From assembly GCA_033439295.1 (NCBI GenBank), contig JAVTLE010000023.1:3384530-3448529 (forward strand): 64,000 bases of DNA, written 5' to 3'. The first letter of the stretch is position 1. Every line of letters begins with the position of its first letter. Shown here piece by piece: positions 1 through 64,000 of this stretch. The notes beneath the pieces were generated by a model. That model had not been told where the DNA came from. It ran no database searches and worked only from the letters and a program-made list of their open reading frames with translations. The translations under genes were made by a program, and so were the position numbers. This stretch comes from Deuterostichococcus epilithicus. Lineage: Eukaryota; Chlorophyta; Trebouxiophyceae; Prasiolales; Stichococcaceae.

Positions 1-58
1 GCAGTGCGGCCACAACTGGCGCAGCCGTCAACAGGGCGCGACTGTTGTGGATGTGCAG

Positions 59-2705
59 TCGGCATGCGGTGGCACAACATCACGGTGCCGGAGCGGCAGC
101 TGACGCCGGTGCTGACGGCGCCGCGCAAGCCCTTCTCCCAGCGGTTCTGGGACCTGCTCGGCAGCGAGAGCGGCGCCCCCATGTGGCCTGACGCACCCCA
201 GCTGGCGGACGGCCCTCGCAACACTGGGGTCGAGGCCATTGGCAAGACGCTGGACTACACCATCCAGACGTGGAAGACGGGTGAGTCTAGGGTCGCTCAG
301 GGTCCGAGGGCCTCAACCCTCACGTCTGACCTGCGCAACTAGTGCAGATTTCGTGGGAGCAGGCCTGCCAGAGTTGCTGCACCGGCGTGTGCGGAGTCAG
401 GCAACTCCAGAGTCAGGTTCGTGTTGCAGAAATCGCAGGGCCAGCTACACGAGGTGACGCAGCCTGCTTGCTGCCTGTGTCTTGCGCCCCGTCTGCTTCT
501 CTGTCATCGGTCCGTCTGCCTGACGTACTGACGCCGTGGGCAGGCTACCTGTGCGGGCGGTGGTGGGGCGTCAAGCCGCCGCGGTCCGTCATTGGACATA
601 CGGTCCTCATACCCAACGGCGCCTTCTCCCGCGTGTTCTTTTTCAAGGTCACCGGCTGGTATCACTGGAAGGTGAGCTACCCTCCTTGCACGTGGCAGTC
701 TTTGACAGCACACAGTGCTGAGGCTGCTGTCACCACTGTTTTGCTTCCAGGGGAGGGCCGACCTGCAGGCCGCTGCAGCACCTGTGCAGATTGCCGCGCG
801 CTGTTGCTCCCAGTGGCGTCCATGGACAGCCGCTGGCACCGTCTCTGAAGCCAGGCCACATTCACACATTCGAAAAAGCCAGCTCACAGTGTGCATCTCC
901 TCGGCTTGCTGTCAAAGTCCATCCCATCTTCCTGCCAGGTGGAGCAGCTGGCGGTGGACCACTATGATAGGAAGGGCTTCTACCCGGTGTGGCCCGCCAG
1001 CCAGGCGGCACCGCCCAAGGTCCTGATGTATGCGCCCGCACTTCATTTCGTCAACGTGACCTCGGGCCAGTGGCGCGCCGTCATCATCAACTTGGTGGCG
1101 GTGCGCGCGACCTCATTGCCTACCTTGGGGAAATTTTGGAAGTATCAGCAAATCACAGTGGCAGGACCGTGTCACCGTCTTGGAACACCCTATGCGATTA
1201 TCTTCGCTCAAACTCCTGCACCTGATGGGGCAACGCTTTGCCAAATCCAAACACGAGGATGCATACTCCGACTCGCAAGAGTTTGGGAAGGACTGCATTG
1301 CAGCAGGGCTGCGGTACAGGCGGCTGCGGCCGTCCGCGCCGCCACTCTTGCAGTGCGCCCGCCTGCGGCGGCTTGGGGCGATGCATCAGCCGCGTGCCCG
1401 CACGCCTCCTATCTCCAAAATCTTCCAAGTCGAAGTATCTTTTTTGTGTCATATCATCCAGGCAGCCCACCTGCTGAATCGGGTGCTGGTGTGGCCGCTG
1501 CTACCGTGCGGCACGGAGTGGCTGGTCAATGCGGAGGACGCCAACCCTTCCGAGTCGGAGTTCCTGCGCCGCACCCGCTGGTGCCACGTGCCCAAGGTGG
1601 GCAACCTGTCTCCGTTTGTCCCGTCGCAGCCTGATCAATGGCAGGAGGCGTTCGTGCCGGTACACGGCCGATGCCCAGACCCCAGCACAACAGGTTTAAG
1701 CACAGCACTGTGGAGTTGCATACACAGAGCTCGAAGCTGCTGCTGCTGGTAGCTGGCCAAACAGCAGCCTTTGCTGACGGTATTTTGACAGCCACCACTT
1801 CCTTTACTGCCTAGTTGCAATGCACAGGGCTGCACCTGTGGCGTGGACGACCACTGGTTCGGCACCTCCTGGGACGGTACGCACGCGATGCCCATCACGG
1901 ACGAAAGCTACCCCCTGGAACGCAAGGCGTGCATACACTGGTGAGCGCCCTCAGTGTCTCCTGTTGCCGTGTCCTCTCTGGAGGCTCAACGAATCAGCAT
2001 ATGTGATGCCGCCTCTGTCTCCTTGCTGTCTTTCGTTCCGACCTTTGGATCTGTGAGTGGGCGCCCACTCGGATGAAGCACGCTGTTGGTGACGTCTTCG
2101 ATTTGCTGTCGGTTGACTGTTCGGCGGAACCCCTGCAGGCGCGGCTATGACAAGGCCTGCAACAGCCTGATGTACCCAGACTTCAAACACATGCTGCGGC
2201 GGCTGCCGCCAGATGCGGCGGCGGCCACGCCGAAGAACACCATCATGGCGGAGGGGCTGAGCAGCCCGGAGACGACAAACTTCGTCCATTTGACGTCAGC
2301 CCAGCTGCGGGAGCGCGTGGCGGCGCTGCCTGGGGACCAGACAGTGGTGTACCTTGGGAGCGTCCCGCATCTGTCGAGCGAGGCGAGCTTCTTGCCTGGC
2401 TTGCCCCACACTTTTCGCGGTGATCTGGGCCCATTCACGCATTCCAGGGGTGCATGTGACCCAGTGAAAGAGGCCTCGGCTGACTCTCAGGGTGCGGTAC
2501 TCCATGCTCGACATCAACTGCACTGGTGCACCGTCTGCAGGGTGGACCAGCGTCGCTGCACACCGCGCCTGAAGACATGCGGTCAGCGCATCGGCAATGC
2601 TCGCAGCCGATGCTCGGCATGTTCAATGACCAGGAGTTCGAGGGCTTTGCGTCAGATTCCCTTCCTGGCCTCGGTGCGAAGGCCAGACGCAAATGGAAGT
2701 TGTAG
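59..2705 (+). CDS. glycosyltransferase-like protein, 3' part (cut by left edge)
   Basis: Exons read as 59-280, 544-671, 939-1094, 1462-1596, 1828-1940, from 2139 to about 2430, and 2541-2705 (stop TAG); one short exon near 2490-2530 is unresolved. The 5' end lies left of the window: 59 follows a TGCAG acceptor with open frame. The product has many Trp and Cys residues (GYLCGRWWGVK, GCTCGVDDHWFGTSWDG) and a block reading GQWRAVIINL joined to AAHLLNRVLVWPLLPC. A stretch ending in LNRxLVxPxLxC is a pattern I associate with the lumenal part of plant and algal cell-wall glycosyltransferases (GT77-like) and with O-fucosyltransferase-like proteins. No DxD sugar-nucleotide motif is visible in the part present. 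The C-terminus ends MFNDQEFEGFASDSL followed by basic residues. Gene reality is well supported by in-frame splicing; the enzyme class is a guess. Confidence 0.55.
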
Positions 2706-3115
2706 GCAGCAGCGCCCAGGCGCGACTGACAATTTTTGCTGCACTGAATATTAAGGGTAGTACTCAGCGCTGCCAGTACAGCAATACGAAGCACTCAGCT
2801 GGTAGGTTCGTGATGTGTGAATGGTGTGAGGCGAAACTTGAAACTGAGGTTGCAGCAGCGGCGGACATGGTGGCGGCAATGTACATTGGAGTCCCATCAA
2901 TTTTGCTGATGCGCAGAGGGAATCATGCACCCAGCACGGACAACGGGCAACACTTCCCGATTTGTGGGGGCTTTGTGCGGCGGCTGATTGGAAGGAACGC
3001 GCAACACACGTGTAGCAGTGCACCTGAAGCAGCGAAGCCTGCCATCAGCCAAGCACGCAACTGTTGTGATCGGCGTGGTGCCAACAACCGCCTGGCTGCG
3101 TGTTTGTGAGCGAAC
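2706..3115. other. intergenic gap between two + strand genes
   Basis: About 410 bases between the stop of the glycosyltransferase-like gene and the SEC61 start. It must hold the first gene's 3' UTR and the SEC61 promoter and leader. Open frames here are short and do not resemble proteins I know; I see no clear TATA box. Confidence 0.5.
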
Positions 3116-6100
3116 ATGGCTGGGGGGTTCAGGTTACTGAACCTGGTCCGGCCGTTCCTGGCAGTTCTGCCCGATGTGCAGACATCAGACCGGCGGGTGC
3201 CGTTTCGGGAAAAGGTGAGCTGCTGATTACCACGCAGATCAAAGTGCAAGGCAGCCCCGGATGCTCCTGAAGTACCGCTCGGCTGACCTTGCTATCCTAA
3301 TCTGCAGGCGGTGTACACGGCCGTGGCGCTGTTCGTGTTCCTGGTCTGTTCGCAGCTGCCACTCTATGGCATCAAAACCAACGCAGGTGTGCCTCGCTGA
3401 GGCGATCTGCTGCCACAAATGCACAGTGCAATCAAAGTAATTGGACACATGCAACGTACAATTGACGATTGAGCGCCCGCCTGCACAGGCAGCGACCCCT
3501 TCTACTGGGCACGAGTGATCATGGCCTCGAACAGGGGAACGTGCATGGAGCTGGGCATCTCGCCTATCGTGACAGCCGGCCTCGTGATGCAGCTGCTCGC
3601 CGGTTCGAAGCTCATCGACGTCGACAACAGCGTCAAGGCAGACCGGGAGCTCCTGTGAGTGCGCAGCTGCTTTCCACCTGTGTGCGCTCGCTGCATAGCA
3701 GCCAATGGTGCACATGCAAAAGTCACATATGCGGTGTGAGAGCACTTGCACGCCGGACAAAGCTCGGGTGACGGGACCTTTCCTTTGCTGCAATGCAGCA
3801 ATGGGGCGCAGAAGCTCCTGGGCGTGCTGATCACCATCGGTGAGGCGGTGGCGTATGTGGTGTCGGGCATGTACGGCGACGTGCGGGAACTGGGCGCCGG
3901 CAATGCCATCCTCATCATCGTGCAGGTGAGTGTCTGGAAGCGGCGCAGCCTTGAGTTTCCAGCATGCCCTACGCTGCACAAGTGCTGAATGCAAAAAGAC
4001 GCTGCGCGGCCAGCATTGTCCACATGACCGGCAGAGGCACGTGCCCGTCTGCAACCGTGCAGTGGAGCACAGCCGGTGATTACGTCAATGTGCCAGAATC
4101 CCAGAGCCCCAGAGCCAAGACTGCTGCTGACACCAGTTTGCACCTGCGCTCTGGCAGCTCTTCTTCGCAGGCATCATCGTCATCTGCCTGGACGAGCTGC
4201 TGCAAAAGGGCTACGGCCTCGGCTCCGGCATCAGCCTGTTCATCGCCACCAACATCTGCGAGTCCATCATCTGGAAGGCGTTCTCGCCCTACACCATCGC
4301 CTCCGCGCGGGGCTCCGAGTTCGAGGGCGCTGTCATCGCCCTGTTCCACCTGCTCATCACTCGCAACGACAAGGTGCGCAGCCAGCGGCCTGCCGCCCTG
4401 CGCTTGCCCTGCGTCTGCGTCGACGTTGGCCCTGCACTCGGGGGCGTTTGAGAACGCAACCAGAGTGTGCTGGTGCTGTGGCGCCGTCTCCGTGTCAGGC
4501 CCCGGGAAGGACGCTTGCTCATTTGCACGCGGCGATGGGAAGTCTGGCTTGAGCACCGAGGTGCTTGCCAAGAGACGCGCACGAAAGTTCAGATGCAACC
4601 ATCCAGTGTACGAAACTGCAGGTTCGAGCGCTGAAGGAGGCCTTCTACCGAACCAACCTGCCCAACGTCACCAACCTGCTGGCCACCATCATCATCTTCC
4701 TCATCGTCATCTACTTCCAGGTGCCCGCCTGCAACACTCCTGCATTGGATGTGACACACAGCGAAGGCTGCGTATCAGCTGTGCTTGTCCGAGGATCCGC
4801 AGCTGATACACCGCAGGAAGGAAGCAGGGCGAAGGCGAGCCCTCAGCCGGCTTCTGTGCCTTGGTTGGCGCCGAGTGTACCAACTTTGTGAGGAATCCCA
4901 GCACCATGACACTGCAGGGTTGGCGGGTGGACCTGCCGGTGCGCAGCCGGCGGGCGCGCGGCACGCAGCACTCGTACCCCATCAAACTGTTCTACACCTC
5001 CAACATGCCCATCATCCTGCAGTCGGCGCTGGTCTCCAACCTGTACTTCATCAGCCAGTTGCTGTACAAGCGCTACGGCGGCAACATCCTCGTGCAGCTG
5101 CTGGGCCGCTGGAAGGTGCGCAGTCCAGCAGCCGCGGCATGATTCCACCGTCAAATCACCGTCGTCCGCTCCCCTTGGGCGCCCGCAAGCTCTGCAGCGT
5201 GGTGTGCTGTCAGTTGCGCACCTTGCCATTCCTCCAGCCCTGCTCGTCCTGTGGCGGCCGTTCGAGACTCACCCACCTTCGTCTGTGTCATCCTGCAGGA
5301 GCAGGAGTACAGCAGCCAGATGTACCCGGTCGGCGGCCTGGTCTACTACATCTCCCCGCCCACCAGCCTCACTGAGGTGTGCCGCTGCCCCGAGGCCGCG
5401 CCGCCGGCCGCCCTGCCGCCGCTCGCACACGCTTCACCCCTCCTGCCTTCTGTACTCTCGCTGCCTGCTCCGGCCCCCGGGGGTTGCTGCACTGCCAGCC
5501 TCGGGGTTGCTGCACTGCCAGCCTCGGGGTTGCTGCACTGCCAGCCTCGACGCTCTGTGCCGCCAGCAAATGCTCTGCTGCCCCGTTCTGCTCGCCGCTG
5601 CACATGGATCCACACCTGGTGTGCGGATGACGCTTGACAATCATCTGATGCGGGACCCTTCGTACGGCAGGTGGCGACCAACCCTCTGCACGCGGCCTTC
5701 TACGTGGTTTTCATGCTGTCGGCGTGCGCGCTCTTCTCGAAGACCTGGATCGAGGTCTCCGGCTCCTCTGCCAACGATGTCGCCAAGCAGCTGCGCGAGC
5801 AGCAGATGTTCCTGCAGGCCTGTCCCTTCCTTCCACACGCCTGCGCTGATGCCCCTACAATCAACCTTGGCTCCTCAGATGTATATCTGTTGATTCGAGC
5901 AGCTGTGCTTTCGTTTTACTGCAGTTACCAGTCTGTACTTGACTGCACGACGACTGCTAACCGCCTTGCCTTCCGCACCCCTCTCTGACATCAGGCCTTC
6001 GCATTCCGACTTCTCGCTGCAGGGCCACCGTGACACGGTGCAGAGCCTGAAGAAGGAGCTGAATCGCTACATCCCCACTGCCGCCGCCTTTGGAGGCATG

Positions 6101-6572
6101 TGCATCGGCGCGCTTACAATTGTGGCCGACTTCATGGTAAGCTCTTTCGGAATGCCACCTCACTTCCTTCGCCGGCGCTGCTTGCGGCCAGATTCGCTTG
6201 TTGTTTCTGTCCCGAGCGTTCTTCCCTTACCCGCTCATAGTGATTTTTGGATCGTGCAGGGCGCCATTGGCTCCGGCACCGGCATCCTGCTGGCCGTCAC
6301 CATCATCTACCAGTACTTCGAGGTGGCCCCGTCACACGCTCAATGTTCAACGAATGTTCATCTGCATGCAAGTACCTGCAAATGGCGCTGTCTTGTCCTC
6401 AGAGCAAGCCCTGGATGCTCTTCGTAGTCGCTATGGCATATCGGTGGCACCGCGGGTCGACCCGTTGGCGCTGCACACATTCTGAAGAGTCTGCACCTGA
6501 TGCACACACCTCGCCTGGTCTGTGCAGACGTACGAGAAGGAAAAGGCGCAAGGCCAGGCCGCCATGTTCTGA
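3116..6572 (+). CDS. SEC61A: SEC61 alpha, protein-conducting channel of the ER
   Basis: Pore subunit of the ER translocon, which passes or inserts nascent proteins across the ER membrane. Twelve exons join in frame to 476 aa, the usual eukaryotic length: 3116-3214, 3308-3386, 3489-3654, 3799-3925, 4158-4373, 4622-4720, 4918-5115, 5299-5376, 5671-5817, 6023-6136, 6260-6322, 6528-6572. The start [19 protein letters not shown], the plug and TM1-2 region ([36 protein letters not shown]), the cytosolic loop [20 protein letters not shown] and the C-terminal [17 protein letters not shown] are classic family blocks, so identity is essentially certain. Intron 9 must use a GC donor (CAG|GCCTGT at 5818): the only nearby GT donor would give an immediate stop. 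Intron 8 holds a 23-bp minisatellite. Confidence 0.97.
5481..5549. repeat. 23-bp minisatellite, three copies, in SEC61 intron 8
   Basis: Three head-to-tail copies of a 23-base unit beginning GGGTTGCTGCACTGCCAGCC, starting at 5481, 5504 and 5527 and nearly identical. It lies wholly inside the intron 5377-5670. High identity among copies suggests recent expansion. Confidence 0.9.
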
Positions 6573-7695
6573 GGCGGGCCCGCGGCCGGGGCACGGCCCG
6601 CGGCGGGCGCCACGCTGTCGGGGTGGCCGTCGCACGGGACCGCAGCCAGCATGGGGCGGCGCCGGGTCTCGGGGTTTCATCTGCCGCTGCCCTGACGGGC
6701 GGATTGGTGCACTGACAAACAAGTGACGATTTTGCACGAGCCCACAGAAGGAGAGCGGCGCACTGTGTCTTCCTAGTCAGTCCTTCCACAGCAACACTAC
6801 ACGTCAAACAGGCAGCCTGTCTTTGCGCATGGTGCCTCCGCGGCAGCGGCCAATCCGAGCGGCGGCGGCAGGTTTTCGGACCTGCCTTGGAGCACGCGGC
6901 GCAGGGGCCCCTTTGTGAGGGAACCTCGTGCCGTGGGAGCTTCATTCCACCGCTAGCCCGGACCAAGGCATGGCCGTTGCACGCTGGGGCTGGGGCACCG
7001 GCGGCTGCGGCTGGCAGCGCCGGGGGGCACTCAAGGGTCAGACAATCCATCCGTGGTTCGATTGTGTTTTGCTGGCCAGTGGGGCAGGGTATGTGGTCAG
7101 CGCTCTGCTGCACTTCTTGAGGCGCAGCTGGATTCGGTGATTCGCCTGTCATCATTGCGCTGGCCGCTTTCGAGCCCTCATATCTCACCGTGCTGTTGAT
7201 TCTGCCGCAAAATGGTAATCGCAAATGCTACAGACCTTGTCCTTTGATCTCCACTGTCTGCTAGGTAGCTGTGCCATCCTCTTAGGTCTCTTCAGTCAGC
7301 ACAACAGATGCGCCAGTGAAGCTGCCCCAGTTGCGGCCAATGCTGCTCGGTGCTGCTTACGGCCACTCTTCTCATCGTTCGTCTCACCAGCCCGTCGGAA
7401 TCTTCAGGCCCTGCTGGTTTTGCCTCCCATTCCCCTGGCCGCCCCCGCGGCCAGCCCCGGCAGCGCCCTACATTTGCATGGCAGCACAACTTGTGCAAGG
7501 TGCACTGTGTGCACAATTTCAACATGGCAAGGATTGTGCGCACCTGGCTATGCATGCACTGCATAGCCTCGTGTGCCGTGATCAGAGCTCTGAAGTGCAC
7601 AATTCAGATTAAGGCCGCCTACCCGACGACCGCGAGCACTGCCTCCTGTGGGCGCCTGCGCGACGCAGGAACAGTCGTTTCAGCAGCTGAGTCCA
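6573..7695. other. convergent intergenic region
   Basis: About 1.1 kb between the stops of SEC61 (+) and the UAP56-motif gene (-). It should contain both 3' UTRs. Open frames on both strands are short, lack recognisable motifs and have no in-frame splice continuation that I could trace. If the minus gene has a further 3' exon, it would be here. Confidence 0.5.
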
Positions 7696-8753
7696 TCATC
7701 GCTTCGCATCTATGCCCCCGCGTGGTGCCCCAGACATGGCGGCACATGTGGGGGCAGCACATCGTCTCGACGAGAAGGGCGGAGGAAGTGCCTCCCAGCA
7801 CTCACGAGCCCGGGACGCTGCCACCCTGGGCCCGCTGCCCAACGTGAGATGCACCTTCACGTTGTTGAAGGTGACCCGCAGGTCGGGGTGGGGCAAAGGG
7901 CCCGAGTTGGTGCCCTGCCCGCGTCGGCGCCCGCCCCTGCCACCGGCGCTTGATGCGACACTGGCAGTGGCGCGCCCACCGGCCTTCGGCTGCGCCGCCC
8001 TCCCGCCAGCGCCCTTCGCTGGCCTGCCACCCCTGTGGCGAGGTGTAGGCAGTTCAGGACCGCCTTGTTGACTGCGGCGGGCGGACGCCAGCCGCTGCAA
8101 GGCCCAAACGCACATGCTTTTGAAAGCAGTGTGTGAGCACTTGCAGGTGTGGTCACCTCGTGACCTTGGCCGCTGCGGCGTTGACAACGTTTGCAACGGC
8201 CTTCGCGAGCTTCTTCTGCAGGTGCGGAATGGAACACCTCGCTTGTGTCCCCACTGCCTAGAGATGTCCGAGGTCCTGCATCAGCGGTCTGCACAAGACC
8301 GCGGATGGCCAAGAGCGTGCATCCTCTGCCTTGCAGCCTGCACTGGGTACCTGGCTGGCTTACTGCCTTGCCGCACGCTGTGACAAATGCAGCACGAATC
8401 ACCATCATATCATTCTGGCATCCCACCGGCGCATTCTTCAGCGACTTGACCTTGACGCCCAGGACCGCGCCGGAGGCCGCACGGCTGCGCCGCTTCTTTC
8501 CCGATGCCTTCGGCGCCGCGGCCGCCACGGATGCAGGACTCTTGCTATCGGCTGCTGCGGGCTTGCCCTTTGCAGCGCGCTTCCGGCGCGCCGCCGGTTT
8601 GTTCCCCGCCACCGCTGCGCCGCCAGCCTTTTTTGTCGCGGGGGCGGCCTTCTTTTGGCTCTTGATGAGCTCGTCCAGCGACATGGCAAGCCGCTTGTCC
8701 ACAGCCGCAGTAGAGTCCATGGGTGCGGCCATGTCTATGGCTGTTGAGGTCAC
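7696..8753 (-). CDS. UAP56-binding-motif protein, mRNA-export-adaptor-like
   Basis: Three exons read 8753-8427, 8215-8157 and 8071 to a stop near 7696, spliced in frame through donors CCG|GTGGGA and CGAG|GTGACC. Near the N-terminus is MSLDELIKSQKK, a good match to the short UAP56/DDX39-binding motif of ALY/REF and UIF export adaptors. It is followed by a Lys/Ala-rich stretch, exon 2 (KKLAKAVANVVNAAAAKV) and an Arg/Gly-rich region (RHRGGRPAKGAGGRA, AGGRGGRRRGQG). No RRM is visible, so it is more like UIF/CHTOP-type adaptors than full ALY. The end is unsure: the last exon may splice after VTFNN or VTFNNVK instead of running to 7696. Alternative: a basic histone-H1-like or chromatin protein. The start at 8753 is the first ATG in frame; an internal Met just before SLDELIK is also possible. 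Confidence 0.6.
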
Positions 8754-9567
8754 CGAAGGCGCCCACGGCGTGCTGTTTGCTGATACGTCTGCAGACTGTT
8801 GGGCGATGCTGTTGCTGCCGAGCTCGGCGTGCGGCTGGAGGTGCTGACAGTGACGTAGGTTGGTTCAAACCGGAAGTGATCTCACGCGTCCAGCTTCGCA
8901 GAAGGTCGATGCGTATTTGTGCGAGAATGCAATCTGAATCAGCACACTTGGTAAGGATGTCGCGCCGAGGCAGTAAAGGTGCGCGGAGGGGACGCTGCGC
9001 GAGAATCGGTGCTGATGTACACGACAGCAGCTTGCGGTTTCGCGCTCGATGCTTGGTAAGAGCCCGGGAAGATAGGCTGCTTGAGCTTTCGAAGGTAACG
9101 AGGCCGGTGTTAAACCGAAAATGGGCTCCATTGCGCTGGCCAAAGCGTCATGGGCACGTTTCACTTGGGTGATGCACATGCGCCAGAGGCGAGGGACTCG
9201 TGAGTGCCGCAGCGCCCTCAAGGCAACCGGCCATTCATGATTCATGACTTACATCGAACCCTTCTGAAGTTCCAGTGGGTTGCCGCGCAGCCCTTCCTGC
9301 TGCTGCGCGTTGTGTCTCACTATCTTGCATCTGGCGAGGTGCATGCGTTGAGGCTGCCTTCCTCTAGGACCTTTCCGGTACATGTCATCGTGACTGGAGG
9401 TCCATCGTTACAAAGCTGATGTGACGGACCGTTCAGCAGTGCTCAGGTGCGCCCACCTATGTTTTCTGCACATGCGGCCCTGTAAGCCGAGTGCTGACAC
9501 CGCTCATGATCCTGTACCACGGTCACACACCGAGGCAAATGGTTTGCAGGCCAGGAGGGCGGCCGCC
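8754..9567. promoter_or_regulatory. divergent intergenic region (shared promoter space)
   Basis: About 810 bases between two start codons that point away from each other (UAP56-motif gene on -, uL11m on +). It must hold both promoters and leaders. No coding sequence or distinct element recognised. Confidence 0.5.
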
Positions 9568-10365
9568 ATGTCGAAGCCCAAGACGGTGAACCAGGTCATC
9601 AAGCTGCTGATCAAGGCCGGGCAGGCAAAACCAGGGCCGCCAGTTGGAGCGGCGCTGGGCCAGGCGGGCCTCAAAATCATGGATTTCACGAAGGACTTCA
9701 ACGCCAAGACCTCCGAGATCAACGTGAGGCTGCCACGAGACAGTCTGCCTCGGTTTGTCAAGAGGCAATCATGTCAGCGGCAGCCAAGCGGTGCTGCGGC
9801 ATGCTCAGTGCGGCTGTCAATTGCTGAGCTGCCTTGGCTGAGCTGCGCGCTACCCCTTGCACATGTAGGAGGATGTCGTTCTGCCGGTGACCATCACAGC
9901 CTACAGCGACAAGACATTCGAATACGTGAGTGTGGCCTGCAACAGTACTGTTGCCTGATGCATGACAAACACATGTGGGACCCCGAAACGCTGCGAACGT
10001 CAAATTGAGACAGGCTCTGCAACACACCGTTTCTGGGAGCTGCGACGCACACCTGCTTTGAGAAGCACCTGGACATGACCGAGCGATGGCGCCGTCGCCC
10101 GCCCTCGCAGGTCATTAAGACGCCGCCGGTGTCGCACTTTGTGAAGAAGGCGATTGGCAAGGCGGCCGGCAGCCAGAAGCCGGGGCACGAGACCGCCGGC
10201 GCCATCTCGCTGCAGCACATCTACGAGATCGCGGCGGTGAAGCAGCTGGACACCCCGGGCCTCAGCATGCAGGCGCTGTGCAAGTCCATAATGGGCACCT
10301 GCCGCAGCATGGGCGTTGCGGTTGAGAAGCCGCCGAGGCAATCGGCAGCGGATGCGGCAGCATGA
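9568..10365 (+). CDS. mitochondrial-type ribosomal protein uL11
   Basis: Large-subunit stalk-base protein that binds rRNA at the GTPase centre. Three exons (9568-9723, 9869-9925, 10111-10365) join in frame to 155 aa. The N-terminus [20 protein letters not shown], then [14 protein letters not shown], is the L11 hallmark PPVGPALGQ block; exon 2 gives [18 protein letters not shown] and exon 3 gives [25 protein letters not shown] and CRSMGVAVE. The bacterial-like length, together with no long plastid transit peptide after the chosen ATG, favours the mitochondrial paralogue. An upstream in-frame ATG at 9421 exists, but the intervening residues look like translated leader. Cytosolic L12/uL11 is excluded by sequence type; a plastid copy is less likely but not ruled out. 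Confidence 0.92.
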
Positions 10366-10613
10366 ACCATGCTCGTATGCACCACGCGTGGGGTGAGGGG
10401 AAGGGGGCCAATGTGCACGTGTTTTTCGGAGATGAGGGCACGCCACGGTTTGTGGGTGTCGCTCTTGAAACACCTGGGACTGACACTCTGCTAGGCAGCG
10501 AACTGAAGCAAGACAAGGCACTGCCAAGGCAATGCGATAATCACCAGACCCGATTCAAATGCAAGCCAGGACGCTCGGAAGCTTGCACGAGAATTTCGAG
10601 TGCACTCCATCAC

Positions 10614-12610
10614 TCAGGCAGCAAACTTTGAGGTCTGTGCTGTTCCAGGGGCCGGCACATCAACTGATGCCGGCGCCACTTCTGGCCCGAAAGCATCTGG
10701 TGCTTGGTCTGCATATTGGGCGCCGAAGCCTGCCGCTCCCTGTCCAGCCGCTGCGGCAGCCGGCTGCTCAGCGGCGGCGTCCGCATCCATAGCCTCTGGA
10801 CGGGCCCCACCCTCCAGACCCGCTCGCTCGGCTGCGCAATCAATGGCCGCTGTTGCACCTGCTGCGTCCTGTCCGGCCGCCTCCACAGCTTCCGGTGCCG
10901 CCTCCGAGTAGCTGGCCTCCGCCTCCGTTGCTTCCGCCGCCTCCGCCGCCGCCTCTGCAGCCTCTGCTGCTTCCGCCGCCGCCAGTGCTGCTTCCGCCTC
11001 CTCCGGCGGCACCGCCACCAGACCCTCCTGGCCGGCGGTGTTGAAGGCCTCCACCGCCGCATCAGCCGTGGCAAAATACGCCTGGTACATCTCCCCAGCC
11101 ACGTCGATGGTTGCGCTCCAGCAGTAGCCATGGTCCGCCACCTGGTGGGGTCCAGCAACGAGAGGTTACAGGGTGAGAGGGGTAGGTGGTAGCGACGTAG
11201 GACACCGGCCCAGCCGCCCACTGCCTCGACACGAGTCGCCTGGATGGTCTCTGCCGCCACGAGGAGGCGCGCGGCGGCAGCCCGCACGTATGCTGCGATA
11301 ACCCTCTTACAATCGCCAGACTCGAGAGCTGAGTTGCAGAGACCCTGAAAACCCTGCGTGAGCCTTACAGAAGAGGCACCTGGACCTGGGAGGCGGTTGT
11401 CGGCGCGACGGCGCGGAAGACGCCGTCCTGCGGCGGCAGGAAGTAGTCCGAGTCGTCCGGCTCCTCCGAGTCAACGCTCGCAGCTCGCTCCAGCAGCCGC
11501 GCCCGCTTGGCCCGCCGCGTCGCCACGGCCGGTGCCGTCGCCTGCTTGGACGCCTGCGGGTCAGCACACGAAAGTCTCAGCCATGCAGATGCGAAAGGTG
11601 CAAGCACTGGTGTTACGGGACACAGCCGTGCCCGCTTCGCCCGCCGCATCGCCACCGCTGGCACAGCTGCCTGCTTCGCCGCCTGCGGCATGGTGAAGCG
11701 TCATCGATCGGCAAATCTTGCTGCACAACGCCGACAGCACGTCCACCCACGTTTGACGCGATGTGCTTGCCGCCAAGCGCTGGTCCGGGCTTGCTAGTTA
11801 AATGATAAAAAGTTCTGATGCTACACAACCTCATGGAACCAGCAGCATTGTCAACAGAGAACAACATCCCGCCTGGGGAACAATCAAGGCACCTTGGCGG
11901 CCTTGTCGCCGGCGGGCGCTTGACCAGTGCGCCGCGTGCGCTGCACGTCGCCGGGGCCTGGATTTCGCGCAGAGACCACCATTCTGGCGCTTGGCAGCCG
12001 GCCAAAGGTCAGCACATCGCCCGCCGCCACCTTGTACGTCCGGAACAAGCCCTCCAGGCCCTCCAGCAGGTACATGCGGGACCTGCGCCGCAGGAGGGGG
12101 CAGGATTTAGCGGTCGTAAGCAGAGAATCTGGTGAGAGCCTGGAGCCTGGCCGGGCACCGTGTCAGGCTGCACTTTGGCGTGCTGGCCATGCTGGGAATG
12201 CAATCTGGCCAGCTGCTTTGGGAGCCGATAATGTTTTTGATGTTGTGCAAGTGTTGTGCCTGCAGCGCTGGCAACCTTTTCGACACATGCACGGTTGTGC
12301 ACTAGCTGCACATGGATAGTGCTCGCGTATCTGACGTTGCGCCACCCACTTGCTGTTGGTCCAGTGCCGGTGCACGATGGTGTGCTCATTGCCGAAGGTG
12401 TCCTCGCAAGTCACGGTCACGCCGACCTTGCCATCCTGGCAGTGGAAATGCTCCGTAGCCGCTTTCTGCAATGCAGTGTCGTCTCTTCGCCATCCATCAG
12501 CGACGTTCAGCAGCACCAAGGATCACACTCAATTTCTCTAGCGAGTGTCCGTTAACAAACGGCGTATTGGGACGGGCCACTCACTGGGACAGGTCTGGCC
12601 GCTGAGCGGC

Positions 12611-12670
<60 letters not shown>

Positions 12671-12852
12671 GGCGGTGGTGGGCAGCCCTACTGCTGTACC
12701 TTTGGCAGGATGATGCGGCCCTTGCTGGTGGCGTCGCACGTCGTCAGCACCTTCTCAAAGAGCGGCTCGGCGCCCACGTCGTCCAGGGACGGGCGAGGGC
12801 CGCCGGCGACTGTCACCGCCCCGCCGCCAGCGCTCCAACCCAGCTCCGCCAT
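10614..12852 (-). CDS. B3-domain transcription factor
   Basis: Six exons (12852-12700, 12465-12350, 12082-11893, 11682-11617, 11553-11386, 11141-10614) join in frame to 406 aa. Residues about 31-130 form a B3 DNA-binding domain: LFEKVLTTCDATSKGRIILP, then VTVTCEDTFGNEHTIVHRHW, then MYLLEGLEGLFRTYKVAAGD and VLTFGR. The order and the GRIILPK and AGDVLTFGR motifs match plant VAL/HSI2-type B3 domains; the N-terminal zinc finger and EAR motif of land-plant VAL proteins are absent. Two near-identical basic modules (KQAAVPAVAMRRAKRARL and KQATAPAVATRRAKRARL) follow, on separate exons, then an acidic Asp/Ser patch and a last exon starting VADHGYCWSATIDVAGEMYQ and running into a long Ala/Glu-rich region. 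Likely nuclear, sequence-specific DNA binding. Intron 1 carries a (CTG)19 run in the transcript sense. Confidence 0.88.
12612..12668. repeat. (GCA)19 trinucleotide run in intron 1 of the B3 gene
   Basis: Nineteen uninterrupted GCA/CAG units. On the coding (-) strand the donor AAG|GTACAG is followed by an in-frame TAG before the run, so it is intronic and not a polyglutamine or polyleucine tract. Confidence 0.93.
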
Positions 12853-13527
12853 GCAAGGCGGAGCCACCTATCATGGGGCACCGAATCATCATATCAAGTG
12901 GCGTACTACGCAGCAGTGTGCTCATCAGCATGCGAGTCCCGCCTCAGAACTCACCAAGGGTCGCTTTCGGGTGAAGCCTGGCGGCCGCTAGCTCAGGCGC
13001 AATACAGTGTACTGGCCGACGGCGGCGGCTTGGCGAAGAGGAGGTTACTGGAGATGCGAGCGTGTCATCAAGTGCCGGACATCCAGATCGCAGCAAGGCC
13101 TGAGTTACGGTATTAAGTCCAGCCCGCTGCGGCTGTGGCGCGATCCCCACTGAGTGAATGGCTGTGAACCCACACTTGGCCGCTCCCTCTGCCTAATGCA
13201 ACGCAGAGTCACGCGCAGTGCCTGTGGCTGTGCGCACTGCGCAGGGCGGCATCCGATGGTAGAAGGTGTCCGACTCAGCCTCTGCACGTGCCATCTGCTG
13301 GAATTTGTGACAGTCCAGGCGATAAACCCCATTCATAGACTGCTTGTACGGTGGCAGGCTGCTCCGATCAGCGCCAGCGCATTTGCCACTGCTTTCCTGC
13401 ACCGGGTGACATGTGGAAGTGAGGCTTGTCAGCAGCGTCGGCGGCCATCATCAGCAGTGCGCCTCACAAATCGGGTCTCAAGTCGAGGGTGCCCTGCAGA
13501 CACACAATATATTACGCTGCAGATGCG
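12853..13527. promoter_or_regulatory. divergent intergenic region
   Basis: About 675 bases between the starts of the B3 gene (-) and the 87-aa gene (+). Both promoters should lie here. Nothing else recognised. Confidence 0.5.
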
Positions 13528-14062
13528 ATGAGTCACATATCTGCAAAGTTTGTCTTCGGGGGCGATGCAGTATACGATGTAAACCTGCCCGCTGAAGGTA
13601 CGCCGGCCGCGGTGGATGGAGAAGGATGTGCAGGGATTGCCGCCAGGCAGCTGGCTGCTGGCGCACTGTCTTAGACGCCACCTGTTGCGCGCGTGCAGGC
13701 AAGCTGTCGGACAGCATCATGAAGCTTCGCAAGGAGTCGGGCGCATTTCTGACCACCTTCCTGGCGACGCACAACCAGAGCACCGAAGAAGGTGCGGCTG
13801 ACGTGCCAGGGTTCATCATAGCAGACATTTAATCTGGCTGCATGCCAGCTTAGGCTGCACAGGGCCGCTAGAGGGTCGGCGTTCCCTGCCATGAGACCTG
13901 CACCTGTCAGCGGCTGCAACGAAAGAACCATCATCAAAGTGATGCACTTGTGTCTCTGCAGTCGACATCATGGAGGAGGCAGTGGACGAGGACGGCGTGG
14001 TGGCAGAAAAGGGGGACAGGTCCTCACAGAAAAAGAAGCGCGGGGGCAAGCGGAAGAGGTAG
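13528..14062 (+). CDS. small unrecognised protein with basic tail, 87 aa
   Basis: Three exons (13528-13597, 13699-13791, 13962-14062) splice in frame, with codons split by introns 1 and 2, to 87 aa ending at TAG. It begins MSHISAKFVFGGDAVYDVNL, has a predicted amphipathic helix KLSDSIMKLRKESGAFLTTF, then an acidic stretch (MEEAVDEDG) and a strongly basic end (KKKRGGKRKR) that could be a nuclear localisation signal. I do not recognise the family. Size, the helix ending in FLT and the acidic region recall the small KEOPS subunit Gon7, but the similarity is weak. The start is the ATG nearest the conserved-looking sequence; an upstream in-frame ATG at 13426 gives residues that look like leader. 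Confidence 0.65.
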
Positions 14063-14443
14063 CGATGCTTGTCAAGATGACATCGTGCTTTAAGATGCAG
14101 TGCGGCCAGCTCAGGATGCACGTTGGCAAATCACCCTAGGAGTTTCAGCATGTCTCGAGTCTGCAATTCTCGGACAACTAACAGAATGAACAGTCAACTA
14201 TGAGTAAGGGCAAGGAACACCAAGGGGCAAAAGACACAACCATAAAAACCAGATTGACCAGCCTCACAGCGCAGCAACCCGCAGATCCCAGACAACTACG
14301 ACAACTACCTAGCTCTCTGCACCTGCAATAATCCAACATTCGTCACGCGTTCCCCTCTGTCGCACATCCTCCGTGAATTGCGCGCCTCCCAGCAAGCGCC
14401 TACTCACCAGTCTACATTGGTTGGCCCCGTTCTCCAAAGCAGC
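14063..14443. other. convergent intergenic region
   Basis: About 380 bases between stops of the 87-aa gene (+) and the VPS13-like gene (-). It is AT-richer than its surroundings, as expected for paired 3' UTRs. No other feature seen. Confidence 0.5.
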
Positions 14444-15515
14444 CTAGTTGCCGGGCTGCATCGCAAGGTGCGCATTGCACAGCGCACTGACAGCGGCCAG
14501 GCGGGCCGTTGGGTCTGCCGCATTGCTTCCGCACAAGGTGCCGATTGACGACATCGTGGCGGCCGCCTGCGGCGCCAGATCCCCTGCCGATGTGCCTGTG
14601 CAGCCGACAATGCTCGGTTCACGGCAGGCGCAACCACAAGCAGGCAGCACAGGCCGCCCAGCAAACCTGTCTGGTGGGCAGCAGTTGCATTTGGGGACAC
14701 ACTGGACGACAGGACAGTCTGGATTGGGCGGCAAAGCAAGCCCTGCAGGAATTGCATGCGGCGGAGCCGACTTCACGCCACGGCAGGAGTTGCCTTGTAT
14801 AACCAGCACGTTGGCGCGGCACCTTGCAGGGCGGCATCGGACAGCAGCTTGATGGAGACTAGGCAGTCGGCCGCCTGCCGCGGCCCGCCGCCCGCCGCGC
14901 AGCCGCACAGCAGCAGCGTCGCCCGCAGTGAGGCCTCCAGCGGTGCCGCAGCCTCCGCTGCAGGGCCCGCATGCTGAGGGGCCACCGCGGCGAGGGTGTC
15001 CACGTGGCTCTGCGCCCCCAGAGCCTGGCCCCCGGCGCTCGGNCNGCTGGCCNCCGGCGCCGGCGCCTCAGCCGGCTGGCTGCCAGGGGCGACGGCGCGC
15101 GGNGCCGCCCCGCCGCCGCTGGTGCCTCCGGCAGCCGGGGCGGTCAGGCCTTTCCGCGGTGTGCTGGGGGACAGGGATGACGCCATCCAGCCGCCCAGGG
15201 CCCCCGAGGCGCCCGCCCGCGGGCTCGTGCCTGCCGACTCCACCTCCTGCGCCTCCGCAGCACCGCCGGCCGGCCCGGCTGGCGCTGCCGCCGCCGCTGC
15301 CGCCGGGTCGCCGCAGACGCCGCCGGCAGCGCCCAGCACCGCCTGACCGCTCCGCAGCGAGTTGCTGCGGTTCATGATGTGCAGGTCGGACGTCGCGCGC
15401 GGCGCGGCGCCGTCTATCGACAGCCGCTCAGGGGCGNCGCCAGCGGCGCCGCCGGCCTCGGCAGCCGCGGCGGCGCGAGCCGCCAGCGCGCGGTCCAGCT
15501 TTGCGTTCAGCGCCT
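14444..15515 (-). other. VPS13-like: Ala/Ser-rich C-terminal tail
   Basis: A long exon (about 15515 to 14830, donor CAAG|GTGCCG) encodes a helix-like start LNAKLDRALAARAAAAAEAG, a low-complexity Ser/Pro/Gly stretch, and VSIKLLSDAALQ. It joins in frame to the last exon (GDLAPQAAATMSSIGTLC to HLAMQPGN and TAG). Five ambiguous bases lie in this exon, so its sequence is slightly uncertain. I know no function for this tail. Confidence 0.6.
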
Positions 15516-18500
15516 GCAAAGCGAGATAGTCTCATCCTTTCGTCTTGTTGCAGCACATGCTGCCTGCATGCATTTCGCCTCTGAAGCGCTGAGAGAACGG
15601 CGGCAGTGACCCCGCGGGTCGCTGGAACAAGAAGCTGCGGCCACTGTCGGCTGTGCGTGCATAGCCCTGCCGGCCGAGCTGCTAGGTGGCAGTCCGAGGT
15701 CTACGTATAGTTGTGACAGGCCCCACCTGCGCGGTTTCCCGCGAGGCGCAGGCCAGGCGGCGTCGCACTGGCATCCGCACGTCCAGCCGGTCGAAGGGCC
15801 GCTGCGACATCCGCATGCTGTGGTGCACCACCACCACGAGCCCTGCGCACGTTGCATGGGGAACCTGAGCGGCCAGAAACATCCCACACAGCTTTGCGAG
15901 AGCTTCGGAAAACACCCCCGGCTGGCGGCGTCGTTGAAGGCACCCTCGGCAAGAGGGCGAGGATGGCGTGATGCCGCTGGTTTGTCACGTAGGGAGCTGC
16001 AATTCGTCGGTTCTCGTGAGTGACATCCTTGGCCTCTGGGGTGGAGGGGGACCGGACCGTGGGTGGACACGGTGGTCAGGTGCGGCAGCTTGACAGCCCA
16101 GCGCAGGCGGCGCCGCCGCACGTCGATGTACAGCAGCGACTGTGCTGTGAAGATGGCCGCCTTGCCCTCCTTGGTCTGCAGCGCGTCCACGACGGGCTCG
16201 CCGCCGTGGCCCCCGTCCTCCAGCGCCGCCAGCATCTCCTGCCACCGCCGCATGCCGCCTGCCGCGCTTGGAAGGCAGGGCGGCATCAGTGGCGGCACAG
16301 CTCGCAGCAGGCAGCAGCCATTGGCAGAGGGCAGGTTGCTTTCAGGGCGTACCCAGATGGTAGCAGCGAGGCTGTGAAACACCGGCTCGATCAGAGATGC
16401 TTCGCATGCACCAGCTTGGGGGTGGAACAGCATGCTGAGGGGCTGTGCCTCCACGAGGCAAGAGGGATTGTGGCCGCGCCTGCCGTGCCGCCGGGCCCCG
16501 TCTCTGTGCTGCCGCAAAACTGCCGCGGCGCGCGCGCACGGCTGCGCGGCGGCGGCGGCGGCTCCTGCCCCGCCTCCCGGATCGCGATGCCCGCGCCGCT
16601 CAGCATCTTGGAGGTCAGCTCCAGGCCGCCGGAGGTGGGTTTCAGCACCAGACCCGCCGCGCCGAGCAGCACCCCGCGCCCCGCGCCCAGGAAGCCGTCC
16701 TCGCGCCAGCCGAGCAGCGGCGCCTTGACCACGCCTGGCGGCACCGGCATGCACCCAAAACGTATTGAGCTTCGCCTTGCGACTGCCGGCACTGGCAGGA
16801 CCCCAGCCATGCGCTCCTAACTCGCAACATGTTTTTATATTTCCCTCAGATGTCCACACGAGCTGCACCAGACGCATGCTTCTGGGGCCGTTCCTGGCCA
16901 GTGCGGAAGCAGTGGCTGTGCGTTTCAGTGCATATATCAACAAGCACATTCAATGCACGCACGTGTCGACCCTCCCGCGCTCTGGTGCCGCCCAGCCAAC
17001 GCCAAGGGACTGCAGCCTTGCAGCCGAGACACAAGGCAGCCGCTCTGCCCTCCATCACATTCAGAACAGTTGCAGCGTTCCCATCTAGAACCGCGCACCG
17101 GTGACCCCCTCCAGGAGGCCGACGCCGAAGGACTGCAGGCCGTGCAGCATGCGCGCCTGCGCGCCGGCGGGCGCCGAGCGGAAGCGCACGATGAACTCGT
17201 CGTCCATGCACAGGATGGCGACGCCCTTGCCGATGCCGCCCATGAGCTGCCCCAGGGCCACCAAGGCGCCAAAGGCGCCGTTGCGGAACAGGCTGCCCGT
17301 GCCTGCGCTTGTCAGCACCAGGATCGATTGCATGCACAAGGGGATCTGCGATCCGGCGCCTGGACGGTGACAGCAGGCATAGACAGCCGTAATCAGTCGC
17401 ATGGCAAACACCAGTCACCGCACAAGGTTCACTTGCCGTTGGCAAGCCGTCCCGACTCGAGACGCAGTCAAAGCTGAGGGTGGGGTGGGGGAGCGGGGAA
17501 ACGGGGGAGGGGGGGCGACGAAAGTTTCAGCCCAGACTACGTCACGCACCAGAGGCGACGCCGCGGGCAAAGGCCCCCGGGGTGCGCGCCTTGGCGGGCT
17601 CCGCTAGAAAGGCGCGCCCGCCCGCCAGCAGGCTGTTGGCCAGCACGATGGGCGAGCCCTGCCAGACAGCGCAGCGCGAATGAGTCGGCCGGCACGGACT
17701 GCCTGCTGTCCCCGAGCCTCCAGCAACGTCAGTGCCCTGATGATGCCGCTTTGCTGGGCGCGTCACGAGCCACAGAAGCCAGTCGTCCGAACACGCAGCA
17801 CAGGCGCTTGACGCAGGAGCTCAGCAGCTCCCCGAGGCTGCTGGGAGTTGAGTCCGTGCAGGGGTCAGCAGGCAGTTGATTCGAACATGGGTGCTTTGAT
17901 GGGCAGGCGCACCAGGATGTCGACTTGCCCCAGGATCTTGTGCATCTCGTGGATGGCCTGCAGGCGAACCGGCAGACGCGCTGGAAACTGTTGGGAGTGC
18001 TTCACCGGAGAGGACCCAGTTTTGTCCCTGTAATGCATGCGTTCGCATGTGCTCCGCGGCACAGGGCACTCCTGCGCTGCCACAGACGGCAGTGCTGCAC
18101 CTGTGGCCGTCGCAGCATGCAGCAAAGGGAAGAAACCATCGAAGAGGTTCCATGCTCCACAACCCCTTACTGGAACAACCTATCGAGAACAGTGACAAGT
18201 TCCACATGCCACGCACCGTCCACAGCAGGTGGCGACCGATCTGGCTGGTCAGCTGGTTGAGCGTCATGAACGCGTGGCTCATCGTCAGCGCATTGATGCG
18301 CAGCGGCAGCGCGTGCACGTCGGAGAAGTGGATGCCGAAGACGTTGGCCAGGCGGAAGCGGGAAGCAGAGCCCATGGCGGCCGACGGCTCGGCGTCCCGT
18401 TGCCCGGGGCGCGGGATGAGCGTCAGGTTGCAGCGGATGGCTGCGACGTCCAGCTTCTCCAGGTAGATCTTGCGCTCCCGCCTGGGCACAGGTTTCGGAA

Positions 18501-21500
18501 CATGCTTGGGTTGCAGCAACCACAGGTCCTGCTGTCATGGGCGAGCAGCATCCGACGTCCAGCTTCATTGGGTCGAATTTGCGCTGGTGGGCACACACAT
18601 TGATCGAATTCACAAGGCAGTCACTGGCCACATGGTGTGTGAGAACAGCTGCCAGTTGCTTCCGCTCCATGTACCACATGGCCCAGCGGGAGCAGCTCCT
18701 GGCAGGGCCTGGCCCAAGCCGGCCAATGCTGTGCCGAACACACAGCCTTGCCAGCGAACCCCCGGCGACCAGCGCCGCACCGGGCGTGGGTGTCGAAGGA
18801 GTCGAGGGAGGCGTCGAGCAGGGCACGCAGCGCGGTGTCGCCGTCCAGCTGGTCCTCCAGGAAGGAGCGCCTCGGCATAGTTGCCTCCGGCACCTGCAGA
18901 TTGTGCACGATCGTGCATGTTACATTGAGGGTCCTGTCGACAGAATTTGCAGCATCTTGCAGCACACCTCGAAGAGTCCAATCCAGCTGTCGTAGGCTGC
19001 GTGCAATTGCGGTCTGCATGGGGTGTGCTCCTGGCACGCGAGGCAAGGCTGCTCGTTCGGCGCCGGCATTGGCATGTGCGAACGAGCAATAAAGAGGTCG
19101 CAGGGTCGGGCGGGCGCGCCTGGTAGATGTCGTGCATGGGCAGGTCACGCAGCAGCTGCAGCATGGTCTCGTTGAAGTCCTCCTCCAGCGCAACGTCCAC
19201 CTCCTGCGAGGTTTGAGGGTTTAGGGTGCGAAAAGGGGGCCGTGCAAGTTGCAGCCCACAGCATGCACCCCCAGACGCAGGCGGGCGTGACACCCGACCC
19301 ATCTTCGAGCAGACCGTTCGATCGCTCTGCAGTCCCAGACGGGCGCCCCGACCACGGCATGCCTGCGAGTCAGGCTAGCCGCCACAGCTCTGCTCTGCGC
19401 CCCAACCTCCGAGAAGCTGACTTGCCACTCCCCACACCCCAGAGTCGACGCAATCACGTGCACGGTGCAGCGGGCCGGGGGCCGCGGTGCGGGGAGGGGC
19501 GCAGCGGGCGCGCCTGCTGCACGATGGAGATGCTGCTGAAGTACAGGATGGACGGGTTGTGGTGCAGCAGCTCGCCGCGGATCTCCAGGAAGGGGCGCCG
19601 CGCCGCCAGCGCCCGCTCCTCCCCCTCCCCGTCCTCGTTCCTGCTCGATCCGCCTACAGCGCGGAACCTCTGCTTCAGACCCACAGCCCCCAGAGGTGTC
19701 GCGCATTGAGGATAGGGCTGCCGCGCTGATCACACCACCGGCACGCTGCTACAGGCCCTGGCCGGCGAGGTGCGCATCACGGGTGCAGACGGGGATGGAG
19801 GGCCGGCCGAAGGTATTGGGTTCGTAACAGCGTTTGGGTGTGTGTATCACAAGTTTCCTCACCGCGGGTGCGTGCCAGCACGACGGGCTGGCCGGAGGTG
19901 AGCAGCTGGTTGTCCACCTGCAAGTCCTCCAGTGCGAGTCGCACGCTCTGGTTCGCCGCGCTCAGCCGGTACTCGGCGCGCACCTGGCGGCGGCAGATAA
20001 TAACATACAATATAAATAGGGGTGAATTAAAAACCAAGCATGAACAGGTATGCAAGCGTCGCCCGTCAGCCTGTCCAGGCACAAAGCTGAAAGCACAGGC
20101 GCTGCTTGCGCTCGACAAGACACGCCGGCAAGATGCATGCGCATGACATGGTCTCACGGTGTGGCAGAGCGACAACACCAGCTGCTGCCGCAGCCACTCA
20201 CGGGCAGCCGGATACATGCGAGACAGGACACCCTGTCCGGGGGCTGCGCACCTGGCGCAGCTGCACGTGCATGACCTCCCGCGCCAGCTTGGTGACGGAG
20301 GCCTCGATGATGCTCACGCCGATGCCCGCCAGCGCCACCTCCAACGAGAACCGTGCGGTGGCTTCGGCGTCCGCCTCCCGCTCGTCCTCCCGCCACTGCA
20401 GCCGCAGGTGCACCTCGCCACCCATGGCGCCTGCGGCGGCACGGCCCGCCAGCGGCAGCCACACGTAGTGCGGCCGGCCGTCGGCGTAGCGCCGCACCCC
20501 CACCTCCACCTGCGCGCCACGGACGCAAGTGTGTCACCGTCTGCACCAGTGTCGCAAGCCGAGTCGATCAACAGCCGCGATGCTGGTTTGCGCCAAGCCT
20601 GCTGTGTGTTGCTGCCTCCCAACACACGGCCTGCCGTCTTCCTGATGATGTTCAAAGCCACACATGCACAGCAATTCTGGTCTGGCGGCAGAGCGGTTCA
20701 CAGCTGGTCAGGGGGGACCGGTGACAGGGTGCAGGTTACCGCAGTCACGCCTGGCCGAGCAGTAGGTGTGGCAAGCCTCAACCCCGGAAATGCTCAACCC
20801 TAAACCTAAACCCACCTGGCCGAGCAGCAGGTGGGGCCCGCACAGGCGGCGGTCCAGCACCGCGACATGCAGCCGGTCCGCGGGCGCCACGTCGCAGAAG
20901 GTGGTGGTCTCGTCCCAGTGCGGCGCCAGGCTGCGGCTGACTGGCCGCGTCGCAAATGGCGTCGCGCCGTCCTCCTCGTTCACACCCACCACCGCGAAGG
21001 TGTTCTGCACAGCACACACAGGGATGTCGGCGGTCACTGGGGCCCCACAATCGCGAAACACATCCATAGAGGACAGACCAGGAACCACGAGCCCCTCACA
21101 GCCATCAACCGCATTGAGCTTGCAAGCCTGTCCTGCCGACATGCATGCGCAATCGCTGTTCGACAACCAGGTGACGAACATAGAGGAGGGGAGGTATCAG
21201 GAAGGAGGACTGGCATACCAGGGTGTGGAAGGTCTGCAGCAGGCCGGAGCCGAAGGTCAGGTTGCGGGCCTCGATGATGCGGACCTCCAGGCNGCCNCGC
21301 NCNCTGCCGCCNCGGCTGCACNGCGCGGCGGCTGTCTGCCCGGCGCCGCCGGCGGGCGGCCGCTGCTGCGAGGCGTCCGCGGCGCCTGGCCTCCTGCGGT
21401 TGGATCATTCACAGGCGCTCGAGTCGGAAACGAGTACTGAGGCGGCACATCCGATACGTCGACCAATCAAGGCTGGGCCATGGAACGATGCACGAAAGTC

Positions 21501-24500
21501 TTGGTGCCGAGGACTGCAGGCGTGCAGCTGACGAGCGCGGCGGCTGCACGGCACCCAGGTGCCTGATGACGGCCGCTGTCGGGTAATCACTATCCGAAGT
21601 CGGCGATGGCGCTGTCATGCGCAGCAAGCATCGAGGAAGCAAGAGCGATGATCTGGCAGCTGAGCGGCAGGTGACTGCACAGGGGCATTGTGCAGTCCCC
21701 CTGCCCAAGCGTCATCCCCTTATGTGTGTGTCCCTGTGAACGCGCCCTTCGTGTGCTTTCTCTGTGACGCACCAGTCTCGGATGATGGCGACCAGCTCCT
21801 GCTTGTAGTCCAGCTCCTCCTGCCGGCCACGCACTTGCAGCGACAGCACGTCCAGGGACGTCACCCGCCAGCGGCAGCCCAGCGCGATGTCGCCGCTGAC
21901 CTGTTGAGGAGCGCCATGAATACACCAGTGTAAGACGTCGAATCACAGCGGGCCCTTTCCATCATGATCACAGAGAGAGTCAATCTGCCAGCAGCTCAGC
22001 TGCTCGGCGTCATGGCTGTCACAAAGATGGGTTCACTTCTGCTGCAAAGGGAGATGGTCGAGCTGCACAACCAACCAGGCCGGGCCACGGATGCGAGGTG
22101 GCATTACTAGACCGAGCAAAACTCGCAATCCTGGACAGCAAGCAGGGCGCCGCAGGGACATCAAAGGAGAGGCGCCCACACCTTTTCCTTGGTGCTGCGG
22201 CGGCCGAGGGTGTACCGCCGCACCTCACTGCGCAGAGACCCAAAATCGGCCGCCTCCTGCAGCGGGATCACCACCTCGCCTGCGCGGCAGCCGCCATGCC
22301 ACACATGAGCGTGGTCGAGCGCTAAACACGGCCAGCAGCAAGTCCTGTCGCCGACTGAAGACGATGAGCTGGCCGCAAGCCAGAAACAGTTACAAGCGGC
22401 CACAGAGCGAGGGCGACATCACGGCTTCCCACATAAGACTGGCTGCCGCGTTCGCACTGCGCCAAACGCTGCGTCTCACCGAGGAAGGCGTCGGTGCCCA
22501 GGCGCATGCGCGCGTACACGGCCACGCGCAGGTCGGCGCTGCTCCGCACCGTGCGGAACGTCAGCTCCTCGTTCCACAGCACGTCTGCGGCACCGGCGCA
22601 CAGCCACACGGTTGACAGACACACAGGCAGAGGCTGAATGCCGTAGCGTTAGACTGAGCTGGACTGGGGGCTGTGCCAGCAGCGGCCTCTGTCACACTGC
22701 AGGTGAAAGAGTGGGGGCAGGAGGGGCNGNGCACGCACGACCACAACTGGCGGATTTTGTCCCTGTGTGGGAGTTTTGTCCCCTGCAACTTCTGATCAGC
22801 GGTTCAGCAATGGGACGCTTCCTGCGGAGAAGGTCGCCGCAGCATTGCCAGGGCGTCTGCGACGCCCTCAGGCACAGGGAGCAGACCAGCGACCTGCTGC
22901 CGTGGCAGCTGTGGGCCAGGCCGCAAGGCGGGGCGGGCATGGTGCAGCACAGCTTAAAGGGATCACACCTGCGCCACCGGCGATGGGCACGGTGCGCCTC
23001 TGCTGCCCCTCCACCTCCACGATGCAGTACACCTCCAGCTTGGCGGCCCGCACCATCGCCTGCAGACAGAGTTGCAGTCTGGATCGCACTGGCAGCTTCG
23101 GTGCAGCGACCTTTCAGAAGTGCAGCCCCTGCAATAGCGCATGGTCCGAGACCCAGCATTCAAATGCTGCACTCCAGCAAGGCACTCTAGCCTCGCAACC
23201 AAAGAACAACCGCGTCACAAGCGGTAGCGAGTCCCTGCAGGCGCCATGCCACCAAGACCGCGAGCTCACCTTGAGCCGGCGGCTCTCGGATGTCAGCGTG
23301 CGCTGCCGGTGCAGCAGCGCGTCCAGGACGTTGCTGCCGCTCACGATGCGCACGTGCAGCTCGCCACCGAGCAGCTCGCCAGCGCCGCTGCCGCGGGCGC
23401 CACCCGGCGGCGCCGCCAGCGCACCGGATGGCAGGCGCCCCAGCGCACTTAGCCTGTAAGGACACACCCTTGGCAGTCAATGAATTGATTTAAGCGGACT
23501 TGGCACAGAGGATACTGTTCCGCGCTCCCAACACACACACAAGCCAACGGATCTCCAGGAGCAAGCAAGCTGCAGCAAGGCTTGACATGAAGCGCAACAC
23601 AGCTCATGTCAACATCCGATGTCACCCTGCGTGCAGGCGAGCCCACACTGCTGTGATGCAGGTTTCCGGCATCTGCATGCATGGACGCACCTGGCCGCAT
23701 CCAGGCGCCCACTAGCGCCGACCATCTCAAGCGATGGCGCCTGCAGGCTGCTCAGCCGCAGCGGCGAGCGCTCCGCCACTGCAGGGCTGGCCTCCGGGAT
23801 CGTCGTCACAGCGCCGCCGACGCCGTGCATGCAGCCGCCCATCGCGGCGATGGCCTCAGGCACCGAGAACCTCACTTGCGCGCCGCCGTCAGCAGCGCTG
23901 GCCCCACTGCCGGCGTCTGCACCTCCCACCAGGCTGGTGGCGGTGCTGCTGCCGCCCACGCGCATCCGCGACATCAGGCGCCCCACCTCCCAGATGTCGC
24001 TGTCGGCGTGCCGCAGCGGCTGCGGCAGCAACTGCGGCGGCGACTGCGGCGGGAGCGGTTGTGGCGTCAGCAGGGGCCCCGGCGTCAGCAGGGGCTGCGC
24101 CGGTGCGGCGTCCTCCAGCGGTGAGGCAACGTCTGGCGGCGGGCTCGCCGCGGCGTTGGACCCTGGCGAGCAAGACCAGACGGTGGGCTGCGACGCATAC
24201 ATGGCGCGGTTATAGGCGGAACTCCGCGGCACTGCGGCCGGGAAGGCGCCTGTCAAGTTGGCCGCCGCCGGGGCCTCTGGCAGGGTCGCGACCGCCTGGA
24301 ATGCCGCCGCCAGCGATGCGGTGGGGGTGGCGTCCAATGCCGGCATACCGCCCAGCGGTGGCGTGGAGGCCGACGCCGCGCGCGGCATCAGCAGGCCCTG
24401 CGACGCGGGGCTGAGCACCAAGGCAGAGGCGCCACTGCCTGATGCGCCAGACCCGTCCGGAGTGCCGCCATCGCTGGGCGTCTCAAGTCGGCCATTGCTG

Positions 24501-25811
24501 CTCCCGTCCGACGCCCAACTGCCCCGCCGCCGCTCCGCAGACTCGGGCACCGCAGGCGCCGCGGGACCCGGCAGCGAGCTGCTGCCCGCCGGGTCCAGGC
24601 TTGCGGCTGCGCTGGTCATGCTGTGCGACGCCACCCGCTGCAGCGCCGCCCAGCGCACAAAGGGGCTCGGGACTCCCGGAGTGTACTCGGGGGATGAGCT
24701 GTCGGATGGCGTCGCCGGCTGCACGGACGTCGCCACCGAGTCCTGAGTGGAGCCTGTGGCGGTGGCCGTGGCGGAGGCCTGCGAGCCTTCCGCCTCCTCG
24801 GCGATGGCTCCGCTGCCAGCGCGTTCCGAGCCGTTGGGGTCTGCCGGCGACCTGCACGGCAAGCACACCCTTGTTGGGCGAGCAACGCCAGATACCTCGG
24901 CCGCTCCAGCAGGCAATGTGTCTTCGAACACCTCTCGCGGTGATCAATCGCAGCACCAGCCCAAGCTACCTGTGCAGAAAGGCCAGCAAGCAGCAGAGTC
25001 CATCTACAAAGACGCACAACAGCCTCCACTCTGCAGCATGCTGTCCATCATACAGCAGCGCTGCGGCGTGAAGGAAGACTCGCCCGAATGGATCGCCGTG
25101 TGACATCAGGCTGCTGAGACGCGGCGTCACCACGTCGAGTGCCGGCAGCGGCCCGCTTGGCTGCGGCGTCACCGGCAGGCTGATCGTGGCAGCCGCGCTG
25201 CCACTCATTGATGTCGCCTGTTGCAGAATGTGCAAGGTGGAAACCATCAATATGGGTGAACTCCGCCCACTCAACTTGTTCAAGCGGCGGTCACAGCAGG
25301 CGTTGAATGCGAGCCAGCAACTCAGCCAGCAATTGTGGGCGCCCAACGAGCCGACTGCACCAGCGATACTGAAACACGGATGGACAGCGTACCAGGCCCA
25401 GGCGGTGCATGGAGTTGCGGAGGAAGCTGGGCACGCGCTGTCGCGGCGACAGTGCCGCCGCGCCGGGCGCCGCAGGGCTCTCTCCTGGCGCCAGGTCCGC
25501 CGCGTTGAAGCTGGACACCCGCCGCAGCCGCGCCGCCAGGCTCGCCTCGCCACTTGGCAGCCCCGGGATGTCTGCAGCAGCACGCAATGGGCAAGTCGCA
25601 GCTGGAGCATCGATGCTTGCTGCATGCCTGGAGGCGTGTTACGCTCGCAAGGTGGGTGCTGCGGCGTCAGTGCACCGGAGTTTGCAGGCAGTCCTGACTG
25701 GAGGTGTCTCTCAGAGTTGACTGTCGCTGTTCTGGTCGCTACCCTGATCCAGAGGCACTGCAACAGTGGCAGTCAACGAAGCAGGGGCTGAGACGTGCAC
25801 CCTCGGCAGTT

Positions 25812-25881
<70 letters not shown>

Positions 25882-28800
25882 TGCTTATGAAGGTGCTGCA
25901 GGGTGGGCCGACACGCACCCTCGGAGTTCATGGAGGAACGCGTGGAGATGGTGTGGCTGATGCGGGAGGAGAGGCTGGGGGAGGGCTGGTGCAGCTGCCG
26001 GCGTGGCGGCACGTTTGTAATGAGCGACATGTCGATGTTGTGGCTGTACTCCAGCTCGTCCAGCTGGCCGTTCACCTCCTGCCGTTGTTCAGGAAACGCT
26101 TGTGAAACGGTACCACTCGTCATGAAGAATTGCACATGTCGCGTGGAGTCGACTGCGGCCCCAAAGATCCCGGTTGCAGACATGCCCTGTATCTGTCTGT
26201 CGCTGCAATGATGATGCAGCCGATGACGAGCCCTACAATGCCGCAGCCCATCACAGGCAAGCTTACAGCTGCCAGCGTGCTTCAGGGAGCAGGTGTTGAG
26301 CAATGTGCTCAACAGAAACCTAGCAACTTACTGCGCGTCCAGTTGGTCAGGCGGCGGGTCAGCCCTGTATCATGTACACTCAATGAACCCTGAGCATCAG
26401 CACCCACCTGCAGCTGCGCATCGAGCTTTGCCAGGCGGCGAGTGAGCCCTGCGGCGTCCTCTGCATGCGCCTCCCGCGTGTACTGGTCCTTGGTGTCGGA
26501 GAAGCACAGCACCCGCGTCACCCCCTCCGCGTGCGTCGACACATACACGAGCCGCGTGTCCACGTCCGAGCCGCCTGGGCCCTGCTTCAAGCAAGGTGCC
26601 AACATCGTCTTCAAGCAGACTGTGGAGCTCGCTTCCGAGCTGCTGGACCCAGGCAGGAGGCGGCGCAACGATTGGTTGCCAGCACAACATTGAAGACCAA
26701 TCTGATGTGGCGTCTGCAGAACGGGGTCTAAGGGCCTGCGGGCTGGAGACTGGCAGCAGAGTTATGCTCGGCTGCAGTGCTTGATGCGTGTTGCCGCCTT
26801 CAATCAGATGCGTGTGCGCCCAGCCACCACTATGTTAGTCGCCTTCGCCCGCCTACTGTCGGCACAGGCGATGCACAAGCAGCATCTGGGCGCACACGGA
26901 CTTGCTGTATTGCCTTGCGTGACAGCTGGATCTAGCATGCTCAGCGCGCAAGCTGCGCAGTTCAACCTTGACTTGTCTTCCTGTTCCGACGAGTTGCTCA
27001 CAATCGGCTCCACGATCGGGAGGGCACCTGTGGCGGCGCGGCGCCGGTGCCGTCCATGTTGGAGCCGATGCGGGAGACCATGCGGCGGGCGGACTTGGCG
27101 GCGGAGCCGACGCCCACCACCACCTTGGCAGCCATGCGGTCCAGCCGCATCTGCGCCCGCTTCAGCTTGATTGGCGGGTACGCCTGCGCATGGAACAGCG
27201 CTTCATGCTGCATGAGTCAGCAGATGACATAGCGTTTCAGGAAGGCAGGAGAGCGTACGCCCCAGAAAACTCCCATCTAAAGTGAATATTATGCAGTGGT
27301 TTGGGCACTAAGTAATTTCTCTCGGACATTCGTCCTGGAGAGTGCATATGCGCCATGGTACGAACAGGCCGACCAGACACACTCCACATAGAGCGAATGC
27401 GGGGGAGCGCACCCGGATCTCGTCCAGGGAGTACTGGTGCACTGCAGGGTCGCGGAACGACATGCCCTGCCCTTCCAGCAGGCACCGCAGCCGGCGCGTC
27501 GCTTGCGGCTCGTCCCAGGCATACTCCAGGCTCGCCCCCGGCTCCACCTGCGTGTGCCGAGGCCACAGCCGCGCTTGGCATGGCAGGGCCACAGGCTTCC
27601 AAGCGCTGGCATGTCCCCACAAGCTTGCAGGGCGGCGACGCAGCAGCATTGACTGGGCCATGGCATCGCCAGCAAGGGCAGGGCAGCAGACCAGAGTGTC
27701 CTCCCAAAGTCTCGCTTCCGGCTAGAGGACACAGCAGTAGCGGCAGCAGCAGATAAAGATTCAGAAGAGATACGGATTCAGAAGAGATGTTTTCAGAGGG
27801 GCACACCTCCTCCCACACGGACATACTGCCCTCCGGGTCCAGCTCGCTGTTGGCCTGCTGGAAGCGCACCTTGACATGCTGGCACCTACGCGCGGACCGG
27901 CACGCCGCAGCGTCAACTCGTGATGCAGATCACGCACAGGATCCACTGGTGAGGGAGCGAGGAGTCGAGCTGGCAGGAGCGGGCTGCCTGCCAAAACAAT
28001 GCATCATGCGCGCTAGGAAAAGTCACGTACCATCACGAACATGCAGGCAGCAGGAGGCCTTGTGCAGAGGCAGAGAGGACGCCCTAAAACCTGGACCCCG
28101 CGCGCCTGTTGTCGATGCGGTAGGGCGGGTGGCGGTTGGGGGCGCCGATGACGCACAGGAAGGAGGCGCCGTTCAGGGAGATGTCCACCGGCAGGATGGC
28201 GTGGCCCTCCGCGCCCACCATGCGCAGACCGAAGTCGCCGACCTGTCGGCAGCCGAGAGTCACTGCTGGTGGCTTTCGAACTTCGAGCTACCATCACCGA
28301 TCAATCAAAACGCTACAGGGCCAGCTTGTGGAGGTGCAACCTGGAAGGATTGTGAAATTCTTTGCATGGCCAGCAGGCAAGATGTGTGTGTAGTTGCAAC
28401 CGCCTGCGGGCTGCCCACCTGCATCTGGAAGGCGCCCGACCACCGCCACCCCGGCTGCGCCAGCCGCACGCACAGCGACCGCGGCAGCTGCGGCGCACAG
28501 CAGAATGTTGGCGGTCCACATGCGACTGGCAGCTCACAATCTGCGGGTGCAGCACAGACCTGCGGAGGCCAGCTGCTGACCAGTACCCTCACAGTACCTC
28601 ACAGCCCAAGCCACCTGGCTCAACATGAAAGCAGCACATGTCGAGAGATGTTATCGCGGGGGCACCTCCACATCAGCCCAGTGCCAGGGCTGCCGGGTGC
28701 CGCCGGGCGGCAGCCGCCAGGCTGTCTTGGAGCCCAACTGCGCAAAGTCCAGCGCTTCCGTGCTCTGGTTGCTGATGATGTACCGCGGCAGTACCGTCAG

Positions 28801-31800
28801 CACCTGTGGCAGCATTGAACTCAGAAACTGACCTCCTGGCAGCTGCATGATTTCCAGTTTGGCGAGTGGCCCCATCTTCGATGCAGCTGTGCTGTGGCGG
28901 ATGTGAGTGCCCGCAAAAGCAGATGCAGGCAGCGGACGGTTGAGTGCACAATGGCAGCTTAAAACACACCTTGGTCCTGTGGAAGATCGCCGGCCCGATG
29001 CGGCTGCTGACGCTGAACTCATAGCGGCTGACCTGCTGCGGCACAGATAGAGCGACTCAGCAGGTAACCCGCCTTGCATTATGCACTCGCCAAGATCAAC
29101 CAGAACATGCATCTGCCGAAAGGAGGCGTCTGCCCTGGCTGCAGCAGGTCACCCACAAGCACGCGGCCAAACAGGCAACACACCTGTGCCTGGCGGTGTG
29201 CGTTCAGGGCGTGCAGGCCAAGCCCGCAGGTCAGGTCCCGGCCCACAGCGTCGCCGGGCAGCAGAGGCGGCTGCGCCATGCGGCCTTCTGCGGACTCGCT
29301 GTCACGCTCCTGCCGCGCCGCAGTCGCGACCATGCTTGCGCGGAAGGGCGAGTCCCGCCCCTCCAGTGACGATCCCCGCCTGTCAAAGGAGCCACAACAC
29401 CATCAGCGTTGTTTCCATGTGCAAGTATCCGTGGCGGAAGGAGACTTTGAGCGCGTACTCGTTAGCATGATAACATGTGAGCCGGCCACATGGACGGTCA
29501 TGCAGCGTGTTCTCATGTGGTCACTGCACCAATTTGCCACAAAGAGAAGGGCAGGAGGCAGGGGCCCGGCACCTGATGGACTCGGGCGAGCGCTCAGCGG
29601 CCTTGCGCGGCACCGCAGGGTGGGTGTACTCCTCCACGGTGACCTCGGTGGCGGTCGGCGGCGCCGCCCAGCGGTCCAGGCGCTCCGCCCGGTGCCGCGG
29701 CACCGGCGGCCCCAGCACGCTGATGGTGCCGTGCACGCCTGCGCGCCAAGCAGGGAGGCCACTGTGCTCAGTCGGAATCTCACAAGGCAGGCACCTCCCG
29801 AGGTCCTGCACGCCGCCGGCGCACCATGGAGCTCCCTCGAACCGACGGACACGAGATCTCCACAGAGTCAACGTTGACAATGGATCATGCGGCACCGCGC
29901 ACCAATCTTCTCCAGGTTGATGGAGGGGGACCAGGGGCCGCAGCCGACGCGGACGCGCATGCCGCCGCGCGCGCTGCTGAACAGCATCGGCGTCGCGATG
30001 CTGCCCAGCGCCGGCGCCGCAAGCTGCGGCGCCGCGGCGTGTGGCATAGTGTCCTTGCACTGCAGCGGCACGTCCGTCTGCGGAACCAGACATCCGTGTG
30101 AGCAGCACTTCTTTCTTTCTCCGTGCAGCAGGCCGGGTGGCATCAGCTCGTGGCGTTGCAGCCAGAGGAGGAAAGATAGGGATGGTTGCAATATGTTGCT
30201 AAAGGCATCAGGCAGTGCACGGCATCACAGGCGGCAACATCAGCAGGGAAGCTGGAGCACTTGCCTTGTTGAGCAGCCAGTAGGGCGCCGACACCGCCAG
30301 CTCGCGGCTCCTGCACGCTGCGTCCACCTGCAATGCTAGCAACACCGCTGTCGACGATGATGGATTTTGACTGATTCTTGCCTGTTTTGGTAGCCGCTGC
30401 GTCACCCAGCACAATCATCCAGACCACAAAGCAAACAAGGAAGTTTGAGCTGCAGTATGCCAGGCTCGAAGGGTGAGCGCAGGAAGGATGCAGGGGGCAC
30501 CTGGTTGTGCAGGTGCAGCGTGATGCGCTTGGCGGCAGACGCGTGAAACAGGGTGATGTCCTTGGCCAGGTGGCGTGCAGGCAGCCCGCCGCGCAGGCCT
30601 GCCAGAGTGCCGCCATCAGCGCCCGCCACTGGGTAGTGGATGATCACCGAACGCGCTGACTTGAACTCCTGTTCACACAGTTACTCGCGATCCGTTCTTG
30701 TCATCAATCCATGGCTCGAAACTGTGCATGACAGATGAAAAAACAGTGCAGCACCGACACCTTTCGAGCCACCAGACTTGCTGCCACTCAACAGCAGGCT
30801 ACAACAGGTGGGCGGCGCCAGCGATGCGGGGTTCATGGCATGCTGCAGGATATCTTGAAGCATTTGTATGCCGACAGAATCAGCAGCAGAGGATGAATGC
30901 TTCACTGCCAAACAATGATAATCATTGCTGCACGGATGCCCCACCTGCATGTGGACTGCCATGCGCAGCTTGCGCGTGAGGTCGAAGGAGTATACTTCCG
31001 CCCGGCCGCCGACGCCGATGCGGAAGGTCGCCGGGTCTGCCGCAGTCGTGACCGAGGAGCTGCAATGGGCATCAAGACACGCTGAGTTGGGCAGGCAGAT
31101 TGCAAGCGGCATGCACCAGCAGGCTTATGGCGACCACCCTTCACGATGAGGAGGCCCGCCCAGCCGCGCGGATATGGTGACTGCTTCCGCTGCTCTTCAC
31201 GGCACATGCCTGTCGTGTGATCGCTGCCAGGTTGGCACGCCAGGCGATGGGTCAGGCAGGTGGCGCGCCTGTCGGTGATGACGACCGTGATGTCGAAGGG
31301 CAGCAGGTTGCTGATGGTCAGCGGCGGCTGGAAGCGCAGCACATACTCCGGCTGCGTCATCAGCGCACCCTCCCTCGTCAGCACCTGCGGCACAGCAACA
31401 CGCGCAGTCGACTCGTGATAGTTCGCACAAAGGCCTGACTGCAGCGAATGAGACCCGCCTGCTTTGGCCTCAAGCTGGCCGCGCAGCACGCCGTTCAGAA
31501 TCGCATTGCAAAGGAGCGGCGCAGTATGCCGCAGCCAGGAGCTGGACAAGAAAGCATGAGCTCGTGCAGCTCGCTGCGTGGCTGCTGGGGAGCATGCGAG
31601 ACAGGAGCCGAGGGCTCACGTTGATGGGCTCCTCCCGAATCTGCAGGCAGCAGTGGAACGGCCGCTGCGCCTCGACCGTCGGCGGGCACGTGTACCTGCG
31701 GGCATTGGCCAGGTCCGAAACTGACCACCCAAAACCCACTGGATAAGCGACCGTTTCTGCTGCAAACGACCTGGAAAGTGCTCCGCATATGGGATGTGCC

Positions 31801-34800
31801 AACGGTTCAAAGCGAATTTGACACAAGCCAGCCTGCACTATGCTGTACAGTGCAGCTGAGCACTGAGCGACAGGCAGTGGCGGCACGTACAGGCCCTGCT
31901 TCTGGTGCAGCGTGGCGCTGTCGAGGTCGATCTTGTCCTTGCGCGCGAGCTGCCACCCCACCGCTTGCACATACATCAGCGACCCCCTGCGCGAGCACAC
32001 CCGGCTTTTGCGGCTCAGGTCCAACAGTTTGTTTGCTACTCCGGCGACGCTCATCCCTCGCGACACAATGGTCAAGCTGGCAAGGTCACAGTCTCAATTG
32101 CCAAGCGCACCTGGCTGCGGCGACCGGCAGGTAGCACTGCAGCCCCGGGGCGAGGGACCCAGCGCCGGGGACGTTGATCGTGGTGCCCATCGCTGCCGCC
32201 ATGACAGCGCCGCGGCCGCGTAGGAGGTGCACCGCGAAGCTCAGCGCGTGGCTGGTGTGGTTCTCGATGCGCACGTTGGAGTGCACCGTCAGCACCTGGG
32301 GGGGGGAGAAGAGAAAAAGCACTGAGCATGGGTCTCAGCCCTATACGACAACAGCGATGGATGTGTCAGGTGCTGCTGCCAGCGGTGCTTCATGACGCCA
32401 CTGACACCACAGCGCAGGACTTGCTGTGGAACGTCGAGCGCAGCCCCAAACACAAGGCGTGGTGAAATGGTGATCGCGTGGGGCGACAGGCGAGCTGTGA
32501 CCTGGTCGCGTCGAGGCAGGATCCTCAGGGTCCTCAGCCGCAGGCGCAGGTCTGGCCACACTTACATGAACATACCGCAGGGCAGTACTGACCTTGGTGC
32601 GCTCTTCTAGGGCGACGTCCATGATGACGGGCAGCTCCAGCGTGTGCGGCGACCCAATCGCGTAGGCATACTTGCCGACCGCATCCACGACAATGTCGGA
32701 CACGGTCGTCGAGTGCCCCTCGAACTGCATGCAGATGGTGCGAGCCGACACCTGTGGCAGCACGGCAGGTTGTTCAAAACAAGGCAGATTGCTGGCCAGA
32801 CACCGTTGGTGTCATGCACCAGGACCGTGCATGTGATCGCGCCCAATCATGCAAGGCTGTAGACGGGCCCTGAAGCATGAGCGCAGGTTGCCATGCCTCA
32901 CGCTACCACATCTGCGTGGCTGGAGACAATTAATTCCGTGTGGCATGAAGCATGAGGCATGCGCAGGACGGACTGTTACGGGCGGGCAAAGGCTGGCACA
33001 GCAAGACGCATGCCTGCTGCTGCGTCTGCGGAAGGACGACGCTGGAGCGGCTGGGGATGACAGACAGTGGCGCCTCTTCCCACGGGTCCAGTGTGAACAG
33101 CTGCCCCGCGCCCACGCCCGACCTGCACCAGATGATCCGGTTGCTCGGCCAAGAGGCGCGGACCGCAATGTTCAGTAATTGCACACCCGATGAGCAAACA
33201 ATGCATACCGTTTTCGGCTGAACACCACGTGCCACCATGCGCCAAGCAGTGCAGCGCAGCACAATGCATGATGGACTTCCGCAGCAGGAGCTTCACCAAA
33301 GGCCCATGCAAAGACTGTTGGGTCCATCACAAGCTGACCTGGCCCAGTAGGAGACACGCAGCCCGGAGCGGTTGACGAGGCGATAGAGCGGCGCCATGCT
33401 GCGGACGTCCACAGGGGAGCCGGCGGCAGCGCCGCCCACCAGTCGTGCGTCTGGCCGGCTCGCCGTGCGCGGCATGCGAGTCTGCCGTGTGGTCAGCTGC
33501 CGCATGAACGCATATACGTCGCCAATGGACCTGCGTCATATGAAAGGACAAGCTGGCACAGGTGCAACTGTGTGACCCTTTATTGCTGGCGTACGACGCC
33601 AACATTGGGCAGTGGGTTAGTGCGGCGCAGGCCCGACGAAGCAGCGACAGCAGCAGCAGCATGCGCTGCGGCCGGAGCAAGGTAGGAGGGTTTGTGCTGG
33701 ACCAGCGGCCCGCACGGCGGAAAGGACCTGAAGGCGGAGGGCGTGATGTTGACGGTGAGCATGGCGTCCGACTGCACCAGCAGGCGCGCGGCGCCGTGGC
33801 CATCCTTGCGGTAGCCCACCGACAGCGGCCACGCCTCCACCAAAGGGTCGAGTGCGTCCACCGCTGAGTTCAGAAACAGCGCCTGCGGAGGTGTAAGAAA
33901 AGCAGAGGTTGGGAACAGCGCCTGCGATATGTCGATGACACGCAGAGGTCAGGTGAACAGCGCCTGCGGTGCAGGAGGCGAGGGGCTCAAGGTCGCAAAA
34001 TGTGCTGGCGCATCTACGGAGCACTGACTGTGAGCAGTTGCATCGTAGGCAGGAGATTTTCGACACGTATTATGCCACGGAATTCTTGCCGCGGGGTTCA
34101 CCGGCATGCTCAAGCGCTTACTGCGTCGCAAGACTGCATGTGTGATTTGGAAAACTCATCACCTTCATGGTCGTTGTGACCTGCATGTCGGTGGTGGACT
34201 GCAGACTCTCCTGGTCCCGGTGTACCTCCACCTCAGCAGACGACTTGTGCAGCCACGCCTGCGCATAACATGTGAAGCGAGTGCAGCCGCACATGAATCC
34301 GCAGAGACGCTACGATCGAGCACAGCAGTGGGGATGCCTCCCCTTGTACTTCTGCACAGCGGCTCGAGCCTTCTGCAGGTTGAGAATACTAGCTCAAGCT
34401 GATGAAACTCCCCAGCTGCTCTCACGACAACTGCTGCGACGGTGGCAAGCAAGCGAGGGCGAGCGTGCGACATGTCAGCGTCGCAAGCAAGAGCTGCCAG
34501 ACAGACTCTGCATGGGGGCCGTGTGCCCACCTGGACGACCTCGATGTTGCGCTGGTGCCGGTCGTCCACCAGTACCACAGCGACGGATCCGACGCCGGCG
34601 CGCACCCTGACACGCGACGCGCGCTTGTGCGCATGGAGCGCCGACGCCTGTGGCCGCTGCTGCCCCTGCAAAAGGCGGGGCACCGGCCTCAGAAACACCT
34701 CGAGGCGCTGCTGAAGGCAGTGTTGGCGCATGCGCACAGCAGCGGCGGCGACCCTCGCAGATGCACCCAAAGCTTGAAGCACATTCAGCAGACTGTCAGG

Positions 34801-37800
34801 AACAGGCCCTGCAGTTGCGTTTCGTATTCCGCACCCACCCTGTAGTACTGCGTCAGGCTAGCCTCCAGCAGCGCGGCGGCTGCCAGGTACTGCGGCGTCT
34901 GCGAGAAGGCCGGCTGCAGCTGCACGTGCCGCACGTTGGTGGTGACGTCCACCGACGACTGCGCGTCCGGGTCGCTCTTGGGGGTGTGCCACGCCACCGC
35001 GCTGTCTGCGGTGAACGGCAGCATTGCCAGCTGCTCCTGCGCGAAGCAAGCATGCCAGTGTTGGGGGTGTTCCCAGAGCCCAGAGATCCGAACGGCCAGC
35101 TGCACATCAGCTTTCGCATGGCGAAAGATTCCTGCCGTTGAAAGCCTAGCACCGCTGAATCAGCTGCACGACCACCTCTGCTCGTGATTGCAGCCCTTGG
35201 AGAGACGAGTCTCGCACACAGTGCCGCACCCAGCGTCGCTGCAACAGCAGCTGCCTGTGTCGAAACCAGCTGTCTGCTGGAGTAGCCAATGGTAAGCTTC
35301 TATTTCACGATGCTGACCTGGTAGCTGTCCGGGCCTGCCGCAGGGCCGTCCTCAGGGGTGCGGATGCTGGCCGACACGCCGTGGGCGTCAATGCGCAGCC
35401 GCGACTCGCCATTGCCGCCGAAGAAGTAAAGCAGCCGCAACGTCTGCCACCGGAACACGACGCCCCTGCTGCCGTCCTGCGGATCAGCCGGTCAACAAAA
35501 GCTGAACACACCTGGCAGCAGGTTTAACCAGTGCGCCACCAAACTAGGAACAGTGGGCGCGGAAGACTGTGTGATGGCAAGGCACCGCAGCTAAAGTTGG
35601 TCAGGTTGGATCGGCAAGCCAGGCTGACAGGAGCTGACTGGCACGATGAAACTGTACAGATCCTGGATGCTGTGGCCTGCGAACTATGGCAGGCATGGGC
35701 CTGTATCTCACCATGGAGCTGCGGTCCGGCACGAACTGCTGCGCATGGTGGCCGCGCTCGATGACGTGCCCTGTGTCAGGCTTGGGGAACGGCACCTGCA
35801 GAGATCACCACAATCCCTCTGGCGTCGGAGGAATCCAACGGCTTTGCGCTACTTTCCTGGACGGCAACGTGCTGTCAAGACCGTCCGTCGCAACGTTTGC
35901 TGGATCCGAGAAGAGGTGTGGAGCCGGTCTGGCCTGCACCATCAGCAAACATGCATTCACAGCTGACTTGACTACACCTGAAGATAACCCGCACCTGTAG
36001 CTCGCAGTCCTCAAACAGCAAGTTGAAGTACATCCACTGGTCCTCGCCGCGCGCCTGCAGGTGAAAATCACACAGGACCTCTGTCGCGCAAGGTTCAATT
36101 GCTGCCAGTGGCATAGCTGCTGCAGCTGCGTCGGAAGTGCACAGCGCTGACCGGGATGTGGAAGGATGTCAATTATGGGTCTCATGGCAGACCCCCGACT
36201 GCAAATGTTTGCCCGCCAAGAGACTACACCGGCCGGCAGGCAGAGTGATGCCAGGCAGGCCTTGAGCCGGCTCATCAAGGTCGCACCTTGGACAGCGTGG
36301 GCACCCAAGGCACGAAGATGCAGGTGCAGTAGACGGTCATGAGGTCCCACAGGAAGCCCATCTGCAGCAGGTACGGCCACTGCAGCTGCGCCTCTTTGAC
36401 GACCACCTCCATGACGTGCGGCCCTGCACAGGGGGCAGGGATATACGTTCAAGTGCGAGTATTGAATTGTCGTTGCATCGGTTGTGATCAGCACGCGACC
36501 GCCTGGTCGTGGCTCACGGCATTGGCACAGAGTCGAACACACAATCCGGCCAGGCCCACCTCGTCCCATGACCTGCAATCATAGACACCCTGCAACCATC
36601 AGCCCCGTTACAAGGCTGTCGGCAGATGCACACGGTGCTCGCCACGCCTGCGAGTATCAACATACCGCATCGTTTTGGGGCGCTTGCCGCCACACCTGAC
36701 TCGTGCCGGGGGGCGGGCGCCTGCACCACATACTCCAGTCGGAAGTTCTGGTGCCAGTCGCCATTGAGCTCGGCATCTTCGTCGGCGCCTGCAGCCGCCT
36801 CCTCCTCAGGCACCTCGCTGCAGGCTTCTGAGAAAGCACAGACACACGTCTTGGCGTTGCATCCGAGACACACTTGACGCGCATGGCCGTGACTGCAGCC
36901 GTGCAGCGGAGGTCTGTCATAGCTCAAGTGTGTAGGCGAGGTGAGGGGCAGGGCTGCACATAGACCCTTGTGATGAACAAGGCAGCCAATTGCTTGCTCG
37001 TTGCTGGATGCCAAGGGCGGCGCACCTGGCGCGCTGAAGTCTGTGAGCTGGTGCCGCAGCCGGTTGACGATGGAATGGCGTCGCCGCGGCGGCGGCCGCA
37101 CGGGCGGTCGTGCCTGTTTTGCGTCGTCGGCGTTAAGAGCCGCCTCTGCCGCAGCGTCCTGCTGGCTGTGCAGCACCACCACTGGCCACTGCTGGCTCAC
37201 CTGCGTGCGGTGCGCATGACACGCACATGCTCAGATGCACTGCAAAGGGCAGTTTGTTGTCACACAACTGCCGCGTGCCCTGCATCTCTTTTTTGCAAGA
37301 CATCGCACATCAAGACAGCCACATGTTATACCCCCCCCGGGGCCGGCTTTCCTGCAGAGAGTGTGCAATGCATCAAATGCCGTGCAAAACACACAGCACA
37401 ATTCTTACTGAGCACAACTTTCTGCACAAACCACATCACGTACCTGGTTCGATCGGATGTCCAGCAACAGCAGCGCATCGCTGGTGACCTGGGTGCGCAG
37501 CCCGCCGCACGGGTACCGCCCACACACCACGTGCAGCCATCGCGCCCGCAGCCTCGCCACCTCTGCAGGGTGCGCATGAACAGGCAGATCCATGCTGGCT
37601 GTCTTGTCTGCAGGCAAGGGTTTGAAAGAAAGGTAGGAGGATGCAGCGGCCAGTGCCCGCGGCCAGAGAGCTGCACACATCGTGAGCGTGCAATACCCTT
37701 GAAGGGGCGGGCGCCGAAGAAGCAAGCACAGTCATCAAGATTGCAGTAGTGCATTCGAGCATTAATGGGGAGGAGCACCTGGGCCACAGCCAGGGGCCCA

Positions 37801-40800
37801 GGCCGGCGTCACGGCCGCGGGCCTGCGCTCCGCAAGCACAGCGGCACTGTGGCAGTGCAGCTCCACCTCCCAACGCGGCGCATCGCCGGCATTGACGCCT
37901 GCAGTCAGGTGCACGCAGGTGAGTGCTCCGTGCAGGCACAGCAGCAAGCGCCAGCGTGCGAAGCTCCGCTTCATGGCGGGATGCCTGCCGTTCGGCAACT
38001 CCAACCATCGCACGAGGATGCGCACTGCAGGAGCATGTGTGGACTGGCTTGGCATCAGAAGCGGCGGCCATTTGAGAGGACACCATAGGTCCAGAGCATG
38101 GCAATGTGCCATGATTGAGGCAGGGAAGCACACCCAAGCGGCTGGGCTGCGGGGAGGTGGGGGGCTCCGAGGCCGGCTCCCGCGCGTCTGGCTGCGCAAA
38201 GCTGCAGGGCTCCTCCAGATTCTCCCTGTGCACGACGAAAAGGCCATTTCGAAAGCACACGTGCATTGTGTTTCAACCACCTGCGACATGTGTCGCTTCC
38301 AGCGTTTCGATACACCAAATACTAAAGGTTGTAAAATATCAACAAGACAACATTGCAATCCATCTTGGAGTTGCCAGCATTCCTGTTGCAAGTGATAAGC
38401 AGGCTGTGAGGGCACATAACTGCGATTTTCATGCAGCTCAACTGATGCAACGAAGGGGCTCTCATGGCAGGCTGTGTCAATTTGCTCGTCGACCCAATGC
38501 TGGCGCGCTTGCGGCTGCACCGCAGCATGCATGACGCCTACGAAGCGGCAAGGCTTGCACGGGAACCTTTGAACATGAGAACGTAAAATTGTGCATTCAC
38601 AGGCTTAGGCGCACCAGATGACGCCCAGGAGCAGCTCGTACTGCGCCTGTCCGGCCACGAGGTGCGCCCATGGCCAGTGCACCCGCGCCCGTCCCGCTGC
38701 CGGGTCCGCGGTGACCCCCATGCCCCCGCCCTCCGCCACCTGGGCAGCACACAAGGGAAGGCATGCAATCAGGCGCCGCAAGGGTGCCCCAGGATCACGA
38801 GCAGTGGCGCCGTATCAGGGCGTGCACCATGCGAGAGGCATGTCATCAGGCGTGCGGTGCTGCTGCCTGGAGCACAGGTCTTGCCGCTCCCGTGACCGCA
38901 CGTACAGTGTCTGCCGTGGAGCGACAGGCAGCTTGCGCCGAGCCTTGCCAATCACCTGGCGGCCATGCAGTGCTGGCGTGGCACCGTGGGGGCCTGTCTC
39001 CATCCAGAACAGCTTGACAGCGTCCAGGCGTGCCGCCCAGGCGCCCGCATCTGCAAGGAATACGCTTTTGAGAGAACGGTCGTAACAAGTAAACCATGAT
39101 ATCAACCTGCGCCAACATGCGGCTCCAAACATCCTGTAGTCAAGCGGCTACGGTGAGCATTGGGTCAATGAAGTTCCGAGCACCTGCAGAGAGGTCGAAT
39201 TTGCTGCGGACGTCAGCAGGGAAGTCAGCGTCTGTCGACAGGTCGTCAGCATCCCAGGACTGCCCCGATGCATGGAGATTCCTGCATGACGTGCACAAAG
39301 CATTCATGGGCAGCAGTGCCAACTCAAGACATTCTTACAAGCACACCTATGACGATCTGAGAAACTATGCAGCTGTGGATCAAAGGTCACATGATGCCTG
39401 AGTGAAGGACTCACTCCTGCAAATGTGTTCAAATGTACTGACCTGCCGAATGCCCGCCGGAACGCCCAGGGCGCCGCCGACACCTGGCTAACGGCGATCC
39501 GGGAGGTTACAGCCTGCCAGCTGGCGCCTGCAGCGGGCTTGTGGAAGGCCAGGCGCCGTGCCCGAAGGTCCTGCGGGACCGGCAGCCTGCACGGCAGCGG
39601 CAGTGGCTGGTCAGCAGGGATGATGGGCGTGTCTCCGCTTGGCAGCGACAAGCAAGCTTTAAAGTGCTGTGCCCATGCAGTAGACATGCATCCTGTGCAG
39701 CGGCGATGCCGCCTGCACAGAGCATTGCTTCACTACTTGCGAAGAGCTTCCTTCTATCCAGCCGCACATGAGTTTCGAACACGGCCGCACCTGTCCATGT
39801 CGGGCATCAGTTCCTCGGCGAAGGCTGGAGCTGCGGGGGACGCTGCGGTGACGGCGGCGACCGCTAACGACAGGAACTCGGGCGAGCCGGAGCGCCGCGG
39901 CACGTCCACCCGCAGATCCGTGCAGCAAACCTCCACCAGGCACGGAAGGCTGCTGTTGCCGCCGCTGCCGCCGAGGCCGCAGGCACCGCCGCCGCAGCAA
40001 GCGCCGCCCAGCTTGCCGCCAGCTGCCTGCTCGCCGGCGCCACTGCCCGGAGATGCGGCAGCGGCGCCGTCTGTGGGGCCTGCTGCTGCAAATGCGCTGC
40101 CAAGGCTGCGGGCCATGCTGTCCTGCAGGTGCGCCAGGTCCGCCAGGAAGCGGTACAGCAGCGTCACGTGCAGCCGCTCGCAGCGCACGTGCACCAGGGT
40201 CCGCACCTCACCCTGCAAAAGCATTCATACGTGCTTGATGTGATACGAGGAAAGGCGAGGCAGTCTGTCGAATCTGTGCACATGTGCAGGAGTTTGCGTA
40301 GGCGATGCAGACTCAAAGGTCGCCCAGGCAAGCAGCCGTGCAGGGAGCAGGCCTGACGTCATTTCATGAAATGCCAGCAACTGCCCCACATCTGCTGTAC
40401 TTTCGACTGAGAAATCTCACCTGGCCCGCGGCGTCCTCTGGCGTGTGCTGCACCGACGACCTGCGGCTGGGCGGCGGCTCGCATGCAGAGTCCATGTCGC
40501 TGCCTGCGCCATGCCACGGCTTGCCAAGGCTGCCGAGCGTCTTGAGCCGCTGCTTGGTCAGGCTGGAGGGCTGCTGCGGCGCCGCCAGCGTCGACTGCCG
40601 CATGAGCGTGACGCTCAGCCTGTTGCCTTCTGGCGGCCTCTGCTGCTGCGTTGCAGCCGGCGGCTGCAAGCTGCTGGCAGACCGCATACCCGCGTGGCCG
40701 CCGCGCCGTGCGGGTGCTGCGGCGTCACCCTGCGGCTGAGGATGCGCCGGCTGTTTTCCGCTGTCGCCGTAGTTGCTTCCTGCAGCGCAGCGGTGCGCAG

Positions 40801-43800
40801 GCGACTCCGCCAAATGGTCCAGCAGCTGCCATTCCGTGAGGCACAGCGCCAGGCGCGTGCCGTCGCCGCTGCCGCAGTTGCTGCTCCCTGAGGGCGTCGT
40901 ACTGCAGCTGGCCGCGAAATGGCCGCCAGCTGCGGGGCCGCCGCCTGGCCGCTGCTCCTCCGCTGCGCCGCCCGCGAGCCCGGAGCACCTGCTGGTGCTG
41001 TGCAGGCGGCCCGCCGAGCCGCCACCGCCAAGCCTGCTTGCAGCCGGACGCGGCATGTCCTGCCGTCCGGGTGCCGGGGCGCCTGCGGCGCAGACGGCAG
41101 CCGGCAGCAGGCTGCAGGACACCCTGGAAGCTGCGCTCGCCTGCAGCTCCTGCCATGTCAGCGTCGCCAGCTTGGTGCCGTCCAGAAGCAGGTCCACATG
41201 CCCGCAGTCCACCGCCAGCTTGAAGCTGACGCTGCCGCTGCAGGGTTCTCCGGGGCCGCAGCTGCCGCCAGCGTTGCCTGCGGTGCCATCGGCCCGCCGG
41301 CCGGCCGCAGGCGTGTCTGGCGCGCCCATGTGCGGTCGGTGGCCAGGGTTGGCCGCCTCCGCCGCGTGGCAGCGCGCAGCCCAGGCCTCGGCGGCGCGTC
41401 GCAGGAACCCAGAGTCGATGGACACCGGCAGCACATTGACGCGCAGTGAGGCAGCCACCTCGCCCTCCTCTGCGCCAGCAGGACATCAGGTCTGAGGCTC
41501 TGCTGATTGCAGGCACGCTCGAGCCATAAATGACAGTGACAGCATACGCCTTGCACAACACGTTGCTGCAGCTTTGAGATGTCACCGGCCCACTGCTATG
41601 GTCAGCATATGTGTCGTGATTCAGACTCCGACGTTGTCAGACCGACCCTCCATGTTCTGTGTGCGGCTCTCTGCTACAATAAGCGCACCCAAGGTGATGT
41701 GCCCCTGCAGCTGCGCGCCGGGCAGGCCCCCCAGGTGCGGCTGCGTGTCGCATATGCGCTGGTGGGGCTGCGACGGCCGCCGTCCGCCAGGCGTCGCGCG
41801 GCGTCTCCAGCAGCCGAACGCCGCGGCCTGCCGCGAGGCCGGCCCGGCGCAGCCGCACCCGCGGGGCGGCAGCGGCAGCATAACATGTGGCACCGCCGCC
41901 TCGGGGGCCAGGTCCTCCAGACCAACGCCGTGCACGTCAAACCTGCCGCAAGCAAACCCACGGTTAAACATCACCGTGAACACATAGCATGGTTTTGACT
42001 GTGCACTTCAAATTGACATGAGGTTGAGCATGAGTCTCCACCACAGCCGGAACTCCGCAGCCGGAACTCCTCAGCAAAACAGCGGGCTGTGGCAATGTCA
42101 GGAGCTCCGATGATATGCCAAAGCTTCGCTGGGATGAGGTGTGAGGCATTGCATACATGACCCACCTGATGTCGACGATGCCGTCATCACGGGCTGCCTG
42201 CAGCCGCGCATCCCGCAGCGTGACGGCGAACAGGCTGCGTTCGGTCGCATGCAGGGACTCTGCCTCCGTCACCTTCAGCGTCACATGCCGCAGCGCAAGC
42301 TGCAACGCGTACGCGTTCCGGCAGGGCAGCTGCAGCGACATGCAAAGTGAAGTGAGAGTCTGTTGCGCGGGATCCGGTTTTGGCCTAGCTGAGGTGCAGT
42401 CAGTCTGCGGCGGTGATCATGTGCAGAGAATCGCGTCTGAGCATCTCTGTGGGTATCAAACTCAGTCCAGGCTGCATCGTGCTATAGCTGTTCGAAATCG
42501 TAGCTCTTCCCTACTATCTCCAGAAACCGGTGACATCTAAACAGAGGCTGAGCCGGGCTCTGGAAGTTATTGAGGGCAAGCAGATCAGATAACCTTCTTA
42601 GGAAGGGTTTCTTTATTGCTGGCATCACCTGTCGACCGCTGGTAGCCACGCCCAGGCGCACATCGCGGGCGCACTCCAGCAGCAGGTGCGCCGCGTCGTG
42701 CAGCCGGCGACCGGCGTACTCAGACGCGTGCACGACGATGTCGCCTTGCGACGCCAGCCGGGCGGCGACCACGCGGCGGTACTGGCTGCCGCTGTCTGAC
42801 GGCTCGAAGCAGTGCTGCAGCAGCAGACTTGCGCCCATGTTGGGTCCATCACAACACAACATTCGACAGAAGTTCTGCTGCAAACGGCGAGGCAATGATG
42901 TCAGTCGGAAAGAGTGGCGGTGTGTCAAGGACGCTTCTGCCACACTGGTAGTCAGCAATCTGGCTGCTCAGGCTCTTACCTGCAGGTGCACGTCCGCCTG
43001 GAAGCGTTCGACCAGCTGCATGCGGTCCGACAGTCGGCTACCGTAGGCGCCCACCAGGAATGACTCCTGCGGGGCACCAGACTCAGACATGGTCAGGGCG
43101 AGGGCCACTCGGGCAGAGCATGCGAGGTGAATGAGCGCTCGCAAGGGTGTGAGCGGGCACGTCATTGAGGGAGACAGCGAGGTCAGCAGGCGCAACAGGG
43201 CATGCACGAGGGACTAGGTTCTTTCAGTAGATTCACAAGGGCTCACCAGACTGAAGCTGAGCGTCAGCTGCTCATACTGCGTCACGCCTGGGCGCTCCGC
43301 GATGCGGTGGGGCTGCTCCGCCTCGGCGCTCCCATCTGCGCGCAACCTGCGGTGCGCCTTGCGGTGCTGAGGGCTGCTGCCGGCCTCTGCCGCTGCAGCC
43401 GCTGCATTGCGGCCGCTGGACGCCGACGGCGATGGACCACCATCTGAGGCGCGGCCAGAGCGCCCAGAGGCGCTGCCGGCATTGGGAGACGCCGCTGTCG
43501 GCGACGTGACGCGCTCTGGGATCTCCTCGGACCTCCCCTCCGGTTTCCACCGAGTGGACGGCGTCATGCGCGCCAGCTGGCGTGCTGTGCGGCCCGGCGT
43601 GAGCGCCAACGAGGCGGCCGCCGCTCCGCCGGCCGCAGGGGCAGCTGAGGTGCCGCTAAAGCCGCCGATCACCAGAACCAGCTGGGGGCCGGCTGCCGCC
43701 GCCGCAGCCGAGTCTGCCGTGGGGCTGGCCCCGCGCAGCGTGGGCATGCAGGGCACCATGCATACCACGTCGCCCATGCTGGCCTGCATGCGAACAAGCA

Positions 43801-46800
43801 TGGTCGTATAATGTCCAGGCCTGCTAACACCGCCCATGTATCGTAGGCACTCAGAAGCATTCCGGGGAGGACAAGATGCCCAGATGCTCGTTTCAGAAAC
43901 AGTGAGCCTTCTGCACAGCACAGCACACCTCCAGCTGCAGTCGCTTGCTGGTTGACCGGAGATGCCGCCCTGTCCGTGCCGCCAGCTGCTCCTGTAGGTA
44001 CGGCATGAGAAGCGACTTCAAGAAGGATCCGGGTTCATGCCGTGAAGCTCATTTGTGCAATACTGGCCAGAAGGATGAAGTCGCCAGAAGGATGAAGTCG
44101 CCCAGTCACGGACCGTCACAAATGAGCTTTCACATGCCCATGATGTTGGACAGGATCAAAGCTGGCCTGCAGACATGCGGGGGCAGTCACCTGGACCGAC
44201 GCGGCCAGCGTGATGCTGGCCATGACTCGCAGTGGGTCGAAGGCGGCATCAGGCCACGCAGCGTCGGCAAACGCCAGCGCGGCAGCAAAGCATGCCTGCG
44301 CATACTGCACGTTGATGGGCGCCACCTCCAGCCGCAGCACGTTGGGCTCCGGTAGCTGCAGCGCCGGCTGCGCAAAGCGCACCGCCAGAAAAGCCTGCAG
44401 GGAGGGTGAAGGTAGAATCGTTCCAGCACAGAAGATGTCAGTGCCGACACAGGATTGCCGACCCCCAAAAACAGGTGTCAGAAATGCTACGACGCCATTC
44501 GGTCAGCTGGCGGAGGGAACTAGATGGGGACACAACAAGGCACATTTGCATCCAAGATACAAGGGGTACAAGGATGAGCGAAGCATGCTTGTCGCCAGGC
44601 TAGTACAAAGATGCGAATGCGAGCCCGTCTACCAGCGATTGCAGGCGCAGGGGTGCAAGGGTGCAAGGTTGCTGACCTGAGACCCCTTGGAGAAACCCTG
44701 CAGCGGCGGGCTGGCCACCAGCAGGTTCTGTCTGCGCTCGTCCACGTCCCAGTGCCCTGCCGGGGGCGCTGGGGACGCGCACGCTGCCGCGGGCGCCTCG
44801 CGGCAGAGCGGCGCGGACATCACCCGCAGCGTCTGGCAGGTGACCTGCACACCGAAAGGCCTTCCGATGGGACGGAGCACCACGAAGGGAAGGGCAGCAG
44901 CACGTCAATGCACGCCTCTGGGGGCCCTGTCGAGACGCGGGCCCAGAACCTGACGGTAACCCGCCACCTGCCGCCTGAGAAACGCCCGATGATGCACCAT
45001 CCCGAAAGCGGATGAGGACCCCATCCACAGCGAAGCACCACACCAGGGCGCCTCTTGAGTGGGCGGCTGAGGAGCTAGTGCGTCACCTCGACTGTCAACG
45101 GCCCCGCGCCGCTCTGCAGCTGCTGCCCATGTTGCGTGCCCGCCGCCAGCGAGGCGGCCACCTGCTGCAGCGAGGCCTCGAACACCGGCACTTGCGGCAG
45201 GCCGGCGGGCGCCCGCAGCATCACGCTGAGCTTGGGGCACCGCAGCGCCAGCTGGGCGCGCAGGGGCCTGCACGCAGCCGGTCAGGCGGCGGCCAACCTC
45301 GAACACAGCTGGAACTGGAACAAACAGACAGCAGACACTTCTCGAGACGCAGGAGGCAGGTTGGCCAGCACGGCGTGCGCGCTGCCATGCAGTAGTCCGC
45401 AGAGGCACGACGTGCACTACTGGTGCACTCGGGTGCTCGGCCGTTGCCGCACATTAGCTCGCAGTGTAAGCTTGTGCAGCAAGTTCCGTCATAGCAAGGA
45501 TGAATGCACACCTGGTACGTGCAGAGTGCACGGTGCCCTGCGCCTGCAGGATGTTGAGCACATCCTCCAGTTTCGCTTCGCATATCGCCGACACATGGCC
45601 CGAGGGCCGCAGGCCCTGCACGATGCGTAAGCGCACATGTTTGGGGGGCTGCATGCACCTTCAGTCGACGATGCATGCTTAGGACTGTGCGCGCTGCGCG
45701 CTGCCTACCGGAGCGGCGCCCATGCAGAGCGCACAGCCGCGACACCGGTTGCAGGGCACACGATGGGGAGGCAGGTGCAACGACAGTCACAAAAGCCGGT
45801 GCTCACCCAGCAGACGTTGTGGCGTGCCCAGGCCCGCCAGCGGGACAGCGCCACCTCCTGCACCGACAGGCTGGCCTCCAGCGCCTCCAGCACTGCGTAG
45901 GGCGATGGCCCGCCGCCGAGGACGAACCAGCCCACGTGCGCGGGCCTGCACAACAGGGATTCGGGTTTTCATTGTCAGGCCCCAGGGCCGAGCTAGAACA
46001 GTCAATGCACCACATGTTCGCCACACAACTCGACACATTTGTCTGTGCACACAGGCAGCGTCTGTGTATGACAATCATACATGACAATCATCCACGCTCG
46101 AATCCTAGCACCGCTGCCTCACTACAAGTGCAGGTCGGAACTGAAGCACTAAATCACACCAGCGCAGAGGGCCGTTGCGCTGTAGGTACAGCCGTTGGTA
46201 GGCTCGACGCCGGGCGCTGGGCGTTGCGGTGCAGTGGGTGCTGTCCCTGCCCGCCCTGCCTCCCGCCAGCAGCTGTCGCTCGCGCAAAACAGCGCGAGCA
46301 GCGTGCTGCCACCAGAGCTTGGGCGCATCTGCAGGCCCCACCTACAGGGTGCCAGCGATCCGGAGTTTAGCACAGAGGACACCCTTATTGGAGCTCAAAA
46401 TGATGGAACCAGATGGCCCGAGCCTTGCACATTGTCGAACACAGCTGCGACACCAGGCGACTGCTGCCGGACGGACCCAACGGCGGTTTACAGTACACAG
46501 TAGAGACACGGGCACCTGCGGCCGCGCGCGGCGGTAGGCGTAGAACTGCAGGTAGTTGGCGCAGCCAGCGGCGAGGCTGAGCAGCGTCTGCGCCGCATGC
46601 GCGTTGCAGCGCACCAGTAGCGCCGATGCCTCAACTGCCACCTGCGATGCAATGCTCTGGAGAGTCAGCCTGAACTTCAAGTTCGTCATATTTAAGGTCT
46701 TCCGCTGGTGTGCAAGCTGACAAGGCATGGACACCCGGCTCATGCATGACGATGAGTCACCTTTTGCCGTGCCACAAGCCTCTTGCGCCAGGCAAACACT

Positions 46801-48953
46801 GCAGGTGGCCCTGTCAGTATGTGTGTTCCGGCAGAACTCGAATGTGCGCGCGTCACCTGCAGCACCGGCGTCGCCGACACTTTGTGGCGCGCATCCAGCA
46901 GCCGGGAGGCCAGGCGCCAGTCGACCGCGGCGCTGGCGCTCCACCGCCGCACCATCTGCAGCTCCTCGCCTGCGTCCGCCAGGAGCGGGGCATTGACACG
47001 GCAGGAGCAGGAGCAGGAGCAGCGTTCGACATGATGCGGAGTCCCTGACTCAAAACCGACTTTGCGGAGGATGCACGTTCGAGAATGCAAGTGGACGTGG
47101 GTTGCACTGGCAGCAAGTGCTGGCAGCCGCGGCAGGTGCGGCAGGAGAGGCGGCAATGGCTAGGTGCCGCACCTGGGCCCGTGCCGCCGCCGGCGGGCGG
47201 ACGGCTGACGACCAGGTCCACTCCACTGAGCTGGCATGCCGTGGCGAGCACCCCGTAGCCCTGTGGCGTCGCGCTGCCCAGGGCGAAGCTGCGCAGCGAC
47301 AGCCGCGCGCAGGATCCCAGTTCTGCCGCCGGCCGCTGGCCGCCCATGAAGCCGCCGCCGCCGCCGGCGCTGCCGCCGCCGCCACCTGCAGCCCTGTGTG
47401 CAGAGCTCGCACGGCCGCCGGCGCATGTGACCGCCGCGCCGCCCGCGCCGCCGCCCACTTCCCTCGCCACTGCACTGTCCACACGGCCAGCAGCCGCCGC
47501 CGCCGCTGCAGCCGCCGCTGCCGCCGGGTATGACGCCCCGCTGGGCATGAAGGGCGCTACATCTGCCAGGCTAGCGATTGGCGCATCCAGCGCAAAGGCG
47601 GCGCTGACATTCTGAAGATCCACCGCCAGCCGATGCACCAGCTGATATCCGGCATGGCGAGTCAGGGAGCGCCACAGCTTCCCGCCTGCGGGCGGCAAGG
47701 TGCAGGAGCAGTGGGGCGCAGGCCTGCTGTCTTCACAGCGCACGCTGCCAGCTTCGCAATGGCCGGGTCACTACATCTGCCAGATTCAGGTGGCTGAAAT
47801 CCCACGGAAGCACGAGATCTTCGGACGAGGTGTGCCGCCGCTCGAGATCCTGCCGCCGCCTGCAAGGAGCATAATCCACCCACCTGGCCGGCTGCAGGGC
47901 TGCCGGCTCCACAGGATGCTGTCGACTGCCTCCAGCTTGGACGCTCGGGCGGCGGCCTGCGTCGCCGCCTGCTCCGCCTGATACGCCGCCGCCAAGATTG
48001 GCTGCAATGGCATCAAATATTGATAGTTTTCGCGGATTGTGGGGCGCTGTAGAGACACTTGACACTCGCATACGAAGACACTTGCATGCTCATGTTACAA
48101 ACCGCATTGTAGGGCTTGCCATGGGTGAGTGTGTCTGGCAGCGTCACATGTGATGGGTGTTCTCTCACCGTGGGGTTGTTGCGCACGCCGCACTCGAAGG
48201 TGACGCCGTCGACCAGGACGCTGATGCGGGCATTGTGCCAGAGCCACCAGGTGACCCGCAGCTTGATGAGGTCAATCGCGGCTGCAGAGAGCAGTTTGCA
48301 AAATCAGAATCCTGAGGTGCCCTGTGCTTATCAGCCTTATGGCCCGGAATGCTTGCACAGCAGAGGCGCTCAGGCAGATCATTCCAGGCTGGCAACAGCG
48401 CCTCACCTTTGCGCGTGCGGAATGGTCCATCGAGCGCATCCAGCCAGGCGCAATCAAGCTGCAGGTGCCGCACCTCAGCGTAGCCTACATAAAAACACAG
48501 GGATGTCTCAGTTACAAGAAATCGCAACTCATGCTAAGGACGCGATAGTTGCTGGCTGGTGACGCTCGGGCAAGACGCTGCGGCGCGGTCGCGGCTGGCT
48601 CACCATGCCACAGGTTGAGCGTCAGGCGCATGTGCGAGCCAGGGACCTCGAAAGACCCCAGCGCACGACGCACACATGCCGTCAGAAAACGGTCCAGCAG
48701 CCGAGTGAGCCTGCAGTGCACAGTTCAACCTCATAGTTGTGGTGTGTTTCTCGGCGGACGACATGCAGTCAGCGGGTCTCAAACCACCAGCAACGCTACC
48801 GAAAATCCACAACAAGAATCTGGGAGTTGCAGCCTTGATAGCTCTTGTCACAGCTAGAGGGTGGTTTCGGAACCTGCACAGTAGCACGCCCAGAACGAGG
48901 AGGGTGGCGCAGCCACCGAGGACGCAGCTCCACCGCTGCTCGGTATCCATCAT
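14444..48953 (-). CDS. VPS13-family bridge-like lipid-transfer protein (giant gene)
   Basis: A single gene of about 34.5 kb with dozens of short exons, encoding a protein of several thousand residues. VPS13 proteins form a hydrophobic groove tens of nanometres long that moves bulk phospholipid between the ER and other organelles. The whole family order is readable from N to C: membrane segment and chorein domain (48.9-48.2 kb), RBG repeats (to about 34 kb), VAB adaptor-binding domain (33.9-28.1 kb), a long disordered linker (26.1-23.7 kb), two C2 domains (23.4-20.8 kb), the C-terminal helical block (20.5-16.5 kb) and a PH-like domain (16.3-15.7 kb), ending at TAG 14444-14446. I resolved exact splices for the first four exons and for many scattered ones, not for all, so exon count and length are not given. 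A split into two genes is unlikely because the family order runs unbroken. Confidence 0.9.
15720..16250 (-). other. VPS13-like: PH-like domain
   Basis: Two exons encode MRRWQEMLAALEDGG, KAAIFTAQSLLYIDVRRRRL and RWAVKLPHLTTV, then LVVVVHHSMRMSQRPFDRLD and VRMPVRRRLAC. The AIFTxxSLLYID and RWAVxLPHL strands match the C-terminal PH-like domain of VPS13, which binds membrane or adaptors. Splice sites at its far end were not resolved. Confidence 0.7.
16570..20515 (-). other. VPS13-like: C-terminal helical/ATG2-C-like block
   Basis: Conserved C-terminal blocks in order: FSLEVALAGIGVSIIEASV (20.3 kb), LEDLQVDNQLLTSGQPVVLA (19.9), ILYFSSISIVQQ (19.55), FNETMLQLLRDLPMHDIYQA (19.15), KIYLEKLDVAAIRCNLTLIP (18.45) with LPLRINALTMSHAFMTLNQL, HEMHKILGQVDILVRLP (17.95), GSPIVLANSLLAGGRAFLAE (17.65), ALVALGQLMGGIGKGVAIL and FGVGLLEGVTG (17.2), and GRGVLLGAAGLVLKPTSGGL (16.7). 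These match the amphipathic-helix region that binds lipid droplets or mitochondria and is shared with ATG2. This is the strongest single argument that the gene is VPS13 and not SABRE or BLTP1. Confidence 0.85.
20800..21300 (-). other. VPS13-like: second C2 domain
   Basis: A second, separate C2 unit: LEVRIIEARNLTFGSGLLQT (near 21.27 kb, preceded by a stretch with ambiguous bases) and, in the next exon, TFAVVGVNEEDGATPFATRP, WDETTTFCDVAPADRLHVAV and HLLLGQVGLG. A closing strand follows at about 20.5 kb (PHYVWLPLAGR, GEVHLRLQW). It lies just before the C-terminal helical block, the position where plant VPS13 proteins have been reported to carry C2 insertions. Confidence 0.75.
22170..23450 (-). 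other. VPS13-like: first C2 domain
   Basis: Split over four exons: GGELHVRIVSGSNVLDALL (near 23.35 kb), KLEVYCIVEVEGQQRRT (23.02), VLWNEELTFRTVRSSADL with VAVYARMRLGTDAFLGE (22.55), and GEVVIPLQEAADFGSLRSE ending RRYTLGRR (22.22). The pattern L-V-x-I-x-A/S, WNE-x-x-F, DxFLGE and a closing strand is that of a C2 lipid- or protein-binding domain. Calcium-ligand Asp residues are poorly kept, so calcium-independent binding is likely. Two ambiguous bases fall in an intron at 22728 and 22730. Confidence 0.75.
23700..26090 (-). other. VPS13-like: disordered Ser/Pro/Ala linker
   Basis: Exons near 25.87-26.09, 25.40-25.58, 25.09-25.22 and 23.70-24.86 kb encode low-complexity Ser/Thr/Pro/Ala/Gly-rich sequence (for example SSPEYTPGVPSPFV, TPQPLPPQSPPQLLPQPL) with a few conserved-looking patches (RRVSSFNAADL, SDIWEVGRLMSRMRVGG). 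It sits between the VAB region and the first C2 domain, where known VPS13 proteins also vary most. Many Ser-Pro and Arg-x-x-Ser sites suggest regulation by phosphorylation, which is inference. Confidence 0.6.
25812..25880. repeat. (CAG)23 trinucleotide run in a VPS13-like intron
   Basis: Twenty-three uninterrupted CAG units. On the coding (-) strand the run is (CTG)23 and follows a donor reading GAGG|GTGCGT, with the next recognisable exon beginning about 200 bases further on; so it is most likely intronic. If translated in the adjoining frame it would give a polyleucine block, which is implausible there. Confidence 0.85.
28080..33882 (-). other. VPS13-like: VAB (adaptor-binding, SHR-BD) domain with six repeats
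   Basis: The VAB domain recruits VPS13 to organelles through adaptor proteins; it has six beta repeats each with an invariant Asn. All six are visible in order: YRLVNRSGLRVSYWA (near 33.38 kb), VRIENHTSHALSFAV (32.27), PLTISNLLPFDITVVI (31.31), APYWLLNKASAP (30.28), PRYIISNQSTEALDFAQ (28.78) and PPYRIDNRRAG (28.11). The block starts with the lead-in NSAVDALDPLVEAW at 33.88 kb and is followed downstream by YAWDEPQATRRLRC at about 27.53 kb and RLVYVSTHAEGVTRVLCFSD at about 26.55 kb, both family-typical. Order and Asn positions are seen in the sequence; adaptor binding is family knowledge. Confidence 0.8.
33875..33968. repeat. triplicated splice-acceptor segment in VPS13-like gene
   Basis: The 13-base string AACAGCGCCTGCG recurs at 33875, 33914 and 33956, with an intervening GCAGAGGT motif also repeated. 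On the - strand each copy reads CGCAG|GCGCTGTT, i.e. an acceptor plus the first bases of the exon that starts at 33882. Units are about 40 bases apart. Confidence 0.85.
34165..48060 (-). other. VPS13-like: RBG repeat rod
   Basis: Beta-rich repeats that build the lipid groove. Recognisable blocks in order: a coiled segment near 47.9-48.0 kb (ASKLEAVDSILW), KLWRSLTRHAGYQLVHRLAV with LQNVSAAFAL near 47.6 kb, the family-typical WW motif PKLWWQHAARAVL near 46.3 kb with RRAYQRLYLQ close by, LRAQLALRCPKLSVMLRAP at 45.2 kb, VRFAQPALQLPEPNVLRLEV at 44.3 kb, LVHVRCERLHVTLLYRFLAD at 40.2 kb, QWMYFNLLFEDCELQV at 36.0 kb and RVRVRAGVGSVAVVLVDD at 34.6 kb. Several exons carry Ala/Gly/Ser-rich inserts (47.0-47.6, 43.3-43.8, 40.4-41.4 kb) that probably form loops outside the groove. 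Exon joins are only partly resolved. Confidence 0.75.
44067..44100. repeat. 17-bp perfect tandem duplication
   Basis: CCAGAAGGATGAAGTCG occurs twice head to tail, in a VPS13-like intron. Confidence 0.9.
48169..48953 (-). other. VPS13-like: N-terminal membrane segment and chorein domain
   Basis: Exons 48953-48874, 48710-48604, 48484-48407 and 48281-48169 splice in frame. Exon 1 starts with two Met codons and encodes a hydrophobic run, VLGGCATLLVLGVLLC, that fits one transmembrane helix or signal anchor. Exon 2 begins the chorein-type cap (LTRLLDRFLTACVRRAL, MRLTLNLWHG); exon 3 adds VRHLQLDCAWLDALDGPF and exon 4 IDLIKLRVTWWLWHNARISV. The alternation of WxG, HLQL, LDxPF and a long beta strand matches the chorein seed of RBG proteins. 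Ordinary VPS13 starts directly with chorein; a TM before it is known in the BLTP1/Csf1 and BLTP2/SABRE relatives. The donor used (CAG|GTTCCG) is the one that keeps frame. Confidence 0.75.
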
Positions 48954-49761
48954 CTTCCACCTGTTCGGACGCGCTCCATCGTCGCTGTGCCTGACGTACT
49001 CGCTGTCAGTCGGTCTGACAATATGTTGTGTCTGGCAAAATTCGGAAGGCACGCAGGCCGTGCTCGGCTGCGGTATTCATCTTCGGCTCAGAAGCAAGTG
49101 CACGTTGCTGAACTGCTGACGAGCAGAATGTCGCGAGCTTGCGATGTTTTCTCTGGATCTTCTCGAACGCTGGTAACCATGATGTAAGCCAGCACAGGGC
49201 GCCCGCCAATCGCCCGCCCTGTGGTAAGCTGCAGGACTAAGGGCTTTTATTAGCCCAGTGCTCAAAGCCCAGGGTACTGGAGCGCCAGACGGCCCTTGCC
49301 TGTTACACTCTGGATACATTGGTAACGTGTAAGTGTGAAGCTCCTGCCATCCTGTTGACGGGCTGAATAATTTCATATCGGCCAGTGCTTCAGATGTCGA
49401 CTCTCGGAACACTCCAATAGAACGAACGGCAGCGCGGCGATGGGAGGTGCAGAAGAGCCCGTTGCGAAGCGACCTCGCTTGCCGGAGCGAGATGTGCAGA
49501 CCATGGGCTGGCTCACAGAAAGCACAATGCAGCCGCGCCGACACCGCTTCGTCGAGGGTGCGGCCCCAAACACCATGGCCGCCACAATGCCCTGCACGCG
49601 TACAAGCCAACCTCGATGTCTGCCTGACTATGCGGAGTCTGCACAGCGTGCATTGCACCGTCGGTCTTGAACGCCCCGGCACGCCGCTGCCGCTCACACC
49701 TGCCGTGGTGCCAAGCAGATCGCAGTCCGCTGTAGGTGTCGGCGCGCGCGGGCTGCCAGAG
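48954..49761. promoter_or_regulatory. divergent intergenic region
   Basis: About 810 bases between the starts of the VPS13-like gene (-) and the CCDC174-like gene (+); it should hold both promoters and leaders. An open frame from 49447 runs into the CCDC174-like start and could add N-terminal residues, but reads like untranslated leader. No other feature seen. Confidence 0.5.
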
Positions 49762-51729
49762 ATGCACGCGCAGCTGTACAAGCTTGAGCAGGAGGCGGCA
49801 GTGAAGAAGGCGGCCGGCGTGTCGCTCACGAAGCCACGCCGGCCGTCCGGCCCGCAGCTGGGCCGCGCCAATGCCGGCGTGGCGGAGCGCGACACACTGG
49901 ACCGGCTGCAGGCGCCGGTGGGGCCCTGTTGCAGCTGCATTCGGAGTCTCGGAAGAAATTTGCTGTGACGTTTCCTAATTCGAGTACTTAACCTGCACAG
50001 CGTCACGTGAGGAGACGCGCGATTGCAGGCTGTGGTTCGGTCCTGTCGGTCCTGGCATCACACCTGCTGCGACACAATGCTATGCCCCTGCAAGCAACAC
50101 ACCCGCGCATGTGCGCTTTGAGACCAATACCCATGCCATCTCCTGCCCTGCCCCGCAGACGGATGCAAACCGCCTGGCGGAGTCGGAGGCGGCCCTGCAG
50201 CGTAAAGCCGCGCTGTATGACCGCCTGGCACGCGGCGAGGGCACCGAGGCAGAGGAGGTGATATTCAGCACTTTGCTGTCTCGGGCTCTGGCCTGGTGGC
50301 ATTGGTCTCCGGCAATTTGATAATGCCAGCTGAGCGGCGCCATGGCGCAGACGCAACAGCTTAGTCGACAACAGCGTAAATATGAGGCAGGCATGATGGC
50401 GCCACACCCTGCCATACATCTGAGGCTGCTTGAGGCCGCTGTTGTTGCAGGAGATGTACCATGTGGATTTTCTGGGGAAGTCGGCGTCGGCGCCGCCAAA
50501 CGCCGACGAGCTGACAGCAGCCGCCAACACATTTGGCTCGCGGGCGGGCATCGGCGCATTACATCACACAGGTATGGTTTTCGTATGTTTCCAAGCAGTT
50601 GCGTCTTTAGCTAGTGTCTGATCGCCTGCCTGCTGGCGCCTGCAGCGAAAGACCATGGAGCGGGATTATCACATGTACTTCCTGATCATCGAGCTGCACT
50701 TCCCTATGTCTATATGTCAGAGTAGAGCAGCACGTCTGGTAGAACGCATCCTGCCCAGCAGCCAGTCGATCTCAAGGCGGCTGCCACCTGACTCTGCTGC
50801 AGCACTTCACCACGTGATGGGCCCACACTGGGCAGCCATGTCGCAGCCGAGAACAATATCTTGGTCGATTTTGCAGAAGTACATATTGTTCGATGAACGG
50901 TGACGACAGCAAATTTCAACTGCTGTTTGAGACCCATGCATGCTCCGCTCTGTATGAACGGAATGCATTGCCATGCACGACTGCCTGTGGCATTGCGCCG
51001 GCCAATGAAGAACTACTACTTTCACAGTTTCTGACTGCAAGTGTGACGAACACAACGTACTCAAACCACTGAGGTCATGGCAACCTGCATTTTCCAGCAC
51101 AAATGTCAATACATTCGACTGGGCATCTTTACAGAATCTCAGTCCACTGGCGTCCCCCGCTGCAATGCTCGGCAGCCTGTGTCGTGGTGCGTCCTGTGAT
51201 ATCTTCACCCCTTGATTGCAGGCGATGCAGCGGCGCCGGACGCGCATCGAGAGCAGGCGCAGGAGCAGTGGGTGGAGGAGTCGCAGCAGTCTTATGCGGC
51301 AATGTCAGAGGAGGAGGAGCGACGACAGCGGCGCATTGACGTAGATCTCATCATTCGGTTTCCATATCTCATCTCCGTGCTGCTATCAAGCTCGGCATGA
51401 AGTCAGGCGTTGCCATACTGCCGTGCGTGGATTGCATGAGCAAGTGCTGCTACGGAACCTACACCAGCAGGGGGAGGTCTCGGGCGTGTTGTGTGCATGC
51501 ACTGCGTGGCAGCTTGCGCAGGGTATGACCGGCCGAGGGATCCAGCCATTGTCGTTGTTTGGCCACGCAGTCGGTCTTCGAGTTGGAGAGGGAGACGAAG
51601 GAGGGCCGAAAGCGAGCGGCCGCAGAGAAGGAGCGGCGGAAGGAGCTGGAGGACGCAAAAAGGAAGCAGCTCAAGGCTGCGATGCTGAAGCAGCTGGCGG
51701 CCAAACTAAAGGCATCGAAGCCCGGCTGA
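49762..51729 (+). CDS. CCDC174-like coiled-coil protein
   Basis: Exons 49762-49917, 50159-50257, 50451-50571, from 50646 to about 50674, 51222-51340 and 51571-51729 (stop TGA). The blocks follow human CCDC174 in order: MHAQLYKLEQEA at the start, ESEAALQRKAALYDRLARGE, then YHVDFLGK, then KDHGAG (human RDHGVG), SEEEERRQRR, and a Lys/Arg/Glu coiled-coil end (KERRKELEDAKRKQLKAAML). CCDC174 is a conserved nuclear protein of poorly known role, linked to RNA processing in animals; the same job here is inference. The join between the DHG exon and the exon at 51222 does not keep frame with the donors I can see, so a short exon is probably missed between 50.68 and 51.2 kb. The first exon may also start further upstream. 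Confidence 0.72.
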
Positions 51730-52170
51730 CGGCTGCTGCAGAGTCGCCTGGCTGCGAATGGCTGCGAATGACACTACTCGGGCTTGGCCTGGAACTCCGG
51801 TCCTGCACTGGCCTGGCCTTGGCCTGGGACTCCATCCCAGGGTCAGCGCATGTCCAGCCTTTGCCAGCGCATTCCCACTGTGACTTATGGTGTGGTGTGT
51901 GTTGAACATAGGTATGGGATGGCCTGCACACCTTTGTAACCCATACGTGCGTTGGTACAATCGGTCATAGCTTGATGTCTGATGTGACCGGCACCTGGAC
52001 TGCTGTGGTCGGTGGAAATGATACAGGTATCGCCGGGCATTGCATCTGCCCGGGCTCTTGCACACTTGCAGGGTTGCAGCACCTGAAGCAAGCTTTGTGT
52101 TCAGAAATAAGACACCAATGGAAAGGCAACAACGCCTGCTCCAGAGTCCTGCCCGCATACACCCTGCAAC
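51730..52170. other. convergent intergenic region
   Basis: About 440 bases between the stops of the CCDC174-like gene (+) and the SEC16/p115-like gene (-). It contains short direct repeats (GGCTGCGAAT twice at about 51751-51772 and repeated GGCCTGG). Probably both 3' UTRs. Confidence 0.55.
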
Positions 52171-53193
52171 TCAGAAATTGAAATTGTCATCCCAACCGCC
52201 GCCGCCGCCGCTCTGCGGCAGAAACTCCTCATCTCCGGCGCTGTTGGCGAACGCCGCAAACAGCTGGTCGTGCTGGGGGTCTGGCGCCCGGGACGGCTGC
52301 TGCCACGCCGGCGCTGCAGCCTTGCGCGGCTGGCTTGCCGCTGCGCGCCGCGGGGCGGGCGCCGCAGCGGCGGCTGCTCGGAGGGGGCTGCGCGGCGCAG
52401 GGATGCTGCGTGGCTGCTGTGGCGTGGCGCTCGGGCTACGCTGCCGCGGCGACGCGACCGGGCTGCTGGACACCGGGCTGCCCGGCTCCTCGGCCACGGC
52501 AGGGCTGCGGGCGGCCTCGCCAAAGCCCTCAAACGGCTGCTCTGCCGCCCCGTCTGCACCTTCAGCGGTCGCTCCCTCGGCAGGATGAGCATCTGCCGCA
52601 GCAGCGGCGGCGGCCCAGTCGTCGTGTTGCTGCGCCTCGCCTGGGGCACCGCTGCTGCCCACACACTGCTCGCTGCCATGCTGCTCGGCGGCGTGCTCGC
52701 CATCGGCGGGCCACTCCTCCGCCGCATGCTGCTCATCGACAGACTGCTCATCAGGCTGCTGCTCGCCGTGCAAGGGCCACTGCGTAGCGTGCTGCTCTGT
52801 GGGCCAGCTGCCGTCGCCGGCGGCCTCGTTCTCAGGGTGATAGCCCTGCCCCGCTGCGGCTCCGCCTTCCTCGGCGGCTGGCTCATAGTCGCCAGCGACC
52901 TCCGGCTCGCTTCCGCCGGCTGCCTTGTCGGCATATGCCGCCTCATCGGCGTACGCAGCGGCAGAGTCCGTCGCCTCGTCGCCCGTCAGCTGCGAAGGTG
53001 TGGCCTCCGCGGCAGCCGCCATGTCCGCGTGTGCTCGTGCCGCCGCTTCGGCATCGCCGCCAAAGCCCTCCTGGGCGTCGCCGCCAAATCCCTCTTCGGC
53101 GTCGCCGCCAAAGCCCTGCTCCTCCTCCACTGCATCCAGGATGGCGTCCACGTCGGTGCCCTGCTGCTCCAGGGCGTCCGACAGCGCCGCCAC
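52171..53193 (-). other. acidic C-terminal tail with GFGGDA repeats
   Basis: The last exon carries three GFGGDA units, then Ala/Glu/Gln-rich acidic sequence, a Ser/Pro-rich basic stretch (SPVASPRQRSPSATPQQPRS) and the terminus GGGGGWDDNFNF. The Trp/Phe-Asp ending looks like an adaptor-ear ligand, which is inference. Confidence 0.65.
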
Positions 53194-56100
53194 CTGCAAT
53201 GACATTCAGGGTTTAGGAGTCAGGGTGCGGGCTGCATGTGTCGACGCCCTGACTGGTGCGCCTGCGCTTCGACACCTGCGCAGCAATGACTTCGAAGCTC
53301 TCTCTGAGCTCAAATTCGAGCAGCATGCGAGGGAGCAGTCGCAGAAGCACAGCGCAGCTGCACGCCCCGCAGCATGGCAGAAGAGGGCGAGCGCCTGCCC
53401 GCAGACGGGACAGACATGGCACAAGTCCTGGGCTCCACAGCTGCTCGGCAGGCGTGCCGGGACGTGTTCATGGAGCATGTTTTCATACTTCAATTGGAAG
53501 GAGCAAGGAGCATTTTCGAGGCGCCTGACCTTGGCAGACTCCTGGCCCAGGCAGGCGAGCAGGTCGTTGAACTCCTGCTGCTGCTCCTCCAGCTGCTCCC
53601 GAAGCGCCGCCGCTTCCGCAGACGGCTCGGCGGCCTCGCCAGCCTGCGGGGGGCGCCGCAGACAGGCTGAGCACAGCGCTCAGCGGCTCCCGACTGAAGG
53701 ACTCGTCAGCTTCTGGGACGGATCCCGCAGCTTCGGGTCACCCAGCGAGAGCTAAGCACGAATGCGAAGCTCATGCCGGCGACAAGCAGCTGGGAGGATG
53801 GTGGCGCACATGCGCTGATGGCGGGAGCCCTGACCTGCATCCAAGAATGCCAACGGGTGCAGCGTGAGGGCTTCAGGAAAGCAGCATAGGGACCGCCAGA
53901 CGGCGCGTGTCACCTGCTGCCCCGCGGCAACGGCAGCGTCAGTGGCCAGCTGGGCACGCAGCGCCGCGGCTTCGGCCTCCAGCGCCTGCACCCGAGCCTG
54001 CAGCGCCTCCCGCTGCGTGTCCGCATCCTCGTACGCCCACAGCTCGTCCTGCAAAAAGGCAGGCAGCAAGGGCGCTGGATGCACAGAACGACAGCGGAAG
54101 TGCGCCTGTCCAGAGCGGCGCCTGCGGTGCCTCCTGCCAAGCATCGAAGCGTGGGCATGCTCAAACTTGGACCCTCGAGTCCGGCAAATACACGGCTTGC
54201 ACCGTGGTAATTTGTCATCTAGGTGAGAGCGCGTCGAGATGCGAGATGACCAGCGCAGCGCCTCGTGCCTTGTTACCATGCAGCTGGGGGTGAGGAGCAG
54301 CCAGTCGCCAGTCGCCTTGTGCCTGCAGGGTTTCAGGGTGTCCTACACACTTCAGGCTTGTAGGGTTTGCAACACCCGAACGTGAGGTGGGAGGGGCTGT
54401 GGAGGACTACCTGCATGCTGTCGAGGGCAGCCTGGCTGGCCTGCAGCTCGCCGGCCAGCTGGTCCCGCTCCGCCGCCAGCTGCGCGACTCGGGCTGACAG
54501 CTCCGCAGCGGAGGCGTCCTGCTGCTGCGCAGCAGCGTGCTCGGCCCGCTCGGCTGCAGCCTGCCACAGGTGGTGGGGTCGTTACTGCTGGGAGCAATGG
54601 TTGACCTGCGAAGTACAGGGCTGCTCGGCAGGACTTCCGCTGACCGCGCAGCATCTGCTGGCCGGGGAAAGCCTGACCCCGAAAGCCCCAGGCAGGCGTG
54701 CAGCCTGCGCAAGGTGCACAGCTCTCCGATGGCAGCAAGCGCACGGGCGGCTGTCGCTGCGAAGCAAGTGGCAACAGAGCACACGACCACAGCAGGCACC
54801 TTCAGCGAGTCGGCCTGCGCCCGCTGCTCCTCGAGCTGCCGTTGGGCCGCTGCTGCTTCCTGCCGCGCCGCTGCCGCCTGCTGCTGCGCTGCCTTCAGGT
54901 GCTGCTGCTGGGCTGCGAGCGACGCGTCGGCGCGCGCGGATGCCTCTGCCGCCTCCTTCCGGGTCGCTGATGCCTGCTCCTCGGCGGCGGCCGCGCGACT
55001 GGTGGCCTCTGCCTCCGCGGCGGTGAGCTCGTCGATGCGCGCCTGCAGGTGAGACAGCGAATGAAGCCATGAATGCACCGTGTCACGTGCTACGATATAG
55101 TTGCTTGAGAATCGTAGCTGCAGCCGCCGTGGGGTCGCGCCCATCGTGTCAGTTTCAGGTGCCAGACGCAGCCTCAGCAGGCACCCTCGTGCCGCCTACC
55201 CCACAGGCCGACGGAGTGGCAGGCAGCGACAGGATGGCAGGACGTGTGGGGCGGACAGGGTGGCGGGACGTGGGTCAAACAGGATGGCAGGACGCGGGCT
55301 GGACAAGCGCAAGCCTCGCCTGCAGCTGCGCGGCGGCGGCCCGGCCATCGCCGAGGGTCGCCGCGGCGCCCTGCGCAGCCGCCCGCGCAGCAACGAGCTC
55401 CGCCTCAACGCGGGACAGCCGCTCCTTCGTTGCAGACGCCTCCGCCTTCGAGGCGGCGGCCTCCTGCTGCGCGGCCGCCGCCTGCTGCTCCAGGGCCACC
55501 AGGCGGTCCTGCAGGCCCTCGGCGTCGCCCCCCGCGTCGGCCAGCGCATCCAGCTGCTCCTGCAATTGAGAAGCGCAGCACCACTTCATCAAGGATTGGA
55601 CAAGCCTCCCAGAATTTGAGCCACCCTGTCTCGAAGCAGGTCTTTTGCCCCACAGACCTGCCGCTTGAACAACTCCTGCAGGCCCGAAGTGACGCCCTCC
55701 GCGTCCGCCCGCGCACCCAGCTGCTCCTGCGGTCGAAAAGGATTCCACGTCTCGGCATGCAAAAAGCGCAGCCCTCCTAGCGCTGTTCTTGATGCCCTGA
55801 ATGTGGACACCATTCAGATGTGCTGGTGAATGCCAATTAGGCGTGCTCCTGCGCCTCTGTGAGTGCATCTGCAGACGAAGACAGCTGGATGGCAACAGCC
55901 TCATCCAGCAGCCTGTCTTCTTGCAGGAGCACGCACAGGCACCAGTGTGCAAGTGCCACGGCGTATGCCACATGCAGGGTGCGGCGCTCACCCGGCGATT
56001 CAGTGCCATGATTTTCGCCAGGCGCGCCTGCAGCACAGCGATCTCCACACCTGCCGGTCCAAAACATGCCGCAGAGATGTGTGACCGGGATTCTGAGTGG

Positions 56101-59100
56101 CAGTGACCCCACCCATGTGGCAGGTTTGCCGAGGCGCACCTGCAGCGCGGCGATCTCCGCCTGACCAGCTTGCAGGGCCTCGCTCAGCCCCGTCTTCTGC
56201 GCCTCCAGCTTGGCAATGCGCTTCTGCAGGCCCGCCGCCTGCGCGCTTGCCATCTCCGCCGCCGCCTTTTCCGCAGCAGCCAACTTCTCCTGTTTTGCGC
56301 GTTCACGAAGTTCAGCGGGCCCACGCGTCCATCCGACGATCAGTTCCTGTTGGGCTCACATGCGCAAGCTTCTCAAACACTTCACAAGCTTTGCACACAA
56401 CAAACAAGCGGGGAGTGTGCACCTGCAGCGCCGCCACCTCGGCGCGTGCGGCCTCCGCTGCCTCCGCCGCGGCCCACTCGCGGGACTCGGAGTCCTGTAG
56501 TCGCGCCGCGAGATCGGCCTTGACCGCGCCGGCGGCCTCTGCCTGCTGCGCAGCCTCCGCGGCAAGGGCGTCCGCACGAGTGACTGCCTCCTGCTGCCGC
56601 CGCTCCGCCTCCTGCCGCTGCCGATGCGCTTCCTGCAGCCGCTGTTCGGCTTCCTGCTGCCGCCGCTCCGCCTCCTGCTGCCCGGCCCGCGCCGCCGCCA
56701 GCTGCGCCTCCAGGCCGCTGGCCCGCCGCTGCGCCTGCTCCGCGGCTTCCTGCGCGTCCACCGCCGCCGCCTCCGCCTCAGCGGCGCGAGCGTCCGCCGC
56801 CCCCACCGCCGCCCGGCCGTCGGCGGCGGCCCCCTCCAGGGCCGCCTTTGCTTCGTCCGCCGCCGCCAGGGCAGCAGCCCGCTGCGCGGCCGCCTCCTCC
56901 GCGCGGGCGGCGGCACCCTCCCCGTCTGCTGCCAGGCTGGCCTTCTCAGCGGCCAGGCTGTCGTTCTCTGCCGTCAGCGCCTCGTTGGCGGCGGTCAGCC
57001 GCTGGAGCTCGGCAGACAGCTCCGCCTGCTGCGACGCAGCCGCCTCGGCCCGCGACTCGGCGGCGGCGGCGCGCGCCGCCGCCGCCTGCACGTCGCCGCC
57101 GGCTGCCACTGCGGCCTCCGCGGCCGCCTGCAGAACGAGCACCACGGCGCGGTGAGCATCTTGTAGAGTACTCTCCTTCAGCACACAGGGGTGCCCGAAG
57201 CAGTCCAGGAGAGCGAAAGCATGGATCTTCAAAACGCGAACGACTTGCGCACGCGATGCATTGTCAAGCGGGCAAGGTGCCACAGCCGCTGCAGGCGGGG
57301 TACCTTCAGAGCACCCTTCCCTCAGTGCTCTGATCCGAATGCTGTGCCTCAGAAGACATAGCACAACTACCGAGTACCTGCTGCGCGTGCTGCTCGGCAA
57401 GAGCCTCGGCCAGGCGCGCCTCCAGCTGCTGGGCGCGCTGCCGCTCCGCCGCCAGCTCCTCTGCGGCGGCATGGCCCTGCGCAGACGCGCCGCAAGGAGC
57501 CGCTCTCAACCACTGGTGGTCCAAACTGCTCTCGACACACCTTCTAGCCATGTGCGTGGGACCTCGGCCCGCTTGCGGCGCTGGCTGGCATGAGCGCGCT
57601 GTCCTCCTTGGAACAACACAAAACAAAACAAATGTACCTTGCCCGCTTGATTAGTGTCTCGTGCAACTATCTCATGCAACAAAAGCCTCTCGCTGTGAGT
57701 CTCAGCCCACCTGGTCGCGCAGCGATGCGTTGTCAGCAGTGCGCGCTTCCAGCGTCTCAGTCAGCGCCGCGACGCGTGTTTCCAGGTCGTCCAGCAGCTC
57801 GTGCGATTCCGCCGCCGCCGCCGCCTCCGCCTCCAGCGCCGCCACCGTCTCTCTGTGGAACGGCGGCAGTAGGGTTGGCACCGAAAGTCGACGTCACATG
57901 GTTTGCCGTGGCACGATAGAATGGGGATGCTAGCAGCTGATGGTGTGCGCGGCCACTGGTGAGCAGCCCAGAAGCATGGCAGGCGGGCATGCAGGCGGGC
58001 AGTGCTCAGAGGATGCTCCCGGCACCTGAGCTGCGCGACCTCTGCAGCGTCAGCGCCGCCGTCCTGCGGTGCCGCCGCTGCAGCCTCCGTCTCCTTGGTG
58101 GCCGCCAGCGCTGCCTCCAGCTCAGCGATGCGGGCATCCGCCGCCGCCAGCTGCCTCTGCACCTGCATGGCGTCTGGGCCTGATTTGGCGTCCACCTCGT
58201 GCAGTGCCTGCGCCGCAGGGCCGGGGGCCGGCTCGCACGACGCTCTCGAATGGGCTCAAGGAAACATCACAAACTCCTGTTCCATTGCTAATGGAGCCAC
58301 AGCCTGCCACCCTGATGCAACATGCTGCCAGAAGGTTGCAGGGAGTTTAGGAGGCAAGCAGCTACAGGAATGCATGCTGAGAGCGCTTGCCAGCAGCACA
58401 TCAGGCGTGGCTGCCGCCACATCGTCGCCAACAGAGGCGATGCTCTCCTGCGGCGCAACGGCGACGCTGCCCTGTTCTGACACCAGGCTAGACGGTGCCG
58501 GTATTGTCCGTTCCGCAGCCGGCTCTGTTGCGGGCAGTTCCGCCACTGGCCCGGCCGCAGGCAGTTCTGCCACAGGCTCTGGGGTCAGCGCCGCTGCCGG
58601 CGTTGGCACGGAGACTGCCGCCGGCTCTGCGCTGAGCGGCGCCGCACTCTCGTCGTCCTGCTGCCAGCCGTCGTCCTCGGCCTGCCAGCCGCCTTCGTCC
58701 CCCCAGCCGTCCGCTGCGCCGGCGCCTGCCTGGAGTGCTTCTGCTGCGGCACCGGCCGGCGTGCTGTCTGCCGGCGGCTGCTCTGGCTGCGCTGCTGACG
58801 CTTCCGCTTCGCTGCCGGCGTCGGCGTCGGCGGCTGCGGCTGTGCCGTGCACAGCAGCAGCGGCGGCATCGCCTCCAAGCTCCGGCAGCGGCGCCGAGCC
58901 CTGCGACTCCTCCGGCAGCTGGCCCTCGTCGAGCGCGTCCCAGCCATCTGCTTCCTGCTGCCACTCATCACCCTCCCAGCCCGCCTCGTCCTCCGCCGCC
59001 GCCGCAGACTCCGGCAGCGCCACAGCCTCGTCCAGATCAGCAGGCTGGGCTTCTGTCACGGCCGCCGCAGGCTGCTCGCCAGCTGGCTCAGGTTCGGCGT

Positions 59101-62100
59101 CCGCGGCGTCCGCGGCGTCTGCGGCGGAAGCGCCGGCACTGGCCGCGTCTTGGAACAGGGCCTTGACGGCTGCTGGGGTGGGGGTGCTGGTGACCTCCGT
59201 GTCTCCCTCCTCAGCCGTCGGCGGCAGCTGCGACTGCTGCAGCGACGCCTCCGACAGCAGCGAGGCAGCGACGTCCAGCGACCTGCACTCGATCACGCAG
59301 CGCACGCCATCGGCTTGTGTGAAGCCAACAAACGGGCTGCAGATTCGAGAGCGGCTGCGCCAGCACGAAGCAAGCGAAGCAAGCACACAAGCCGGCGACT
59401 TGGTCAGCATGCTGGTCTCCGCGGGTCCGCTTCCTGGACCCCCCGCCCCGCACAGGCCTTGATGTCCACGCCCAGCGGAGGCACGTCCCGCGGCCCAGGG
59501 ACATTTGTACAGGCAAGCTCCAGACCACGCAGCGGGGGCCCGCACCAGGCGTGACCAGGCGCGTGCACTCAACACAGACGGGGTGGACAGCGCGCAACCG
59601 AGGGTCGCTGTCCGCGTATACCACTGTCCCCCGAACTCTTGACGCGGTCTCAGGAGACGCACCAAGCATGATCGGGACGCAGGCGCTCCGGGGTGGACAG
59701 AGCGCGGCCGAGGTCGTTGCCCACATAGTCCGGCACGCTGCCCGAGGAAGAAGACACCGGAGGGCTGCCGCCCGGTGCTGCATTGGGGACACCGATTCAG
59801 CGTTGTCCGGGCGCCCGAGAGGCGGTTGCTCATGTCTGGTGAGGACCCGCCGTGACAAACATGGCAGACACAGACGGCAGCGGGCACTGGATGTGCAGAA
59901 AGCCTGAGCGGCATTGCAGAACGTTGCGGTGCAATGCATTCCAGCAATGGGCTGGGCTACGTCTGATGCAGCTGTGCACCTTGCAGTGTCGATAATAGCA
60001 CAGAACCTCACCTGCATCCGGCGCTGGAGGGCCAGCCTCCCAGTGGCCGCCCCCATTCTGCAGCTCTGGCACCCCACCGAGCTCGTCATTGCCGGGCTGC
60101 TGCGGCTGCAGCGGTGACGGCGCCGGCGAGCGCACCGAGCCCGGGCTGCCGGCCTCGTCAGCGTCCTCCCACGGCAGTGGCCCCGTGATCTTGCCTGCAT
60201 GGAGGCGAGGGATTTGCTATCGCATTCCGTGTGCTGCCACCAACATGTGTTGGAAGCTTGCTGTGTGACTTGGCTAGTGGCAGCCGTGCAATATTCCTTG
60301 ACCACAGAGTCCGGCGCATCATCATTAGTAGACAGAATGGTGGTGCACAGCGCCAAGGCCCCACCTCGCAAGAGGCGCAGGGATGATTCAACCCGGAATG
60401 TGGGGTCACACTGAAGAGTGGTCGCAGTCAGGCAGCCCCACCTGTGGTGTCGCTGGCGTGCGAGGACGTGCCGCGAGCGAGCCACGCGCCGAGCGACGCC
60501 ATGTGCCCCAGCGGACCGGGGGTGCCGCCGGCTGCACGCGACGCGTGCGCCGCCTCGCCGCCTGCAGGGGTGAAATACTCCGTCCCCGGCGTCTGCGGTC
60601 GCTGGTGGGAGCCAAAGGCCCCCGGCGTCTGCTCCGCCGCGCGCCGCGGGCTGCCCGGCTCCGCCAGCTGCGCCGCCTGCTCAAAGGCGGAGCCGCGTCG
60701 GAAGGAGGTGTCCTGCTGGCGGGCGGGAGACTCCTGCCCGTGGGGTGACGCAGCGGTTGGCGGCGGCGCCTCGGCATCGGTGTCTAGCGCCGCCGCCTCC
60801 GCTGGCGCAACCGAGGTGGTGTCCACCCACTGCGCAGTGGCGACCGCCGCCTCCATGGCGGCCGCCGCCTCCGGCGCATGTTGCGCCGCCTGAAATGCCT
60901 GCAGCGAACGTCGGCGAGATTGTTGAGCATGGGTCGTGATGCGGTCAGACCCAGTTGCTCATCACGAAGCTGACGGCATTGAAGTCGCATGTGCCGCTGT
61001 GCGGCCAGATTGTATCAGCTAATTCCTCAGTGAACGAGCTTTGTGGCAGGGATGGCCGCAGCCAAAGTGCACCTGCTCAGGATGCGCAGCGTCGCCAGGC
61101 TGCTGGTCTGCCAGCACGTCAGCGGCCGCCACCGGCTCCGCAGCGGCGGTGGTCGCGGCAGGCGCCTCCTCGCCTGCGCCAACAGAGGCGCCGGCGGTCG
61201 CTGCCACCGAGGCGGCGTCCGGCTGCGCAGCGTATGGCGCCAGCCACTCTGCGATCTGTTCCTCGGTGTAACCCTGCTGCCGATAGTAGTCCGCCCACTC
61301 CTGGACCTGCGTCAGCGGTCACGACCATGGCTTGAACACTTCGAGAAGGGGCTCAATGTGCCCTTGGAACTTCCGTGTATCTTGTTCGGACCTTAAAGGC
61401 GCAGTGTCATGGCGCATATTGCGCACTGCTAATGAAAGTTGCCTAAGCCTGCGCACACTGACAGCAGCTCTGCAGCTATGCAGCCGTGTCACTGATAGCA
61501 GCTCTGCAGTTCTGCTACTGTGCAGCTGTGCAACTCTTGCAGCTCCTACAACTTTTGCAGCTTTGACTGGCTGCCAATGCCAAAATGGTGCAGGAGGCGC
61601 CAAAATGGTGCAGGAGGCGGTACCTGCTCCAGCGTGTACGTCTCCTGTGCGCCCTCCGGCGCAGCCTCTGTCGCCGCCTGGCCCTCCTGCTCCACATACG
61701 GCACGTCCCACGCCTGCTGCTGCTCCGGCAGAGCATCGGCTGGCTGCCCGGCATCATACTGCTCGGGATCCGTCGGCTGCCCGGCGCCATGCTGCTCGGC
61801 GCCGTAGTCCTGCGCCGGTCCCCCCTCCGGGTCCCACTCAGCGCCCGCCGCACCGCCAAAGCCATTCGCCGCGGCCGCCTCGGTGTCCGCTGCGCCACCG
61901 AGGCTGTCCGCCGCTGCCGCCTCCGGATCCGCTGCCGCTGCAGCTGGCTCCTCGATGCTGACGAGCAGCGAGCCGATATGCGGCTGCGAGGGAGCGGTGT
62001 ACGCGGCGCCGACTGGCGGGGAGAGCGGCGAGGTCGCTGCTGCTGCGCCATGCCGAGGCGTGCGCATGCCTGGCGACGGGGGCTGCGACTGCGCCTGAGC

Positions 62101-63885
62101 AGCAATGAGCCGGCTCAGAGGAGTGGGGTTCTGGCAGCGATTGCAGCAGAGGAGCAACACCTAAACCAACTTTCATCCAGGCAAAAGTCGCAGATGGCAA
62201 TGTCATACCGGTGAGAACATTTCGCGCCCGTCTGTGACGCCAGGCTGACCCATCGGTGGTGGGCTTGGGGACTGCATGGCGGGCAATGATCATCATCAGC
62301 AAGTCGAGGGTCCCCACTTCAGATTGCATTACATAATGACACGCAGATGATGTGTAGATCTGGCCGACATCTGGCAGCCGGCACCATACCTGCTTGACCG
62401 GCGGCGGCGACGCCGCACCGTCCTCGGCGCTCAGCAGTGCCTGGGAGGATGCCCAGTGCAGCGCGCCGTTCGCTCCCTGTGCATCCCTTCCTGACGTCGT
62501 GCGCACCGCCGGCAGCTCAGCGGCAGCCGGGGGCTGCTCCTCAGCAGCAGGCGAGTCGTCGGCCGCATCCGCCGCCTCCGCCGGCGCGCCGGGGTTGAAG
62601 AATGTCACGCTGGGCTTGGCGAACGCGCTGCCGCCGCCGGCATCGGCGCCGGGAGTTGCGCCGGGGGGCATAAAGAAGCCGACCTGCGCCACAAATTGTA
62701 GCAGTGGTAGGTATGGACTGCCAGGACGGAGGGACAAGGCAGATTGAGTACAGAGCGCCACCTTGATGTGGCGACAGCGCCCCTTCAGCATCAGGGGCGC
62801 TGCAGAATCCCTTTTGCTGCCTGTGGATGACAGCATTGCGTGATACGGTGGCAGTGCGCATGATGCATGCGCATGGGGCCATGGCTCACCTTCGCGCCTC
62901 CGCCAGCGGCGCCCGGCGGCATGAATGCCCCGCGGGCGGGGCTGGCAAACGACGAGCCGCTGCCGGTGCTCTTGGGCTGGCTGCCAAAGGCGCCCGTCGA
63001 GGCGTAGCGGCTTGCGACGCCACCCTTGGCCGCGCGCAGGCCGCCCGAGCGGAAGCTGCCGGAGGGGCTGGCCTCCGGGGTGCCGGCCTGGCTGCTCCTG
63101 CAGGGTGCGACCTCCCTTCTCATTTGCATCCAAGTGCGCATTCGAGGATGTGGCTTGCAACCCTGTGGACTGGCTGCTGCGCCAGCCATCCGCCATCCTT
63201 CGCTGTTGCACTCTCCGCCTGTCGCAAGCGCCGCAGCCGCGGAACGCAGGGTGGCCATTGCGGCATTGCGTTGCTGTATCTGGTGTGCATCAATGAACGG
63301 CATGCTGGGTGGCTGCACCTTTGAGACAGCGGCTGCCCGGGTGGGGCTTCCAGCGGGGCGGCGGGCCCGCCTTCGTTTGGAGCAGTGCTGGCTCGTGTGG
63401 GCGGCGGCGGCGGCACAAGGTCAGGCGGCGGCGCGTCACTGCCCTCCTCCCTCCAGCATTTGCGCTGCGTCAGGGAAGCGGGCCATGAGTGACGACGTCA
63501 GCATGATGCGCCGGCAGTACCCTGGACTCTGAACCTCCCAAGATTTGATCAGCCCTCAGGAGTACACAGACGCATTTGACGCCACAGCGATTCCTGACTT
63601 TGCGTGATCTGTGAGCAGAGTCCGCTGCTCTGCTACGACTCACCTCCTCGTCATAGAAAAACTTGTTGGTTTCGCCCATCTTCGCCTTCACAGCCGGCTT
63701 CTTGCCGTCGCCAGGGCCCTGGACAGAGTGAAACTCCGCGAGATTGGCCTCGCAATGTTCCATTGATACATCAGGTGCTGGATCATTATAAACAGAGAGA
63801 TCTAAGCGAAAAAGGCAACGGATTTTGAACTCACCCAGAGGCGTCCCAGGAGGCCGCGCTTTGCGGGGGTGACCTGCTTCTCCAT
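52171..63885 (-). CDS. SEC16-tail / p115-tail coiled-coil protein
   Basis: In-frame exons from the N side: 63885-63835, 63718-63644, 63464-63319, 63097-62890, 62683-62390, 62130-61624, 61306-61073, 60898-60442, 60194-60012, 59313-58421, 58207-58026, 57852-57711, 57476-57378, 57127-56423, 56289-56140, then further coiled-coil exons to 53193-52171. The first exons carry the SEC16 C-terminal signature (KMGETNKFFYDEE, then RKCWREEGSDAPPP and a proline run). The middle is acidic and Trp-rich, then a long Ala/Glu/Gln coiled coil, and the end carries the p115/Uso1/MAG4 tail motif (NDLLACLGQESAKV). SEC16 organises COPII exit sites; p115 tethers ER-to-Golgi vesicles. The frame is open upstream of the ATG at 63885, so the gene may begin beyond the window. 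No p115 armadillo head or SEC16 central domain lies in the window. Confidence 0.72.
53051..53122. repeat. 24-bp coding repeat, three copies
   Basis: Units start at 53051, 53075 and 53099 and share GCGTCGCCGCCAAA; they encode the GFGGDA(E/Q)E repeats of the SEC16/p115-like tail. Confidence 0.85.
53193..58207 (-). other. long coiled-coil rod ending in p115/Uso1-type motif
   Basis: Exons encode uninterrupted heptad-like sequence, e.g. ARIAELEAALAATKETEAAA, ETVAALEAEAAAAESHELLD, AAERQRAQQLEARLAEALAE, QQEAERRQQEAEQRLQEAHR and RVAQLAAERDQLAGELQASQ. The exon at about 53650-53530 ends QQEFNDLLACLGQESAK and joins in phase to VAALSDALEQQGTDVDAIL; this matches the plant p115 (MAG4) tail D-L-L-V-C-L-G-Q-E-x-S-K-V with its following G-x-D-V-D. 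Exons between 56.05 and 55.7 kb and at 54.4-54.6 kb are only approximately bounded. Confidence 0.75.
55229..55304. repeat. about 25-bp minisatellite, three copies, in an intron
   Basis: Copies of ACAGGATGGCAGGACGTG begin at 55229, 55255 and 55279 with a few changes. They fall in the intron between two coiled-coil exons of the SEC16/p115-like gene. Confidence 0.85.
58421..59313 (-). other. acidic Trp-rich repeats
   Basis: One 893-base exon. Within an acidic Ala/Pro/Glu-rich stretch are DEAGWEGDEWQQEADGWDAL and, further on, ADGWGDEGGWQAEDDGWQQD. The spacing of Trp in acidic sequence resembles adaptor-binding W motifs seen in trafficking proteins such as SCYL1. The acceptor at 59313 (CACAAG|CCGATG) was chosen because it is the one that keeps phase with the exon before. 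Confidence 0.6.
61581..61620. repeat. 20-bp tandem duplication beside a donor
   Basis: CAAAATGGTGCAGGAGGCG is repeated head to tail at 61581 and 61601, identical over 19 bases. On the coding (-) strand it lies within the first bases of the intron after the exon ending ETYTLEQ. Confidence 0.92.
62890..63885 (-). other. SEC16-type C-terminal signature region
   Basis: Four exons give KRGLLGRLW, GPGDGKKPAVKAKMGETNKF, FYDEE, RKCWREEGSDAPPPDLVPPP, and later GGVASRYASTGAFG. Plant and animal SEC16 proteins end with a short hydrophobic/Trp lead, a K-L-G-E-x-N-x-F-Y-Y-D-E-x-L-K-R-W motif, an E-E-G-x-x-x-x-P-P-P run and an R-S-R-Y-V-D-x-F-N motif; all four are matched in order. All junctions keep phase. 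In SEC16 this follows the central COPII-binding domain, which would have to lie to the right of 64000. Confidence 0.75.
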
Positions 63886-64000
63886 TGCTGCTGCTGCTGT
63901 CGGCCGCTGAGCTGACTTGGTAAATCCGTGTAAACTGGGCAGCTGTCGCGGGTTCTCGGTCAGAAGCGGGCCTCGGCAGCTATCAAGCTCCCGCTGCTGC

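Follow-up and report, generated by a model that had tools for sequence, protein, structure and literature searches.

The question raised by this locus is whether a single gene of the green alga Deuterostichococcus epilithicus encodes a protein that opens with a SEC16-like tail and closes with that of p115. The gene lies within a window of 64,000 nucleotides, this being the whole stretch of DNA that was analysed. It is predicted to start with an ATG at 63885 and to end with a TGA closing at 52171, and is stop-free across 2153 codons. The gene model supplied 24 of the exons, while one (62271-62209) was added by eye; the model still merges adjacent genes, and a spurious 2-base exon that it contained was dropped from this reading. 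The first-pass annotation had reported continuous phase everywhere except between 56140 and 53530; the junctions it traced hold, as does the stretch that it left untraced, such that the frame is intact at 24 of 24 junctions. The two signatures it described are also found where it had placed them, one at residues 11-64 (GLLGRLW, KMGETNKFFYDEE, CWREEGSD and PPPPP) and the other at residues 1802-1831 (DLLACLGQE and GTDVDAI). No N bases occur between 52 and 64 kb.

Table 1. Layout of the predicted gene, in positions of the window
Feature	Position	Strand	Remarks
Whole predicted gene	52171..63885	-	25 exons, 2153 aa
Exons 1-5, module resembling the conserved C-terminal region of SEC16	62390..63885	-	aa 1-~207; exons reach aa 258
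Exon 1	63835..63885	-	
Exon 2	63644..63718	-	
Exon 3	63319..63464	-	
Exon 4	62890..63097	-	
Exon 5	62390..62683	-	
Exon 6, optional (SPSPPPMGQPGVTDGREMFSP)	62209..62271	-	By eye; absent from gene model
Exons 7-11, acidic, Pro/Ala-rich	59663..62088	-	Without Pfam match
Exon 12, two acidic tryptophan triplets	58400..59282	-	W866/871/878 and W957/963/970, about 58990-58640
Coiled-coil region, exons 13-24 and start of 25	53115..58174	-	aa ~1070-1840; heptad periodicity
p115/Uso1 C-terminal-like tail	53110..53643	-	Spans exon 24 (53643-53530) and the first part of exon 25 (from 53193)
Acidic C-terminal extension containing Gln/Trp	52174..53109	-	Last residues GWDDNFNF

For 23 of the 24 gaps between exons, an equal or better in-frame intron was present in at most 4 of 100 dinucleotide-shuffled sequences, as scored with splice matrices whose training set partly consisted of the sites of this gene themselves. 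The exception is the gap at 62208-62089, beside the by-eye exon 6, for which 26 of 100 shuffles were equal or better, making it the weakest of the 24 junctions. If exon 6 is left out, the gene model splices 62390 to 62088, and the frame is likewise kept.

The alternative that survives best, although unlikely, is that two adjacent genes on the same strand are present: the first, for a short or medium-sized protein carrying the SEC16-type tail, would stop near 62.2 or 59.6 kb, and the second would encode a coiled-coil protein that finishes in the p115 tail. The single-gene reading scores 558.3 and the best division into two genes 545.9, a second gene carrying a fixed penalty that accounts for 11 of these 12.4 units of difference; the six best splits, which include those near 62.1 and 59.6 kb, cost about 1-5 units above this penalty, and the weakest junction falls at 62.2 kb. 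Tight spacing of genes may also occur here, if a small two-exon ORF on the same strand is real, because it ends at 64030, 144 bases ahead of the ATG. Against such a division, none of the gaps between exons exceeds 380 bases, and those at 59.6 and 58.3 kb hold in-frame introns that were equalled by only 3 and 4 of 100 shuffles, respectively. Furthermore, the introns are in line with the 83 modelled at 15-49 kb, both in median splice strength (10.95 vs 11.1) and in median length (227.5 vs 216 bases). The pentamer TGTAA, considered as an algal poly(A) marker, proved uninformative as to the number of genes: it occurs 1397 bases past the stop of the p115 gene and 1037 bases past that of the window gene, is absent within 1500 bases after the end of the SEC16 model, and its sole occurrence inside the window gene, at 62333, follows no stop because the frame stays open through the intron in which it lies.

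The same genome carries separate genes for both of the proteins concerned. SEC16, with its central domain, is on contig C11 (PF12931, E 5.2e-30; PF12932, E 9.9e-8), and a p115 with an armadillo head, for which the first-pass annotation had proposed a search, is present on contig C12 (PF04869, E 7.9e-11; match to the solved p115 head structure, E 1e-48). Single-exon genome searches overlooked the TPR domain of SEC16 as well as the head of p115, and their negative results were disregarded because the joined exons of these same genes match. As SEC16 and p115 are located on C11 and C12, the window gene is neither of them. The head on C12 also removes the version of the two-gene alternative in which the p115 gene itself lies inside the window, leaving that with a head-less coiled-coil gene. 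The earlier suggestion that a SEC16 central domain might lie upstream is not supported: a divergent, E2-type ubiquitin-conjugating gene is modelled there from 64994 (PF00179, E 5.6e-48), and no SEC16 domain was found between 64 and 70.6 kb, thymidine kinase being the sole Pfam match of the minus-strand exons modelled in that interval. A SEC16 with a golgin-like extension is rejected in view of this upstream region and of the gene on C11. Within the predicted protein itself, a Pfam scan of five pieces spanning residues 1-2153 detected neither PF12932 nor PF12931, and in Pfam scans PF04869, GRIP and other Golgi-anchor families were also absent. The introns are positioned close to those of the SEC16 and p115 genes, but not at the same sites.

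Residues 1 to about 207 are collinear with the tail of the alga's own SEC16, the alignment scoring 190 where the maxima were 127 in 1000 full shuffles and 158 in 1000 local shuffles. The marks in common (RG..R, AKMGE.N.F..DE....W.E.G, a proline run, GV.SRY and FF.PGA) follow one another in the same order over approximately 200 residues. When 19 segments of the protein were scored against the SEC16 tail, residues 1-209 ranked top with 190 and the next reached 92. These comparisons have a single SEC16 as their reference, and no Pfam model of the region surfaced. The likeness appears secure no further than the proline run.

This bears on a second alternative, that the gene is one and its p115-type tail real, with the SEC16 likeness being a short motif in proline-rich disorder, arising by convergence or belonging to a more widely shared motif, and uninformative on Sec16 function. 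In its favour, the stretch after the prolines scores 102 when taken alone, inside the shuffle range (maxima of 121 and 119), and a genome search match with E 2.5e-4 was obtained with the proline run in the query, which held one proline too many. Without that run, the search recovered nothing except the window gene itself; with the whole module as query, the alga's own SEC16 was not among the matches listed, nor was the window gene among those listed in the reciprocal search with the SEC16 tail. Composition-adjusted BLASTP of the module against the SEC16 tail gave 18.5 bits (E 0.081), and in a search with a 43-residue core the module scored 58, an unrelated frame being close behind at 55. Nevertheless, residues 1-54 alone score 63 against the SEC16 tail, above the full-shuffle maximum of 49 while tying with the local maximum of 63, and the module with all prolines masked scores 93, above maxima of 69 and 88; these values, and the conserved order of the marks over such a distance, speak against this alternative, which is held to be unlikely. 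Apparent further copies of a SEC16-type tail on contigs C5 (E 0.72) and C18 (E 9.6), the frames of which were also read, were rejected as noise. A PDB search with the module returned streptavidin as its best match (E 0.19) in the best 60 of 99 rows, and no relatives of the module were found in a collection of viral contigs, which holds no eukaryotes.

At the opposite end, the joined exons match PF04871 (Uso1_p115_C) with 29 bits, just above the cut-off of 28.4 (E 1.4e-6). Across the genome this model finds two places at E<=1, the window gene and the p115 gene, and among prokaryote controls it gave a signal below the cut-off in 3 of 14 genomes. The homology with the alga's own p115 spans about 45 residues, with 21 of 43 in common, including DLLACLGQE and DVDA.L, and a score of 104 against shuffle maxima of 63 and 73. 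A single exon on its own scores 59, which was beaten by at least one of 500 shuffles (maximum 61). Coil segments elsewhere in the protein score up to 96 against the p115 tail, compared with 143 for the tail segment. A collection of genome contigs, again holding no eukaryotes, contained no relatives of this p115-type tail.

A third alternative is that the gene is a specialised SEC16 duplicate that has lost its central domain and acts as a COPII regulator only, the coil merely causing it to oligomerise. The collinearity of the module with the SEC16 tail would fit this, as would reports that the C-terminal conserved region (CTR) of yeast and human Sec16 binds Sec23 and Sec12/Sed4 (PMC3275590, PMC10184828, in the portions available), but it is given a low probability, as it leaves unexplained both the p115 tail and the length of the coil. 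It is very improbable that the p115-like end is instead a convergent coiled-coil ending on a SEC16-tail protein unrelated to p115, for despite the shortness of the likeness, its position within an Ala/Glu/Gln-rich coil, the weak PF04871 signals in prokaryotes and the differing intron position, PF04871 exceeds its cut-off and the alignment with p115 outscores all its shuffles.

The proposal of the first-pass annotation that both tails belong to one protein is thus supported, well at the p115 end and moderately at the SEC16 end, with the in-frame model arguing for one gene, which would presumably be read as a single transcript. Between the two ends, heptad periodicity is significant (p<=0.05) in 12 of 16 segments of a coiled coil of about 750 residues, against 1 of 26 elsewhere; a long coiled coil, as looked for in p115-type and golgin-type proteins alike, is therefore present, and would measure about 110 nm if fully helical. 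The acidic tryptophan clusters sit between the SEC16-like module and this coil.

With moderate confidence, the gene is best explained as encoding a third early-secretory scaffold beside SEC16 and p115, a linker of ER exit sites and Golgi in which a Sec16-type tail would replace the p115 head. The N-terminus would be a relative of the Sec16 CTR and, as the latter contacts Sec23 and Sec12/Sed4, the protein is predicted to sit at ER exit sites. Next would come a disordered acidic linker, the tryptophan clusters of which may contact delta-COP of COPI, and onward from it the coiled coil, the protein presumably being a dimer. The terminal p115 tail is expected either to extend to the partner that p115 has on the Golgi side or to associate with p115 itself. 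With Sec16-like tail, rod and p115 tail in one chain, a single molecule might bridge the distance between exit site and Golgi, forming a built-in connection to the cis-Golgi that is functionally a p115 with a coat-binding tail for a head. A more specific version is offered tentatively, as a possibility short of probable: that a natural algal gene fusion covalently joined the coat-binding tail of Sec16 with a coil and tail of the p115 type, giving a dedicated exit-site-to-Golgi linker with COPI-capturing tryptophan patches.

This bears on how Golgi stacks stay at ER exit sites. A direct contact between human p115 and Sec16A, described in 2026, is proposed to keep the Golgi at the exit site, and the available part of that account gives the Sec16A motif responsible as conserved in vertebrates but not invertebrates (PMC7619307); plant ER-Golgi tethers are described, in the part seen of another source, as yet to be identified (PMC5853478). 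If the proposed role is correct, the alga would have an independent solution of the p115-Sec16A type, in the form of a candidate that can be directly tagged and deleted, and it would follow that the C-terminal region of Sec16 can move as a unit independently of the central domain. The combination of Sec16 tail and p115 tail did not turn up in searches of the open-licence PubMed Central literature on Sec16, p115 and golgins, and on delta-COP motifs.

In comparison with known systems, the protein resembles Sec16/MAIGO5 (MAG5) in the CTR marks and their order, but lacks PF12931 and PF12932 and carries the module at its N-terminus rather than its C-terminus. It resembles p115/Uso1/MAG4 in that the coil closes in a DLLACLGQE...DVDA block and acidic residues, with PF04871 above cut-off, but has no armadillo head, extends for about 310 additional residues past the tail, and has a coil some four times as long as the one in the alga's own p115 (about 180-210 residues, by eye). 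TANGO1/cTAGE5 and TFG are coiled-coil organisers of exit sites that follow the logic proposed here, of a coil at exit sites touching the Sec23/Sec16 machinery, although Pfam scans found none of their domains in the window protein. The golgin AtCASP is likewise a proposed plant ER-Golgi tether, and its authors expect more, uncharacterised ones; unlike the window protein it is a transmembrane golgin, and a Sec16 or p115 tail is not described for it in the available part of that source (PMC5853478). The tryptophans among acidic residues recall, as a resemblance only, the motifs of the Dsl1 lasso and ArfGAP that bind delta-COP, as presented in the portions seen of two sources (PMC7145657, PMC4868844). 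Finally, according to the accessible part of its description, Toxoplasma ULP1 is also a big protein in which a p115-like part is fused to unrelated sequence, and a Sec16-like protein is present in its proximity-labelling table; ULP1 retains the p115-like head, whereas the window protein retains the p115 tail only (PMC11559087).

The suggestion of the first-pass annotation that a SEC16 tail and a p115/MAG4 tail apparently occur in one protein (52171-63885) is confirmed as an observation and partly supported as an interpretation: the evidence is good for the p115 tail, and moderate for both the SEC16 tail and the single-gene reading. The protein encoded here joins two known modules in a new way. 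The exons were obtained by reading the minus strand by eye and with a small self-trained gene model, and the genome searched comprises 21 contigs (46.8 Mb), the window being C19:3384530-3448529.

The curated reading consists of 25 exons encoding 2153 aa, of which 24 come from the gene model (a spurious 2-base exon was left out) and one, 62271-62209, was placed by eye. The frame, previously traced from 63885 to 56140 and at the last junction, stays open from the ATG at 63885 to the TGA ending at 52171, across all 24 junctions. At 23 of the 24 gaps, at most 4 of 100 dinucleotide-shuffled versions matched the observed best in-frame intron score, and at 62208-62089 26 of 100 attained it, in a test that is not fully independent because the splice matrices were partly trained on these same sites. 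Intron length and splice strength are in line with those of the 83 modelled introns of the VPS13-like stretch at 15-49 kb, and the sequence at 52-64 kb includes no N.

These in-frame introns at every gap, the splice statistics and the lack of any gap exceeding 380 bases argue that 63885-52171 is very probably one gene. Over 64.03-52.06 kb the gene model also scores a single gene (558.3) above the best pair (545.9), with two-gene cuts placed at 100-base steps at least 1.5 kb from either end. This preference is weak by itself, as 11 of the 12.4 units reflect the fixed penalty for adding another gene. Counting against one gene, a short same-strand ORF of two exons stops 144 bases ahead of the ATG, hence tight gene spacing may occur here. 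An upstream SEC16 central domain, raised as a possibility previously, was not borne out: among the minus-strand exons modelled at 64-70.6 kb, the thymidine kinase gave the only Pfam match at E ≤ 0.1. As the flanks are occupied by the thymidine kinase gene, a ubiquitin-conjugating enzyme gene, a small plus-strand model and VPS13-like sequence, the gene at 63885-52171 owns no such domain.

Features flanking the gene at 63885-52171
Feature	Coordinates	Strand	Basis
Thymidine kinase gene	about 66650-67800, right of window	-	PF00265
Ubiquitin-conjugating enzyme gene, divergent	64994-66201, right of window	+	PF00179, E 5.6e-48
Two-exon ORF, MELFMIRTGFYDK to ADEKSRG	64030-64319	-	67 aa by eye, GTGAGT donor; no Pfam match
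Small model, charged coil-like protein, convergent	50893-51729	+	gene model
VPS13-like very large gene or genes	about 15000-49000	-	PF25036, E 3.1e-29

At E ≤ 1, the PF04871 (Uso1_p115_C) profile matched the genome twice, in this gene (5.2e-4) and at C12:3129139-3129264 (0.012); at the same threshold, 3 of 14 control genomes gave signals below the cut-off as well, which points to coiled-coil background. With exons joined, the protein scores 29 bits (cut-off 28.4; E 1.4e-6). Its tail has 21 of 43 residues in common with that of the p115 encoded on contig C12, at a score of 104 (shuffle maxima 63 and 73); a single exon alone scores 59, exceeded by the maximum of 61 among 500 shuffles. Compared with the final 130 aa of p115, the windows covering the tail score 143 and 104, and other coil windows at most 96. 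The likeness stops approximately 45 residues upstream.

The first ~207 aa are collinear with a ~205-aa stretch in the tail of the SEC16 encoded on contig C11, sharing, in order, RG..R, AKMGE.N.F..DE....W.E.G, a proline run, STAP, SS..G.P...PSG, GV.SRY, PPGA and FF.PGA. The Smith-Waterman score of 190 exceeds the maxima of 500 full (106) and 500 local, 20-residue (143) shuffles, and of 1000 full (127) and 1000 local (158); aa 1-209 rank top among 19 windows of the protein (190 vs 92 for the next). With prolines masked, the whole module scores 93 (shuffle maxima 69 and 88). Residues 1-54 alone score 63 (maxima 49 for full and 63 for local shuffles), while the part after the prolines, at 102, is not beyond chance (121 and 119). 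A composition-adjusted BLASTP (18.5 bits, E 0.081) counts against the relationship, as does a comparison of a 43-aa core in which an unrelated frame scored 55 vs 58.

In genome searches, a 50-aa query from exons 2-3, in which the proline run was included but one residue too long, matched C11:615367-615483 (E 2.5e-4, 55%) as the sole non-self site below E 0.1; a 43-aa query lacking the run matched only the window itself. The whole module retrieved its own five exons in the window plus four weak matches elsewhere, C11:615 kb not among them, and the SEC16 tail retrieved itself and 14 weak places, excluding the window. Such searches read each exon on its own, after a loose initial pass, and are therefore insensitive; neither the TPR domain of SEC16 nor the head of p115 was detected by searches of this kind. 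Homology to the SEC16 tail, based on the collinearity and on an N-terminal motif that we take to be a Sec16 tail signature, is nevertheless likely.

Between the modules, heptad periodicity (p ≤ 0.05) is found in 12 of 16 98-aa windows starting at aa 1079-1814 and in 1 of the 26 remaining windows; Pfam matches in the middle region are weak, coil-type and under cut-offs (Dynamitin, E 0.0043, and four others). Two tryptophan triplets (866/871/878 and 957/963/970) lie in exon 12, six residues in all, each with 3-7 acidic residues at a distance of up to eight positions; the C-terminus of the protein reads GWDDNFNF. In Dsl1 and ArfGAPs, delta-COP is bound by tryptophans set amid acidic residues (PMC7145657, PMC4868844), to which those of exon 12 bear a resemblance only. 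Exon 8 (61306-61073) encodes an isolated amphipathic-looking stretch amid low-complexity sequence, EWADYYRQQGYTEEQIAEWLAPY (aa 437-460), without a Pfam match. The 12 bases ctgtccaccccg occur twice, at 59700-59689 in exon 11 and 59590-59579 in the following intron, both copies preceded by similar bases as judged by eye.

Separate genes exist for both relatives. That on C11 is SEC16 (PF12931, E 5.2e-30; PF12932, E 9.9e-8, from joined exons, one joined by hand). The separate p115 with an armadillo head that the first-pass annotation had proposed looking for is present on C12 (PF04869 head, E 7.9e-11; PF04871, E 2.5e-7), its first 429 modelled residues matching the solved p115 head 3gq2 (E 1e-48).

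Such a protein was not found in searches of open-licence PubMed Central papers on Sec16, p115 or golgins. PMC4028247 describes Chlamydomonas reinhardtii as lacking a Sec16 orthologue, and the Uso1 of Arabidopsis and tomato as having both the head and the C-terminal domain. In Pichia, the C-terminal conserved region of Sec16 is the main Sec12-binding site, with a Sec23 interaction also noted (PMC3275590), and in budding yeast Sed4 and Sec23 have distinct sites on the C-terminus of Sec16 (PMC10184828). p115 dimerises via its coil and binds GM130, described as metazoan-restricted (PMC5840792), through its acidic end; the head of human p115 directly binds Sec16A, by a Sec16A motif described as conserved in vertebrates and not in invertebrates, and this contact is speculated to keep exit sites and cis-Golgi close (PMC7619307). 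From these parts, we infer that the protein would make the same link within one chain, because its Sec16-type tail sits where p115 has its head. Lacking the central domain, it is not a Sec16, and lacking the head, it is not a p115; its work may be like a combination of the two.
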